Shown one piece after another: positions 1-47,378 of a DNA stretch of 47,378 bases. Numbering within the stretch: position 1 is the first letter of the stretch; every line of letters starts with the position of its first letter. The notes under the pieces were generated by a model that saw only the letters and a list, made by a program, of their open reading frames with translations, had not been told where the DNA came from and searched no databases. Both the position numbers and the translations under genes were made by a program. The stretch comes from Malaciobacter halophilus (lineage in GTDB: Bacteria; Campylobacterota; Campylobacteria; Campylobacterales; Arcobacteraceae). Location of the stretch: NCBI RefSeq assembly GCF_002837275.1, contig NZ_NXIF01000036.1:1-47378 (forward strand), read 5' to 3'.

Positions 1-817
1 TATTTGCATTATCTGCATTATTTCTTGTTATTGATGTTATCTCTTCTACTGCTGCTGCTGTTTGTTCTAGGCTTGCTGCTTGTTCATTTGCTTTTGCTGC
101 TAGGTTATTCATTGAACTTTTCATTGTATTTGAGTTCCCTTCTAGCATCTGTCCATTTGACAAGTTTGTTTTTGCTGCTGTTGCTAGTGCTTCTCCTAAA
201 GCATTTACTCCTTTCATTACTGATAACATTCTTGCTTTTAGTGTTGGTGATATATCTATTTGTTTTGTGTAGTCATTACTTGAGTATGATTCTAAAGTAT
301 TTTCTAAGTTTTTCATATTCTCTTCTTGCGTATCAAGCATTTTATTTATTGTCTTTTTTAGAGTCATAATCATAGGATTTTCTGTATTGGAGTTAACTCT
401 ACATCTAAAAATACCTTGTTCCACTTTATTCATTACAAGTACAATTTCACCTAATACTCTCATATCATCTTTTCTTATTTTATCAAAAGAATCAAAATAT
501 TCATTAAAACTCTCTAAGATTTCACCAATCTCGTCTTTTTTAATATATTCTGCTTTTCTTATTTTATTTGATTTCATAAAGGCATATTGCATAAAATCAT
601 CAAGATACTCTTTTAATCTATCAATTCCTCCAACAATTCTTTTCATTGCAGCAAAATTTGTATAAGCTACTACAATACCAAAAAGAACGTTTATGGCTAA
701 AATAGCAACAATATCAGAAGCTGACACTATCGCTGTAATACTGATAATCGCAAACGCTACTTGTGTTAAAATCATATTTACAAGTATTTTATATTTTGTA
801 TGTATATTTTTAAACAT
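1..817 (-). CDS. Methyl-accepting chemotaxis protein, N-terminal part (cut by window edge)
   Basis: The minus-strand frame starts at an ATG at 817, preceded by GGGGAA, and stays open to the window edge, so the C-terminal signalling tip is missing. The first ~65 residues form two hydrophobic helices with almost no loop between them, so there is no periplasmic ligand domain. A HAMP-like and helical region follows. The last visible residues, with AASLEQTAAAVEEITS and then ITRNNADNAN, are the classic methylation-helix pattern of chemotaxis receptors. Such receptors control CheA and flagellar switching. The lack of a periplasmic domain suggests that it senses a cytoplasmic or membrane cue. The ligand cannot be told from the sequence. 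Apparent long frames on the opposite strand here are low-complexity shadows. Confidence 0.9.
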   Translation of the reverse strand, partial: MFKNIHTKYKILVNMILTQVAFAIISITAIVSASDIVAILAINVLFGIVVAYTNFAAMKRIVGGIDRLKEYLDDFMQYAFMKSNKIRKAEYIKKDEIGEILESFNEYFDSFDKIRKDDMRVLGEIVLVMNKVEQGIFRCRVNSNTENPMIMTLKKTINKMLDTQEENMKNLENTLESYSSNDYTKQIDISPTLKARMLSVMKGVNALGEALATAAKTNLSNGQMLEGNSNTMKSSMNNLAAKANEQAASLEQTAAAVEEITSITRNNADNAN

Positions 818-898
818 TATATGTTCCCCAATAAAGTGTTATTTCCCAATTGTATTTAAATTATTCTTAATATAATATGAAAATAATTTTTCTTTGGT

Positions 899-910
899 TA
901 TAATTAATTT
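899..910 (+). promoter_or_regulatory. Candidate -10 box for a leaderless transcript
   Basis: TATAAT at 899-904 lies only six bases before the ATG at 911 of the small Cys protein. Transcription starting at the usual distance would begin at or next to the start codon, and no Shine-Dalgarno sequence is visible. This suggests a leaderless mRNA. The -35 region is not recognisable, as is common in Campylobacterota. Confidence 0.45.
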
Positions 911-1081
911 ATGAATGAAAAAATTGTGTGTCAAAGGTGTCAATACTACTATGTTACATGGGAAAAAAATCGTCCCCATGGTTGTAAAGCTTATGGCTTT
1001 AAATCTCAAATAATTCCTTCAATTGTTGTGAAAAATAGTAGTGGCAAAGCTTGTGCTTTTTATAATCCAAAACAAAGATAA
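911..1081 (+). CDS. Small conserved Cys-containing protein (56 aa), function unknown
   Basis: A 56-residue protein begins CQRCQYYYVTW and continues with HGCKAYGFKS and a late ACAFYNPKQR. It has four cysteines (two in CxxC), which fits a small metal-binding fold. I recall similar short proteins with a CxxC...TW...GCKAFGFKS pattern in other Campylobacterota, but no function is known to me. It lies between the divergent chemotaxis receptor and the downstream PAS kinase. Its start is set by the ATG at 911, just behind a TATAAT. Confidence 0.75.
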   Translation: MNEKIVCQRCQYYYVTWEKNRPHGCKAYGFKSQIIPSIVVKNSSGKACAFYNPKQR

Positions 1082-1123
1082 TTAATAGTAAAATATCCTA
1101 CAATCATTAAAAATAGGGTAACA

Positions 1124-2614
1124 ATGACATTAATTAATTATGCTAATCAATTAAAACAAAATAAAAAAACTATTATAAAATATTGGTTATCAAGCAGTAG
1201 AATTAATACAATTCTTGAAAATCATAAGTTAGATAAAAAAATGTTTATAACTTTGTATGCAAATGGTGTTATTGATTACTATATTGATGTTATAAATAAT
1301 CAGAAAAAGATTGGAGAATGCCCTGTAATAGATGAATTGTTAGATTACTTGAAAGTAAATAATATTACTAGTGATGAGCTTTTTATATTATGTTCAGGCT
1401 TTAAAAATGCATTAATTAGATATTTTTATGATTTAAAAATTAATTCCTATGAGACTGAGGCTGAAATAAGCTTCATTTTTGAAGAAAATTTTGCAGGAGT
1501 TTTAAGTAAATACTCTAAAAGTGTAAAAGATGTTGAGACAAAATTAAGTAAAAGTGTTGCAATTGCAAATAAATATATAATTATGTCAAAAACAAATAAA
1601 AAAGGAATTATTACAGAAGTATCAGATGCTTTTTGTGATATTTCAGGATTTACAAGAGAAGAGCTTATTGGTAAACCTCATAATATTGTAAGACACCCTG
1701 ATACAAAACCATATATTTTTGAAAATTTATGGAGTACAATTTTAAATGGCAAAATTTGGCAAGGGGAAATAAAAAATCAAAAAAAGAATAAAGAAGCTTA
1801 TTGGGTATATGCAACAATTGAACCTAGTTTTAATGAGAAGGGTGAAATTACTGGCTTTTATGCAATAAGACAAGACATAACATCAAAAAAAGAGGTTGAA
1901 GAACAGCAAAATATTTTAGTGGAACAATCAAAGTCAGCTGCAATGGGTGAAATGATTTCAATGATTGCTCATCAATGGAGACAACCACTTCAAGCAGTAT
2001 CTATTTTAATTCAGAAACTTCCTTTAATGAAGATGATTGAAGGTGAGATAAGTGATGAGATACTTAATCAAGTTGTTGATGATATTGGCACACAGCTTGA
2101 ATATATGTCAAAAACAATTGATGATTTTAGAGATTTTTTTAAGCCTGATAAAGAAAAAGAAGAGATTACTTTAAGTAAATTAATAGAAAAAGCAATTGAT
2201 TTTTTAACTTATATGTTAAAAGTTGATACTATAAAATTAAATAAACAAGCAATTGATAACTGTGTTGTAAAAGTACATATAAATGAAGTAGTGCAAGTTT
2301 TAATAAATATTATTAAAAATGCAAGAGATGTTATGGTTGAAAAAAATGATGGTACAAAAAGAGAGCTAAATATTAAATACTATAAAAATGATGCATTTGC
2401 AGTAATTGAAATAGAAGATAATGCAGGAGGAATTCCTGAAAATATTATAAATAGAGTATTTGAACCATATTTTTCAACAAAAACAAATAAAAATGGTACT
2501 GGATTAGGACTTTATATGAGTAGAACAATTATTGAACAGCACAGCTGTGGAAGATTGAGTGTTTCTAACTCAGATAAGGGTGCAGTATTTAAAATAGAAT
2601 TACCAATAAATTAG
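1124..2614 (+). CDS. PAS-domain histidine kinase
   Basis: This is a 496-residue soluble sensor kinase with no membrane segment. Residues 1-145 form an all-helical N-terminal domain that I do not recognise. Residues ~150-255 are a PAS domain with PHNIVRHPD and IWQGEIKN, the signature of Aer-type PAS domains, which in Aer bind FAD and sense redox state. Phospho-acceptor His is in IAHQWRQPL (~residue 283). The ATPase domain (~385-495) has N box IINIIKNARD, G1 box DNAGGIP and G2 box GTGLGLYMS. It lies 10 bases upstream of dut and probably shares its transcript, an unexpected pairing. The partner regulator is not obvious, though two response regulators lie within 4 kb. Redox sensing is inference. 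Confidence 0.9.
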   Translation: MTLINYANQLKQNKKTIIKYWLSSSRINTILENHKLDKKMFITLYANGVIDYYIDVINNQKKIGECPVIDELLDYLKVNNITSDELFILCSGFKNALIRYFYDLKINSYETEAEISFIFEENFAGVLSKYSKSVKDVETKLSKSVAIANKYIIMSKTNKKGIITEVSDAFCDISGFTREELIGKPHNIVRHPDTKPYIFENLWSTILNGKIWQGEIKNQKKNKEAYWVYATIEPSFNEKGEITGFYAIRQDITSKKEVEEQQNILVEQSKSAAMGEMISMIAHQWRQPLQAVSILIQKLPLMKMIEGEISDEILNQVVDDIGTQLEYMSKTIDDFRDFFKPDKEKEEITLSKLIEKAIDFLTYMLKVDTIKLNKQAIDNCVVKVHINEVVQVLINIIKNARDVMVEKNDGTKRELNIKYYKNDAFAVIEIEDNAGGIPENIINRVFEPYFSTKTNKNGTGLGLYMSRTIIEQHSCGRLSVSNSDKGAVFKIELPIN

Positions 2615-2624
2615 GAGAGATAAA

Positions 2625-3545
2625 TTGTTATATGAAGATTTAAAAATAGTTACAAAATCATTAGGTTTTTTAACAATTGAAGATTTTGCAAAATATATTG
2701 GTGTTACACCAAAAGATGTTTTAGCATGGGAAGAGAATGATGAAGTTCCTTATACAATTTCACTTATAATTCATCTTTTAAAAGGTGAAAAGTCTTTACC
2801 AAATAATAGTACATTAGATAATTTAGTGGAAGAGTGTTTACCTTTAGCTACACTTTTAGAAGAGGCTTCTTCTTTCCCTCATAAATTAGAAGAGATGTTT
2901 TTATTACAAAAAGAGTTAAATGATTCAACAAATGGTAAAAACTGGGAACTTGGAGTTAATAAGTTTGATAAAGAGATAAATTGGCTTAGATGTATTCATA
3001 TGGAAGTAGCGGAGTTAATAGACTCAACTCCTTGGAAACATTGGAAAAATATTAACTCAGCACCTGATATGAATAATATTCATGTAGAATTAGTTGATAT
3101 TTGGCATTTTTTAATGTCGTATATTTTACAAGAGACAAATGTACCAAAAGCAGTATCACTTGTAAATACACATTGTATTTATGAAGCAAATGAAGATATT
3201 GATGTAAAAGCTATGGTTAAAGAAGCAGAAAAGTTATCTTATATATCTTTAGCAATTCAAACAAATAATATGCCTTCATTTAGTGGAATTGAAAGATTTA
3301 TTGATCAATTCTTTAGATGTTGTAAAATATCTGGTTTATCTTTTACTTGGTTACAAAAATTATATATTGGTAAAAACTGTTTAAATAAATTTAGACAAGA
3401 CAATGGATATAAAGAAGGAACTTATAAAAAAATATGGGATGGAAAAGAGGATAATGTTATTATGGTAGATATTCTTGATTCTATGGAAAATGTAAGTTTT
3501 GAAGAGTTGTATGGCAAATTAAAAGAAGTATATGAAAAATTATAA
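2625..3545 (+). CDS. dut: Dimeric dUTPase with an extra N-terminal domain
   Basis: Residues ~88-306 match the all-alpha dimeric dUTPase/dCTPase family of Campylobacter. The visible metal-site motifs are WLRCIHMEVAELIDS and the downstream VELVDIWHF, and the late KNCLNKFRQDNGYKEG is typical of the family. The enzyme hydrolyses dUTP to dUMP and PPi, limiting uracil in DNA. The start is TTG at 2625, chosen because AGGAGA ends six bases upstream. Residues 1-60 (TIEDFAKYIGVTPKDVLAWEE) look like a small helix-turn-helix domain, which the plain enzyme does not need. The gene follows a histidine kinase by 10 bases and ends in a strong hairpin. Confidence 0.88.
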   Translation: MLYEDLKIVTKSLGFLTIEDFAKYIGVTPKDVLAWEENDEVPYTISLIIHLLKGEKSLPNNSTLDNLVEECLPLATLLEEASSFPHKLEEMFLLQKELNDSTNGKNWELGVNKFDKEINWLRCIHMEVAELIDSTPWKHWKNINSAPDMNNIHVELVDIWHFLMSYILQETNVPKAVSLVNTHCIYEANEDIDVKAMVKEAEKLSYISLAIQTNNMPSFSGIERFIDQFFRCCKISGLSFTWLQKLYIGKNCLNKFRQDNGYKEGTYKKIWDGKEDNVIMVDILDSMENVSFEELYGKLKEVYEKL

Positions 3546-3570
3546 AATATAGAGATTTTCTCTATATTTT
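3544..3570. terminator. Bidirectional terminator between dut and a convergent kinase
   Basis: A perfect 12-bp inverted repeat, AAAATATAGAGA / TCTCTATATTTT, has a TTT loop. It has an A-run on one side and a T-run on the other, so it can end transcription from both strands. It overlaps the stop codons of both flanking genes. Confidence 0.75.
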
Positions 3571-4608
3571 TATATCCATACTAAAACATACTCCATTTTT
3601 TATCTGTTTTACATCTATTGTTCCATTAAAATGTTTTTCTAAAATCACCTTACACATATATAGTCCCAAACCTGTTCCATTCTTATCATGTTTTGTTGAA
3701 AAGTATGGCTCAAATACTCTATTTATAATATCTTTAGGAATACCACCTGCATTATCACTTATTTTTATTCTTAGATAGTTTTCACTTTTTATAAAATTAA
3801 TATCAATTTTTCCATTTTTTATGTTCTTTTCTATGATTGCATCAATACTGTTATTTAGTAGATTTAATAAAATTTGAATATATTCATTTTTATATGTATA
3901 TATTTTTTGTATCTGTATTTCATGTATATTTATTTGTATATTTGCAGCTTTTAAGCTAGGCTCAATAAGTTTTTTTGCACTTTGTGTAGTTTTAACAATA
4001 TCAATATACTCTTTTTGTTTATCATCTTTAAAGAAATTTGCAAAATCATCAATAGTTTTTGACATATATTTTAAATAGTTTTGAATACTTTTTATCTCAT
4101 TTGCTAAATCTTCACTTTTTATTGCATTATTTTTTTTAGATTTAAATTTAAGCTTTGCCATAATTGAAGCAACTGAATTTAAAGGTTGTCTCCATTGATG
4201 TGCAATCATAGATATCATCTCTCCTAAACTTGCAAGTTTAGATTGTCTAAAAAGTAGATTTTCATTCTGTTTTATCTCTCTTAAATCAATAATAGAGACA
4301 ATTTTATAACTTTTCTTACTTAATTCAATATCACTTATTTTTATTATCGCAGGAATTAAATCACCACTATTTGAAACTAAAGTTACTTCTTGAAATAGGT
4401 GTTTATTAAACTCTAAAAATTTTTGTGTTGTTGAGGGAATAAGTACTCCTGTTGCTAGGTTTCCAATTAGCTCATCCTTTGAATTGTATTCTAAAATTTG
4501 AACTAATGCATCATTTGCATTTACAATAAATCCTTTTTTAATAAGTAAAATTCCTTCAATAGTGGAGTTTAAAATAGTATCTATATTATTATTTGTATCT
4601 TTTTGCAT
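3562..4608 (-). CDS. PAS-domain histidine kinase
   Basis: This 348-residue soluble sensor kinase has a PAS domain at ~8-115, phospho-acceptor motif IAHQWRQPL (~residue 138), N box ILLNLLNNSIDA, G1 box DNAGGIP and G2 box GTGLGLYM. No transmembrane segment is seen. It is divergent from the two-gene response regulator block at 4695-6088, so those are plausible partners; this is inference from position. The PAS domain lacks the PHNIVRHPD pattern seen in other kinases of this window. Confidence 0.9.
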   Translation of the reverse strand: MQKDTNNNIDTILNSTIEGILLIKKGFIVNANDALVQILEYNSKDELIGNLATGVLIPSTTQKFLEFNKHLFQEVTLVSNSGDLIPAIIKISDIELSKKSYKIVSIIDLREIKQNENLLFRQSKLASLGEMISMIAHQWRQPLNSVASIMAKLKFKSKKNNAIKSEDLANEIKSIQNYLKYMSKTIDDFANFFKDDKQKEYIDIVKTTQSAKKLIEPSLKAANIQINIHEIQIQKIYTYKNEYIQILLNLLNNSIDAIIEKNIKNGKIDINFIKSENYLRIKISDNAGGIPKDIINRVFEPYFSTKHDKNGTGLGLYMCKVILEKHFNGTIDVKQIKNGVCFSMDIKI

Positions 4609-4653
4609 TTAATTTCCATATTTAATTTAAAGTTATAACTAGTTATTATATTG

Positions 4654-4690
4654 TATAATTTTTATTCTTATTTACTATTAATGTGGGAGA
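4654..4690 (+). promoter_or_regulatory. Candidate promoter and ribosome binding site for a response regulator
   Basis: TATAAT at 4654-4659 lies about 35 bases upstream of the ATG at 4695. GGGAG at 4685-4689 sits at the right distance for that ATG, which decides the start against a GTG at 4683 that would fall on the ribosome binding site itself. Confidence 0.4.
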
Positions 4691-4694
4691 GTTT

Positions 4695-5450
4695 ATGATT
4701 GACTATGTATTACTTGAAGAGTATTGTCAAGATATCTCTATACTTTTTGTTGAAGATGATGAATCTATTAAAAAAGAGACAACAGAACTTTTAAAAGAGA
4801 TTTTTACTTGTGTAGATATAGCAAGTGATGGAGAAGAGGGATTACAAAAGTATAAAGAGTATTTTAACATAAATGAAAAGCATTATGATATAGTATTAAG
4901 TGATATTAAGATGCCTAAAATTGATGGATTAGAGCTTACAAAACTACTATACAAAGAAAATCCTGACCAAAAAATTATAGTATTATCTGCATATAGCGAT
5001 ACAAAATATCTTTTAGAGTTTGTTAATATAGGTATTTCACACTTTTTAGTAAAACCTTTAGATTATGATGAATTTATTACAGTTATTTTTAATATTACTA
5101 AAGAGATACATCTACATAAACAATTACAAAATAGTCAAAAACAAGCAAAAATAGTATTAAATAATACATTAATTTGGGACAAAGAAACTAAACAGTTATT
5201 AAGAAATAAACAAGCAATTAAATTAACAAAAAAAGAGTTTTTATTAGTTGAATTACTTTTAAAAACTATTGAAAAAACTCATCCTGTTGAAGAGATTATT
5301 TCTATCTTATGGCAAGGGGATTATGAATCAACTGCAGATATAACAAATCTTAAAAATATTGTTTCAAGATTAAGAAAAAAAGTTCCTGAATTAGATATAG
5401 AAAATGTTTATGGATTTGGATATAAAATAAATATAAAATATTTTGAATAA
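4695..5450 (+). CDS. OmpR-family response regulator
   Basis: This has a receiver domain (~1-125) with the acidic pair in FVEDDES, phospho-acceptor Asp in VLSDIKMPK, and Lys in FLVKPLDYDE. The C-terminal winged-helix domain (~155-250) contains LTKKEFLLVELLL and ends VYGFGYKINIKYF, typical of OmpR/PhoB DNA-binding domains. It probably acts as a transcription factor when phosphorylated. It starts a two-gene run of regulators divergent from a PAS kinase. Its target genes are not visible. Confidence 0.88.
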   Translation: MIDYVLLEEYCQDISILFVEDDESIKKETTELLKEIFTCVDIASDGEEGLQKYKEYFNINEKHYDIVLSDIKMPKIDGLELTKLLYKENPDQKIIVLSAYSDTKYLLEFVNIGISHFLVKPLDYDEFITVIFNITKEIHLHKQLQNSQKQAKIVLNNTLIWDKETKQLLRNKQAIKLTKKEFLLVELLLKTIEKTHPVEEIISILWQGDYESTADITNLKNIVSRLRKKVPELDIENVYGFGYKINIKYFE

Positions 5451-5479
5451 AATAACACTTTTGTAATACTTTTTATAAG

Positions 5480-5500
5480 TATAATCTTCTTATAGAGGAG
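5480..5500 (+). promoter_or_regulatory. Candidate promoter and ribosome binding site for stand-alone receiver protein
   Basis: TATAAT at 5480-5485 is followed by GAGGAG at 5495-5500 and the ATG at 5507. This suggests that the second regulator has its own short-leader transcript rather than depending only on the upstream gene. Confidence 0.4.
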
Positions 5501-5506
5501 ATTATT

Positions 5507-6088
5507 ATGAAAAAGCTAGACAATAATAGTTTCAATATTAACTTTATAGAAGAGTTAACTGTTCTTTATGTTGAAGATGACCCTGTAATTAGGGAGAATC
5601 TTTTAAGTTGTTTTGAACCACTTTTTAAAAAAACTTTTGTTGCTGTTGATGGCAAGGATGGTTTAAAAAAGTTTAAAAAACATAAAAAAGAGATTGATAT
5701 TGTTATCACTGATATAAATATGCCATATATAGATGGTATTGAGATGATAAAACTTATTAAAAATATTAATCCAAAAATTGCTTGTTTGATTACTACTGCT
5801 TATTCGGATAAACAGTATTTATTAGACTCTGTTGATTATGGTGTAAATCACTATATCTTAAAACCTTTTAAAATAGATACTTTGTTAAAAGAAGTAGAAA
5901 AATCTTACTTATCAACTTACTATATAAAAGAGTTATCTCAAAGAAATAGAGAAATTGAACAATTAGCAAAAATGTTTAATTCAACACCTGAGCCTTTAGA
6001 GTTAAAAGAGTTAGAAAAAGAGGATAAAGAGTATAAAACAAAGCTTACTCTTTTTAGTGAGATTATACAAATGTTAGATAGAAGATAA
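5507..6088 (+). CDS. Response regulator with receiver domain only
   Basis: In this 193-residue protein, residues ~10-135 are a receiver domain with VEDDPVI, VITDINMPY (phospho-acceptor Asp) and ILKPFKI. The rest is a charged helical tail with no DNA-binding or enzymatic domain. It may act by protein contact or as a phosphate sink for the nearby kinases; this is inference. It lies 57 bases downstream of the OmpR-type regulator and resembles its receiver domain. Confidence 0.85.
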   Translation: MKKLDNNSFNINFIEELTVLYVEDDPVIRENLLSCFEPLFKKTFVAVDGKDGLKKFKKHKKEIDIVITDINMPYIDGIEMIKLIKNINPKIACLITTAYSDKQYLLDSVDYGVNHYILKPFKIDTLLKEVEKSYLSTYYIKELSQRNREIEQLAKMFNSTPEPLELKELEKEDKEYKTKLTLFSEIIQMLDRR

Positions 6089-6100
6089 AATCTTCTATCT
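6076..6100. terminator. Hairpin at the end of the receiver-only regulator
   Basis: A perfect 10-bp inverted repeat, AGATAGAAGA / TCTTCTATCT, has loop TAAAA and contains the stop codon of the regulator. It lies between convergent genes. There is no long T-run after it, so termination is likely but not certain. Confidence 0.5.
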
Positions 6101-6103
6101 TAA

Positions 6104-6604
6104 TTAACTATAATCATTTTTGTAATCTACATAATGCCCTGCATGTTTTATAAGACCATCTACATCCTCTTGTGTAAGTTCCTTGACAACTTTTGCTGGA
6201 CTTCCCAAGATTAAACTTTTTGGTGGGAATTTTTTACCTTGAGTTACTAAAGCATTTGCTCCTACTATTGAACCCTCACCAATTACTGCATTATCTAAGA
6301 TAGTAGCACTCATACCAATTAAGCAATTATCTTCAATAGTACAACCATGTAGCATAACTTTATGTCCGATTGTAACATCATTTCCAATAATTGTTTGAGT
6401 GTTTGTATCTGTGTGAATCATTGATAAGTCTTGAACATTAGTTCTTTTACCTATTCTGATTTTATTTACATCTGCTCTTAGAACACATCCAAACCATATA
6501 GATGAATCCTCATCAACTTTAATATCTCCTATTAAATCAGCGCTTGGTGCAACCCATGCACTTTTATCTATTTGGGGATAAAACTCTTTAAATTTTAAAA
6601 TCAT
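6104..6604 (-). CDS. Gamma carbonic anhydrase-like hexapeptide-repeat protein
   Basis: This 166-residue left-handed beta-helix protein has repeats running from SADLIGDIKVDEDSSIW to AVIGEGSIVGANALV. The three His that bind the metal in gamma carbonic anhydrases are present (MIHTDT, TIGHKVML, MLHGCTI). Relatives include YrdA and PaaY; CO2 hydration activity varies in this family and cannot be assumed. Start at 6604 was chosen because AAGGAGAG lies directly before it; an in-frame ATG further upstream would sit before the ribosome binding site. It appears to be transcribed alone. Confidence 0.85.
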   Translation of the reverse strand: MILKFKEFYPQIDKSAWVAPSADLIGDIKVDEDSSIWFGCVLRADVNKIRIGKRTNVQDLSMIHTDTNTQTIIGNDVTIGHKVMLHGCTIEDNCLIGMSATILDNAVIGEGSIVGANALVTQGKKFPPKSLILGSPAKVVKELTQEDVDGLIKHAGHYVDYKNDYS

Positions 6605-6665
6605 TCCTCTCTCCTTCATTTAAAAAGTAAAATATTATATCCTCAAAAAATGGAAAATGCAAATA

Positions 6666-9254
6666 TTAAATTTTGGATTTATACTCTAAAATAACGGGTT
6701 TAGAGTAGTTTGGAACATCATCATAAGTAAATATAGCAAAATATTTATTTTTCTCTTTAGAACCAAAATCATCATATGTATAGTTGTCTTTTCCTGCATA
6801 AAGTTTTTGGCCATCTTGTGAACTTAAAGGCTTTCTAAAAGGATTTTTAATTACTTTTACTCCTACTAACTCTTCATCATTTGGATTTTGCCAAGAGATT
6901 CTAATCTTCCCATTTTCTAATTCATAACTAGCATTTGTTACTTGTGGTAATGCAAATCTTCTTTTAGAAATATACTCTATTATAAGTTTTGCACCAAGCT
7001 TGCTATCTTTTGTTTCCCAACTTATTTTTCTATTTCTTAAAGATTTTTTCGATGTAGTAGGTTTTAAAGCAAAAAGAATATTACTACTATCTTTTAATTT
7101 TTCATTTAATTCTATTTTTGCAAAAGAGTCAAAAACAAAATATTGAGTTTGATTATTTTTAAGTTCATTAGCACTTATATCATAACCTATATTTTGGATT
7201 ATTTTTCTATTTTCAAAATCTTTGTAGTTTTTTGAAATACTATTTTGTATAAACTCTAAATGAAATCTAATATCCTCTTTTAAATAGATTTTTGTAGAGT
7301 TTAATTCCACATAAGCATTAGTAATTATAGTATTTTCATATGAAGGTAAAGAGGATAAGTTAAACTCCAAAATACTATATATTTTTTTACCATTATCATC
7401 AAATCCAGAACTAATTTCATTTTCTAAAATACTATTTTTACTTATAGTATGTATAGATTTTGCATATAAAGTTGTTACTGTTGGTTCAATAGTATAAGTT
7501 AACTCTAATCTTGGTCTATATGTTAACCCAAAGCCAAATTTTCCATATCCAATATCCCATTGCATCATTTGAGATTTTCTACCAACTTTTAACTCTTTTG
7601 GACCTTCTAGTCTAAAAACAACTTTTTGCTTTTTTATTTGTGAAGTAAGTATTAAAGATTCTATCCCAGAAAGCTCCCATTTTCTCCATATACCTTGAGT
7701 TAATTGGTCACTTTTTGTAGGCCTTCCTATATAACTTATAACTTTTGCATTATGAACTTCATCAAAATCAGTTAAATCTTTTATACTATCTTGTTCTATA
7801 ATTGCAATATTCCATTCTCCATACTTTTCAATTGTAGTTGAAACTCTATTTATAGGATATAGATTTAAGCAAGCAGATTTAATAACTGCATTATTAGGAA
7901 TTGTTTTTAAATCAATACTAATTATAGAGTAGGAAACTCCTTTATTTTCATCAACTCCAACAAATAAAGAGTTTATACCAAAATGTTTATGATTATTGTT
8001 TATGTTTTCAGCAACATATCCTGTTTGAGTTGCATTAGCATAATAAGTTCTTGAGTACTCATCATATTCAACATCAGTTCTTATTTTTATTTGTGGAGCA
8101 AATGGTGATTTTAATCTCTTTTTTTTATTTACAGCTCTTATGTTAAAATAGTAATTTGTATTTGATTGAAGATTAATATCTGTAAACTCTAACGCTTGAG
8201 TTCTACCAATAAGGTTTGTCTCTTTACAATAAAGTTTATCTCTTTTACTTCTATAAATTTCAAAAAAAATATCTTTTGATGTTTTTGCATCCCATTTTAA
8301 CTTTACATGATTGGAACCAATACTTTCAACTTCAAAATTTTCAACTCTTTTAACTGAATTATTTTTATTATAATTTGGAACTTCTTTTATTGCTTCAATA
8401 AGTGCTGGAATATGCTCTCTTATATGTTCATTCATATCATCTAAATAGTCACTTATATTTCTAGTTCCTACTTCTACAACAGTAGCTAAAATACCTTTTG
8501 AATAGTAAAACTCTCTTCCACTTCCTCCGATTAGTTTTGCAGGAGGTTTACCTTGATGAATTCCATACTCTCTATTTGATATTTTTTTTATTTTATCTGC
8601 CATATTTGCACAAAGTGTATTTAAATCAGTTGTGTCAATATTATCTTCATGTTTAAAATCATGAGCAGGGAAAAATACATTTCCTTGACTATGATAATCT
8701 AATGCAATTGTAATATTTAAATGTGTTTGTACAAAATTTCTTAAAGCTTTTGTTTCTGGTTCACTAAATGGTTCAGGTCCAGAATAAACATTTGAAGAGC
8801 TTAGTGTTGATTTTGTAAATCCTACACTAAAGTTTCTATTCAAATCGACTCCAAAAGTTCCATCTGCATTTACTCTTCTGTTTTTTCTCCAGAAACTAAA
8901 ATGTTTTTGGGAATAAACAAAACCATCAGGATTTGCACAAGGAACCATATAAACAGTTGCTCTTTTAAAAAAGGCTTCTAAAGTAGGGTCAATACTTATA
9001 TTGTTTAATATATAAATTGCAAACTCTATACTTAATTCATGACCAATCCATTCTCGTGCATGAATTGTTCCTGTATAAAAAAGAGCAGGTTTTAAATCTG
9101 CTTCTTTTATATTAGATGATAAAGTAATTAAATAAATATCTCTTTGTTCCCAAGTTTTACCAATTGATTCAAGTTTAAAATTATTGGGAAATTTTACTTG
9201 TAACTTTTTAAAAATCTGAGTAGACTCTTCATATGTTCTATAGAGTTTTTTCAT
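6666..9254 (-). CDS. M14 zinc carboxypeptidase with FN3 and DNRLRE-like domains
   Basis: This is an 862-residue metallopeptidase. The catalytic M14 domain (~1-290) has zinc ligands in HAREW (His ~65, Glu ~68) and DYHSQG (His ~188), the substrate-binding GVDLNRNF (~135-142) and the general-base Glu in VVEVGTR (~261). The rest has a fibronectin III domain (~303-395), two beta-rich DNRLRE-like domains (~400-560 and ~570-745) and a last FN3-like domain (~765-855). Such add-on domains are usual in secreted or surface enzymes, yet no signal peptide is visible at the N-terminus. It is the last gene of the four-gene ATP-grasp/peptidase operon, starting at the base next to the stop of the previous gene. 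Substrate unknown. Confidence 0.88.
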   Translation of the reverse strand: MKKLYRTYEESTQIFKKLQVKFPNNFKLESIGKTWEQRDIYLITLSSNIKEADLKPALFYTGTIHAREWIGHELSIEFAIYILNNISIDPTLEAFFKRATVYMVPCANPDGFVYSQKHFSFWRKNRRVNADGTFGVDLNRNFSVGFTKSTLSSSNVYSGPEPFSEPETKALRNFVQTHLNITIALDYHSQGNVFFPAHDFKHEDNIDTTDLNTLCANMADKIKKISNREYGIHQGKPPAKLIGGSGREFYYSKGILATVVEVGTRNISDYLDDMNEHIREHIPALIEAIKEVPNYNKNNSVKRVENFEVESIGSNHVKLKWDAKTSKDIFFEIYRSKRDKLYCKETNLIGRTQALEFTDINLQSNTNYYFNIRAVNKKKRLKSPFAPQIKIRTDVEYDEYSRTYYANATQTGYVAENINNNHKHFGINSLFVGVDENKGVSYSIISIDLKTIPNNAVIKSACLNLYPINRVSTTIEKYGEWNIAIIEQDSIKDLTDFDEVHNAKVISYIGRPTKSDQLTQGIWRKWELSGIESLILTSQIKKQKVVFRLEGPKELKVGRKSQMMQWDIGYGKFGFGLTYRPRLELTYTIEPTVTTLYAKSIHTISKNSILENEISSGFDDNGKKIYSILEFNLSSLPSYENTIITNAYVELNSTKIYLKEDIRFHLEFIQNSISKNYKDFENRKIIQNIGYDISANELKNNQTQYFVFDSFAKIELNEKLKDSSNILFALKPTTSKKSLRNRKISWETKDSKLGAKLIIEYISKRRFALPQVTNASYELENGKIRISWQNPNDEELVGVKVIKNPFRKPLSSQDGQKLYAGKDNYTYDDFGSKEKNKYFAIFTYDDVPNYSKPVILEYKSKI

Positions 9255-10751
9255 TTAAACTCCTATTTTAAATCTTGATTTTAGCTGCTTAATTTTATTT
9301 TTGCCAATTCCTTCAATCTCTTCAAGCTCTTCAATAGAGTTAAAACCTTTTAACTTTTTTTTATGTTTAATTATAAGTTTTGCAAGTTTTTTACCTATAC
9401 CTTTTATTTTAATTAGTTCATGTTCTTCTACACAATTTATATCAACTCTCATATCATCTAAACTTTTATCCCAACATTTAAGCATCTGTTCATCAACTGA
9501 TTCAAGTTCTAATAAATCAGTTGAGTCTGTAATTATATTTTCTTGTATATAATCATGTATTTCTACTGCAAGCTCCTCTTGCATTGCATATAAAGTCATT
9601 ATATCTGTTAAAGAAGCATTATTTAAATTTAATTTTTTTAAATCAAAATCATCTGATTTTTTTTGTTTATCAAAATTTTTTTGTAAAGTTTTTATTTTTA
9701 TTGGTTCAGGAAAATCACTATCTTTACTTTTACTTACTTCTTGCATATCAAAACCAATATCTAAATCATTTAAATACCACTCTCCATCAAAACTAGGTTT
9801 ATATTTAGAAAAACCAATATGTCTTAATGTTCTAAGTAAACTTGAATCAATTTTACCTAGTTCTTGCCATGAATAAATTGGAATATGTGGCATTTTAAAT
9901 TTACCTTTTGAAAAATCCCACATTAAATATTGTCCTATCCAATCTCTTATATAAGGAAAAGCTGCAAATGCAGTAGCACACTCTAAAATATAAGCTTTGC
10001 CTGTATTTTTACAAATAGCAATATCACAAGCCCAATATTCAGCTTTTGCTGCTTTACTTGACTGAACTGCTAATTCTAAAGCATTCATAGGAATGTTATT
10101 GTAAGACATTGAGCCTCCTTGTGAAGTATTTGTAATCCATTCATCTTTTTTTGCATATCTCCAAAAAGCGCAAACTGGTTTATGTCCAATTAACATAACC
10201 CTAATATCTCCATTATCTTTCAATTTAATTGCATCTTGAGTATAAATTGGGATATATTTTTTCTCATCTAGTAGCTTTTTTGTTTCTTTATAATTATCTA
10301 CTTTATGTACATAATATCCTCCATAATTAGATGGACCATAGCTTCTTTTTATTATTTGAGGATATTTTGCTTTTTTCTGTAAGTATTTATTTGCTTTTTT
10401 TGTATCATAAAATATTTTTGTTTTAGGAATATTAAGTTTATGTTTTTTACAAAATAGAGTAACGTTCTGTTTTGATTTGTTTGAAAACTGTGATTGCAAA
10501 GATGGTACAAATCTAACATGTGGTAGCTCTTTTGAAATCTCTACAAAAGTATCATATGCAGTTGCAGGTATATTACCAATTAAAATATCTATTTTTTTTC
10601 TTTTGACTTCTTTTATAAATCTTTGCTTATCATTTTTCCAATGATAAACAACTTCTTCAATTTTATTTGGCCATCCTTTAAAGTTTGAATGGTCAAAAAA
10701 TCTTAATACATAATCAAGATATATAAATCCTAGTTTTGGTAACTTTTTCAT
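9255..10751 (-). CDS. RimK-like ATP-grasp protein fused to helix-hairpin-helix repeats
   Basis: In this 498-residue protein, residues ~90-290 form an ATP-grasp domain: ATP-binding PQIIKRSYGPSNYGGYYV, then DIRVMLIGHKPVCAFWR, and NTSQGGS. In the final metal-binding strand the usual E-x-N is altered: it reads ILECATAFAAFP. The C-terminus carries two ComEA-like helix-hairpin-helix units, a weak one at ~374-420 and a clear one at ~435-495 with IKGIGKKLAKLII and IEGIGKNKIKQL. These fold types bind DNA or mediate protein contacts. The gene abuts its neighbours with no gap, in the order M20 peptidase, ATP-grasp, this gene, M14 peptidase. ATP-grasp enzymes make C-N bonds between a carboxylate and an amine; activity here is uncertain because of the altered site. 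Confidence 0.82.
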   Translation of the reverse strand: MKKLPKLGFIYLDYVLRFFDHSNFKGWPNKIEEVVYHWKNDKQRFIKEVKRKKIDILIGNIPATAYDTFVEISKELPHVRFVPSLQSQFSNKSKQNVTLFCKKHKLNIPKTKIFYDTKKANKYLQKKAKYPQIIKRSYGPSNYGGYYVHKVDNYKETKKLLDEKKYIPIYTQDAIKLKDNGDIRVMLIGHKPVCAFWRYAKKDEWITNTSQGGSMSYNNIPMNALELAVQSSKAAKAEYWACDIAICKNTGKAYILECATAFAAFPYIRDWIGQYLMWDFSKGKFKMPHIPIYSWQELGKIDSSLLRTLRHIGFSKYKPSFDGEWYLNDLDIGFDMQEVSKSKDSDFPEPIKIKTLQKNFDKQKKSDDFDLKKLNLNNASLTDIMTLYAMQEELAVEIHDYIQENIITDSTDLLELESVDEQMLKCWDKSLDDMRVDINCVEEHELIKIKGIGKKLAKLIIKHKKKLKGFNSIEELEEIEGIGKNKIKQLKSRFKIGV

Positions 10752-11666
10752 CTAATAACCTCTCTTTTTAAATGTTTTTTTATCAATTAATTCAACTATC
10801 ATATCTATCTTTTTGTCATTGTAATCAATGCCGATTTTTTCTTGTTCTGGCGTTGCAAAAGCTGGGATTCCATTTACTTCTAAAACAAGATACTCTTTCT
10901 TTTTTTTATCATAAATAATATCAACTCCAGCTATTTCAAGGTTTGTTATTTTTGCAGCTTTTTTTGCTAAATCTATTATTTGTTCATTTGGTTCTCTTTT
11001 AAAAACTGTTCCTCCACTAGTAACATTTGTTCTCCAATCTTTTTTACTTGCTTTTCTACCATAACATCCAACAAACTCATTATTTACAATGTCAACTCTA
11101 TAATCAGTATTATCATAATTAATAAATTTTTCCACATAGAAATATCTAACATTTATTTGATTTAAAAATGGAAGTAGCATATTTAAAGCTTCTTCATTCT
11201 CTATTTTGGTAAGCCCAACCCCTCCCCAGCCATCAGTTGGTTTATATACCATTTTTGACCATTTTTTCATAATTGCTTGTAAATGGTGTGTATCATTTCT
11301 ATGACATAATTTATAATCAGCTGTGGGGATATTATTGTTTCTTAATAAAAAAGAGGTTTGAAATTTATCTTCTGTTAATTCAAAAGCATCAAAATTATTT
11401 ATCATAGGCATTACTTTATTTAATGCTTTATATAAATACATTTGATATTGTGTTTGTTCTCCTGCATTATAAGAAAAAAATAGATCAAGTTTATCCAATT
11501 TCAAGTCTTTATATAAAATATGACCATTTTTAGCAATAGCATTTCGAAGATTTATATTTGTAACTACATCTATATCTCTTTGCTTTAGTTTTTCAATCAT
11601 CTTTTTTTGGATTACATCTCCACCACCATTTTGGTATAACCACATACCAATTTTACGTTTTGCCAT
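10752..11666 (-). CDS. RimK-like ATP-grasp ligase
   Basis: This 304-residue ATP-grasp protein has MVYKPTDGWGGVGLTKI (nucleotide loop), DYRVDIVNNEFVGCYGRKA, NVTSGGT, and an intact metal motif VLEVNGIPAFA. This is the RimK/glutathione-synthetase-like class, which ligates an amino acid to a carboxylate through an acyl phosphate. The N-terminus (KIGMWLYQNGGG) forms a pre-ATP-grasp domain. It overlaps the upstream M20 peptidase gene by 14 bases and abuts the downstream ATP-grasp-HhH gene, so the three are almost surely co-translated. Substrate and product are unknown. Confidence 0.87.
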   Translation of the reverse strand: MAKRKIGMWLYQNGGGDVIQKKMIEKLKQRDIDVVTNINLRNAIAKNGHILYKDLKLDKLDLFFSYNAGEQTQYQMYLYKALNKVMPMINNFDAFELTEDKFQTSFLLRNNNIPTADYKLCHRNDTHHLQAIMKKWSKMVYKPTDGWGGVGLTKIENEEALNMLLPFLNQINVRYFYVEKFINYDNTDYRVDIVNNEFVGCYGRKASKKDWRTNVTSGGTVFKREPNEQIIDLAKKAAKITNLEIAGVDIIYDKKKKEYLVLEVNGIPAFATPEQEKIGIDYNDKKIDMIVELIDKKTFKKRGY

Positions 11667-12765
11667 TTTTACTCTCCATATTTTGATAATGCATTAGTAT
11701 TTTTGTCATCAATTTAATTCTTTTTTCAAAGCTAGATTTTAATGCTTTTTCTTTATTAGTATGGTCATATAAGCCATATGGTCCAAATCCATCTAGTGTT
11801 ATTACATTGCAAGCTGAAAAAATGTTAGCATCACTTACCCCACCTCTTTGTTCTGTATAAATATTTTCATCACATATTTTTTCTAATTCCTTAATAAGTT
11901 CATATTGCTTTTTATTCTCTTGCATCACTTCTCTTTGAATTTGACCTTCAAGTTTAGATTTTGTTCCTTTTACATATGAGGTATTTGTAATTATTTTAAG
12001 TTCTTTTAGTAATCTATTTTTTTCATCAGTGGTTTTAAAACGAATCTCTAATAAAAGTGTAGCTTTGGGTGATATTGTATTTGCTCCAATTCCACCTTCA
12101 ATTTTCCCAACATTAACTGTTGTTCCTGAGTTTAAATTAGTTAAATTTACAAGTTTTTGTAGTTTATATGAGGCTTCAAGATTTGCATCAATTCCTTTAT
12201 CATACGATGTACCTGCATGTGAAGCTTTTCCTTTGCAAGTTATAGTAAAAGTTCCAACACCTTTTCTAGCTGTTACAACTTCTAAGTTTTTCCCAGCAGC
12301 TTCAAAATCAAAACATATATCATAATCTTTTGCAATCTCTTTGCTAATCTCTTTAGAGTCATCACTTCCTGACTCTTCATCACTTACTAAAAAGAAATCA
12401 ATATTAAATATTTGTTTATTTTGTTTATATATATTTCTAAGTGCTTGTAAAGCAACAATATTCCCACCTTTCATATCGCAAACACCTGGACCATATACCC
12501 ACTTTGTATCCTCTTTAAAGCCTTCAAAACTATTTGGAGGAAATACAGTATCATTATGTCCTAAAAGTAAGATTTTAATTCCACTTTTTTTATAACTTGT
12601 AAAAAGTGCATGGTTTCCAATATGTTCTTTTTTGAAAAGTTTTGTAGTAAAGCCTAACTCTTCAAGCCATATTTGCATTTGTGTTGTTACATTATCAACA
12701 CCTTGTTTATTTTTTGTATAAGAGTTTATATCTACTATTGTTTTTAAATCATTAAAATAGTGCAT
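11653..12765 (-). CDS. M20-family metallopeptidase (carboxypeptidase G2 / ArgE / DapE-like)
   Basis: This is a 370-residue cytosolic enzyme of the co-catalytic zinc M20 family. The metal and catalytic residues are seen in LLGHNDTVFP (His and Asp), YGPGVCDMKGG (bridging Asp) and VSDEESGS (general-base Glu and zinc Glu). The dimerisation region includes GKASHAGT. The family removes C-terminal or N-acyl amino acids; DTVFP and the layout are closest to carboxypeptidase G2-type members. It is the first gene of the ATP-grasp/peptidase operon and faces argG upstream on the same strand, but 124 bases and a terminator lie between. It could trim an amide made by the ligases next to it; this is inference. 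Confidence 0.87.
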   Translation of the reverse strand: MHYFNDLKTIVDINSYTKNKQGVDNVTTQMQIWLEELGFTTKLFKKEHIGNHALFTSYKKSGIKILLLGHNDTVFPPNSFEGFKEDTKWVYGPGVCDMKGGNIVALQALRNIYKQNKQIFNIDFFLVSDEESGSDDSKEISKEIAKDYDICFDFEAAGKNLEVVTARKGVGTFTITCKGKASHAGTSYDKGIDANLEASYKLQKLVNLTNLNSGTTVNVGKIEGGIGANTISPKATLLLEIRFKTTDEKNRLLKELKIITNTSYVKGTKSKLEGQIQREVMQENKKQYELIKELEKICDENIYTEQRGGVSDANIFSACNVITLDGFGPYGLYDHTNKEKALKSSFEKRIKLMTKILMHYQNMESKNGKT

Positions 12766-12862
12766 GTTTACTTCTTATTTTTAAGATAAGAAGTATTCTA
12801 ATAAAGAATAGTTACAATTTAACTACAAAATTATATTTAGATTGTTTAGTATTTAAAAGTGT

Positions 12863-12890
12863 GTAAAAAGCAGAAATATCTGCTTTTTAC
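12863..12890. terminator. Strong terminator after argG
   Basis: A perfect 12-bp inverted repeat, GTAAAAAGCAGA / TCTGCTTTTTAC, has loop AATA and overlaps the argG stop codon. Read on the minus strand it carries an internal T-run. It separates argG from the downstream peptidase/ATP-grasp operon. Confidence 0.75.
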
Positions 12891-14128
12891 TATTTGTTTT
12901 GAGTTTGTCCAGCAATAATAAATCTTAATGCATTTAATTTAATAAATCCTTCTGCATCTTTTTGATTATATACTTCATCTTCTTCGAAAGTAGAGTGAGC
13001 TTCAGAGAATAGTGATTTTTCTGATTCTCTTCCTGCTACAATTACATTTCCTTTATAAAGTTTTAATTTTACTGTACCTTGTACATTTTTTTGAGTATCA
13101 TCAATTGCTGCTTGAAGCATTTCTCTTTCTTTTGAGAACCAGTATCCATTATAGATTAGTTTTGCATATTTTGGCATTAGTTCATCTTTTAAATGAGCAG
13201 CTTCTCTATCTAAAGTAATAGATTCAATAGCTCTATGGGCTTTTAGCATGATTGTTCCACCTGGAGTTTCATAACAACCTCTTGCTTTCATTCCCACATA
13301 TCTATTTTCAACTATATCTATTCTTCCAATACCATGTTTGTTTCCATACTCATTTAAAGTTTTTAAAATTGTTGCTGGAGACATTTGCTCACCATTTATG
13401 GCAATTGGGTCACCATTTTTATATGAAATTGTAATATATTCTGGTGTATTTGGTGCATCTTCTAATGAATTAGTCCATAGCCACATAGATTTATCAGGCT
13501 CTTTTGATGGATCTTCTAATGCTAAGCCTTCATAAGAAATATGTAGAAGGTTTGCATCCATTGAATAAGGACTTACAGCAGGATTTCCATTTTCATCAAC
13601 ATGTTTTTTATCGATATTAATTCCATGCTTTTTAGCATATACTAAAAGTTTTTCTCTTGAGTTTAAATCCCATTCTCTCCAAGGAGCAATTACTGTAATT
13701 TCTGGGTTAAGACCTAAGTATCCAAGTTCAAATCTAACTTGGTCATTCCCTTTTCCAGTAGCACCATGTGCAACTGCATCAGCACCTGTTTTTTCAGCAA
13801 TTTCAATCTGTTTTTTAGAAATAAGTGGTCTAGCAATAGAAGTACCTAATAGATACTCTCCTTCATAAATTGCATTAGCTCTAAACATAGGGAATACATA
13901 ATCTTTAACAAACTCTTCTTTTATATCTAAAATAAAAATATTTTCTGGTTTAATTCCCATATCTAAAGCTTTTTGTCTTGCTGGCTCAACTTCTTCACCT
14001 TGCCCTAAATCAGCAGTAAAAGTGATAACTTCTGCATTATATTCGTCTTGAAGCCATTTTAAAATAATTGAAGTATCTAATCCTCCACTGTAAGCTAAAA
14101 CAACTTTTTTTACTTCTTTTGTGCTCAT
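12890..14128 (-). CDS. argG: Argininosuccinate synthase
   Basis: This 412-residue protein is full length for the family. The N-terminal PP-loop is seen as [16 protein letters not shown]. Further family motifs include [24 protein letters not shown] and [17 protein letters not shown]-like sequence (here [14 protein letters not shown]). It joins citrulline and aspartate with ATP to give argininosuccinate in arginine synthesis. argF in the same window (31071-31997) supplies citrulline, but the two genes are not adjacent. It is transcribed alone and ends in a strong hairpin. Confidence 0.97.
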
Positions 14129-14181
14129 ATCGTCTCCAAAAATATAAATATTAATTTGGATGTATTTTATCTAAAATTAGC

Positions 14182-14194
14182 TATAATCCCTATT
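14182..14194 (+). promoter_or_regulatory. Candidate -10 box for a leaderless transcript of the S4 protein
   Basis: TATAAT at 14182-14187 ends eight bases before the A of the ATG at 14195. A transcript starting at the normal distance would begin at the start codon itself. No Shine-Dalgarno sequence is visible before that ATG. Confidence 0.45.
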
Positions 14195-14452
14195 ATGAGA
14201 TGTGATAAATTTTTAAATGCAGTTAATATAACAAAAAGAAGAGCTGTTGCAGAAGATATGCTAGCTCACAAAGTAGTATTTGTAAATAATACAGTTGCTA
14301 AAAAAGCTAAAGAGATAAAAGTTGGAGATATTATTGAAATAAAATATCTTGAAAGAAGTGATAAATTTAAAGTTTTACAAATTCCTACTACAAAATCAAC
14401 TCCAAAATCAAAAATGGAAGAGTATGTAGAAAAAATAAGTGAAGAAGGGTAG
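14195..14452 (+). CDS. S4-domain RNA-binding protein (RqcP/Hsp15-like)
   Basis: In this 85-residue protein an S4 fold covers most of the length: MRCDKFLNAVNITKRRAVAEDML, then VFVNNTVAKKAKEIKVGDIIEIKY. Proteins of this type bind rRNA or the 50S-peptidyl-tRNA complex during ribosome rescue and quality control. The ATG at 14195 is chosen because homologous S4 proteins start just before this first helix; a longer frame would extend through the promoter. It begins a run with trpD, tsaE and lptB. Confidence 0.85.
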   Translation: MRCDKFLNAVNITKRRAVAEDMLAHKVVFVNNTVAKKAKEIKVGDIIEIKYLERSDKFKVLQIPTTKSTPKSKMEEYVEKISEEG

Positions 14453-14454
14453 AT

Positions 14455-15438
14455 ATGTTTAATAAGGCAAAATTGAAGTTTGATGATATTTTTGAAAATA
14501 GGCTAAGTCATGAAGAAGTAAGAGAGTATTTAGTTGAACTGTATGAAAGGGGAGAAACAGTTGAAGAAATCTCAGGAGCAGTAAGTGCAATGAGAGAGCA
14601 TTTAATTGCTTTACCTGCTGATAAACAAATGTGCCAAGAAGCTATTGATATTGTAGGAACAGGTGGAGATAAAAGTTATAGTTTTAATATTTCAAGTACA
14701 GTATCTATGCTTTTATCTGCAAGTGGTTCTTATGTGGCAAAACATGGAAATAGAAGTGTTACAAGTAAATCAGGAAGTTCAGATATGCTAGAAGCATTAG
14801 GGTTTAATTTAGACCTTAGTTTAGAAAAAAGTGCTCAAATGTTTGAGGAAACAGGTTTTGTTTTTATGCATGCAGCTAATCATCATCCTGCCATGAAATA
14901 TGTTACTCCAATTAGAAAATCTATTAATCATAGAACAATTTTTAATTTAATAGGTCCTTTATCTAATCCTGCTTTTGTAAAAAAACATTTATTAGGAGTT
15001 TTCCCAAAAGAGTTAATAGGAAAGATTACAGAAGCATTAAATGTTTTAGAATCAAAAAAAGCTATGGTAGTTAGTTCTAATGATGGAATGGATGAAATAT
15101 CAATTTCTGACATTACATTTGCTAATTTTTTAGAAAATGGAAAAATTAGTGAATTTATAATTGACCCTCAAGAACTAGGATTTAATCTTTCACCAAAAGA
15201 GTCTATTATTGGAGGTGATGCTAAAGAAAATGCAGTTATTACTAGAGGTATCTTATGCAATGAAATAAAAGATTCAAGATTAGATATTACATTAATAAAT
15301 GCAGCAGCAGCTTTGATTGTAGATGATAAAGCTAGAGATATGAAAGAGGGAATTGAAATAGCAAGAAGTACTATTGAAAGTGGTAAGGCAAAACAAAAAC
15401 TTGAGCAATTAATAAAAGTTTCAAATGCTTTAGCATAA
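14455..15438 (+). CDS. trpD: Anthranilate phosphoribosyltransferase
   Basis: This 327-residue protein matches the family length. The PRPP-binding glycine motif GTGGDKSYSFNIS is near residue 71, and KHGNRSVTSKSGSSD (~100) and HHPAMKYVTPIR follow. It transfers phosphoribose to anthranilate in tryptophan synthesis. It starts two bases after the S4 gene stop and lies outside any visible trp operon, so its expression is coupled to translation and cell-envelope genes (tsaE, lptB). Other trp genes are not in the window. Confidence 0.95.
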   Translation: MFNKAKLKFDDIFENRLSHEEVREYLVELYERGETVEEISGAVSAMREHLIALPADKQMCQEAIDIVGTGGDKSYSFNISSTVSMLLSASGSYVAKHGNRSVTSKSGSSDMLEALGFNLDLSLEKSAQMFEETGFVFMHAANHHPAMKYVTPIRKSINHRTIFNLIGPLSNPAFVKKHLLGVFPKELIGKITEALNVLESKKAMVVSSNDGMDEISISDITFANFLENGKISEFIIDPQELGFNLSPKESIIGGDAKENAVITRGILCNEIKDSRLDITLINAAAALIVDDKARDMKEGIEIARSTIESGKAKQKLEQLIKVSNALA

Positions 15439-15449
15439 GGAAAAGTAGT

Positions 15450-15869
15450 TTGCAAGAAAGATTAGAATTAAACTTAGAACAAATAGATAAACTTATAACT
15501 TTGTTAGAAGAAAAAATAAAACAAAAAGGTGATTGTGTTGTTTTACTAAGAGGTGATTTAGCAAGTGGTAAAACAACTTTAGTTAAAAATTTTGTAAAAA
15601 ATAAATCAAGTGAAGATTTAGTAACTTCACCTACTTTTTCTATTCAAACTGTTTACTCAAATAATATATATCATTATGATGTTTATAATAAAGGCTTAGA
15701 AGAGTTTATCTCTTTAGGACTTTTAGAAGAGTTTGAAAAAAAAGGCGTGCACTTTGTAGAGTGGGGTGATAAAAGATTAGAAGAGCTACTTCTTTCATAT
15801 GGTTTTAACGTAATTACTATTGAAATTGAAAAAACAGAAAATAAAAGGCAATATATAATTCATGCATAA
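15450..15869 (+). CDS. tsaE: tRNA threonylcarbamoyladenosine biosynthesis ATPase
   Basis: This 139-residue P-loop protein has Walker A GDLASGKTTLVKNF (~residues 35-48), then VTSPTFSI and FVEWGDKRLEELL typical of TsaE/YjeE. It works with TsaB and TsaD to add t6A at position 37 of ANN-decoding tRNAs. The start is TTG at 15450, with AAGGA about ten bases upstream; no in-frame ATG fits the family N-terminus. It overlaps lptB by eight bases. Confidence 0.93.
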   Translation: MQERLELNLEQIDKLITLLEEKIKQKGDCVVLLRGDLASGKTTLVKNFVKNKSSEDLVTSPTFSIQTVYSNNIYHYDVYNKGLEEFISLGLLEEFEKKGVHFVEWGDKRLEELLLSYGFNVITIEIEKTENKRQYIIHA

Positions 15870-16584
15870 GCTAGAGATAAAAGATATAACAAAAAAAATA
15901 AAAAAGACTCAAATTTTACATGGAATCTCTTTAAATATAAGAAGTGGAGAGATTGTAGGTCTATTAGGTCCTAATGGAGCTGGTAAAACTACTACATTTT
16001 ATACAGTATGTGGGTTAGTTAAACCAACAAGTGGAGAAGTTTTTTTTGATGATATAAATATTACAAATCTTCCTTTACATCAAAGAGCATTAAAAGGAAT
16101 AGGTTATTTACCTCAAGAGTCATCAATTTTCAAAGATTTAAGTGTAGAAGATAATCTTTTTTTAGCAGCTGAAGTTGTAACTGACAATAAAGATGAACAA
16201 CACAGAAGAGTAGAAGAGCTTCTTGAGGTTTTTAATATTGAACCAATTAGAAAAAGAAAAGGTATCTCTTTATCAGGTGGTGAAAGAAGAAGAACAGAAA
16301 TAGCACGAGCTTTAGTATCAAAACCTAAATTTTTACTTCTTGATGAACCTTTTGCTGGAGTTGATCCTATTGCTGTAAAAGATATTCAAGAGATAATTCA
16401 TCAATTAACTTTAAGAGGAATAGGGGTTTTAATTACAGACCATAATGTAAGAGAGACTTTACAAATTTGTCATAGAGCATATGTAATGAAAAGTGGAAGT
16501 TTATTAGCTTCTGGAAAAAGCGAAGAGATAAAAAGTGATGGGAGTGTTAGAGAACACTACTTAGGAGAAGATTTTAACTTCTAA
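15862..16584 (+). CDS. lptB: Lipopolysaccharide export ABC ATPase
   Basis: In this 240-residue ABC ATPase, Walker A is GPNGAGKTT, the Q-loop YLPQESSIF, the signature LSGGERRRTE, Walker B FLLLDEPFAGVDP and the switch ITDHNVRET. The GERRR form of the signature and the FAGVDP ending are typical of LptB, which powers LPS transport with LptFG and LptC. It overlaps tsaE at its start, and its stop codon overlaps that of a convergent GGDEF gene by four bases. Confidence 0.95.
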   Translation: MHKLEIKDITKKIKKTQILHGISLNIRSGEIVGLLGPNGAGKTTTFYTVCGLVKPTSGEVFFDDINITNLPLHQRALKGIGYLPQESSIFKDLSVEDNLFLAAEVVTDNKDEQHRRVEELLEVFNIEPIRKRKGISLSGGERRRTEIARALVSKPKFLLLDEPFAGVDPIAVKDIQEIIHQLTLRGIGVLITDHNVRETLQICHRAYVMKSGSLLASGKSEEIKSDGSVREHYLGEDFNF

Positions 16585-17906
16585 GCAGTGTAAGAAATAA
16601 CTCTATTTCTTCCCTCTTTTTTTGCTTTGTATAAAGCCATATCAGCTTTTTTTATAAACTCTTCTTCATTATCACCTTCATGAAGAGTTGTTACTCCAAA
16701 ACTTGCAGTAATTGATTTAGGAATTTCATCAGATTTAAAATCTTCTATTGCAAGTCTTATCTTTTCTGCAACTTTAATAGCTCCTTGAATATTTGTTTCA
16801 GGAAGTAAAACTAAAAACTCTTCTCCTCCCCATCTAACAACGGTATCATGCTCTCTTACACTTTTTGTAACAATATTTGCAATAAACTTAAGTACTTCAT
16901 CTCCAATATTATGACCAAACTCATCATTAAAGTTTTTAAAAAAATCAATGTCAAAAAGTATTAAAGATAAATCATTTTCATATCTTTTATCTCTTCTTAT
17001 CTCTTTTCCAAAGATTTCATGAAATTTTTGTCTATTAAAAAGTCCAGTTAATAAATCATGACTTGCTTGATACTCTAAAAGATTTGATTTCTCTTTTAAT
17101 TCAGTAATATCAGTTAAGGATATTACAAAGTGTTCTCCATTGTGTTCATAATCATCAATATTTACTGTAAAAACTCTATCTATATCTTTATTATTAGCTA
17201 TTTTAACAACTCTATCAACTTCATTTAAGTTTTGTAAATATTCAATCCAAGTTATATCTTTGCCCTCTAAAGTTTCAAGACTAAAAAAACCTCTTTCTTT
17301 TTTAAATAGTTTTGATACACATGAATGTTGTTTTAAAAACTCTTCTAAACTGTTTGTTTTAAAAAACTCTAAAAATTTCTTATTTACATTTGTTATTATA
17401 TTTGAGCTACTAACAAATACTATATTATCTTGGGCATCCAAAATTGATTTTATTTTTTGAATACCTTCTTCAACTTTTTCTTCTAAAGATAGATTTACCT
17501 CTTCTAATTGACGTCTTAAAAAGATTGGTTCAACAGCTTTTATCATACTTTCAATTAATTGGTATAAATCAATAGGTTTCATAGCATATGCACTAACACC
17601 TACATCAATAGCTTTTTTTAAAAAATTAGGATCATTATGTGCACTTGTAATTACAATAGGAATCTCTGGACTTTTTTGTTTTATCTCTGCACACATTTCA
17701 AGACCACCCATCTTAGGCATATTTATATCAGTTACAATTAAATCAATATCTTGATTTTGCTCAAACTTTTCTAATCCTTCTTTTCCATCTTTTGCAACAA
17801 TTATCTCTTTTACAATTGCTTTTATTGTTTTTCCAGTAAACTCTCTTACATCATTTTCATCTTCAACGTATAAAACTTTTATATTTTGTAGTATCTCTTT
17901 ATTCAT
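16581..17906 (-). CDS. Response regulator diguanylate cyclase (REC-PAS-GGDEF)
   Basis: This 441-residue protein has a receiver domain (~1-125) with VEDENDV, VTDINMPKM and AMKPIDL, then a PAS-like segment (~150-270), then a GGDEF domain (~280-440) with intact active site RWGGEEFLVLLPE. It is expected to make cyclic-di-GMP in response to phosphorylation. It overlaps by eight bases the upstream gene for an EAL protein whose middle part has a similar PAS-like region, so the two probably form an opposing pair. Confidence 0.92.
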   Translation of the reverse strand: MNKEILQNIKVLYVEDENDVREFTGKTIKAIVKEIIVAKDGKEGLEKFEQNQDIDLIVTDINMPKMGGLEMCAEIKQKSPEIPIVITSAHNDPNFLKKAIDVGVSAYAMKPIDLYQLIESMIKAVEPIFLRRQLEEVNLSLEEKVEEGIQKIKSILDAQDNIVFVSSSNIITNVNKKFLEFFKTNSLEEFLKQHSCVSKLFKKERGFFSLETLEGKDITWIEYLQNLNEVDRVVKIANNKDIDRVFTVNIDDYEHNGEHFVISLTDITELKEKSNLLEYQASHDLLTGLFNRQKFHEIFGKEIRRDKRYENDLSLILFDIDFFKNFNDEFGHNIGDEVLKFIANIVTKSVREHDTVVRWGGEEFLVLLPETNIQGAIKVAEKIRLAIEDFKSDEIPKSITASFGVTTLHEGDNEEEFIKKADMALYKAKKEGRNRVISYTA

Positions 17907-19881
17907 TTTTAGCCTTAGTTGAGTTGTTTATTTGTGGTGTTTCTTTTGGTGCAGAAAAGTAGTATCCTTGTGAATAATCTGCTCCTAAATCTTTTACTGT
18001 ATTGAAAATATCCTCATTTTCTACATACTCTGCAATAGTTTTTAATCCTAAATTCTTTGCAAACTCTATTATTGTTTTTGTTATCTTATAAGAGTTTTTA
18101 TCAACTACTACATTTTTAATAATTGAAGCATCAATTTTTAAATAATCAACATTCATTTTTAAAATATGTTCAAAATTTGAATATCCTGAACCAAAATCAT
18201 CAATAGCAACTTTACACCCAAGATTTTTTATTTCATCAATAAACTTTATAAGTATATCGTAATTTTTTACACTTTCATCTTCTAAAATTTCAAAAACTAC
18301 TTTGTTTTTTACATTATACTTTTTTAATTTTTTTCTTACATATTCAATAAATTTTGGGTCTTCAATATCTTCATATGAGATATTTATTGAAAACTCATAA
18401 TCAAGTTTATCAAACTTTTTAAATGCTTTATCTAAAACAATTTTTGTTATTTTTGTGTATTGATTAGATTTCTTTGAAATATCTAAGAAAAAGAAAGGAG
18501 AGATTACTTTGTCTTCATCAATCATTCTAACTAAACACTCATATTTGTCAATTTGCATTGTTTTATTATTAATTAAAGGCTGATAATATACAATTATCTG
18601 GTCATTTGTAAGAGCATTTTTCAGTTTTTTAGTCCATTTCATATTGTTTTCATACTCTTGTAAATTGTCTAGCTGGTCATAAAACACTAGATAATCTTTA
18701 TTGTCTTTTTTTGCAGCTTGTAAAGCCAAATCTGCAGTGATTAGTTTGTTGTTTTTAGTAGAAAAAGATATGCCTGCTTTTACTCTTGTATCAATTTCAT
18801 ATTGTTCATATGAAAAAACTTCTTTATATATCTTATCAATAATATTTTTAATAGCCATCAAAAAGTCATTTTTAGTAATATTCTCTCCTGTAATACAGTA
18901 TGTATCTGAAGGAAACTTGTACAGTCTAATTTTTTTAAAATCTTTAATTACCTCATCAATTAAAAAAGATACTTGTTTTAATACCCAATCTCCTACTTTA
19001 TTACCAAAAAAATCATTTATCTCCTTAAAAGAGTTAATATCAATAATTGCAAGTGAATTTATATCTATTTTTTCATGTTGTAGTTCATCAATTAATTTTG
19101 CTCTATTTGGTTTCTTTGTCAAATTATCTGTATATAAAAGATTTATTAGTTCATTTTTATACTCTATTTCATGGGTGATATCATCTAAAAAAATCAAATA
19201 ATTTTTATCTTGTTTTAAATAGTTTGCTTGAATCTTATATATCTTCTCTTTTGTTTTTGTTTTTATTAATACTTTTGATTCATTTTGTTTATTTAGCTGT
19301 TCAAGCCAATTGCAATTTTTATCTTCAAAAAGATAACCTTGCTTTTTTTCAAAAAGATTAGCTACTTTTTTATACTTTTTATTTAACTCATCAAGAGTTT
19401 GTATTCCCATAACTTTAAAGAAATTTTTATTGGCAAAAAGAAAACTATCCTTATTTGTCAAAAAAATTGGAGTTGCAATATTATTTAAAATAATTGAAGA
19501 GAACTCTTTTTGTTTTATAAGCTCTTTCTCTTTTTCTCTAATTTTTACATAATGATTTATTTTAAATATTAATTTATTAAAAAATAGTGGTTTATATATA
19601 AAATCAAATACTTCAATACTATAAGCTACATCAAGATTTTGTGTATTTTGTATTATAAATATTACATCAATATCATTATTTAAACACTCTTTTGCAATCT
19701 TTATAGAGTTATTTAAATCTATATTAATAATAAGCAGATTTAAATCCATTTTTTTAGATAAAATTTCTTGCTCATCAAGCGTAAAATGTAGATTTAAATT
19801 TGATAATTCTTTTGTAGTTTTATTTCTTAGTTTTTTATCTTCAATAATTTCACTATCTGCTATTAAAACATCAAAGTGCAT
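17899..19881 (-). CDS. Cyclic-di-GMP phosphodiesterase (REC-like, PAS, degenerate GGDEF, EAL)
   Basis: The 660-residue protein starts with a receiver-like region (~1-120) in which the acidic pocket is weak. It then has a PAS-like domain (~125-235), and a GGDEF domain (~245-400) whose signature is replaced by KFPSDTY and so is not expected to be a cyclase. The EAL domain (~405-650) keeps the key residues: YECLVR in place of EALVR, INISYED, DDFGSGYSN, YLKIDASI, TIAEYVEN and YSQGYYFSAP. It should degrade cyclic-di-GMP. It is first in a two-gene operon with the GGDEF protein. Confidence 0.88.
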   Translation of the reverse strand: MHFDVLIADSEIIEDKKLRNKTTKELSNLNLHFTLDEQEILSKKMDLNLLIINIDLNNSIKIAKECLNNDIDVIFIIQNTQNLDVAYSIEVFDFIYKPLFFNKLIFKINHYVKIREKEKELIKQKEFSSIILNNIATPIFLTNKDSFLFANKNFFKVMGIQTLDELNKKYKKVANLFEKKQGYLFEDKNCNWLEQLNKQNESKVLIKTKTKEKIYKIQANYLKQDKNYLIFLDDITHEIEYKNELINLLYTDNLTKKPNRAKLIDELQHEKIDINSLAIIDINSFKEINDFFGNKVGDWVLKQVSFLIDEVIKDFKKIRLYKFPSDTYCITGENITKNDFLMAIKNIIDKIYKEVFSYEQYEIDTRVKAGISFSTKNNKLITADLALQAAKKDNKDYLVFYDQLDNLQEYENNMKWTKKLKNALTNDQIIVYYQPLINNKTMQIDKYECLVRMIDEDKVISPFFFLDISKKSNQYTKITKIVLDKAFKKFDKLDYEFSINISYEDIEDPKFIEYVRKKLKKYNVKNKVVFEILEDESVKNYDILIKFIDEIKNLGCKVAIDDFGSGYSNFEHILKMNVDYLKIDASIIKNVVVDKNSYKITKTIIEFAKNLGLKTIAEYVENEDIFNTVKDLGADYSQGYYFSAPKETPQINNSTKAKNE

Positions 19882-19976
19882 TAAGTACCTTATACTTTAA
19901 AATTACAGTTATTATATAAAAATACTCTTTAAAGTTATATTATCTATAAAATATGGCACTTAATGCATCAATATTG

Positions 19977-20702
19977 TTATTTTTTGAAGATTTTAAGAGC
20001 ATTTTCCAAGTCTTCTTGAGTGTCAATTCCAAATGACCTAGATTCAACTTCTACCATAGAAATATTATACCCACTGTCAATTGCTCTTAATTGTTCTAGC
20101 TTTTCTATTTTTTCTAATTTTGAAGAGTTTAAAGAACAAAATTTATTTAAGCTTTTTTTAGTAAAACCATAAATTCCTAAATGACCATTGTAATTTGAGT
20201 TTTCATAATGATCTCTATGATATGGAATTTTTGCTCTTGAAAAGTATATAGCATTACTATTCTCATCTAAGACTACTTTCACATGATTAGGGTCATCTGC
20301 TAAATTTGAACTAATTTTTTTATAACAGCTTACAATCATTGTATCTTCATTGTTTTGTTTTACTTCTTTTACTCTATTTATTACTGCTTTTACAACTTCT
20401 GGCTCAATAAAAGGTTCATCTGCTTGAACATTTACAACTATTTCATCTTCTGGTAAATTAAGTTTATTAACTGCTTCATTTATTCTATCTGTTCCACTTT
20501 GATGACTATTTGAAGTTAACACAGCTTCAAACCCATGTGTTTTTGCCAAATCAAGTACTTCTAGTGAATCAGTAGCAATTACTACATTATCTAGTGCACT
20601 AACTTGCACAGCTGTTTTTATCACCATTGGAAGACCTAATATATCTACTAAAATTTTATTTTCAAATCTACTTGAGTTTAATCTTGCTGGAATTATAATC
20701 AT
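19977..20702 (-). CDS. kdsB: CMP-KDO synthetase (3-deoxy-manno-octulosonate cytidylyltransferase)
   Basis: This 241-residue enzyme shows IPARLNSSRFENKIL (CTP binding), VVIATDSLEV, VNVQADEPFI and YFSRAKIPYHRD. It activates KDO with CTP for the inner core of LPS, so it works in the same pathway end as lptB nearby. It follows the PAS kinase gene by nine bases on the same strand. Confidence 0.95.
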   Translation of the reverse strand: MIIIPARLNSSRFENKILVDILGLPMVIKTAVQVSALDNVVIATDSLEVLDLAKTHGFEAVLTSNSHQSGTDRINEAVNKLNLPEDEIVVNVQADEPFIEPEVVKAVINRVKEVKQNNEDTMIVSCYKKISSNLADDPNHVKVVLDENSNAIYFSRAKIPYHRDHYENSNYNGHLGIYGFTKKSLNKFCSLNSSKLEKIEKLEQLRAIDSGYNISMVEVESRSFGIDTQEDLENALKIFKK

Positions 20703-20711
20703 TTTTTTCCT

Positions 20712-22178
20712 TTATATTGGTAGTGCTATTTTAAAAGTAGCACCGCTATTGTGATTTTTTACACTTATTTTTCCCATTAAGTGCATTTCTGTAATAATTT
20801 TACATGTATATAGTCCAAGTCCAACACCATGTTTAGACTCTTTTGTGGAGAAATATGGCTCAAAGATTTTATCAATAATATCATCTTTTATGCCTCCTGC
20901 ATTATCACTTATTTCAAAATATATAGTATTATTTAAACAGTAACATGTAAGTTTTATTACACCATTTTTAATCTTATTTCTAAATATAGCCTCTTTTGCA
21001 TTTACTAATATATTTACTAAAATTGTAGTTAATTCATTTTTATATGTGTTAAATACTGGTATATCTGTTACATCTTTTATAAAATCAATATCTTTTGATT
21101 CCGGGTCTTTTTTAAATATCTCTATTGCTTTTAAAACTACATCTTTTGCAATAACTTCTTCTTTTTCACTTTTTACTTGAATAAAACTTTGAAACTCTTC
21201 GATTGTATCAGATAGTTTTTGAGCATCATCTTTTATCTCCTTTAAAGTTTGAGCAAATGCATCACTATTATTTAAACCAAGAGAGATATCAAGTTCTAGT
21301 TTTTGGGCTCTAATTGAGATAATATTTAGTGGTTGTCGCCATTCATGGGATAACATTTGTAGTGTTTCTGTCATTATTGCTAATTTTGATTGCTGAACTA
21401 ATATATTGTCTTTTTGTACTACCTCTTTTTGTAAAGATTTTGTTTCAACATCAAGATTTATCTCATTTGTTATATCAAACATTAATGAAGTGTAACCAGT
21501 AATATCACCATATTTGTTATATGTTGGTTTTACTTTTGTATCAATCCAAAATATTGTACCATTTTTTCTTTTTGCTTTTATTCTTCCATTCCACTCTTTA
21601 GAATTTTTAATTGAAGTTAAAATTTCACTAAAGATTCTATCATCTTCATCTGCTGATTTAATTATTGTATGGTGCTTATTTAAAAGCTCCTCTTCTTTGT
21701 ATCCACTTAATGTTTGAAAAGCTAAACTAGTGTGTGTTATAAGTCCATCAATATTTACGTGATTTGAAGCAACATAACTATCTAAAATTTGGTCATCTGA
21801 AATCTCTTTTGTAATATCTTTAGTATTAATTACAAAAAGTTTTTTATTTAACATAGTTGATAGAGTAATTTTTAAATAGACTTTTTGTTTATCTTTTCTA
21901 ATACATACAATATTTATATCTGATTCGTATCTATTTTTTAAATTTTTTTTCATTAGCTCAATAAATGCTCTTTTATAATCTTCTTGTATAAAGCTAATGA
22001 AATTTTTATCTTTTAATTCCTCTTTTTTATATCCTAAGATTGGGACAAAAGCATTATTAAAATATATAAATTTTCCACTAAAATCAATAATTCCTATTCC
22101 ATCCCAAGAATTATTTATTATCTCTTTTAGTTCATCATTACTTCTTTTAAGCTTAGTAATATCGTACTCTTCTGACAT
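20712..22178 (-). CDS. Dual-PAS histidine kinase
   Basis: In this 488-residue soluble kinase, two PAS domains (~12-130 and ~140-240) are followed by a coiled segment and the phospho-acceptor motif LSHEWRQPL (~residue 279). The ATPase domain has NILVNAKEAI, DNAGGIKDDI and GVGLGLYTC. Note HEW rather than HQW in the phospho-acceptor box. It is upstream of kdsB on the same strand, separated by nine bases; no response regulator is adjacent. Confidence 0.9.
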   Translation of the reverse strand: MSEEYDITKLKRSNDELKEIINNSWDGIGIIDFSGKFIYFNNAFVPILGYKKEELKDKNFISFIQEDYKRAFIELMKKNLKNRYESDINIVCIRKDKQKVYLKITLSTMLNKKLFVINTKDITKEISDDQILDSYVASNHVNIDGLITHTSLAFQTLSGYKEEELLNKHHTIIKSADEDDRIFSEILTSIKNSKEWNGRIKAKRKNGTIFWIDTKVKPTYNKYGDITGYTSLMFDITNEINLDVETKSLQKEVVQKDNILVQQSKLAIMTETLQMLSHEWRQPLNIISIRAQKLELDISLGLNNSDAFAQTLKEIKDDAQKLSDTIEEFQSFIQVKSEKEEVIAKDVVLKAIEIFKKDPESKDIDFIKDVTDIPVFNTYKNELTTILVNILVNAKEAIFRNKIKNGVIKLTCYCLNNTIYFEISDNAGGIKDDIIDKIFEPYFSTKESKHGVGLGLYTCKIITEMHLMGKISVKNHNSGATFKIALPI

Positions 22179-22243
22179 ATAAAACCTTATTTTTAGTATT
22201 GATATTATATTATAAAAACTTTAAAAATTTATAAGTAGGTAAT

Positions 22244-24925
22244 ATGAAGAAAACAATAACAGTTATAGATACATTCGGGTTTTTATTTAGAAGTTATTAT
22301 GCACTTCCTCCTTTAAAATCAAAACAAGGTTTTCCAACTGGATTATTAACAGGATTTATGAATTTTATTGCAAACATAGGAAAAGATTTTCATACTGATT
22401 ATTTAGTATTTGCTTTAGATTCAAAGGGTGATACTTTTAGAAATGAGATTTATAGTGAATATAAAGCTCACAGACCAGATGTTCCAGAAGATCTTTTAAA
22501 ACAACTTCCTGTTGCGATTGATTGGATTGAAAAAATGGGCTTTCAAACAGCTTCAAGAGTAGGTTTTGAAGCAGATGATATTATAGCTTCTATTGCCCAT
22601 GATGCAAAAACAAAAGATTTGGAAGTAAGAATAGTAAGTCATGATAAAGATTTATATCAATTAATTGATGATGATACAATCTATTTATTTGACCCAATAA
22701 AAAAAACAGTAATAAATGAAGATAAATGTCTTGAAAAATATGGAGTTTCTCCAAAGCAGTTTACTGATTATCAAGCACTATTAGGTGATAGTGCAGATAA
22801 TGTACCTGGAGTTAAAGGTGTAGGTGCAAAAACTGCACAAGCATTAGTTAGTCAATATAATACAATTGAAAATATTTATGAGAATTTAGAAAATATTGAA
22901 AAAACAAGATGGAAAAACCTATTAGAAGCAAGTAAAGAGATGGCTTTTATTTCAAAAGAGCTCGTTACTTTAAAAGTAGATTGTCATGTACTTGATGAAA
23001 TAGACAAATTTACTCTTCCAAAAGAAAACCCAATTTTAAAAATTGCAGATACTTTAGTTGAATATGATTTAAATAGAATTATTGATAGAGTAAATAAAGA
23101 TGGTTTAAACTATAAAACAAAAATTCCTCAAAAAGAAGAGAAGCTTTTATTTGATTCAGTACTTCTTAATACAAAAGAAAAATTATTTGATGTATTAAAC
23201 TCTATTAAAAAAGATTCTATTGTAGCTTTTGATACGGAAACTACTGATTTAGATACAAAAGATGCAAAAATAGTTGGTTTCTCATTTAGTTTTGAAGAAA
23301 ATAAAGGTTACTATGTACCAATAGGACACTTCTATTTAGGTGTTTGTGAACAAATAAGTTTAGAAGATGCAAAAGAGGCTTTAATTAAATTAAATGAGTT
23401 TAACTTAGTTGCTCAAAACTTTAAATATGATTATGAAATAATAAAAGTTAATTTTGATTTACAGATGAATTTATACGCAGATACAATGATTATGTCTTGG
23501 CTTTTAAATCCAAGTTCAAAACTAGGACTTGATGCAAAAGCAAAAGAGTATTTTAATCATACAATGGTAGCTTTTAAAGATTTAGTAAAAAAAGGTGAAA
23601 ACTTTTCTAGTGTTGAAGTTGAAAAAGCTTGCATATATGCAAGTGAAGATGCTGTTATTACTTTAAAACTATTTAATAAACTAAAACAGACTTTTAACTC
23701 TTTAAACTTGAATTATCTTTTTGAATTAGGACAAACATTAGAGTTTGAATTTACAAAAGTATTAGCTTATATGCAAGAGAATGGAATAAAAATAGATATT
23801 TCTATTTTAGAAGAATTAAAAGAAAAAAGTCTTAAACATTTACAAGAGTTAACTAACTCAATTTATGAGCTTGCACAGTGCGAATTTAATATTAACTCTC
23901 CTAAACAGTTAGGTGAAGTTCTTTTTGATAAACTTGGCTTAACAGCTTCTAAGAAGACTAAAAGTGGTTATAGTACAAATGAAATGGTTTTACAAAAACT
24001 CTATAAGGAACATAAAATAATTCCATTACTTTTAGATTACAGAGAATCACATAAATTGCAATCAACTTATATTGAGCCACTTTTAAACCTAGCTAAACAA
24101 AGAAATAATAGAAGGATATATACTTCATTTTTACAAACAGGCACGGCAACAGGAAGATTAAGTAGTAAAAATCCAAATCTTCAGAATATACCAGTTAAAA
24201 GTGAAGCTGGTGCATTAATAAGAAGTGCTTTTATTCCAAAAGAAGGTTTTAGTTTAGTTGGTATTGATTATTCACAAATAGAATTAAGACTACTTGCTCA
24301 TTTTAGTGAAGATGAAGCTTTGCTTGAAGCATTTAATAATAATTTAGATATTCATAATCAAACAGCAATTAAAATATTTGGCAAAGAAGAAGCAAGCTCA
24401 AAAAGGGCAATTGCAAAATCAATTAACTTTGGATTAATTTATGGTATGGGAAGTAGAAAACTTGCAGATACTTTAGGTATAAAAACAAAAGAAGCAAAAA
24501 GTTATATTGAGTCATACTTTCAAGCTTTTAAAAGTGTAAAAGATTATTTAAAATCAATTGAAGATTCTATATTAGAAACGGGCTATGTGGAAACTTTATT
24601 GAAAAGAAGAAGAGTTTTTGATTTTGATAGTGCAAACGGTATGCAAAAGGCAGCCTTTTTAAGAGAAGGTGTAAATACTAAATTTCAAGGAAGTGCAGCA
24701 GACTTAATTAAGCTATCTATGCTTAAAATATGGCAAAAGTATAAAAATAATGATGACATAAAAATGCTTTTACAAATACATGATGAACTAATTTTTGAAA
24801 TAAAAAATGAAAAAATAGAAGAAATAGGTGAGGACTTAGTTGAAATTATGGAGAACATTGTTGAACTAAAAATTCCTTTGAAAGTGTCAAAAAATATAGG
24901 AAAAAGTTGGCAAGAGTTAAAATAA
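22244..24925 (+). CDS. polA: DNA polymerase I
   Basis: This 893-residue protein has three parts. The 5'-3' nuclease (~1-290) has FRSYYALPPL and EADDIIAS, with GDSADNVPGVKGVG. The 3'-5' exonuclease (~310-490) has the metal residues in AFDTETTDLD (D-x-E) and YDYEIIK-like sequence, so proofreading may be active. The polymerase domain has TGRLSSKNPNLQNIP, DYSQIELRLLAH, KRAIAKSINFGLIYGMG (O helix) and LLQIHDELIFE. It fills gaps and removes RNA primers. It is transcribed divergently from the kinase next to it. Confidence 0.97.
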   Translation: MKKTITVIDTFGFLFRSYYALPPLKSKQGFPTGLLTGFMNFIANIGKDFHTDYLVFALDSKGDTFRNEIYSEYKAHRPDVPEDLLKQLPVAIDWIEKMGFQTASRVGFEADDIIASIAHDAKTKDLEVRIVSHDKDLYQLIDDDTIYLFDPIKKTVINEDKCLEKYGVSPKQFTDYQALLGDSADNVPGVKGVGAKTAQALVSQYNTIENIYENLENIEKTRWKNLLEASKEMAFISKELVTLKVDCHVLDEIDKFTLPKENPILKIADTLVEYDLNRIIDRVNKDGLNYKTKIPQKEEKLLFDSVLLNTKEKLFDVLNSIKKDSIVAFDTETTDLDTKDAKIVGFSFSFEENKGYYVPIGHFYLGVCEQISLEDAKEALIKLNEFNLVAQNFKYDYEIIKVNFDLQMNLYADTMIMSWLLNPSSKLGLDAKAKEYFNHTMVAFKDLVKKGENFSSVEVEKACIYASEDAVITLKLFNKLKQTFNSLNLNYLFELGQTLEFEFTKVLAYMQENGIKIDISILEELKEKSLKHLQELTNSIYELAQCEFNINSPKQLGEVLFDKLGLTASKKTKSGYSTNEMVLQKLYKEHKIIPLLLDYRESHKLQSTYIEPLLNLAKQRNNRRIYTSFLQTGTATGRLSSKNPNLQNIPVKSEAGALIRSAFIPKEGFSLVGIDYSQIELRLLAHFSEDEALLEAFNNNLDIHNQTAIKIFGKEEASSKRAIAKSINFGLIYGMGSRKLADTLGIKTKEAKSYIESYFQAFKSVKDYLKSIEDSILETGYVETLLKRRRVFDFDSANGMQKAAFLREGVNTKFQGSAADLIKLSMLKIWQKYKNNDDIKMLLQIHDELIFEIKNEKIEEIGEDLVEIMENIVELKIPLKVSKNIGKSWQELK

Positions 24926-24967
24926 TAGAGAAAATGTAAATTTTATTTATTTATAAATAATTTTTCT

Positions 24968-24996
24968 TTGACAAATGTAATAAAATTTGCTATTAT
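24968..24996 (+). promoter_or_regulatory. Near-consensus promoter for the 25029 regulator operon
   Basis: TTGACA at 24968-24973, a 17-base spacer, and TATTAT at 24991-24996 form a good sigma-70 type promoter. Transcription would start near 25003, about 26 bases before the ATG at 25029. Confidence 0.65.
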
Positions 24997-25028
24997 TTTA
25001 AACAAAAATTAATATCAAAGAGTAAAAG

Positions 25029-25730
25029 ATGTTAAAAAATGAAAAAAATATAAGAAAACTTTACAATGCAAAGCTGCTTGTAATTAGTAATGATGACAAT
25101 GTTAAAATAACAATCGAAAATGAATTTGATGATTATTTTAAAGAGCTAAAACTAGTTAGAGGTTCTAAAGAAGCTATTGATTTAGCTACTTCTAATAGTT
25201 TTGATTTGGTTATAATTGATACTAATGTAAAAGATTATAGTTTTGCGCAAATCTGTGCAGAGATTTCAAATAAAGCTACAAGCTTACCTAAAATTATTAT
25301 TTCTGATGAAGAGAATAATGATGATATTGTAACTGCAATAAACTGTAGCGCATATACTTTTATGTCTAAACCATTAAGAGTGAAAGATGTAAAACTTGCA
25401 ATTATTATGTGTTTGAACCAAACAAAAAGAGGCGATAAAATTGAGTTTCAAAATGGAATCTATTTTGATGAGTATAGAGACCAATTTTTTAGACCTGGTG
25501 GCGTGCTAATTGACTTTACTAGACTTGAAAAATCGTTTATAAAACTTCTAATTGAAAAACGTGGTGAAATTGTTGATTACGATACTATTAAAGATGTAGT
25601 ATGGAAAGGTAAAAATATGTCTATTTATACAATGAGAAACATTGTAAATAAAATTAGACAAAAAACTTACTATGAAATAATTAAAAATCATTCAAATAAA
25701 GGTTATGTTTTGGAGGAGAATCAAAAGTAA
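25029..25730 (+). CDS. OmpR-family response regulator
   Basis: This 233-residue protein has a receiver domain (~12-125) with VISNDDN, VIIDTNVKD (phospho-acceptor Asp), IIISDEE and SKPLRV. The winged-helix domain (~130-230) includes FTRLEKSFIKLLI and ends NHSNKGYVLEE. It is likely a DNA-binding regulator. It leads a four-gene run with two small proteins and a REC-PAS protein, and a strong promoter precedes it. The cognate kinase is unknown. Confidence 0.87.
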   Translation: MLKNEKNIRKLYNAKLLVISNDDNVKITIENEFDDYFKELKLVRGSKEAIDLATSNSFDLVIIDTNVKDYSFAQICAEISNKATSLPKIIISDEENNDDIVTAINCSAYTFMSKPLRVKDVKLAIIMCLNQTKRGDKIEFQNGIYFDEYRDQFFRPGGVLIDFTRLEKSFIKLLIEKRGEIVDYDTIKDVVWKGKNMSIYTMRNIVNKIRQKTYYEIIKNHSNKGYVLEENQK

Positions 25731-25745
25731 TTTTGAGCTAAACAT

Positions 25746-25937
25746 ATGGAAGAAAAAATACTTTCTAAGGAAGAACTAATTAAACTTTTCCAGGATGAAA
25801 AAATTATTGATACTGGAAAAGGCTGGATAATGGATGATAAAGAAGTTGAAATTATCGCTCTTCACGATATAGATCCAAAATTTCTTCAAGATGTAACAAA
25901 TGCAAAATTTTATAAACTAATAGTTAAAGGAAATTGA
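25746..25937 (+). CDS. Hypothetical protein (63 aa)
   Basis: This is a small acidic protein with no signal peptide, membrane segment or known motif: a helical start (LSKEELIKLFQDEK) and a short beta-rich middle (GKGWIMDDKEVEIIALHD). It is 15 bases after a response regulator gene, and its TGA overlaps the ATG of the next gene, so it is clearly part of this operon. I do not recognise a family. Confidence 0.7.
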   Translation: MEEKILSKEELIKLFQDEKIIDTGKGWIMDDKEVEIIALHDIDPKFLQDVTNAKFYKLIVKGN

Positions 25938-26197
25938 TGTCACACTGCCCATTTTGTAAGAAAAAGATTGCTATGAGCAAAGCTTTTTGCTCAAGAAGTT
26001 GTAAAGAGAACTATTTTCAACTTATTTCAATACAAGTACCAAAACCTTTTTTAAAAAGAATTTTTGTCTTCTGTAATCCTGAACAAAGAGAAAAAGAGAT
26101 AGAAGAGTTTGCAAATAGACATGGATGGAGATTAGACCTTCTAAAAAATAAAATTGATGAACTAGCAATCGAATATGGGTACAGAGAAGAAAACTGA
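25937..26197 (+). CDS. Small zinc-finger protein (86 aa)
   Basis: The N-terminus MSHCPFCKKKIAMSKAFCSRSC has paired cysteines (C-x2-C and C-x3-C) that should bind one zinc in a treble-clef-like finger; the remainder is helical (REKEIEEFANRHGWRLDLL). The start is ATG at 25937, overlapping the stop of the previous gene; TTG three bases earlier is less likely. Its 3' end overlaps the next gene by 23 bases. Function unknown; a nucleic-acid or protein binding role is possible. Confidence 0.75.
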   Translation: MSHCPFCKKKIAMSKAFCSRSCKENYFQLISIQVPKPFLKRIFVFCNPEQREKEIEEFANRHGWRLDLLKNKIDELAIEYGYREEN

Positions 26198-27467
26198 TGA
26201 CTCATTAGAGTTGGAGTTATTAAAAGAGAGTACACTTCTATTTATTGAAAATAATAAAGAAGTATTAGAAGAAGTAGCAGAATTTTTTAAAACATATTTT
26301 AAAGAAGTTTTAACTGCTTCAAATAAAGATGAAGCATTAGAACTTTATACAGATAAAACAAATAAGATTGATATAATATTAACTGACTTAGATTTAGATG
26401 ATACTCAAGGCTTAGAATTACTTACAAAGATTAGAGAAATTTCATTAGATATTCCAATTGTTTTAACAACACAAAACTCAAATACACAAACTTTAGAAAA
26501 AGTTATTTGTTTAAAAATATCAAATTATATACTAAAACCAATTAAAAATATCACTACAATTAAAATATTAAATCAAATAATTGAAGAGAATTACAATAAA
26601 AGATTAGTAAATATTCAAAAAAGAGAATTAGAAGTATATAAAGATATATTAGACAAAGAAAACTTAGTAAGTGAAACAGATGTAGAAGGTGTTATTACTT
26701 ATGCAAATGATATATTTTGTGAGGTTTCAGGATATACAAAAGATGAGTTAATAGGACAACCTCACAATATAGTAAGACACCCTGATAATTCATCAAAAAT
26801 TTTTGAGACTCTTTGGGATACTATTAAATCTGGTGAAGTTTGGAAAGGAAAGATTAAAAATAGAGCAAAAGATGGTAGTTCATATTATGTGAAATCAACA
26901 ATTTTTCCTATTTTCGACGAGAGTGGAGAAATAAAAAAATATGTAGCTAGTAGATTTTTAGTTACAGAAGATGAAGAAGAAAAACAAACATTAAAAAGAT
27001 ATATTCTTCAACAAAAATCACAAAAAGTAAAATATGAACAAGATTTAGAAAATAAGTATCAAGATATGCTAAAAGAAGCATTAGATGCAAAAGAGAGAAG
27101 TATTACATCTTTTGTAAGTGAACTTCAAAAAGAGATTAAAGTTCTTCGTTCTAGAATTAATGATGATAAAGGAAGAATTTTAAATTTAGAGCATAAATTA
27201 AGTGATTCTTATAAAAAAGCAGAAAAAGACCATGAGGACTTTTTAGAAAAACTTTCAAAAATGAGAACTACAACTAGAATAAGTTATGAAAGATATGAAA
27301 GATTTAAAAAACTAAATGAAAGTTTAAAAGAGAAGTTAGCTAAAGCTCAAGAATCAATAAAAGTATATCAAGAATACATTGAAGAGTATAGACATAAGAT
27401 TGATGATTTAAATGATGTAATTAAATCTTATGAAGATGATAAGAAAAAAGCAGAAGCTAAGAAGTAG
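26175..27467 (+). CDS. REC-PAS protein with long coiled coil and no output domain
   Basis: This 430-residue protein has a receiver domain (~14-135) with IILTDLDLDD (phospho-acceptor Asp) and ILKPIKN. It then has an Aer-like PAS domain (~160-270) with PHNIVRHPD and VWKGKIKN, and from ~285 a continuous, highly charged coiled coil to the end. There is no kinase, cyclase or DNA-binding domain. It may be a scaffold or adaptor, but this is inference. The start codon lies inside the previous gene. Its last 11 bases overlap the convergent lgt gene. Confidence 0.83.
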   Translation: MGTEKKTDDSLELELLKESTLLFIENNKEVLEEVAEFFKTYFKEVLTASNKDEALELYTDKTNKIDIILTDLDLDDTQGLELLTKIREISLDIPIVLTTQNSNTQTLEKVICLKISNYILKPIKNITTIKILNQIIEENYNKRLVNIQKRELEVYKDILDKENLVSETDVEGVITYANDIFCEVSGYTKDELIGQPHNIVRHPDNSSKIFETLWDTIKSGEVWKGKIKNRAKDGSSYYVKSTIFPIFDESGEIKKYVASRFLVTEDEEEKQTLKRYILQQKSQKVKYEQDLENKYQDMLKEALDAKERSITSFVSELQKEIKVLRSRINDDKGRILNLEHKLSDSYKKAEKDHEDFLEKLSKMRTTTRISYERYERFKKLNESLKEKLAKAQESIKVYQEYIEEYRHKIDDLNDVIKSYEDDKKKAEAKK

Positions 27468-27479
27468 CTTTGCTTTTTT
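27444..27479. terminator. Bidirectional terminator between REC-PAS gene and lgt
   Basis: An inverted repeat with AGCTA/TAGCT around loop AGAAG is extended outward by GC pairs and an A6/T6 arm, ending in a T-run on both strands. It is embedded in the overlapping 3' ends of the two convergent genes. Confidence 0.65.
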
Positions 27480-28275
27480 TTATTTTTATATAAATAAAAA
27501 TTGATAATAATGCAAAAAATGATGATTGAAGCATTCCCATTGTTAACCAATCATCATATAAGAATCCTAGCTGTATATCTGGCTGTCTAAATATTTCTGC
27601 TACTATTCTTGCCACAGAGTATAAAACTCCATATAATAAAGCTAATTGTCCATCAAAGGATTTATATTTTCTAATAATAACTAAAATAATAAAAATTAAA
27701 AGACCCTCTAGTATTGCTTCATAAAGTTGAGATGGATGCCTTAATACACCATTTACATATATTCCCCAAGGAACATCTGTAACTCTTCCTACTAATTCTT
27801 GATTAAAAAAGTTTCCAATTCTTCCAAATATATATCCAGCTGAAACACCAATAACAGCAATATCTGCTAAGAAGAAAAATGATACTTTGTTTTTTTTACA
27901 AAATAGATATGAAGCTAAAATAAATCCAATAACAGCTCCGTGGTAACTCATTCCTGCAATTCCTGTAAACTCTCCATTTACAAATGGATTAAATATTTGC
28001 CAAGGATGTGTTAAATAATATATAGTATTTGGGTCATAAAAGATTATATATCCAAGTCTTGCACCTAATATCACACCAATTTCTGCCCACCAAATATATG
28101 AATCAAATGTATCTTGTTTAATAGGTATTTTATCATGTTTAATAAACCATTTTGCTACTATTATTGCACTTATTAAAGCTAAAGCATACATTATTCCATA
28201 CCAATGTACTGCAATTTGTCCTATATTAAAAGCAACAGGGTCAAAAGTTGAATATATATTTTGCCAATACTGCAT
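27457..28275 (-). CDS. lgt: Prolipoprotein diacylglyceryl transferase
   Basis: This 272-residue integral membrane enzyme has about seven hydrophobic segments. Family motifs include SYHGAVIGF, GRIGNFFNQELVGR and RHPSQLYEAILEG. It transfers diacylglycerol from phosphatidylglycerol to the lipobox cysteine of prolipoproteins, such as the lipoproteins at 37269, 44231 and 44576. It starts three bases after the stop of the Fe-S oxidoreductase gene upstream. Confidence 0.96.
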   Translation of the reverse strand: MQYWQNIYSTFDPVAFNIGQIAVHWYGIMYALALISAIIVAKWFIKHDKIPIKQDTFDSYIWWAEIGVILGARLGYIIFYDPNTIYYLTHPWQIFNPFVNGEFTGIAGMSYHGAVIGFILASYLFCKKNKVSFFFLADIAVIGVSAGYIFGRIGNFFNQELVGRVTDVPWGIYVNGVLRHPSQLYEAILEGLLIFIILVIIRKYKSFDGQLALLYGVLYSVARIVAEIFRQPDIQLGFLYDDWLTMGMLQSSFFALLSIFIYIKIKKSKATS

Positions 28276-28278
28276 ACT

Positions 28279-29574
28279 TTAATCTAATGCCTCTGCAATT
28301 AATTCAATAGGATTTTTAAATTCAACTTCATTAACTTTACCTTGATGTAAAGCATTTGTAAGTTGCATTCTACATGCTGAGCATTCAGCACTTACTACTT
28401 GTGCTTGTGTTTGTTTAATCATTGCAGCTTTTGGCAATCCAGCAGCTTTTGCAAACTCATATTTTTCTGTTTGCATAGTTACCCCACCAAAACCACAACA
28501 TCTATTTGGGTCACTCATCTCTTTTATTACATAATTATTAGAGAGTAAATTTCTTGGTTCTTTCCATACTCCTTGCATCTTTTTAGCATGGCATGGATCA
28601 TGATATGTAATAGTTTTTTCAAATTTTTTATTAGAGTTTTGTAGTAATTCATTTAACTTAGTATTATTTTCTAGCCATTTTGTAGCCATATATACTTTTT
28701 TAGCAATTTTACTAGCTCTTTCTTTCCATTGAGGTTGATTATGCAAATAGTGTTCCCAATCTTGGTTTATCATTGCACTACATGTTGCTTCTGGAATAAC
28801 AATTGCATCAACATCATCAATCCAAGTTTCAAAGTATTCAATGTTCTTTTTTACTAAATAATCAACAGTATCAAAATCACCAGTAAAATAAGCAGGTGCA
28901 CCACAACAAAGCTGTTTTTTAGGTATAAAAATATCTAAATCAAGCTTTTGTAATATTTTTACAAGTGAATCTCCTGTATTTGTATAAGTATAGTTACTCA
29001 TGCACCCAATAAAGATTGCAACTCTATTTTTTTTGCCTTCTTCCTCTTTTTTATTTTTTGCATAGATATTTTCTGGATACTTTTTTAGAAAACTTTTACT
29101 ATCTGCAAAAGGTAAGGCTCTATCTTTTTTAACTATTGGCAAAGAAAATCTTGGAAGTGCAGACTGTTTTTTTTCATCAAGCTTAAGTGCACATGTTTGA
29201 AACATCCATCCAAGTTTCGATAGAAAATCCATAGTTCTTCTATGTCTTAGAAGAAAAAAGAATAGTTTCTTATACCATGCAAGTCCATATTTTTTTGCAA
29301 TATCACTTCTTACTTGTTCTATAATCATATCAGTAGGAAGATCATTTGGACAGGCTTCTACGCAGTTAGTACATAAAAAACAGCTTTCAAAAATGTCTTT
29401 TGCATTTTTATCAAGTTCAAGTTCATCTCTTTTGTAAGCACCTAATAAATCAATAAAACCCCTTGGACTTGTCGTCTCATCTTGATTTATATTGAAAATA
29501 GTACATACAGGTTTACATTTACCACACTTTACGCAATCATCACTTATTGTTGTATAATCAAATTTATTATTCAC
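28279..29574 (-). CDS. Fe-S oxidoreductase, GlcF/LutA-like (two 4Fe-4S motifs, two CCG domains)
   Basis: In this 431-residue protein, two ferredoxin-like clusters are at CVKCGKCKPVC and CFLCTNCVEACP near the N-terminus. Two CCG domains follow, with CCGAPAYFTG and CCGFGGVTMQ, which are typical of glycolate oxidase iron-sulfur subunit, HdrB-like and lactate utilisation proteins. It passes electrons between a flavin dehydrogenase and the respiratory chain; the dehydrogenase subunit is not nearby. It is probably co-transcribed with lgt. The substrate (glycolate or lactate) cannot be decided. Confidence 0.85.
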   Translation of the reverse strand: MNNKFDYTTISDDCVKCGKCKPVCTIFNINQDETTSPRGFIDLLGAYKRDELELDKNAKDIFESCFLCTNCVEACPNDLPTDMIIEQVRSDIAKKYGLAWYKKLFFFLLRHRRTMDFLSKLGWMFQTCALKLDEKKQSALPRFSLPIVKKDRALPFADSKSFLKKYPENIYAKNKKEEEGKKNRVAIFIGCMSNYTYTNTGDSLVKILQKLDLDIFIPKKQLCCGAPAYFTGDFDTVDYLVKKNIEYFETWIDDVDAIVIPEATCSAMINQDWEHYLHNQPQWKERASKIAKKVYMATKWLENNTKLNELLQNSNKKFEKTITYHDPCHAKKMQGVWKEPRNLLSNNYVIKEMSDPNRCCGFGGVTMQTEKYEFAKAAGLPKAAMIKQTQAQVVSAECSACRMQLTNALHQGKVNEVEFKNPIELIAEALD

Positions 29575-29692
29575 TTTTTATAAACCTTTTATTATTTAAA
29601 AAAATTATTATTTCATAAAAGAAGTTAATATACTAAAATATTAGTTAATATTTGATGAATTGTAGTAAAGAAAAAAGCTTTAATAAAGTAGA

Positions 29693-29718
29693 TTTCTAAG
29701 ACTAAATAGTCTTAGAAA
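29693..29718. terminator. Hairpin at the end of hemN
   Basis: A perfect 11-bp inverted repeat, TTTCTAAGACT / AGTCTTAGAAA, has a four-base loop and spans the hemN stop codon. It is likely the terminator of the argF-hemN transcript, though the T-run after it on the minus strand is short. Confidence 0.55.
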
Positions 29719-31069
29719 ATCTTCTTTTATTTTCAGGAACCTTTTTAAGATATGCATCAAATGGCATACAGATATTTCTTATTAGCATTGTTCCAGTAGG
29801 AGAAACTTGAATTTTTTCATCATTAATACATAAAAGTTCAGCTTCAATAAATTCATTAAGTTGTGGCAAGTCATGTTTAAAATACTCTTTAAAATTAATA
29901 TCAAATTTTTTCTCAACTCTTGGAATATTTAATGAAAAATTACTCATAAGTTCCATAATTACAAATTGTCTAATTTCATCATCTTTGCTTAATTTATACC
30001 CTTTAAATGTAGGTAAAATTCCTTCATCTAAAGCTGTTTCATAAGATTTTAAATCTTTGTAGTTTTGTGCATAATAATCTACACCATTTCCAATTGATGT
30101 AAGACCAATTCCTATTAAATCTGCACCACCTTTAGTTGTATAACCTTGAAAATTTCTATGAAGTTCACCTTTTTCAATAGCTTTAAATAGCTCATCTTCT
30201 GGTTTTGCAAAGTGATCCATTCCTACCATTTTATAGCCATTTGTTGTAAAAAAATCAATTGTATCTTTTAAAATAACTAATTTTTCACTTGCAGGTGCAA
30301 ATGTTGATTCATCAAATTTTCTCATAGTTTTCATAAGCCAAGGTACGTGAGCATAGTTAAATACTGCTAATCTATCTGGATTTAACTTTATTACTTGTTC
30401 TATTGTATTATGAAATGATTTAGCAGTTTGATGAGGAAGTCCATAAATTAAATCAATATTAATAGATTTAATCCCTGCATCTCTAGCTATTTGCATCACA
30501 TTTTGTGTTGTTTCATAAGGTTGAATTCTATGAATAGTTTTTTGTACTTGTGGGTCAATATCTTGAACTCCAAAACTTAATCTATTAAATCCACCTTCTT
30601 TTAATGCATCCATGTGCTCTTTTGTAAAAAATCTTGGATCAACTTCACAAGATATTTCAGCATCATCACTAAAGTTTACAAAAGTTTGTTTCAACATAGA
30701 AATAACTTCTCTTAACTGTTCAGGAGAAAAAAACGTTGGAGTTCCTCCTCCAAAGTGCATTTGCGTTACAACTCTTGAAGTATTTAAATGTTTTTTTAAT
30801 ATTTCAAGCTCTTTTTTTAAATATTGTAAATATCTTACTTTTTTGTCCTCTTTAGATGTAAAAATTACATTACATCCACAAAAATAACAGGCACTTCTAC
30901 AAAAAGGAAGATGTATATATAAAGATAAGTTTCTATTATCATCTTGATTTTTGTAAAACTCTATTAAATCTTTGTGAGTAAACTCTTCACTAAATTCTGG
31001 AGCCGTTGGATATGAAGTATATCGTGGTCCAGGTCTTGAATATTTTTCAAATTTTTTAAAATCTATCAT
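29702..31069 (-). CDS. hemN: Oxygen-independent coproporphyrinogen III oxidase (radical SAM)
   Basis: In this 455-residue protein, the N-terminal PGPRYTSYPTAPEF is characteristic of true HemN. The 4Fe-4S motif is in FCRSACYFCGCN (C-x3-C-x2-C with a further Cys). HFGGGTPTFFS and NIDLIYGLPHQT follow. It converts coproporphyrinogen III to protoporphyrinogen IX without oxygen in heme synthesis. hemB is also in the window. It starts two bases after the argF stop codon, so the two genes are co-transcribed. Confidence 0.95.
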   Translation of the reverse strand: MIDFKKFEKYSRPGPRYTSYPTAPEFSEEFTHKDLIEFYKNQDDNRNLSLYIHLPFCRSACYFCGCNVIFTSKEDKKVRYLQYLKKELEILKKHLNTSRVVTQMHFGGGTPTFFSPEQLREVISMLKQTFVNFSDDAEISCEVDPRFFTKEHMDALKEGGFNRLSFGVQDIDPQVQKTIHRIQPYETTQNVMQIARDAGIKSINIDLIYGLPHQTAKSFHNTIEQVIKLNPDRLAVFNYAHVPWLMKTMRKFDESTFAPASEKLVILKDTIDFFTTNGYKMVGMDHFAKPEDELFKAIEKGELHRNFQGYTTKGGADLIGIGLTSIGNGVDYYAQNYKDLKSYETALDEGILPTFKGYKLSKDDEIRQFVIMELMSNFSLNIPRVEKKFDINFKEYFKHDLPQLNEFIEAELLCINDEKIQVSPTGTMLIRNICMPFDAYLKKVPENKRRFSKTI

Positions 31070-31070
31070 A

Positions 31071-31997
31071 CTATTTATCTCTTTGTTTATCTAGCCAAAC
31101 CATTACACCTTTTTGTGCATGTAGTCTGTTTTCTGCTTCTTGGAAAATTAGACTTTGTGGTCCTTCTATAACATCTTCGCTTACTTCATAACCTCTATAT
31201 GCAGGTAAACAGTGAAGGAATATTGCATTTTCATGGGCTAATTTCATCATCTCATTATCTACAATATAACCATCAAAATCTTTTACTCTTTTCTCTTTTT
31301 CATCTTCTTGTCCCATTGATACCCAAGTATCAGTTGTAACAACAGTTGAACCTTCTACTGCTTCTTTTGGATTATTTGAAATAACTATTTTTGCACCTGA
31401 GTTTTTAGCTTCATTTAAAGCATTTTCTAAAATTGTATTATCTACTTCATAACCCTTTGGTGTTGCAATTCTTAATTCAAACCCTAATTTTGCAGCCATA
31501 TTTAACCATGAATGAGCCATGTTATTACCATCACCAATATACGCAACAACTAAGTCTTTATCTAAGCCTGCTTCTTGTATAGTCATATAATCAGCCATCA
31601 ATTGAACTGGGTGAAATTCATTTGTTAATCCATTGATTACGGGAACTTTTGAGTATTTTGCAAACTCTTCTAGTTTAGATTGTTCAAATGTTCTAATCAT
31701 AACCATATCAACCATTCTTGAAATAACTCTACTTGTATCACTCATAGGTTCGCCTCTACCTAATTGAATATCATTAGATGATAAAAATAGTCCTACTCCA
31801 CCTAATTGATAGATACCAGTTTCAAAACTAACTCTTGTTCTTGTACTACTTTTTTCAAAAATCATTCCAAGTGTTTGTTTTGGCATATACTCTTTAAAAA
31901 CTCTATTTTTTGTTTCTGTTTTTATCTCTTTTGCAAGATTTAGAATCTCTAAAATCTCATCTTTTGTATAATCTGCTAATGTTAAAAAATGTCTCAT
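31071..31997 (-). CDS. argF: Ornithine carbamoyltransferase
   Basis: This 308-residue enzyme has the carbamoyl-phosphate motif [10 protein letters not shown], the downstream [12 protein letters not shown] and the ornithine-binding [12 protein letters not shown]. It forms citrulline from ornithine and carbamoyl phosphate. The start at 31997 is the ATG of MRHFLTL, as in homologues, with AAAGG upstream; a longer reading frame adds nine residues without support. Together with argG it covers two steps of arginine synthesis, though the genes are 17 kb apart. Confidence 0.96.
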
Positions 31998-32132
31998 ATT
32001 ATTTACCTTTATAATGTAAAGCAAATATTATATATAAGTTGTGTTTATTTGTTTCTTAATTAACTTTTTAGAAAAATTTTTTTTTAAAAAAAACTCTTTC
32101 AAAGTATGAATAAAACGCTACAAAGCCCGTGA

Positions 32133-32162
32133 AATAACACTTTAGTGACTTTTGATGTTATT
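32133..32162. promoter_or_regulatory. Inverted repeat upstream of nrdD, possible operator
   Basis: AATAACA at 32133-32139 and TGTTATT at 32156-32162 form an inverted repeat. Between them lies a small CACT-TT-AGTG palindrome. The placement, 50-80 bases before the nrdD start, fits a regulatory site. It does not clearly match an NrdR or FNR box, and short inverted repeats are common in AT-rich DNA. Confidence 0.25.
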
Positions 32163-32213
32163 GCTATTTAAGAGATACTGTCTTAAAATTCCACATATTA
32201 AAAAGGAATGAAA

Positions 32214-34337
32214 ATGATAAAAGAAGTATTAAAAAGAGATGGAACAACCAAAGAGTTTCATAGTTTTAAAATTGAAGATGCAATCAAAAAAGCATTTAAA
32301 AGTGTAAATACAAAATATGATAAAACAATTTTTTTTAATGTATTAGAACTTTTAGAGCAAAAAAGAGTGATTGCAGTAGAAGATATTCAAGACTCAATAG
32401 AAAAAGAACTTTACAAAGCTAGATATTTTGAAGTAATGAAATCTTTTATGCTTTATAGACATATGCATAAAATGCAAAGAGAGCATGTTTTAGGGCTAGA
32501 TAAAGATACAACTTATATCAACTGTACTCAAACTATTCAAGAGTATATTAATAAAACTGATTGGAGAATTAATGCAAACTCTAATACAGGGTATTCTCAT
32601 GCGGGTTTAATTAATAATAGTGCAGGAAAAGTAATTGCAAACTATTGGCTAGATAAAATTTACTCAAAAGAAGAGGGGTACGCCCATAGAAATGCCGATT
32701 ATCATATTCATGACTTAGATTGCTTAAGTGGATATTGCGCGGGTTGGAGTTTAAGAGTATTATTAGATGAAGGTTTTAATGGTGTAAGAGGTAGAGTTGA
32801 GAGTAATGCCCCAAACCATTTTAGAGAAGCTTTAGGACAAATGGCAAACTTTTTAGGAATACTACAAAGTGAGTGGGCTGGTGCACAAGCATTTTCTTCT
32901 TTTGATACATATTTAGCACCTTATGTATTTAAAGATAAGCTATCTTTTTCAGAAGTTAAAAAAAATATTAGAAGTTTTATTTATAATTTGAATGTTCCTG
33001 CAAGATGGGGACAAAGTCCTTTTACAAATGTAACTATTGATTGGACTGTACCTGAAGATTTAAAAGATCAAATTCCAACAAAGAAGCAAGTACACCTTTT
33101 AAAAGATTTTTATGATGAAGACTTGTATGAAGCAATTAAACAAAAAGGTTATACAAGCTTTGAAGAGTTAACATATAAAGATTTCCAAAAACAGATGAAT
33201 ATGATAAATAAAGCATATTATGAAGTTATGACAGAAGGTGATAAAACAGGACAACCTTTTACCTTCCCAATTCCAACGGTAAATATTACTGAAGATTTTG
33301 ATTGGTATGGTGAAAATACTGATATATTATTTGAAAATAGTGCCAAAATTGGAAGTTCATATTTTCAAAATTTTATTGGTAGCCAATACATAAGAGATGA
33401 AAATGGAAATTTGGTTCCAAATGAAAAAGCTTATAAACCTGGGCATGTAAGAAGTATGTGTTGTAGATTGCAATTAGACTTAAGAGAACTTCTTAAAAGA
33501 GGTGGAGGTCTTTTTGGTAGTGCTGAAATGACTGGAAGTATAGGTGTAGTTACTATAAATATGGCAAGATTAGGGTATGTTTATAAAAATGACAAAGAGG
33601 GACTTTATGAAAGATTAGATGAGTTGATGCAACTTGCAAAATCTACATTAGAAAAGAAAAGAGAGTTTATACAAACACTATATGATAGAGGACTTTTCCC
33701 TTATACTAAAAGATATTTACATCATTTTAATAACCATTTTTCTACTATTGGGATTAATGGTGTAAATGAAATGATTAAAAACTTTTTTGATTTAAAAGAG
33801 GATATTTCATCTCAAACTGGTATGCAGTTTGCCCATGAAATTTTAGACCATATGAGAGAAAGAATGGTAGAGTTTCAAGAACAAACAGGAAATTTATATA
33901 ATTTAGAAGCTACACCAGCTGAAGGTACAACATATAGATTTGCAAAAGAAGATAAAAAGAGATTTAAAGATATTGTTCAAGCAGGGTTTGATAAAAATAT
34001 TTATTATACAAACTCTTCTCAATTACCAGCAGATTTTACAGATGATATTTTTGAAGCATTAGATTTACAAGATGAGTTACAATGCAAATATACAGGTGGA
34101 ACAGTACTTCACTTATATATGAGAGAAAGAGTAAGTTCAGCGGAAGCTTGTAGAAAGTTGATTAAAAATGTAATATCAAACTACAAGTTACCTTATATAA
34201 CAGTTACTCCAGTTTTCTCTGTATGTCCAACACATGGATATATAAGTGGAGAATTTGAGTATTGTCCAAAATGTGATGAAGAAATTTTAAAAAAGGAGTT
34301 AGAAGAATGGAAAGTTACAGAATACCAAAACATTTAG
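32214..34337 (+). CDS. nrdD: Anaerobic ribonucleoside-triphosphate reductase, catalytic part without glycyl-radical tail
   Basis: This class III reductase makes dNTPs under anoxia. An ATP-cone (KRDGTTKEFHSFKIEDA) lies at the N-terminus, followed by the catalytic region with YCAGWSLRVLL, RSMCCRLQLD and AEMTGSIGVVTINMARLG, and a C-terminal zinc ribbon (VCPTHGYIS and YCPKC). The start at ATG 32214 is preferred over ATG 32208, because AAAAGGA directly abuts the latter. The reading frame ends with an unusual tail, ELEEWKVTEYQNI, and lacks the RVxGY glycyl-radical motif that ends NrdD. That motif is in the overlapping gene at 34307. MCCR may indicate a thiol-dependent subtype (inference). Confidence 0.93.
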   Translation: MIKEVLKRDGTTKEFHSFKIEDAIKKAFKSVNTKYDKTIFFNVLELLEQKRVIAVEDIQDSIEKELYKARYFEVMKSFMLYRHMHKMQREHVLGLDKDTTYINCTQTIQEYINKTDWRINANSNTGYSHAGLINNSAGKVIANYWLDKIYSKEEGYAHRNADYHIHDLDCLSGYCAGWSLRVLLDEGFNGVRGRVESNAPNHFREALGQMANFLGILQSEWAGAQAFSSFDTYLAPYVFKDKLSFSEVKKNIRSFIYNLNVPARWGQSPFTNVTIDWTVPEDLKDQIPTKKQVHLLKDFYDEDLYEAIKQKGYTSFEELTYKDFQKQMNMINKAYYEVMTEGDKTGQPFTFPIPTVNITEDFDWYGENTDILFENSAKIGSSYFQNFIGSQYIRDENGNLVPNEKAYKPGHVRSMCCRLQLDLRELLKRGGGLFGSAEMTGSIGVVTINMARLGYVYKNDKEGLYERLDELMQLAKSTLEKKREFIQTLYDRGLFPYTKRYLHHFNNHFSTIGINGVNEMIKNFFDLKEDISSQTGMQFAHEILDHMRERMVEFQEQTGNLYNLEATPAEGTTYRFAKEDKKRFKDIVQAGFDKNIYYTNSSQLPADFTDDIFEALDLQDELQCKYTGGTVLHLYMRERVSSAEACRKLIKNVISNYKLPYITVTPVFSVCPTHGYISGEFEYCPKCDEEILKKELEEWKVTEYQNI
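34286..34298 (+). promoter_or_regulatory. Overlapping slippery heptamers and ribosome binding site at the nrdD split
   Basis: In the nrdD frame the codons read ATT TTA AAA AAG GAG. This contains T-TTA-AAA (34286-34292) and A-AAA-AAG (34289-34295); the latter is the heptamer used in E. coli dnaX for -1 frameshifting. A -1 slip here leads, without a stop, into the frame of the small radical-domain gene. AGGAG at 34294-34298 is also an ideal ribosome binding site for the ATG at 34307. Confidence 0.5.
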
Positions 34338-34468
34338 AGGATAAAAGAACAAAGTGTGTTGTTTACACAAGAGTAATGGGTTATCACAGACCAGTAGAAA
34401 GTTTTAATATAGGAAAAAAAGGTGAGCATAAACAAAGAGTTAAATTTATCGAAAAAAATAATATATGA
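34307..34468 (+). CDS. Separate glycyl-radical domain of NrdD (53 aa)
   Basis: This 53-residue protein contains KCVVYTRVMGYHRPVESFNIGKK, written here in parts: TRVMGYHRP and SFNIGKKGEHKQR. These match the very end of class III reductases, where RVxGY carries the radical glycine (here Gly25, codon at 34379) and a GKxxE segment follows. It starts inside nrdD in the -1 frame, with AGGAG eight bases before its ATG, and overlaps the nrdG start by 47 bases. It could be a separate subunit that supplies the radical in trans, or be reached by frameshifting. NrdG would install the radical. Confidence 0.8.
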   Translation: MESYRIPKHLEDKRTKCVVYTRVMGYHRPVESFNIGKKGEHKQRVKFIEKNNI

Positions 34469-35120
34469 TATTACTCGGTTTACAACTTTAGATTATAAAG
34501 ACAATTTATCTTGTATTGTATGGTTTATATCATGCAATATGAGATGTCAATACTGTTATAATAGTGATATTGTTTTATCTAAAGAAGGAAATTATGAGAT
34601 TAAAGAATTATTTAGTTTTTTAGAGAAAAGAGTAGGGCTTTTAGATGCTGTTGTTTTAAGTGGTGGTGAAGCTACTATGCATAATCTTGAGCCAATTTGT
34701 AAACAAATTAAATCAATGGGATTTAAAATTAAACTTGATACAAATGGAACAAATCAAAAACTTTTAAAAACTTTAATAGACAATGGGTATATTGATTATA
34801 TTGCATTGGATTTTAAAGCACCTAAAAATAAGTTTGAAGATATAACTAAAACAAAACAGTATGAAAAGTTTATAGCTAGTTTAGAGTATTTAATCAAAAC
34901 AAATTTTGATTTTGAAACTAGAGTGACTTTACATGAAGATTTACTAGATGAAAATGATATAAATGAAATAATTGATGTTTTAATAGACAAAGGCTACAAT
35001 AATAGCCTTTATATCCAAAATTTTTTAGATGTTCCAAACTTTGGAAATTTAAGTGAGTCTAAAAAATATATAAACAAAGATTTAATAAGTGATAAATTAA
35101 ATATTGTTTGGAGAAATTAA
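34422..35120 (+). CDS. nrdG: Anaerobic ribonucleotide reductase activase (radical SAM)
   Basis: In this 232-residue protein, the 4Fe-4S/SAM motif is in CNMRCQYCYN (Cys 38, 42, 45). LSGGEATMH and KLDTNGTN follow, as in glycyl-radical activating enzymes. It generates the glycyl radical on the NrdD system. The start is probably GTG at 34422 with AGGA seven bases upstream, placing it inside the small radical-domain gene; this start is less certain than the rest. Its 3' end overlaps a convergent regulator gene by 24 bases. Confidence 0.92.
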   Translation: MSINKELNLSKKIIYDITRFTTLDYKDNLSCIVWFISCNMRCQYCYNSDIVLSKEGNYEIKELFSFLEKRVGLLDAVVLSGGEATMHNLEPICKQIKSMGFKIKLDTNGTNQKLLKTLIDNGYIDYIALDFKAPKNKFEDITKTKQYEKFIASLEYLIKTNFDFETRVTLHEDLLDENDINEIIDVLIDKGYNNSLYIQNFLDVPNFGNLSESKKYINKDLISDKLNIVWRN

Positions 35121-35783
35121 ATATCCTTGACCTGAAATATTTTTTATTAAAGTTTTAGAAGTTTTTGCTCTAAATCTTTTAATAAATGTTCTTAATCTCT
35201 CATCTGTTGCTTCTTCTTTTTCCCATAAAGTATCTTTAATTTTTTCAATTGAAACTATATTGGGATGATTTTTAATTAGTAAATATAAAAAATCTTTTTC
35301 TCTTTTTGTTAAACTTACAATTTTATCTTCTTTATCAAAAAGATTAAATTTATTCTTATCAAAATATAATTCATCAGATAGTCTTACAACTCTTTTTTTA
35401 TCTAATTTTATTGCTAAAGTTTCAAGATATGTTAATACTTCATCTGGATCAAATGGTTTAATAAAATATTTTGTAATCCCTATATCAATTGCATTTAGTA
35501 GCTTTTCTTTTTCTGAAAAAGCACTAAGTACTATAACAGGAATATTCTCATCAAACTCTTTAATTTTCTTAGTCATTGCTAAACCATCGAGTTTTGGCAT
35601 CATAATATCTGTAATTACAATATCTGGCTTTATTGATTTTACTTTTTCTAGTCCTTCTTCTCCATCTTTTGCAAGTGTAAAGCTAAAAAAATAATCTCCT
35701 ATTGCATCTTTTAAAAGTTTTGCAATATTTGGTTCATCTTCTACAAGTAGAACTTTAAACTCTTTTAATATGTTTTCTGACAC
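35097..35783 (-). CDS. OmpR-family response regulator
   Basis: This 228-residue protein has a receiver domain (~8-120) with VEDEPNI, VITDIMMPK, VLSAFSEK and FIKPFDPDE. The winged-helix domain (~135-225) has LTKREKDFLYLLIKN and ends ISGQGYLISP. All phospho-relay residues are present. It is convergent with nrdG and overlaps its end. No kinase is adjacent. Confidence 0.9.
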   Translation of the reverse strand: MSENILKEFKVLLVEDEPNIAKLLKDAIGDYFFSFTLAKDGEEGLEKVKSIKPDIVITDIMMPKLDGLAMTKKIKEFDENIPVIVLSAFSEKEKLLNAIDIGITKYFIKPFDPDEVLTYLETLAIKLDKKRVVRLSDELYFDKNKFNLFDKEDKIVSLTKREKDFLYLLIKNHPNIVSIEKIKDTLWEKEEATDERLRTFIKRFRAKTSKTLIKNISGQGYLISPNNI

Positions 35784-35961
35784 AGATATCTCCTAATTTA
35801 ATTGGTAATTAAAACAAAATTATAGAATTTTTTTTTAAAAATGAGATAAAAGTAAAAAATAACAAAAACTTATAGGCATAAAATAACTTGAAATAAAGCT
35901 CAATTTATGGTACTTTATAACTAAATAGAAAAATTTTATAGAATAGTTTTAAAAAATAGAC

Positions 35962-35994
35962 TATAATACTATTATTGATTTCACACAAAGAGGA
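35962..35994 (+). promoter_or_regulatory. Promoter and ribosome binding site for the GshB-like gene
   Basis: TATAAT at 35962-35967 and AGAGGA at 35989-35994 precede the ATG at 35999. The ribosome binding site decides this start against a TTG at 35975 that lies right at the expected transcription start. Confidence 0.5.
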
Positions 35995-35998
35995 TAAA

Positions 35999-37030
35999 AT
36001 GCACGTAGGTTTTATTATTGAACACTGGGATAATATTGAACCTTTAAAAAGTTCTACAATATTGATTATTAAAGAGTGTATTAAAAGAGGACATAAAGTT
36101 TCAGTGCTTTATACAAATAATTTAACTGTAAGAAATAATATTGTTCATGGTTTTATTCAAACAATAAAAGAGATGGATAAGATTCCTGATAATATTGTAT
36201 CTTTTTATAAAAAAGTTGATTTTGAAAAAAAGTTAACATCTCTTCATGCTTTTGATTGCATAATGTTAAGAAAAGACCCACCTATTAATCCATTGGTGCT
36301 AAATTTTTTAGATGCAATAAAAGATGAAACAGTTATTATAAATGATGTAGATGGAATAAGAAAAGCAAATAATAAATTATATACAACAACTTTTCACGAC
36401 CCAAATAATAGTTTTTTGCCAGTAACTCATGTATCAGGAAGTAAAAAATATATTAATAAAATTATTGAAGATTCTCCTGATGAGAAACTAATTTTAAAAC
36501 CATTAGATGGTTCTGGAGGAAAAGGTGTAATTGTATTAGAAAAAAATGCAAAATCAAATATAAACTCACTTTTAGATTTTTATGTAGATAAATCAGGAGA
36601 TAAATATGTTATTCTTCAAGAGTACATAAAAGGTGCAGAAAATGGTGATGTTAGAGTTCTAATGTTAAATGGAAAATTTATTGGAGCATATAATAGAAAA
36701 CCAGCACAAGGAGAAATAAGAGCAAATATACAAGCTGGTGGAACGGCACATAAATATGAACTTACTGATAGTCAAAAGAAAGTATGTAGAAAAATAGGTA
36801 CTAAGTTGTTAGCAGATGGTTTGTATTTTGTTGGGTTAGATATGATTGGTGATAAAATATTAGAAGTAAATGTTCTAAATCCTGGTGGTATTACAAATAT
36901 TAATAGATTAAATAAATTAAAACTTCATCAAAATGTAGTGGATTTTTTAGAAGAAAAAGTTGATGAAAAAATAGAAAAGAGGGCAGAATTAGAGTATTTA
37001 CTTAAAAGACTTAATGAACTTAGAGAGTAG
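35999..37030 (+). CDS. Glutathione synthetase-like ATP-grasp ligase
   Basis: In this 343-residue ATP-grasp protein, the N-terminal part has MLRKDPPINPLVLNFLD and VDGIRKANNKLYT, the pattern of GshB's substrate domain. The ATP-grasp domain has LILKPLDGSGGKGVIVLE, NGDVRVLMLNGKFIGAYNRKP, NIQAGGTA and the intact metal motif ILEVNVLNPGG. It should join an amino acid to a gamma-glutamyl-type or other carboxylate; glutathione synthesis is plausible, but no gshA-like gene is in the window. It is followed after six bases by a small protein gene and a strong terminator. Confidence 0.85.
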   Translation: MHVGFIIEHWDNIEPLKSSTILIIKECIKRGHKVSVLYTNNLTVRNNIVHGFIQTIKEMDKIPDNIVSFYKKVDFEKKLTSLHAFDCIMLRKDPPINPLVLNFLDAIKDETVIINDVDGIRKANNKLYTTTFHDPNNSFLPVTHVSGSKKYINKIIEDSPDEKLILKPLDGSGGKGVIVLEKNAKSNINSLLDFYVDKSGDKYVILQEYIKGAENGDVRVLMLNGKFIGAYNRKPAQGEIRANIQAGGTAHKYELTDSQKKVCRKIGTKLLADGLYFVGLDMIGDKILEVNVLNPGGITNINRLNKLKLHQNVVDFLEEKVDEKIEKRAELEYLLKRLNELRE

Positions 37031-37036
37031 TTTATT

Positions 37037-37258
37037 ATGAATGCACAAATGAAAAACGAAACTGAAAAGTCAACATTACTTGCTGCTTTAGTTGTTGATT
37101 TGGTTAGGGTTATTAGAAACGAAAAAGATTTTCAAAAAGCAGCAAAAATTGTTATAGAAAATAATATAACTATGACAGAAATTGTAAGTCGTACTTTAAG
37201 GTTATCTGTTTTTGATATAGCAAAATTAAGTGATACAGTTATTGAATTAAAAAAGTAA
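37037..37258 (+). CDS. Hypothetical protein (73 aa)
   Basis: This is a small, mostly helical, soluble protein (KSTLLAALVVDLVRVIRNEKDFQKAAKIVIENN) with no cysteine, signal peptide or known motif. It is six bases downstream of the GshB-like ligase and shares its terminator, so it may be functionally linked to it. I do not recognise a family. Confidence 0.7.
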   Translation: MNAQMKNETEKSTLLAALVVDLVRVIRNEKDFQKAAKIVIENNITMTEIVSRTLRLSVFDIAKLSDTVIELKK

Positions 37259-37277
37259 GGTTATAACCTTACTTTTT
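37250..37277. terminator. Bidirectional terminator
   Basis: A perfect palindrome has stem AAAAAGTAAGG / CCTTACTTTTT and loop TTATAA. It lies between convergent genes, with A- and T-runs placed to end transcription in both directions. Confidence 0.85.
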
Positions 37278-37448
37278 CTCACAAATAGTTCTTATTTCAT
37301 ATTTTCCTGTTCTATAGTTTAAAGCTTTTTCTTGTTTAAACTTATAGCCTTTTTTAATACAATCATTTTTTGCTAATTTTGAAATATCTTGGCTACAACC
37401 TAAAAAAATAAATATACTTGTTAAGATTAAAAAAACTGTAGTTTTCAT
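37269..37448 (-). CDS. Small lipoprotein (59 aa)
   Basis: The signal peptide MKTTVFLILTSIFIFLGC ends in a lipobox (FLGC) with Cys ~18, so it should be lipidated by Lgt and anchored in a membrane. The mature part has KNDCIKKGYKFK and a late IRTICEKK, so two further cysteines could form a disulfide. The start at 37448 is chosen for AAGGAGG directly upstream; an earlier ATG overlaps that site. Function unknown. Confidence 0.78.
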   Translation of the reverse strand: MKTTVFLILTSIFIFLGCSQDISKLAKNDCIKKGYKFKQEKALNYRTGKYEIRTICEKK

Positions 37449-37523
37449 TATAGCCTCCTTCATATAATATAACTATACTATATGAAGGTAGCAAAATGGT
37501 GTCAGAAATAATTATAAATAATT

Positions 37524-38738
37524 TTAAAGTGGAATATTAATTGTAAATAGCAAACCTTTGTTACTATTCTTAGCAAATATTGTTCCATTTAAACTTTTTT
37601 CAATAATTAATTTTGACATAAAAAGTCCTAGTCCTGTGCCATTACTTTGATGTTTTGTTGTAAAATATGGTTCAAAAATCTTATCTAAAGTCTTTTCATC
37701 AACTCCCTTTGCATTATCACAAAAAGTAACTTGTGCAAAATTTGCCGACTCAATTTCAACTTCTTTGATACTAATATTTATCACTCTGTTTTCTATATTT
37801 TTTTTGTTAAATGCGTGTGCTGAGTTTTGTAAAAAATTAATAATAACTTGTGAAAATTCATTTGATACTCCAAAAACTTCAATATCTATATACTCTTTTT
37901 GTATTTGAATATTCTCTTTTTGGATAAGCTTTCTTGTGATATTTAAACTCTCATCAATTGAATTTTTTAAATTAAACTTCTGTTTTTCTTTATTAGGATT
38001 AAAAAAGTTTGAAAAGTCATCAATAGTTTGAGACATATTTGCAATAATCTCTTTGCTATCTTTGTAATACTTTTCAAGTTCATCAAACTCTTGTTTAGTT
38101 GCTGATTTTTTTAAATTAAATAGTGCAAGATTTAATTCTGTTAAAGGCTGTCTCCATTGATGAGCTATATTTGCTAACATCTGTCCTAAACTTGCCATTC
38201 TTGATTGCCAAAAAAGGATTTTTTGTTTTTGTTTATTTTTTTCTATTTCGCTTTTTACTCTTTGCTCTAAAGTTTGATTTAGCTCTTTTAACTGTTTTGT
38301 TTGTTCTTGAACTCTCATTTCTAAAGTTTTATTTAAAAGTTTTAACTCTTTATCTTTTTTTTCTAAATCTTTTTTTAGTTCAACTTCTTGTGTTACATCA
38401 TAACGAATTGCAATAAACTCTTTTATATTTCCATCTTTATCAAGAATAGGTGTAATTGTAGTATTTAAGTAAACACTTCTTCCATCTTTTGTAAGGTTTT
38501 TAACAGTAGATTTGTAGGTTTTTTTGTTATGTTTTATTGTTTCCCAAAGATTTTTAAAGTGTTCACTAGGAATATCAGGGTGTCTTACGATATTGTGATT
38601 TTTCCCTAATAATTCCTCTTTTGAATAACCAGATATTTTACAAAACTCATCATTAACAAAAGTAATTATTCCATCAATATCTGTTTTTGATACAATATTA
38701 CTATTTTCTATTGCTTCTTGATAAGTACTTTTAGGCAT
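37524..38738 (-). CDS. Aer-like PAS histidine kinase with coiled coil
   Basis: In this 404-residue soluble kinase, the PAS domain (~8-115) has HNIVRHPDIP and IKEFIAIRYDVT. A long coiled coil (~118-170) with repeated leucines follows. The phospho-acceptor motif is IAHQWRQPL (~residue 190), then VIINFLQNSAHA, DNAKGVDEKT and GTGLGLFMS in the ATPase domain. The Aer-like PAS suggests flavin-based redox sensing (inference). It starts two bases after the hemB stop codon and is probably co-transcribed with it. Confidence 0.9.
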   Translation of the reverse strand: MPKSTYQEAIENSNIVSKTDIDGIITFVNDEFCKISGYSKEELLGKNHNIVRHPDIPSEHFKNLWETIKHNKKTYKSTVKNLTKDGRSVYLNTTITPILDKDGNIKEFIAIRYDVTQEVELKKDLEKKDKELKLLNKTLEMRVQEQTKQLKELNQTLEQRVKSEIEKNKQKQKILFWQSRMASLGQMLANIAHQWRQPLTELNLALFNLKKSATKQEFDELEKYYKDSKEIIANMSQTIDDFSNFFNPNKEKQKFNLKNSIDESLNITRKLIQKENIQIQKEYIDIEVFGVSNEFSQVIINFLQNSAHAFNKKNIENRVINISIKEVEIESANFAQVTFCDNAKGVDEKTLDKIFEPYFTTKHQSNGTGLGLFMSKLIIEKSLNGTIFAKNSNKGLLFTINIPL

Positions 38739-38740
38739 AT

Positions 38741-39715
38741 TTAATTCTTATTTAAATATTCGCAAGCCTCTTTGGCATGATAAGTTATAATAATATCTGC
38801 ACCAGCTCTTTTAAAACCTACTAGTGTTTCAATCATAACTTTTTCATAATCTACTAAACCTGCATTACCTGCATTTTTAAGCATTGCGTATTCACCACTT
38901 ACATTATATGCACATAAAGGTAGATTTGAACTATTTCTTACATCTCTAATAATATCCATAAAAGCAAGTGCTGGCTTAACCATTAATATATCAGCTCCTT
39001 GTCTTTCATCTTCAAGTGATTCTTCAAGAGCTTCTAATCTGTTTGCAGAATTCATTTGATATGTTCTTCTATCTCCAAAAGAAGGAGTTGACTCAGCAAC
39101 ATCTCTAAATGGTCCATAATAAGCACTTGCAAATTTTGTAGAATAAGCCATGATTGGTAGATTTTCAAAACCATTTGCATCAAGAGTTGTTCTTAATACT
39201 TCAATAATACCATCCATCATACCACTAGGCGCAATCATATCAGCACCTGCTTTTGCATGAACTAAGGCTTGTTGTGCAGATAGCTCTAAAGTTTTATCAT
39301 TGTCAACTGTTTTTGTAACAGGGTCTAAAATTCCACAATGTCCATGGTCTGTATATTCACAAAAACATAAATCAGTTGCAATAAACATATCTGGAAGTTT
39401 TTGTTTAATCGCTTTTATTGTTCTTGCTATAATACTTTCATCACAAAGACATTCGCTTCCAACAGAGTCTTTTACATCTGGAATACCAAAAAGAATAATA
39501 GATTTTAAACCAATTGAATAGATATATTCACACTCTTTTATTATTTCATCTATACTCATTTGAAATACACCAGGCATTGATTCAACTTCTGTTTTAATAT
39601 TTGTACCTTCTTTTACAAATAATGGATAAATAAAATCATTTTTTGAAAGAGTATTCTCTTGAACCAGATTTCTTAAGTTTTCATTAATTCTTAATCTTCT
39701 AAATCTTTTAAACAT
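38741..39715 (-). CDS. hemB: Delta-aminolevulinic acid dehydratase (porphobilinogen synthase)
   Basis: This 324-residue enzyme is of the family's standard length. The metal-binding region is in TDLCFCEYTDHGHCGIL with cysteine ligands (zinc type). The Schiff-base lysines are in YSTKFASAYYGPF and LMVKPALAFMD. It condenses two ALA molecules to porphobilinogen early in heme synthesis. A PAS kinase gene follows two bases downstream. It is divergent from ribA. Confidence 0.97.
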   Translation of the reverse strand: MFKRFRRLRINENLRNLVQENTLSKNDFIYPLFVKEGTNIKTEVESMPGVFQMSIDEIIKECEYIYSIGLKSIILFGIPDVKDSVGSECLCDESIIARTIKAIKQKLPDMFIATDLCFCEYTDHGHCGILDPVTKTVDNDKTLELSAQQALVHAKAGADMIAPSGMMDGIIEVLRTTLDANGFENLPIMAYSTKFASAYYGPFRDVAESTPSFGDRRTYQMNSANRLEALEESLEDERQGADILMVKPALAFMDIIRDVRNSSNLPLCAYNVSGEYAMLKNAGNAGLVDYEKVMIETLVGFKRAGADIIITYHAKEACEYLNKN

Positions 39716-39795
39716 TTTATACCTTTATTTATATCAAATTAAAAAAGAATCTAAATAAGTTACGTATATTTTTTCTATTTTAATTTGGTATTTGT

Positions 39796-39801
39796 TATAA
39801 T
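39796..39801 (+). promoter_or_regulatory. Candidate -10 box of the ribA-glyS operon
   Basis: TATAAT at 39796-39801, preceded by TTTGT, lies about 36 bases upstream of the ribA ATG. The leader contains AAAGGCGA as a ribosome binding site. No clear -35 box or FMN riboswitch is visible. Confidence 0.45.
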
Positions 39802-39836
39802 CGTGGTTATTTTATCACTATAAGGTTTAAAGGCGA

Positions 39837-40412
39837 ATGAATATACAACAATCAAATATTGCTAACCTACCTACAAAACATGGAAAATTTAAGATTAAAG
39901 CTTACAAAGATAATAATCAAGAGCATTTAGCAATAATGTCAACAGATTTTGAAAATTTAGAAGCTCCATATGTAAGGATACACTCAGAGTGTTTAACAGG
40001 AGATACATTAGGAAGTTTAAAATGTGATTGTCAAAATCAGCTAGAATTAGCATTAAAGTTTATATCAAAAGAGGGTGGCTTAATAATTTATCATCGACAG
40101 GAAGGAAGAAATATAGGGCTACTAAATAAAGTAAATGCTTATGCTTTACAAGATGCAGGAAGAAATACTATTGAAGCTAATTTAGAGTTAGGTTTCAAAG
40201 AAGATGAAAGAGATTATAAAGTTATAAAACATATTTTTGAAGATTTAAGCGTTAAAAAAGTAAAACTTATTACAAATAATCCTGAAAAAATCAATTATGT
40301 AGAGTCTTTAGGTGTTCAAATTATTGAAAGAATACCTGCAATTACAAGAGTTAATAAATACAATAAACACTATTTAGATACAAAAAAAGATAAGATGGGG
40401 CACCTTTTATAA
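39837..40412 (+). CDS. ribA: GTP cyclohydrolase II
   Basis: In this 191-residue protein, the zinc-binding region is HSECLTGDTLGSLKCDCQNQL, given in part as GDTLGSLKCDC with its three cysteines. The GTP-binding and catalytic part is IIYHRQEGRNIGLLNK, then TNNPEKINYVESLGV. It opens riboflavin synthesis from GTP. It is a single-domain enzyme without the RibB part. It starts a seven-gene run ending with glyS, with rsmG starting one base after its stop codon. Confidence 0.95.
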   Translation: MNIQQSNIANLPTKHGKFKIKAYKDNNQEHLAIMSTDFENLEAPYVRIHSECLTGDTLGSLKCDCQNQLELALKFISKEGGLIIYHRQEGRNIGLLNKVNAYALQDAGRNTIEANLELGFKEDERDYKVIKHIFEDLSVKKVKLITNNPEKINYVESLGVQIIERIPAITRVNKYNKHYLDTKKDKMGHLL

Positions 40413-40413
40413 A

Positions 40414-41016
40414 ATGAATGAAAATTTAGAAAAAATATTAAAAAATGAAAATATCAATTTTGATAAAAAGTTTTATGAAAGATGTAATTCTTTCTTAAAT
40501 TTATTACAAAAATGGGGTAAAGTTCATAATCTTAGTGGAAGTTTACATGAAAATGATATAATAGAAAATATTGTTGATTCTGTATATCCTATACTTTTTA
40601 TAAATAGATTTGATAGTTTTGCAGATATAGGAACAGGAGCAGGGTATCCTGGACTATTACTTGCTATTGCAAGACCTGAAGTTAAATGTTATTTGATTGA
40701 ACCAAGAGTAAAAAGAGTTGCATTTTTAAACTTTGTAAAAAATAGTTTAGGCTTACAAAATGTTGAAGTTATATGTAAAAGAGTTGAAGAAGTAGAAGAT
40801 ATAAAAGTTGATTTAGTAACATCAAGAGCAGTTACAAATACAAGTTTATTACTAGAGTTAACAAAAAATATTTCAACTAATAGTTGTAGTTTTCTTTTTT
40901 ATAAAGGAAGCATGCTTGAAAGTGAAGTAAAACAAGCAAAACTAGATAGTTGTAAAATAGTAAAAAGAAAAGATAGAAACTATTTATATTTACAAAAAAA
41001 TGAAGGTAGAAAATGA
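40414..41016 (+). CDS. rsmG: 16S rRNA 7-methylguanosine methyltransferase
   Basis: This 200-residue protein has the SAM-binding motif FADIGTGAGYPGLLLAIARPE near residue 70, shown in part as DIGTGAGYPG, then LIEPRVKRVAFLNF and VTSRAV typical of RsmG/GidB. It methylates G527 (E. coli numbering) of 16S rRNA. It overlaps the next gene by four bases. Confidence 0.95.
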   Translation: MNENLEKILKNENINFDKKFYERCNSFLNLLQKWGKVHNLSGSLHENDIIENIVDSVYPILFINRFDSFADIGTGAGYPGLLLAIARPEVKCYLIEPRVKRVAFLNFVKNSLGLQNVEVICKRVEEVEDIKVDLVTSRAVTNTSLLLELTKNISTNSCSFLFYKGSMLESEVKQAKLDSCKIVKRKDRNYLYLQKNEGRK

Positions 41017-41243
41017 TTTTAAAGTTATTAGCAATTGTAGTAGTACTAGTTTTAGTATATATTGTATTTTTCAAAAAAGATAGAGAGGGCGTAATAAAAA
41101 AGAATAATGAAAAAAAAGAGAACATTGAAGATATTATGGTTGAATGCCCAAGTTGTGGAACGTATGTTTCGAAAAAAGAGGGAATTTTAAGCAATGGAAA
41201 CTATTTCTGTTCAGCTGAATGTTTAAATAATAAGGCAAAATAA
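41013..41243 (+). CDS. PP0621-like small membrane protein with zinc finger
   Basis: In this 76-residue protein, residues 2-20 form one membrane helix (ILKLLAIVVVLVLVYIVFF), then a charged linker. A C-terminal zinc-binding part has CPSCGTYVSKKEGIL and YFCSAECL. This layout matches the widespread PP0621 family, whose function is unknown to me. The start codon overlaps rsmG (ATGA), and the stop overlaps the next gene by one base. Confidence 0.85.
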   Translation: MILKLLAIVVVLVLVYIVFFKKDREGVIKKNNEKKENIEDIMVECPSCGTYVSKKEGILSNGNYFCSAECLNNKAK

Positions 41244-41617
41244 TGATTTTATTAGGGGATAAAAATATACCATATGAAACGTTAAGTGTAATAACAAATA
41301 TTGAGCAATTAGCTAAAACTAAAGCAAATACGATGGTAGTTTTCCAATATGAACAAAATTTGCTTGATTACTGTTTTAAAAATAATATTACATATGCAGT
41401 AATAATAAAAGATTTAAAAGAGGCTATTTATGCAAATGCATTAGAAGCAAAATATATTATATGCGAAAAAGAATTAGCAAGAAGTATACAAAATACTGCA
41501 GATAATTATATGTTTGATTCAAAAATTTTAGCTATTATTGATTCAAATAGTGAGTTTGAAGATATTGCAAAAGAGCAAATAGATGGAGTGATTTATAGTT
41601 ATTTATTAAATGATTAG
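41243..41617 (+). CDS. Conserved hypothetical protein (124 aa)
   Basis: This is a soluble alpha/beta protein alternating short strands (TMVVFQYE, YAVIIKD, KYIICE, KILAIID) with helices, as in a small Rossmann-like fold. It has no nucleotide-binding glycine motif. Its start overlaps the previous gene's stop and its end overlaps the cytochrome gene by eight bases. It may be typical of Campylobacterota; no function is known to me. Confidence 0.75.
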   Translation: MILLGDKNIPYETLSVITNIEQLAKTKANTMVVFQYEQNLLDYCFKNNITYAVIIKDLKEAIYANALEAKYIICEKELARSIQNTADNYMFDSKILAIIDSNSEFEDIAKEQIDGVIYSYLLND

Positions 41618-41954
41618 AGTTTTTTTATTACTATTTTGCTTTTTATTAACAATAAGTTATGCTTGTAGTGGCAACTGTATTAGTTGTCACAAAATTCTTA
41701 AAAAAAGTATTAATAAATCTCATCATAAAATATTAAAAGATTGTATCACTTGTCATAATAAATTACCTTCTTCAATGTCTGAATGTGGAGGAGATTGTTT
41801 CTCTTGTCACTCTCAAAATAGACTTATTAATTCAGAATATAAATCCCATAAGAAATTAAAAAATTGTAAGAAGTGTCATATAAGTAAAGAAGACTTCTTA
41901 AGCTTTAAAAAAAACCAAAATAGCTCTTTTATAGATTTACTAAATAATAAGTGA
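41610..41954 (+). CDS. Periplasmic tetraheme c-type cytochrome
   Basis: This 114-residue protein has a Sec signal peptide (MIRVFLLLFCFLLTISYA). The mature part has four heme-attachment motifs: CISCH, CITCH, CFSCH and CKKCH, with extra His (SHHKIL, SHKKL) as distal ligands. It should carry electrons in the periplasm, as do small multiheme cytochromes in anaerobic or microaerobic respiration. The partner enzyme is not nearby; it sits between a hypothetical gene and glyS, an unusual place. Confidence 0.88.
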   Translation: MIRVFLLLFCFLLTISYACSGNCISCHKILKKSINKSHHKILKDCITCHNKLPSSMSECGGDCFSCHSQNRLINSEYKSHKKLKNCKKCHISKEDFLSFKKNQNSSFIDLLNNK

Positions 41955-42010
41955 GCTTTGGATAAAATAGCTACTTTTTAGAAACAAATATAAAAAAAGA
42001 TAGGACTACT

Positions 42011-42157
42011 GTGAAAGAGATATTAGATATTATTGTTTTATTACTGTTTGTATTTATGTTAGCAATGTTTATCATAGGATTTAATAAACAGCAAATAAAA
42101 AAACATAAAAATAAACTTGAGGAAAAAAAAAGAGAAAAGGAAAAAATAGATGAATAA
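42011..42157 (+). CDS. Small membrane protein (48 aa) upstream of glyS
   Basis: The reading frame starts with GTG at 42011, with AGGA six bases before. Residues 4-27 are one membrane helix (LDIIVLLLFVFMLAMFIIGF), and the rest is a strongly charged tail rich in K and E. Its stop codon overlaps the glyS start by eight bases, which suggests translational coupling. No family is recognised. Confidence 0.65.
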   Translation: MKEILDIIVLLLFVFMLAMFIIGFNKQQIKKHKNKLEEKKREKEKIDE

Positions 42158-44165
42158 ACCATTATTAATTGAAATTGGTGTTGAAGAATTACCAGCGATT
42201 CCATTTTTAAAAGAATTACCAAATATTGAAAAAAAGTGGAGTGATATACTAGAAAAAAATAAATTATTATGTGGTTTTGATTTTTTTTACACACCAAGAA
42301 GATTAGTTTTATGGCATAGAGAGTTTCCAGTTTCTCAGCCAAATAGTGTTGTTGAACAGTTTGGTGCACCAGTTAAAATTGCTTATAAAGATGGTAAACC
42401 AACTAATGCAGCAATTGGTTTTGCAAAAAAGTGTGGTATTAGTGTTGAGAAATTAGAACAAATTGATAAAGGTAAGGGTCCTGTATTATATTTCAAACAA
42501 GAAGTAGAGGGAAAAGAGAGTGAGATTTTATTAAATGATATGGTAAATGAGTTTATCCACTCTTTAAACTTTGGTAAATCTATGAGATGGGGAAGTAGAA
42601 CGGATAGTTTTATAAGACCTATTAGAACTTTAAGTATTCTTTTAGACAATAAGATTGTTGATGCTAATCTTTTTGGAGTTAAATCTTCAAATTTTTCATA
42701 TGCACATAGAATGGTTTCTTATGAACCATTTACTTATGACTTTGCAGGAGATTACTTTTGCAAATTAGATAAAAATGGAGTTATTTTATATCCTGAAGAG
42801 AGAAGAAAAAGAATCTTAGAACAGATGAAAGAGATTGAAAACTTACATAAAATAAAAATTGATATTGATGAAGAACTCTTAGATGAAGTAGTTGCTATTA
42901 CAGAGTATCCAACTGCTTTAATAGGAAATTTTGATGAAGAGTTTTTAGAGTTGCCAGAAGAGGTAATTGTAACTTCAATGAAAGAACATCAAAGATATTT
43001 TGCAGTTTATAAAGACTCAAAATTAACAAATAAATTTATTGTTGTATCAAACTCAAAAACAGATGATTTTAGTGCAATTATTGCAGGAAATGAAAAAGTA
43101 TTAAGACCAAGATTAGCTGATGGTATGTTCTTTTGGAAAAATGATATAGCAAATGGATTAAGTAATGAAGGACTTAAAAACTTAGTTTTTGTTGAAGGTC
43201 TTGGTTCTATGTATGAAAAGTGTGAGAGAGAAGCAAAAATAGCTCAATATTTAGCCCAATCACTTAATGAAACAAATAAAGAGTTACTTCAAAAAGCTAT
43301 TATGCTTTCAAAAGCAGATTTAATGTCAGAAATGGTTTATGAGTTTACAGAACTTCAAGGACTAATGGGATACTACTATGCAAAATTAGCAAATGAAGAT
43401 AAATTAGTTTATACAGCACTAAAAGAGCAATATTTACCAGATAAAGAAGATTCTGAATTACCATCAAATAAATTCTCTGCAATTGTAGCTTTATCTTATA
43501 AACTTGATAATTTAATGGGACTATTTAGTGTTGGTAAGATACCAACAGGTTCAAAAGACCCTTTTGGACTTAGACGTGCAGCTGCTGGAATTGTAAAAAT
43601 TGCTATGGAGCATAAACTACCAATTAATATAGATAAAATTATAACAGATTTATCAAGTAATTATAAAGGTTTAGATAAATCACAACTTTTAGAATTCTTT
43701 AATGAAAGATTATTTAAGATTTTTGATGTAAATCCTTCTGTTTTAAAAGCAGTTTTAGGAAGTGGTGAAAAAGATATATATGAAATATCTTTAAAACTGT
43801 GTGCTTTAAATCCAATAGTACAAAGTGATAACTTTAAAGAAATTTCTACGACATTTAAAAGAGTTGCAAATATAATCAAAGATATTAATGTAAATAAAGT
43901 TTTAGAAGTAAAAGAAGAACTACTAGAAGATAAAGAAGAAAAAGAGTTATTTGAAGCTTATAAAGTAGTTGTATCAAAACATTATGATGATTATGAATTA
44001 GAGTTAGATTCATTATTTGATTTAAAACCACAACTAGATAACTTTTTTGATAATGTATTTGTAAATCATGAAAATGAAGACATAAAAAATAATAGAAAAA
44101 ATTTAATTGGTTTAGTATATCAAGCATTTAGAAATATTGCTGATATTAAAGAAATTACTATATAA
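42150..44165 (+). CDS. glyS: Glycyl-tRNA synthetase beta subunit
   Basis: This 671-residue protein starts MNKPLLIEIGVEELPA, the standard beginning of GlyS. Further family segments are TPRRLVLW, MRWGSRTDSFIRPIR, SMKEHQRYFAVY and KDPFGLRRAA. With the alpha subunit GlyQ (not in this window) it forms the tetrameric enzyme that charges tRNA-Gly. It is the last gene of the ribA run and ends before a hairpin. Confidence 0.97.
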   Translation: MNKPLLIEIGVEELPAIPFLKELPNIEKKWSDILEKNKLLCGFDFFYTPRRLVLWHREFPVSQPNSVVEQFGAPVKIAYKDGKPTNAAIGFAKKCGISVEKLEQIDKGKGPVLYFKQEVEGKESEILLNDMVNEFIHSLNFGKSMRWGSRTDSFIRPIRTLSILLDNKIVDANLFGVKSSNFSYAHRMVSYEPFTYDFAGDYFCKLDKNGVILYPEERRKRILEQMKEIENLHKIKIDIDEELLDEVVAITEYPTALIGNFDEEFLELPEEVIVTSMKEHQRYFAVYKDSKLTNKFIVVSNSKTDDFSAIIAGNEKVLRPRLADGMFFWKNDIANGLSNEGLKNLVFVEGLGSMYEKCEREAKIAQYLAQSLNETNKELLQKAIMLSKADLMSEMVYEFTELQGLMGYYYAKLANEDKLVYTALKEQYLPDKEDSELPSNKFSAIVALSYKLDNLMGLFSVGKIPTGSKDPFGLRRAAAGIVKIAMEHKLPINIDKIITDLSSNYKGLDKSQLLEFFNERLFKIFDVNPSVLKAVLGSGEKDIYEISLKLCALNPIVQSDNFKEISTTFKRVANIIKDINVNKVLEVKEELLEDKEEKELFEAYKVVVSKHYDDYELELDSLFDLKPQLDNFFDNVFVNHENEDIKNNRKNLIGLVYQAFRNIADIKEITI

Positions 44166-44178
44166 TCATTACCACAAT

Positions 44179-44208
44179 AAAGAAAAAAGAGACTCCTCTT
44201 TTTTCTTT
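44179..44208. terminator. Terminator hairpin after glyS
   Basis: A perfect 13-bp stem, AAAGAAAAAAGAG / CTCTTTTTTCTTT, has loop ACTC and begins 14 bases after the glyS stop. The T-rich arm itself could act as the T-run. Confidence 0.7.
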
Positions 44209-44230
44209 ACAACTACAAAAGGAGTCAAGC

Positions 44231-44566
44231 TTGAGAATAGCAGCTACTATATTTATATTATTAATATTTTTTACAGGTTGTGAAGAGAAACAGAATAAAA
44301 TTAATAGATATTTCCAAAACTGGACGGGAGTAAATGGTGTACTTGAAGTTTACTCAGGTAATAATTTAGTAAAAAGATTTATGAAAATTGATAAATTATC
44401 CACAGCTGTTGCAACAGAAGATAAGTTCCACAGACCTTATAGATATGGTTATGGAATTTTAGATGAAAATCTTAATTTTAAAGTTGATTCAGACGAAAAA
44501 AAAGTATATTTTGAGTTTAGTGACTATTCAACAAATTATATATTTTTTGAAAATCCAAATAAGTAA
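44231..44566 (+). CDS. Lipoprotein (111 aa), function unknown
   Basis: The start is TTG at 44231, with AAAGGAG six bases upstream. The signal peptide (MRIAATIFILLIFFTGC) ends in a lipobox at FTGC. The mature part is beta-rich (GVLEVYSGNNLVKRFMKIDKLS) and contains HRPYRYGYG. It is followed nine bases later by a second small lipoprotein gene. I do not recognise a specific family. Confidence 0.8.
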   Translation: MRIAATIFILLIFFTGCEEKQNKINRYFQNWTGVNGVLEVYSGNNLVKRFMKIDKLSTAVATEDKFHRPYRYGYGILDENLNFKVDSDEKKVYFEFSDYSTNYIFFENPNK

Positions 44567-44575
44567 GGAAAGAAG

Positions 44576-44743
44576 ATGAAAAAAGTATCTATATTAATGG
44601 TTTTATTTATTTTTATTTTTAGTGGATGTGCTACTTGGAAAGGTATTAAAAAAGATAGTAGTGATGCATGGAATGCTACAAAAAAAGGTACGAGTAAAGC
44701 ATATAATAAAACAAAAGAGGCTATTCATGAAGCTACTGAGTAG
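44576..44743 (+). CDS. Very small lipoprotein (55 aa), entericidin-like size
   Basis: The signal peptide MKKVSILMVLFIFIFSGC has lipobox FSGC; only about 38 residues follow, rich in K, S, T and A (WNATKKGTSKAYNKTKEAIHEATE), likely one amphipathic helix. AAGGAAAGA precedes the ATG. Small lipoproteins of this type are common in the outer membrane, and their roles are mostly unknown. It is in operon with the lipoprotein before it. Confidence 0.72.
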   Translation: MKKVSILMVLFIFIFSGCATWKGIKKDSSDAWNATKKGTSKAYNKTKEAIHEATE

Positions 44744-44748
44744 ATAGA

Positions 44749-44967
44749 TTAAAGGAAGTGTAATAACTTCTTTTCTACTCTTTTTTTAATATAACTTAAT
44801 GTTAAAGTTATAATCTCTTCTTTTTGTTCCTCTGGAATAGCTTTTACATACTGTATTGTTTTTTCTATAATCTGTTTTATTTCTGTATCACTTGAATATG
44901 TACTAATAACTAAATTATTTCCTAGTTGTTTAGCAATATCATTTTTTGTTTTTATATTAGTTTTCAT
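44749..44967 (-). CDS. Hypothetical protein (72 aa)
   Basis: This is a small soluble, mostly helical protein (DTEIKQIIEKTIQYVKAIPEEQKEEIITLTLSYIKKRVEKK) with AAGGT before its ATG. No motif, signal peptide or membrane helix is seen. It is convergent with the small lipoprotein gene and stands alone. It might be a regulator or toxin-antitoxin component, but nothing shows this directly. Confidence 0.55.
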   Translation of the reverse strand: MKTNIKTKNDIAKQLGNNLVISTYSSDTEIKQIIEKTIQYVKAIPEEQKEEIITLTLSYIKKRVEKKLLHFL

Positions 44968-45040
44968 TTTATTACCTTATAGAATTTTTATATTTGTATA
45001 TTACTAGAAGAGAGTATTAAAATAGTATCAAAAAATAATA

Positions 45041-45124
45041 TTTCATCAAAGGAACAAAATTTATTATTGTAGGTTTGTTGAATGATTACAATTTATAAAG
45101 GAGAACAATGTTCCTAAGATGAAA
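45041..45124. repeat. Long inverted repeat 1 with nested hairpin
   Basis: The arms 45041-45056 (TTTCATCAAAGGAACA) and 45109-45124 (TGTTCCTAAGATGAAA) match at 14 of 16 positions. Inside the loop ATTGTA (45066-45071) pairs with TACAAT (45087-45092). The region has no credible reading frame and lies between a hypothetical gene and the tRNA cluster. It may be a structured RNA or a small mobile-element remnant. Confidence 0.6.
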
Positions 45125-45126
45125 TT

Positions 45127-45213
45127 GATGAGATAAAACTTAATTGAATAATTGTTTGAATTTAAGTAAAATAATGTAAATATGTATAAAATTTAGTGAA
45201 GTTTTATCTCATC
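45127..45213. repeat. Long inverted repeat 2
   Basis: The perfect 15-bp arms GATGAGATAAAACTT (45127-45141) and AAGTTTTATCTCATC (45199-45213) are separated by 57 AT-rich bases. It begins two bases after inverted repeat 1 ends. No reading frame is visible inside. A single RNA across both would form two long hairpins side by side. Confidence 0.6.
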
Positions 45214-45250
45214 CATCGCAGAAAAATATATAATTTTACTACTGTATTAG

Positions 45251-45325
45251 TGGATGGGATAGCAGGATTCGAACCTGCGAATGACGGTACCAAAAACCGT
45301 TGCCTTACCACTTGGCGATACCCCA
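45251..45325 (-). tRNA. tRNA-Gln (TTG)
   Basis: This is a 75-base cloverleaf with acceptor TGGGGTA / TATCCCA, D arm GCCAAGTGGTAAGGC, anticodon TTG in the loop TTTTGGT, T arm GCAGGTTCGAATCCTGC and an encoded CCA end. It is last in the minus-strand tRNA cluster. Confidence 0.95.
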
Positions 45326-45332
45326 ATATATA

Positions 45333-45409
45333 TGGAGCTGGTGAAGGGATTTGAACCCCCGACCTGCTGATTACAAATCAGCTGCTCTAGCCAACTGAGC
45401 TACACCAGC
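45333..45409 (-). tRNA. tRNA-Thr (TGT)
   Basis: This is a 77-base cloverleaf with acceptor GCTGGTG / CACCAGC, D arm GCTCAGTTGGCTAGAGC, anticodon TGT flanked by CTGAT and ATCAG stems, T arm GGGGGTTCAAATCCC and an encoded CCA end. Confidence 0.95.
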
Positions 45410-45617
45410 ACCAAAAAGTAATAAGTTTATTTTAAAAACTTATGGCGGAATTATATAAAAATATTTTTAAATTTAGCTTAAAAAATGACACCATTTATTA
45501 TATTTTTTTACTTAGTTATTTTAAAAAAATAATTTATAGTTATTTAATATTTACTTATTTATAATAAAATTATGTAATTAATCAAAAAAGTTATTTAAAA
45601 GTATATTGTAGAAAAAG

Positions 45618-45694
45618 TGGTGTCAAGAGAGAGACTTGAACTCTCGACCTCCGGCTTATGAGACCAGCGCTCTAGCCAGCTGAGCTACCTTGAC
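45618..45694 (-). tRNA. tRNA with anticodon CAT (elongator Met, or Ile2)
   Basis: This is a 77-base cloverleaf with acceptor GTCAAGG / TCTTGAC, D arm GCTCAGCTGGCTAGAGC, anticodon CAT in CTCATAA, T arm GAGAGTTCAAGTCTCTC and an encoded CCA end. It pairs fully at position 1-72, so it is not an initiator tRNA. Elongator Met and lysidine-modified Ile2 cannot be told apart here. The 208 bases to tRNA-Thr hold no gene. Confidence 0.92.
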
Positions 45695-45704
45695 ATTTTA
45701 AGAT

Positions 45705-45750
45705 TGGTTGCGGAAAGTGGATTTGAACCACTGACCTTCGGGTTATGAGA
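45705..45750 (-). pseudogene. 3' half of initiator tRNA-Met, candidate attachment site
   Basis: Read on the minus strand, the sequence from the anticodon loop onward is tRNA-like: CTCATAACCCG, GTGGTTCAAATCCAC, then TTCCGCA followed by ACCA. The CCCG 3' anticodon arm and the A at position 72 fit initiator tRNA-fMet. Upstream of CTCATAA the sequence no longer pairs (TTT opposite CCC), and no 5' half exists. This is the usual remnant left where a tyrosine recombinase integrates an element at the anticodon loop. An intact tRNA-fMet is predicted at the far end of the element, outside the window. Confidence 0.75.
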
Positions 45751-45810
45751 AATGTGTTCACTCAAACAACGGACAGAATTATAATTAATTATTCTTAAAA
45801 AAAAATTAAA

Positions 45811-46377
45811 TTATTTAAATATTATGTGAAAAGTTTTTTTTGTAGGATAATTAAATTCTTTTAAACTTAGTATAATTGCATTTTTTATATTTTCATCTAA
45901 ATCCATAAAACCAGTTTTTTTAATTATATTTAATTCTTTTAAGTTTCCTTTTTTGTCTAATTCAAAACTGTATGAATATTTTAATTTTTTATTTTTGTAT
46001 TTATTAAATAATTTTTTATCTAAATATTTTATTATTCTTTCTTCATCATTCCATATTTCTCTTTTATTTTCATATTCTCTTTTTGAAGTATTATAATTTA
46101 CTAAACCCTTTCTAAAGTAGTTATTTATTTTGTTTATTCCTGCTACTTCTTTTATATTTCCATTTCTTATATTACTTCCAGTAATTTTATTTATTTTTTG
46201 GCTTGATGTACTGTTAGATTTATAAATTGCATTTTTATTTAATTCTAATTCATAATATTTAATTTCTTTTTTTTCTTCTAATATTTTAAAATCATTTTCT
46301 AATAATGCATTTTCTAAGCTTTGTGATAATAATAAAGAATTTGATATTAATAAACTTATTGTTAATATTTTTTTCAT
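45811..46377 (-). CDS. Exported protein with TonB-like C-terminus
   Basis: This 188-residue protein has signal peptide MKKILTISLLISNSLLLSQS. The middle is charged and low in complexity, rich in K, E and N. The C-terminal ~65 residues (YSYSFELDKKGNLKEL, TGFMDLDENIKNAI, FNYPTKKTFHIIFK) follow the TonB C-terminal pattern of strand, glycine turn, and a conserved Pro before a last strand. No membrane anchor beyond the signal is seen. Its start overlaps the stop of the CI-like repressor gene by four bases, so it is expressed with it and could be a lysogenic-conversion or morphogenesis protein (inference). Confidence 0.72.
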   Translation of the reverse strand: MKKILTISLLISNSLLLSQSLENALLENDFKILEEKKEIKYYELELNKNAIYKSNSTSSQKINKITGSNIRNGNIKEVAGINKINNYFRKGLVNYNTSKREYENKREIWNDEERIIKYLDKKLFNKYKNKKLKYSYSFELDKKGNLKELNIIKKTGFMDLDENIKNAIILSLKEFNYPTKKTFHIIFK

Positions 46378-46775
46378 TCTTCAAACTCCAAAACTTCTGC
46401 ACTTATAATATGGTAATAATATTTTTGTCTTTTTTCAGGTAGTTTTTTTAATTCTTCTAATATTTTTAATTGTTCATCTCTATAACTACGGATATGAACA
46501 TTGTTGTTATTACCTTGTACATTAAATATTTTACTGTTTTCATTATTGTTTTGATTGTTTATTACTTCATTTGTACTTTTACCAGTTAGGATATACATTA
46601 AGTCATATCCATTTTTGTAGCAAAAATTAGTTAATTGTTCATATGGAATTTTATTTCTTCCTACCCATCTACTAAAATTCGTTTCATTTGTTTCTAAAAA
46701 TTCTGCAATTTCTTTGTTTTTACTTTTTCCAGTTGTTTCTTTTAGTCTTTCTAGTATCTCATTAAAATTGAACAT
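46374..46775 (-). CDS. Phage CI-type repressor (helix-turn-helix)
   Basis: In this 133-residue protein, residues ~4-65 form a helix-turn-helix (KNKEIAEFLETNETNFSRWVGRNKIPYEQL, then NGYDLMYILTGK) of the kind in phage CI-like repressors of Mu- and P2-type phages. An Asn-rich linker and a helical end follow. GGAAAAG precedes the ATG. It is divergent from the early operon at 46958 and likely represses it. It has no peptidase domain, so LexA-like self-cleavage is not expected. Confidence 0.8.
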   Translation of the reverse strand: MFNFNEILERLKETTGKSKNKEIAEFLETNETNFSRWVGRNKIPYEQLTNFCYKNGYDLMYILTGKSTNEVINNQNNNENSKIFNVQGNNNNVHIRSYRDEQLKILEELKKLPEKRQKYYYHIISAEVLEFEE

Positions 46776-46798
46776 ATTTTATACTTTTCCATAAATTT

Positions 46799-46840
46799 TG
46801 TAATATTTACTTGACAAAATGTAATATTTTAATATATAAT
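46799..46840 (+). promoter_or_regulatory. Promoter with two repeated candidate operators
   Basis: TTGACA at 46811-46816, an 18-base spacer and TATAAT at 46835-46840 give a strong rightward promoter. The 10-base repeat TGTAATATTT occurs at 46799-46808 and 46820-46829, 21 bases apart, equal to two helical turns, and flanks or overlaps the -35 box. This is the layout of repressor operators in a lysogeny switch. Confidence 0.6.
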
Positions 46841-46871
46841 ACCCTAATCCTAAAATTCGAAATAGGTTATC

Positions 46872-46933
46872 ACATACAAAATAAAACATATAATTAGTAT
46901 TCGCAACACTATTATATAAGCCTTTTTGTATGT
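46872..46933 (+). repeat. Inverted repeat in the leader of the early operon
   Basis: ACATACAAAA at 46872-46881 pairs with TTTTGTATGT at 46924-46933, within the ~118-base untranslated leader between the promoter and the ATG at 46958. It may form an RNA hairpin that affects expression of the first early gene or be a second operator region. Confidence 0.4.
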
Positions 46934-46957
46934 TTTGCCTTAAAAAAGGTAGTAAAA

Positions 46958-47155
46958 ATGTCAAAGAATTTACCAAAATTACAATTGTGTAAACAGGTTG
47001 AAACACTTTCAAAACAATTAACTTTAAATACTGAAAAGCTTACATCTTTATTTATAACTGATAAACAAAGAAGTTTTTTAAGAGATGAAAATAAAATAAT
47101 TGAAAAGCAATTACAAGATAAATTAACTATTATAACTTGTATGAAAGGCTTTTAA
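46958..47155 (+). CDS. Small phage-like early protein (65 aa)
   Basis: This is a soluble helical protein (KLQLCKQVETLSKQLTLNTEKLTSLFITDKQRSFLRDENKIIEKQL) with no known motif. It is the first gene after the rightward early promoter and is followed one base later by the next gene. In similar modules this position holds small regulators such as Cro/Cox-like or excision proteins, but there is no sequence evidence for that. Confidence 0.6.
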   Translation: MSKNLPKLQLCKQVETLSKQLTLNTEKLTSLFITDKQRSFLRDENKIIEKQLQDKLTIITCMKGF

Positions 47156-47156
47156 A

Positions 47157-47378
47157 ATGAGCCGATTAAATAAATATATTCCATTCTATGAAGATTTTAC
47201 AAAAAAAATAAAATTGTCTTTACATAATTTTGGTGTTAACAATTCTGTTACTTCTAATAGTTATTTTGCAAATTTATTAGGTTTTAAAGGAGATAATGCA
47301 AATACACAATTTTCTAATTATGTAAATGGAAATGGAAAAAACTTTACAACAAGAGAACTTATTAGACTTATTGAGCTT
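47157..47378 (+). CDS. Phage-like early regulatory protein, start only
   Basis: The frame is open from ATG 47157 to the window edge (74 residues visible). SYFANLLGFKGDNANTQFSNYVNG, written in parts SYFANLLGF and NTQFSNYVNG, resembles a helix-turn-helix region like that in CII-type phage regulators; TTRELIRLIEL follows. The identification is tentative because the rest is missing. It is co-transcribed with the 65-residue protein. Confidence 0.55.
   Translation, partial: MSRLNKYIPFYEDFTKKIKLSLHNFGVNNSVTSNSYFANLLGFKGDNANTQFSNYVNGNGKNFTTRELIRLIEL

Follow-up and report, generated by a model that had tools for sequence, protein, structure and literature searches.

A class III ribonucleotide reductase of Malaciobacter halophilus with a probable separate glycyl radical subunit

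The class III ribonucleotide reductase (RNR) genes of Malaciobacter halophilus very probably encode a working two-chain enzyme, in which the radical glycine is carried not by the large chain, NrdD, but by a separate 53-residue subunit, here called Grd. Gene anatomy, conservation, co-occurrence, independent location and natural fusions are observed; there is no protein-level or biochemical evidence, and reduction and radical formation are inferred. A class III RNR with its radical segment as a separate gene product had been proposed in a first-pass annotation of the window, that is, the whole stretch of 47,378 nucleotides analysed here (contig NZ_NXIF01000036.1), and the proposal has survived every test made. 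Judged from sequence, conservation of the split extends across the phylum and past its limits. Genomes and loci are referred to below by our own G and L numbers.

Results

Gene organisation

The features on which the analysis rests all lie on the forward strand of the window.

32208..34337, +, nrdD, the large chain, 709 aa, stop included; no radical-glycine motif
aa 6-88 of nrdD, +, ATP cone (PF03477, E 7.6e-18)
aa 124-691 of nrdD, +, NRDD barrel (PF13597, E 2.6e-162)
33459..33464, +, finger-loop Cys-Cys, C418 C419 of MCCRLQ, candidate thiyl radical site; invariant in both alignments
34224..34274, +, zinc ribbon CPTH...CPKC (C673-C689), on the large chain; conserved in alignments
34275..34337, +, C-terminal tail of nrdD beyond the zinc ribbon; differs from relative to relative
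34289..34295, +, AAAAAAG, correctly phased candidate heptamer for -1 slippage, read here as Shine-Dalgarno context
34294..34298, +, Shine-Dalgarno AGGAG of grd, 8 nt upstream of the ATG at 34307
34307..34468, +, grd, 53-aa glycyl radical subunit, -1 frame relative to nrdD, stop included
34379..34381, +, codon of the predicted radical glycine G25 (RVMGY) of grd; invariant in 14/14 aligned rows
34422..35120, +, nrdG, radical-SAM activase, GTG start within grd (TIGR02495 NrdG2, E 8.3e-55)

The nrdD and grd reading frames jointly cover the NRDD and NrdD (TIGR02487) family models. The Pfam NRDD match of nrdD stops at model position 529 of 562, and the 53-aa frame matches positions 531-562 (E 1.9e-7); TIGR02487 gives the same two-part picture, with positions 549-580 on the small frame. 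The break falls between the last cysteine pair of the zinc ribbon (CPKC) and C-x-V-Y-T-R-V-M-G-Y. The marks of a class III RNR are thus met for the ATP cone, the barrel with its finger-loop cysteine, the zinc ribbon and the radical-SAM activase, but not for a radical glycine on the same chain, since NRDD 531-562 lies on the small frame. The roles of C418 and C419 as thiyl radical site and of the CPTH...CPKC ribbon in zinc binding are assumed from family knowledge, and there are no metal-binding data. An SCCR motif of the class III finger loop is described in the accessible part of PMC4493059.

The large chain ends in SVCPTHGYISGEFEYCPKCDEEILKKELEEWKVTEYQNI followed by the stop codon. The first-pass annotation had described a short unrelated tail past the zinc ribbon, an RVxGY segment on a 53-residue gene that starts inside nrdD in the -1 frame and has an AGGAG eight bases upstream of its ATG, and an nrdG overlapping that gene, and all of this is confirmed. 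The range that it gave, 34286-34468, contains the gene but begins 21 nt ahead of the ATG, and its 'detached glycyl-radical domain' is detached only in its radical-loop half, the zinc-ribbon half remaining on the large chain. RefSeq annotates the small gene as "nrdD". The closest named relative found, Arcobacter sp. CECT 8985, has an NrdD of 89% identity.

One NrdD match was found in the genome of the window. A search of the same genome for NrdD-type radical motifs returned a single one, grd, and no second, which bears out the earlier view of the small gene as the only radical domain. Against Pfam the Grd protein matched no family besides NRDD at E<=1, and a PDB profile search with the small protein alone gave no match at E<=1.

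Distribution in the phylum

The motif is present in 84 of 104 family genomes and in 186 of 397 phylum genomes, which rules out a chance open reading frame. The large chain, at a threshold of E<=1e-30, is present in 188 of the 397. Both parts occur together in 185, the large part alone in three, the small part alone in one (G424) and neither in 208 (Fisher p 3.9e-110, uncorrected for kinship). As for the large-only genomes, the NrdD matches of G053 and G406 reach a contig end and the NrdD of G222 is truncated. G070, counted among the 208, has a more distant, fused NrdD missed at this threshold; distant NrdDs of this type were looked for in 10 genomes only. Among the matches listed in the family and phylum searches, the motif-bearing open frames are 34-90 aa long. 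The 42 phylum genomes whose best match was too weak for listing were searched again separately, and in three of them (G165, G237, G336) long fused frames of 746, 922 and 648 aa were found, all remaining rows being of at most 129 aa. More than one copy of the small gene is found in 17 of the 186 genomes, of which only G317 has two NrdD matches. In five genomes of the same genus (30 codons, ten pairs) dN is 0-0.06 and dS 0.27-3.5, with one pair undefined.

The proposal would have fallen had all close relatives possessed one continuous nrdD. The outcome was the opposite: the same split was looked for in their orthologues and found, and the three fused cases among the 186 positive genomes are nested among split ones. 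Natural fusions joined at the break occur in these three and on plasmids of Actinomyces, Acidiphilium and Acidithiobacillus. A rule that all relatives are split was dropped, given the three fused genomes and the fused NrdD of G070. In a thinned large-chain tree of 75 rows, the starred clade of 33 rows has 28 split, 3 fused and 2 without the motif, and the other 42 rows comprise 36 fused, 2 split, 1 without the motif and 3 outgroup rows. In a tree of 58 rows the three fused Campylobacterota chains fall inside a starred clade of 39 rows, together with 36 split rows. The two trees need 6 and 7 changes of the split/fused label; both are quick trees with SH-aLRT support only and long-branch warnings. 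We take the split to be old and the nested fused chains to be later re-fusions, which if so are natural hints that the two parts work together. A single origin of the split is not claimed, in view of the 6 and 7 label changes, the weak trees and a locus, L267, that stands outside the main clade. At L267:6352-6800 there is a separate-looking second split, with the motif YTRIVGYYRAVQNWN in another frame, 137 nt past the NrdD core.

Distribution beyond the phylum

A three-gene set, annotated as 'ribonucleoside triphosphate reductase', a small 'nrdD' and an activase, is carried on plasmid records of Sulfuricurvum (Campylobacterota), Cupriavidus necator H16, Sulfuricystis, Azospira, Aquabacterium, Shinella and Bradyrhizobium ottawaense. 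A plasmid of Paracoccus ferrooxidans has the same split, its small gene being called hypothetical, and a single fused chain is found in Actinomyces oris, Acidiphilium multivorum and Acidithiobacillus ferrooxidans. Relatives of the small protein are few in the phage collection (1 record) and in the plasmid collection (28 records). Of 138 loci classified (L141-L278), 53 have only the small motif, 44 are fused, 35 are split and 6 lack the motif. The small gene was the query for L141-L209 and the large gene that for L210-L278, and the class counts are not frequencies. On this evidence the split reaches Proteobacteria and phages.

For the enzyme of C. necator, a paper of 1999 reportedly proposed G650 of NrdD as the radical glycine. 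In the RefSeq large chain of H16 pHG1 (L195), residue 650 falls within the zinc ribbon, as the G of CPTHGY, and not in a radical-glycine motif, a position that bears on the reported assignment. NrdDG of C. necator is reported to be essential for complete denitrification in the accessible part of PMC2864759, which for strain CH34 lists Rmet_5137 and Rmet_5139, skipping 5138. Since C. necator has the same split, with H16_RS32675 as the small gene of H16, the split enzyme probably works in vivo. On the Allochromatium vinosum plasmid pALVIN01 (L198) a lone small 'nrdD' stands just after a CHAP-domain gene, and the genes listed for the 7-kb stretch include neither nrdD nor nrdG.

Spacing of the two genes and alternative readings

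We examined 140 genome loci, two of which are the window itself and some of which may represent the same genome twice; 138 hold both parts, and L048 and L095 end 22 and 476 nt past the NrdD match. The grd ATG precedes the nrdD stop in 85 of the 138 (48 in frame relation 1, 37 in frame relation 2) and lies beyond it in 49, none having been found by the script in 4. An overlap of the 4-nt type is seen at 30 loci. The gap from nrdD to grd ranges from about -31 to +852 nt and falls in frames 0, 1 and 2 (a value of -49 at L122, where the script picked a far ATG, was left out); gaps of 781-852 nt are found at L031, L034, L039, L070, L078 and L113. Whatever the gap or frame, an SD-like motif stands ahead of the grd start in 133 of the 134 loci with a script-found ATG, and the ATG lies 15-17 codons ahead of the Cys of C-x-V-Y-T-R in 133 of the 138. 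The nrdG start is close to the grd end in all 77 genome loci containing nrdG. In seven genomes of one genus code (G289, G266, G296, G351, G307, G436, G179) grd-nrdG is at least 58 kb from nrdD, a distance that stands even for circular contigs, and nrdD still ends without a radical motif. At L034, L039, L070 and L078 two further open reading frames lie between nrdD and grd, one of them with GCPTISFTASVFTEELK.

These arrangements bear on the possibility that a programmed -1 frameshift at A AAA AAG (34289-34295) makes a fused NrdD-Grd, of which the small reading frame is merely the tail. The phase of the heptamer is right, and from 34280 through the end of grd the -1 frame has no stop, which would allow some frameshift fusion in the window. 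As an account of the gene, however, we consider it very unlikely: the frame relation is not kept, even by G081 of the same genus as the window (L005), overlaps occurring in both other frames; many grd ATGs lie past the nrdD stop; grd has its own Shine-Dalgarno and ATG; and no downstream stimulatory RNA structure was found over the 81 nt searched (z-score 0.47). The seven unlinked genomes and the varied gaps and frames therefore exclude frameshifting or stop read-through as a general route. The same observations practically rule out an assembly error or recent pseudogene, that is, a base missed in the A6 run (34289-34294) that broke a continuous nrdD. There is indeed a homopolymer at the junction, and the first-pass annotation had named such an error as grounds for refutation, but the split recurs across family and phylum, one-contig genomes included, RefSeq plasmid records annotate two genes, and the grd frames, gaps and unlinked loci of relatives exclude it.

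It remains to be considered whether Grd is a repair part of the GrcA type, the large chain receiving its radical from another protein. This would resemble the logic of YfiD, as given in the accessible part of PMC8683613, and extra copies as well as lone viral copies of the small gene do exist. The large chain, however, lacks a radical motif, and the genome search gave no second motif of the NrdD type; the small protein must then be the working part, and we regard a pure repair role as very unlikely. Our preferred reading remains a two-chain enzyme with Grd as its radical subunit.

Structure model

The folded chain was that of L077, a natural stretch in which one TAA, read as Q, separates in-frame nrdD and grd; the alignment had 36 rows, fused relatives included. 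The model (mean pLDDT 81.9, pTM 0.78) has a strand at 722-728, directly before the predicted radical Gly (729). Within the radical segment (705-754) block pLDDT is 45-82; the blocks around the predicted radical Gly have 56 and 50, and the loop 730-737 after it is below 50. Solved class III chains gave Z 26.8-30.9 by VIA-align, the best being 8p2s_B, the NrdD of P. copri (Z 30.9, 545 residues at 3.1 A), with model range 76-752 set against chain 85-735 (model length 754; the ranges give the first and last aligned residue only). As the joined chain and the fused rows favour the placing, the docking of the radical segment is partly built into the model, and with the low pLDDT at the Gly we treat it as a consistency check only.

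Discussion

Mechanism and known systems

In the two-chain enzyme that we propose, nrdD would supply the ATP cone, barrel, finger-loop cysteine and zinc ribbon, and the separately translated grd the radical glycine and C-terminal tail. The Shine-Dalgarno and ATG of grd lie inside the end of nrdD, so that translation is probably coupled. Grd would dock by the zinc ribbon, its RVMGY loop reaching the finger-loop cysteine; NrdG would make the glycyl radical on the docked Grd, and the radical would pass to the finger-loop cysteine, the route that other class III enzymes use. Three of these steps are inferences: docking, activation of Grd itself and exchange after oxygen damage. Glycyl radical enzymes are cleaved by oxygen at their radical Gly. 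In the present enzyme it would cut Grd only, and a 53-residue subunit could be cheaply replaced: if this is true, the loss to oxygen is a cartridge of 50 residues, the enzyme of 750 residues being spared. Radical formation on YfiD requires the presence of pyruvate formate-lyase (PFL), according to the available text of PMC8683613, and by analogy a similar safeguard, with a radical formed only when the partner is present, may apply to Grd.

The solved NrdD enzymes of P. copri, T. maritima and T4 likewise have an ATP cone, barrel, finger-loop Cys, zinc ribbon and adjoining NrdG2 activase, but carry loop and tail in one chain, whereas here these form a separate polypeptide. GrcA/YfiD and T4 Y06I, spare parts of PFL, are like Grd small free radical-glycine proteins, and Grd would act in trans, a possibility to which its unlinked loci and lone viral copies point; T4 Y06I is a phage version of the YfiD-type part (PMC8683613, accessible portion). 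Unlike them, Grd matches NRDD and not the PFL-type family and would serve an RNR. Moreover, GrcA/YfiD replaces a segment that its target enzyme owns, whereas the NrdD here has none, which would make Grd obligatory and not for repair only. In the split class II RNR, NrdJa+NrdJb, a C-terminal functional domain also lies on a separate gene, but that enzyme uses cobalamin and the detached part is a Cys-rich domain, not a radical carrier (PMC5704485, PMC9669993, both seen in part). Phage nrdD genes split by introns, inteins and homing endonucleases also have their coding region in pieces, going by a partial text of PMC3653736; those are interrupted genes, whereas grd is a conserved independent gene without an inserted element.

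In earlier papers, insofar as their text was available, the radical domain forms the C-terminal part of the one chain (PMC9531940, PMC9669993, PMC11226230), and no split class III case was found in the available portions of PMC4390871, PMC3019208, PMC4493059 and PMC2795772. Among the open-access papers searched, none was found to describe a class III radical domain on a chain of its own; subscription papers and RNRdb were outside the search. Already known are the RefSeq annotation of the genes, the split class II enzymes and the phage nrdD genes split by introns or inteins. Class III RNR has been described as one chain with its own glycyl radical; here the carrier would be separate, obligatory and perhaps replaceable, and it is kept wherever this NrdD is found in most of the phylum and also in several Proteobacteria. 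Spare parts have been validated for PFL only, and the authors ask about other glycyl radical enzymes (PMC8683613, in the part available). The present case would offer a natural and widespread RNR in which to test that question, and its radical subunit of 50 residues could be produced, labelled or mutated independently of the large chain.

Viral loci

A viral scan with the small protein yielded 53 loci, all with open frames of at most 166 aa. It used two fixed peptide patterns, and copies without them were not counted; the conservation of the pattern letters is partly selection, and several loci are near copies. What is new is that 48 of 50 viral records searched whole have the small gene without an NrdD core, the core being found in two (L158, L180); among the records of at least 25 kb, 29 of 30 had none. 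L146, one of the 48, is below the cut-off for the small gene itself. A weak extra match in G472 (E 6.5e-4) covers positions 503-529 only. Viral records may be fragments, and a missing NrdD is no proof for the virus. Sampled neighbours include a major head protein and endolysin (L146), a neck or tail-completion protein (L148), a DNA polymerase (L150), lysozyme-type and tail proteins (L154), endolysins (L165, L169) and QueD (L156); a PHROGs scan of 20 neighbour proteins matched 15, of which 4 had hits to unknown-function families alone, and left 5 without a match. The extra small-gene copy in G179 (L296) adjoins a holin, and that in G307 (L291) encodes a protein identical to the IMG/VR locus L142.

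The small gene without NrdD in viral records, near head, holin or endolysin genes in the loci sampled, suggests that phages may re-arm the host enzyme. We lean, with some reserve, towards a branch of class III RNR in which the radical domain is an exchangeable subunit, as an adaptation to microaerobic life, with phages and prophages inserting their own into the host enzyme. If this is true, a phage radical subunit would keep dNTP synthesis running in infection, as an RNR counterpart of T4 Y06I. It would also predict a role for the phage proteins matching phrog_4132 ('unknown function'), which is matched by 8 of the 9 small proteins scanned, near positions 115-155 of 179; the protein of the ANMV-1 virus is the sole exception among the nine. 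The ANMV-1 locus (L201, KP703175) encodes a 144-aa archaeal virus protein with a C-terminal NrdD radical domain and no barrel.

In five IMG/VR loci (L181, L184, L185, L189, L190) TGA encodes the Gly that follows the radical loop (GKKxEF), in keeping with code 25 (TGA=Gly). These look like phages carrying a lone radical subunit, and their hosts are presumably of the Gracilibacteria/Absconditabacteria type. Other viral NrdD genes (L264, L267, L270-L274, L277, L278) contain an interruption of about 1 kb, in many cases around model position 392-410 and hence close to the finger loop, which suggests putative inteins or introns.
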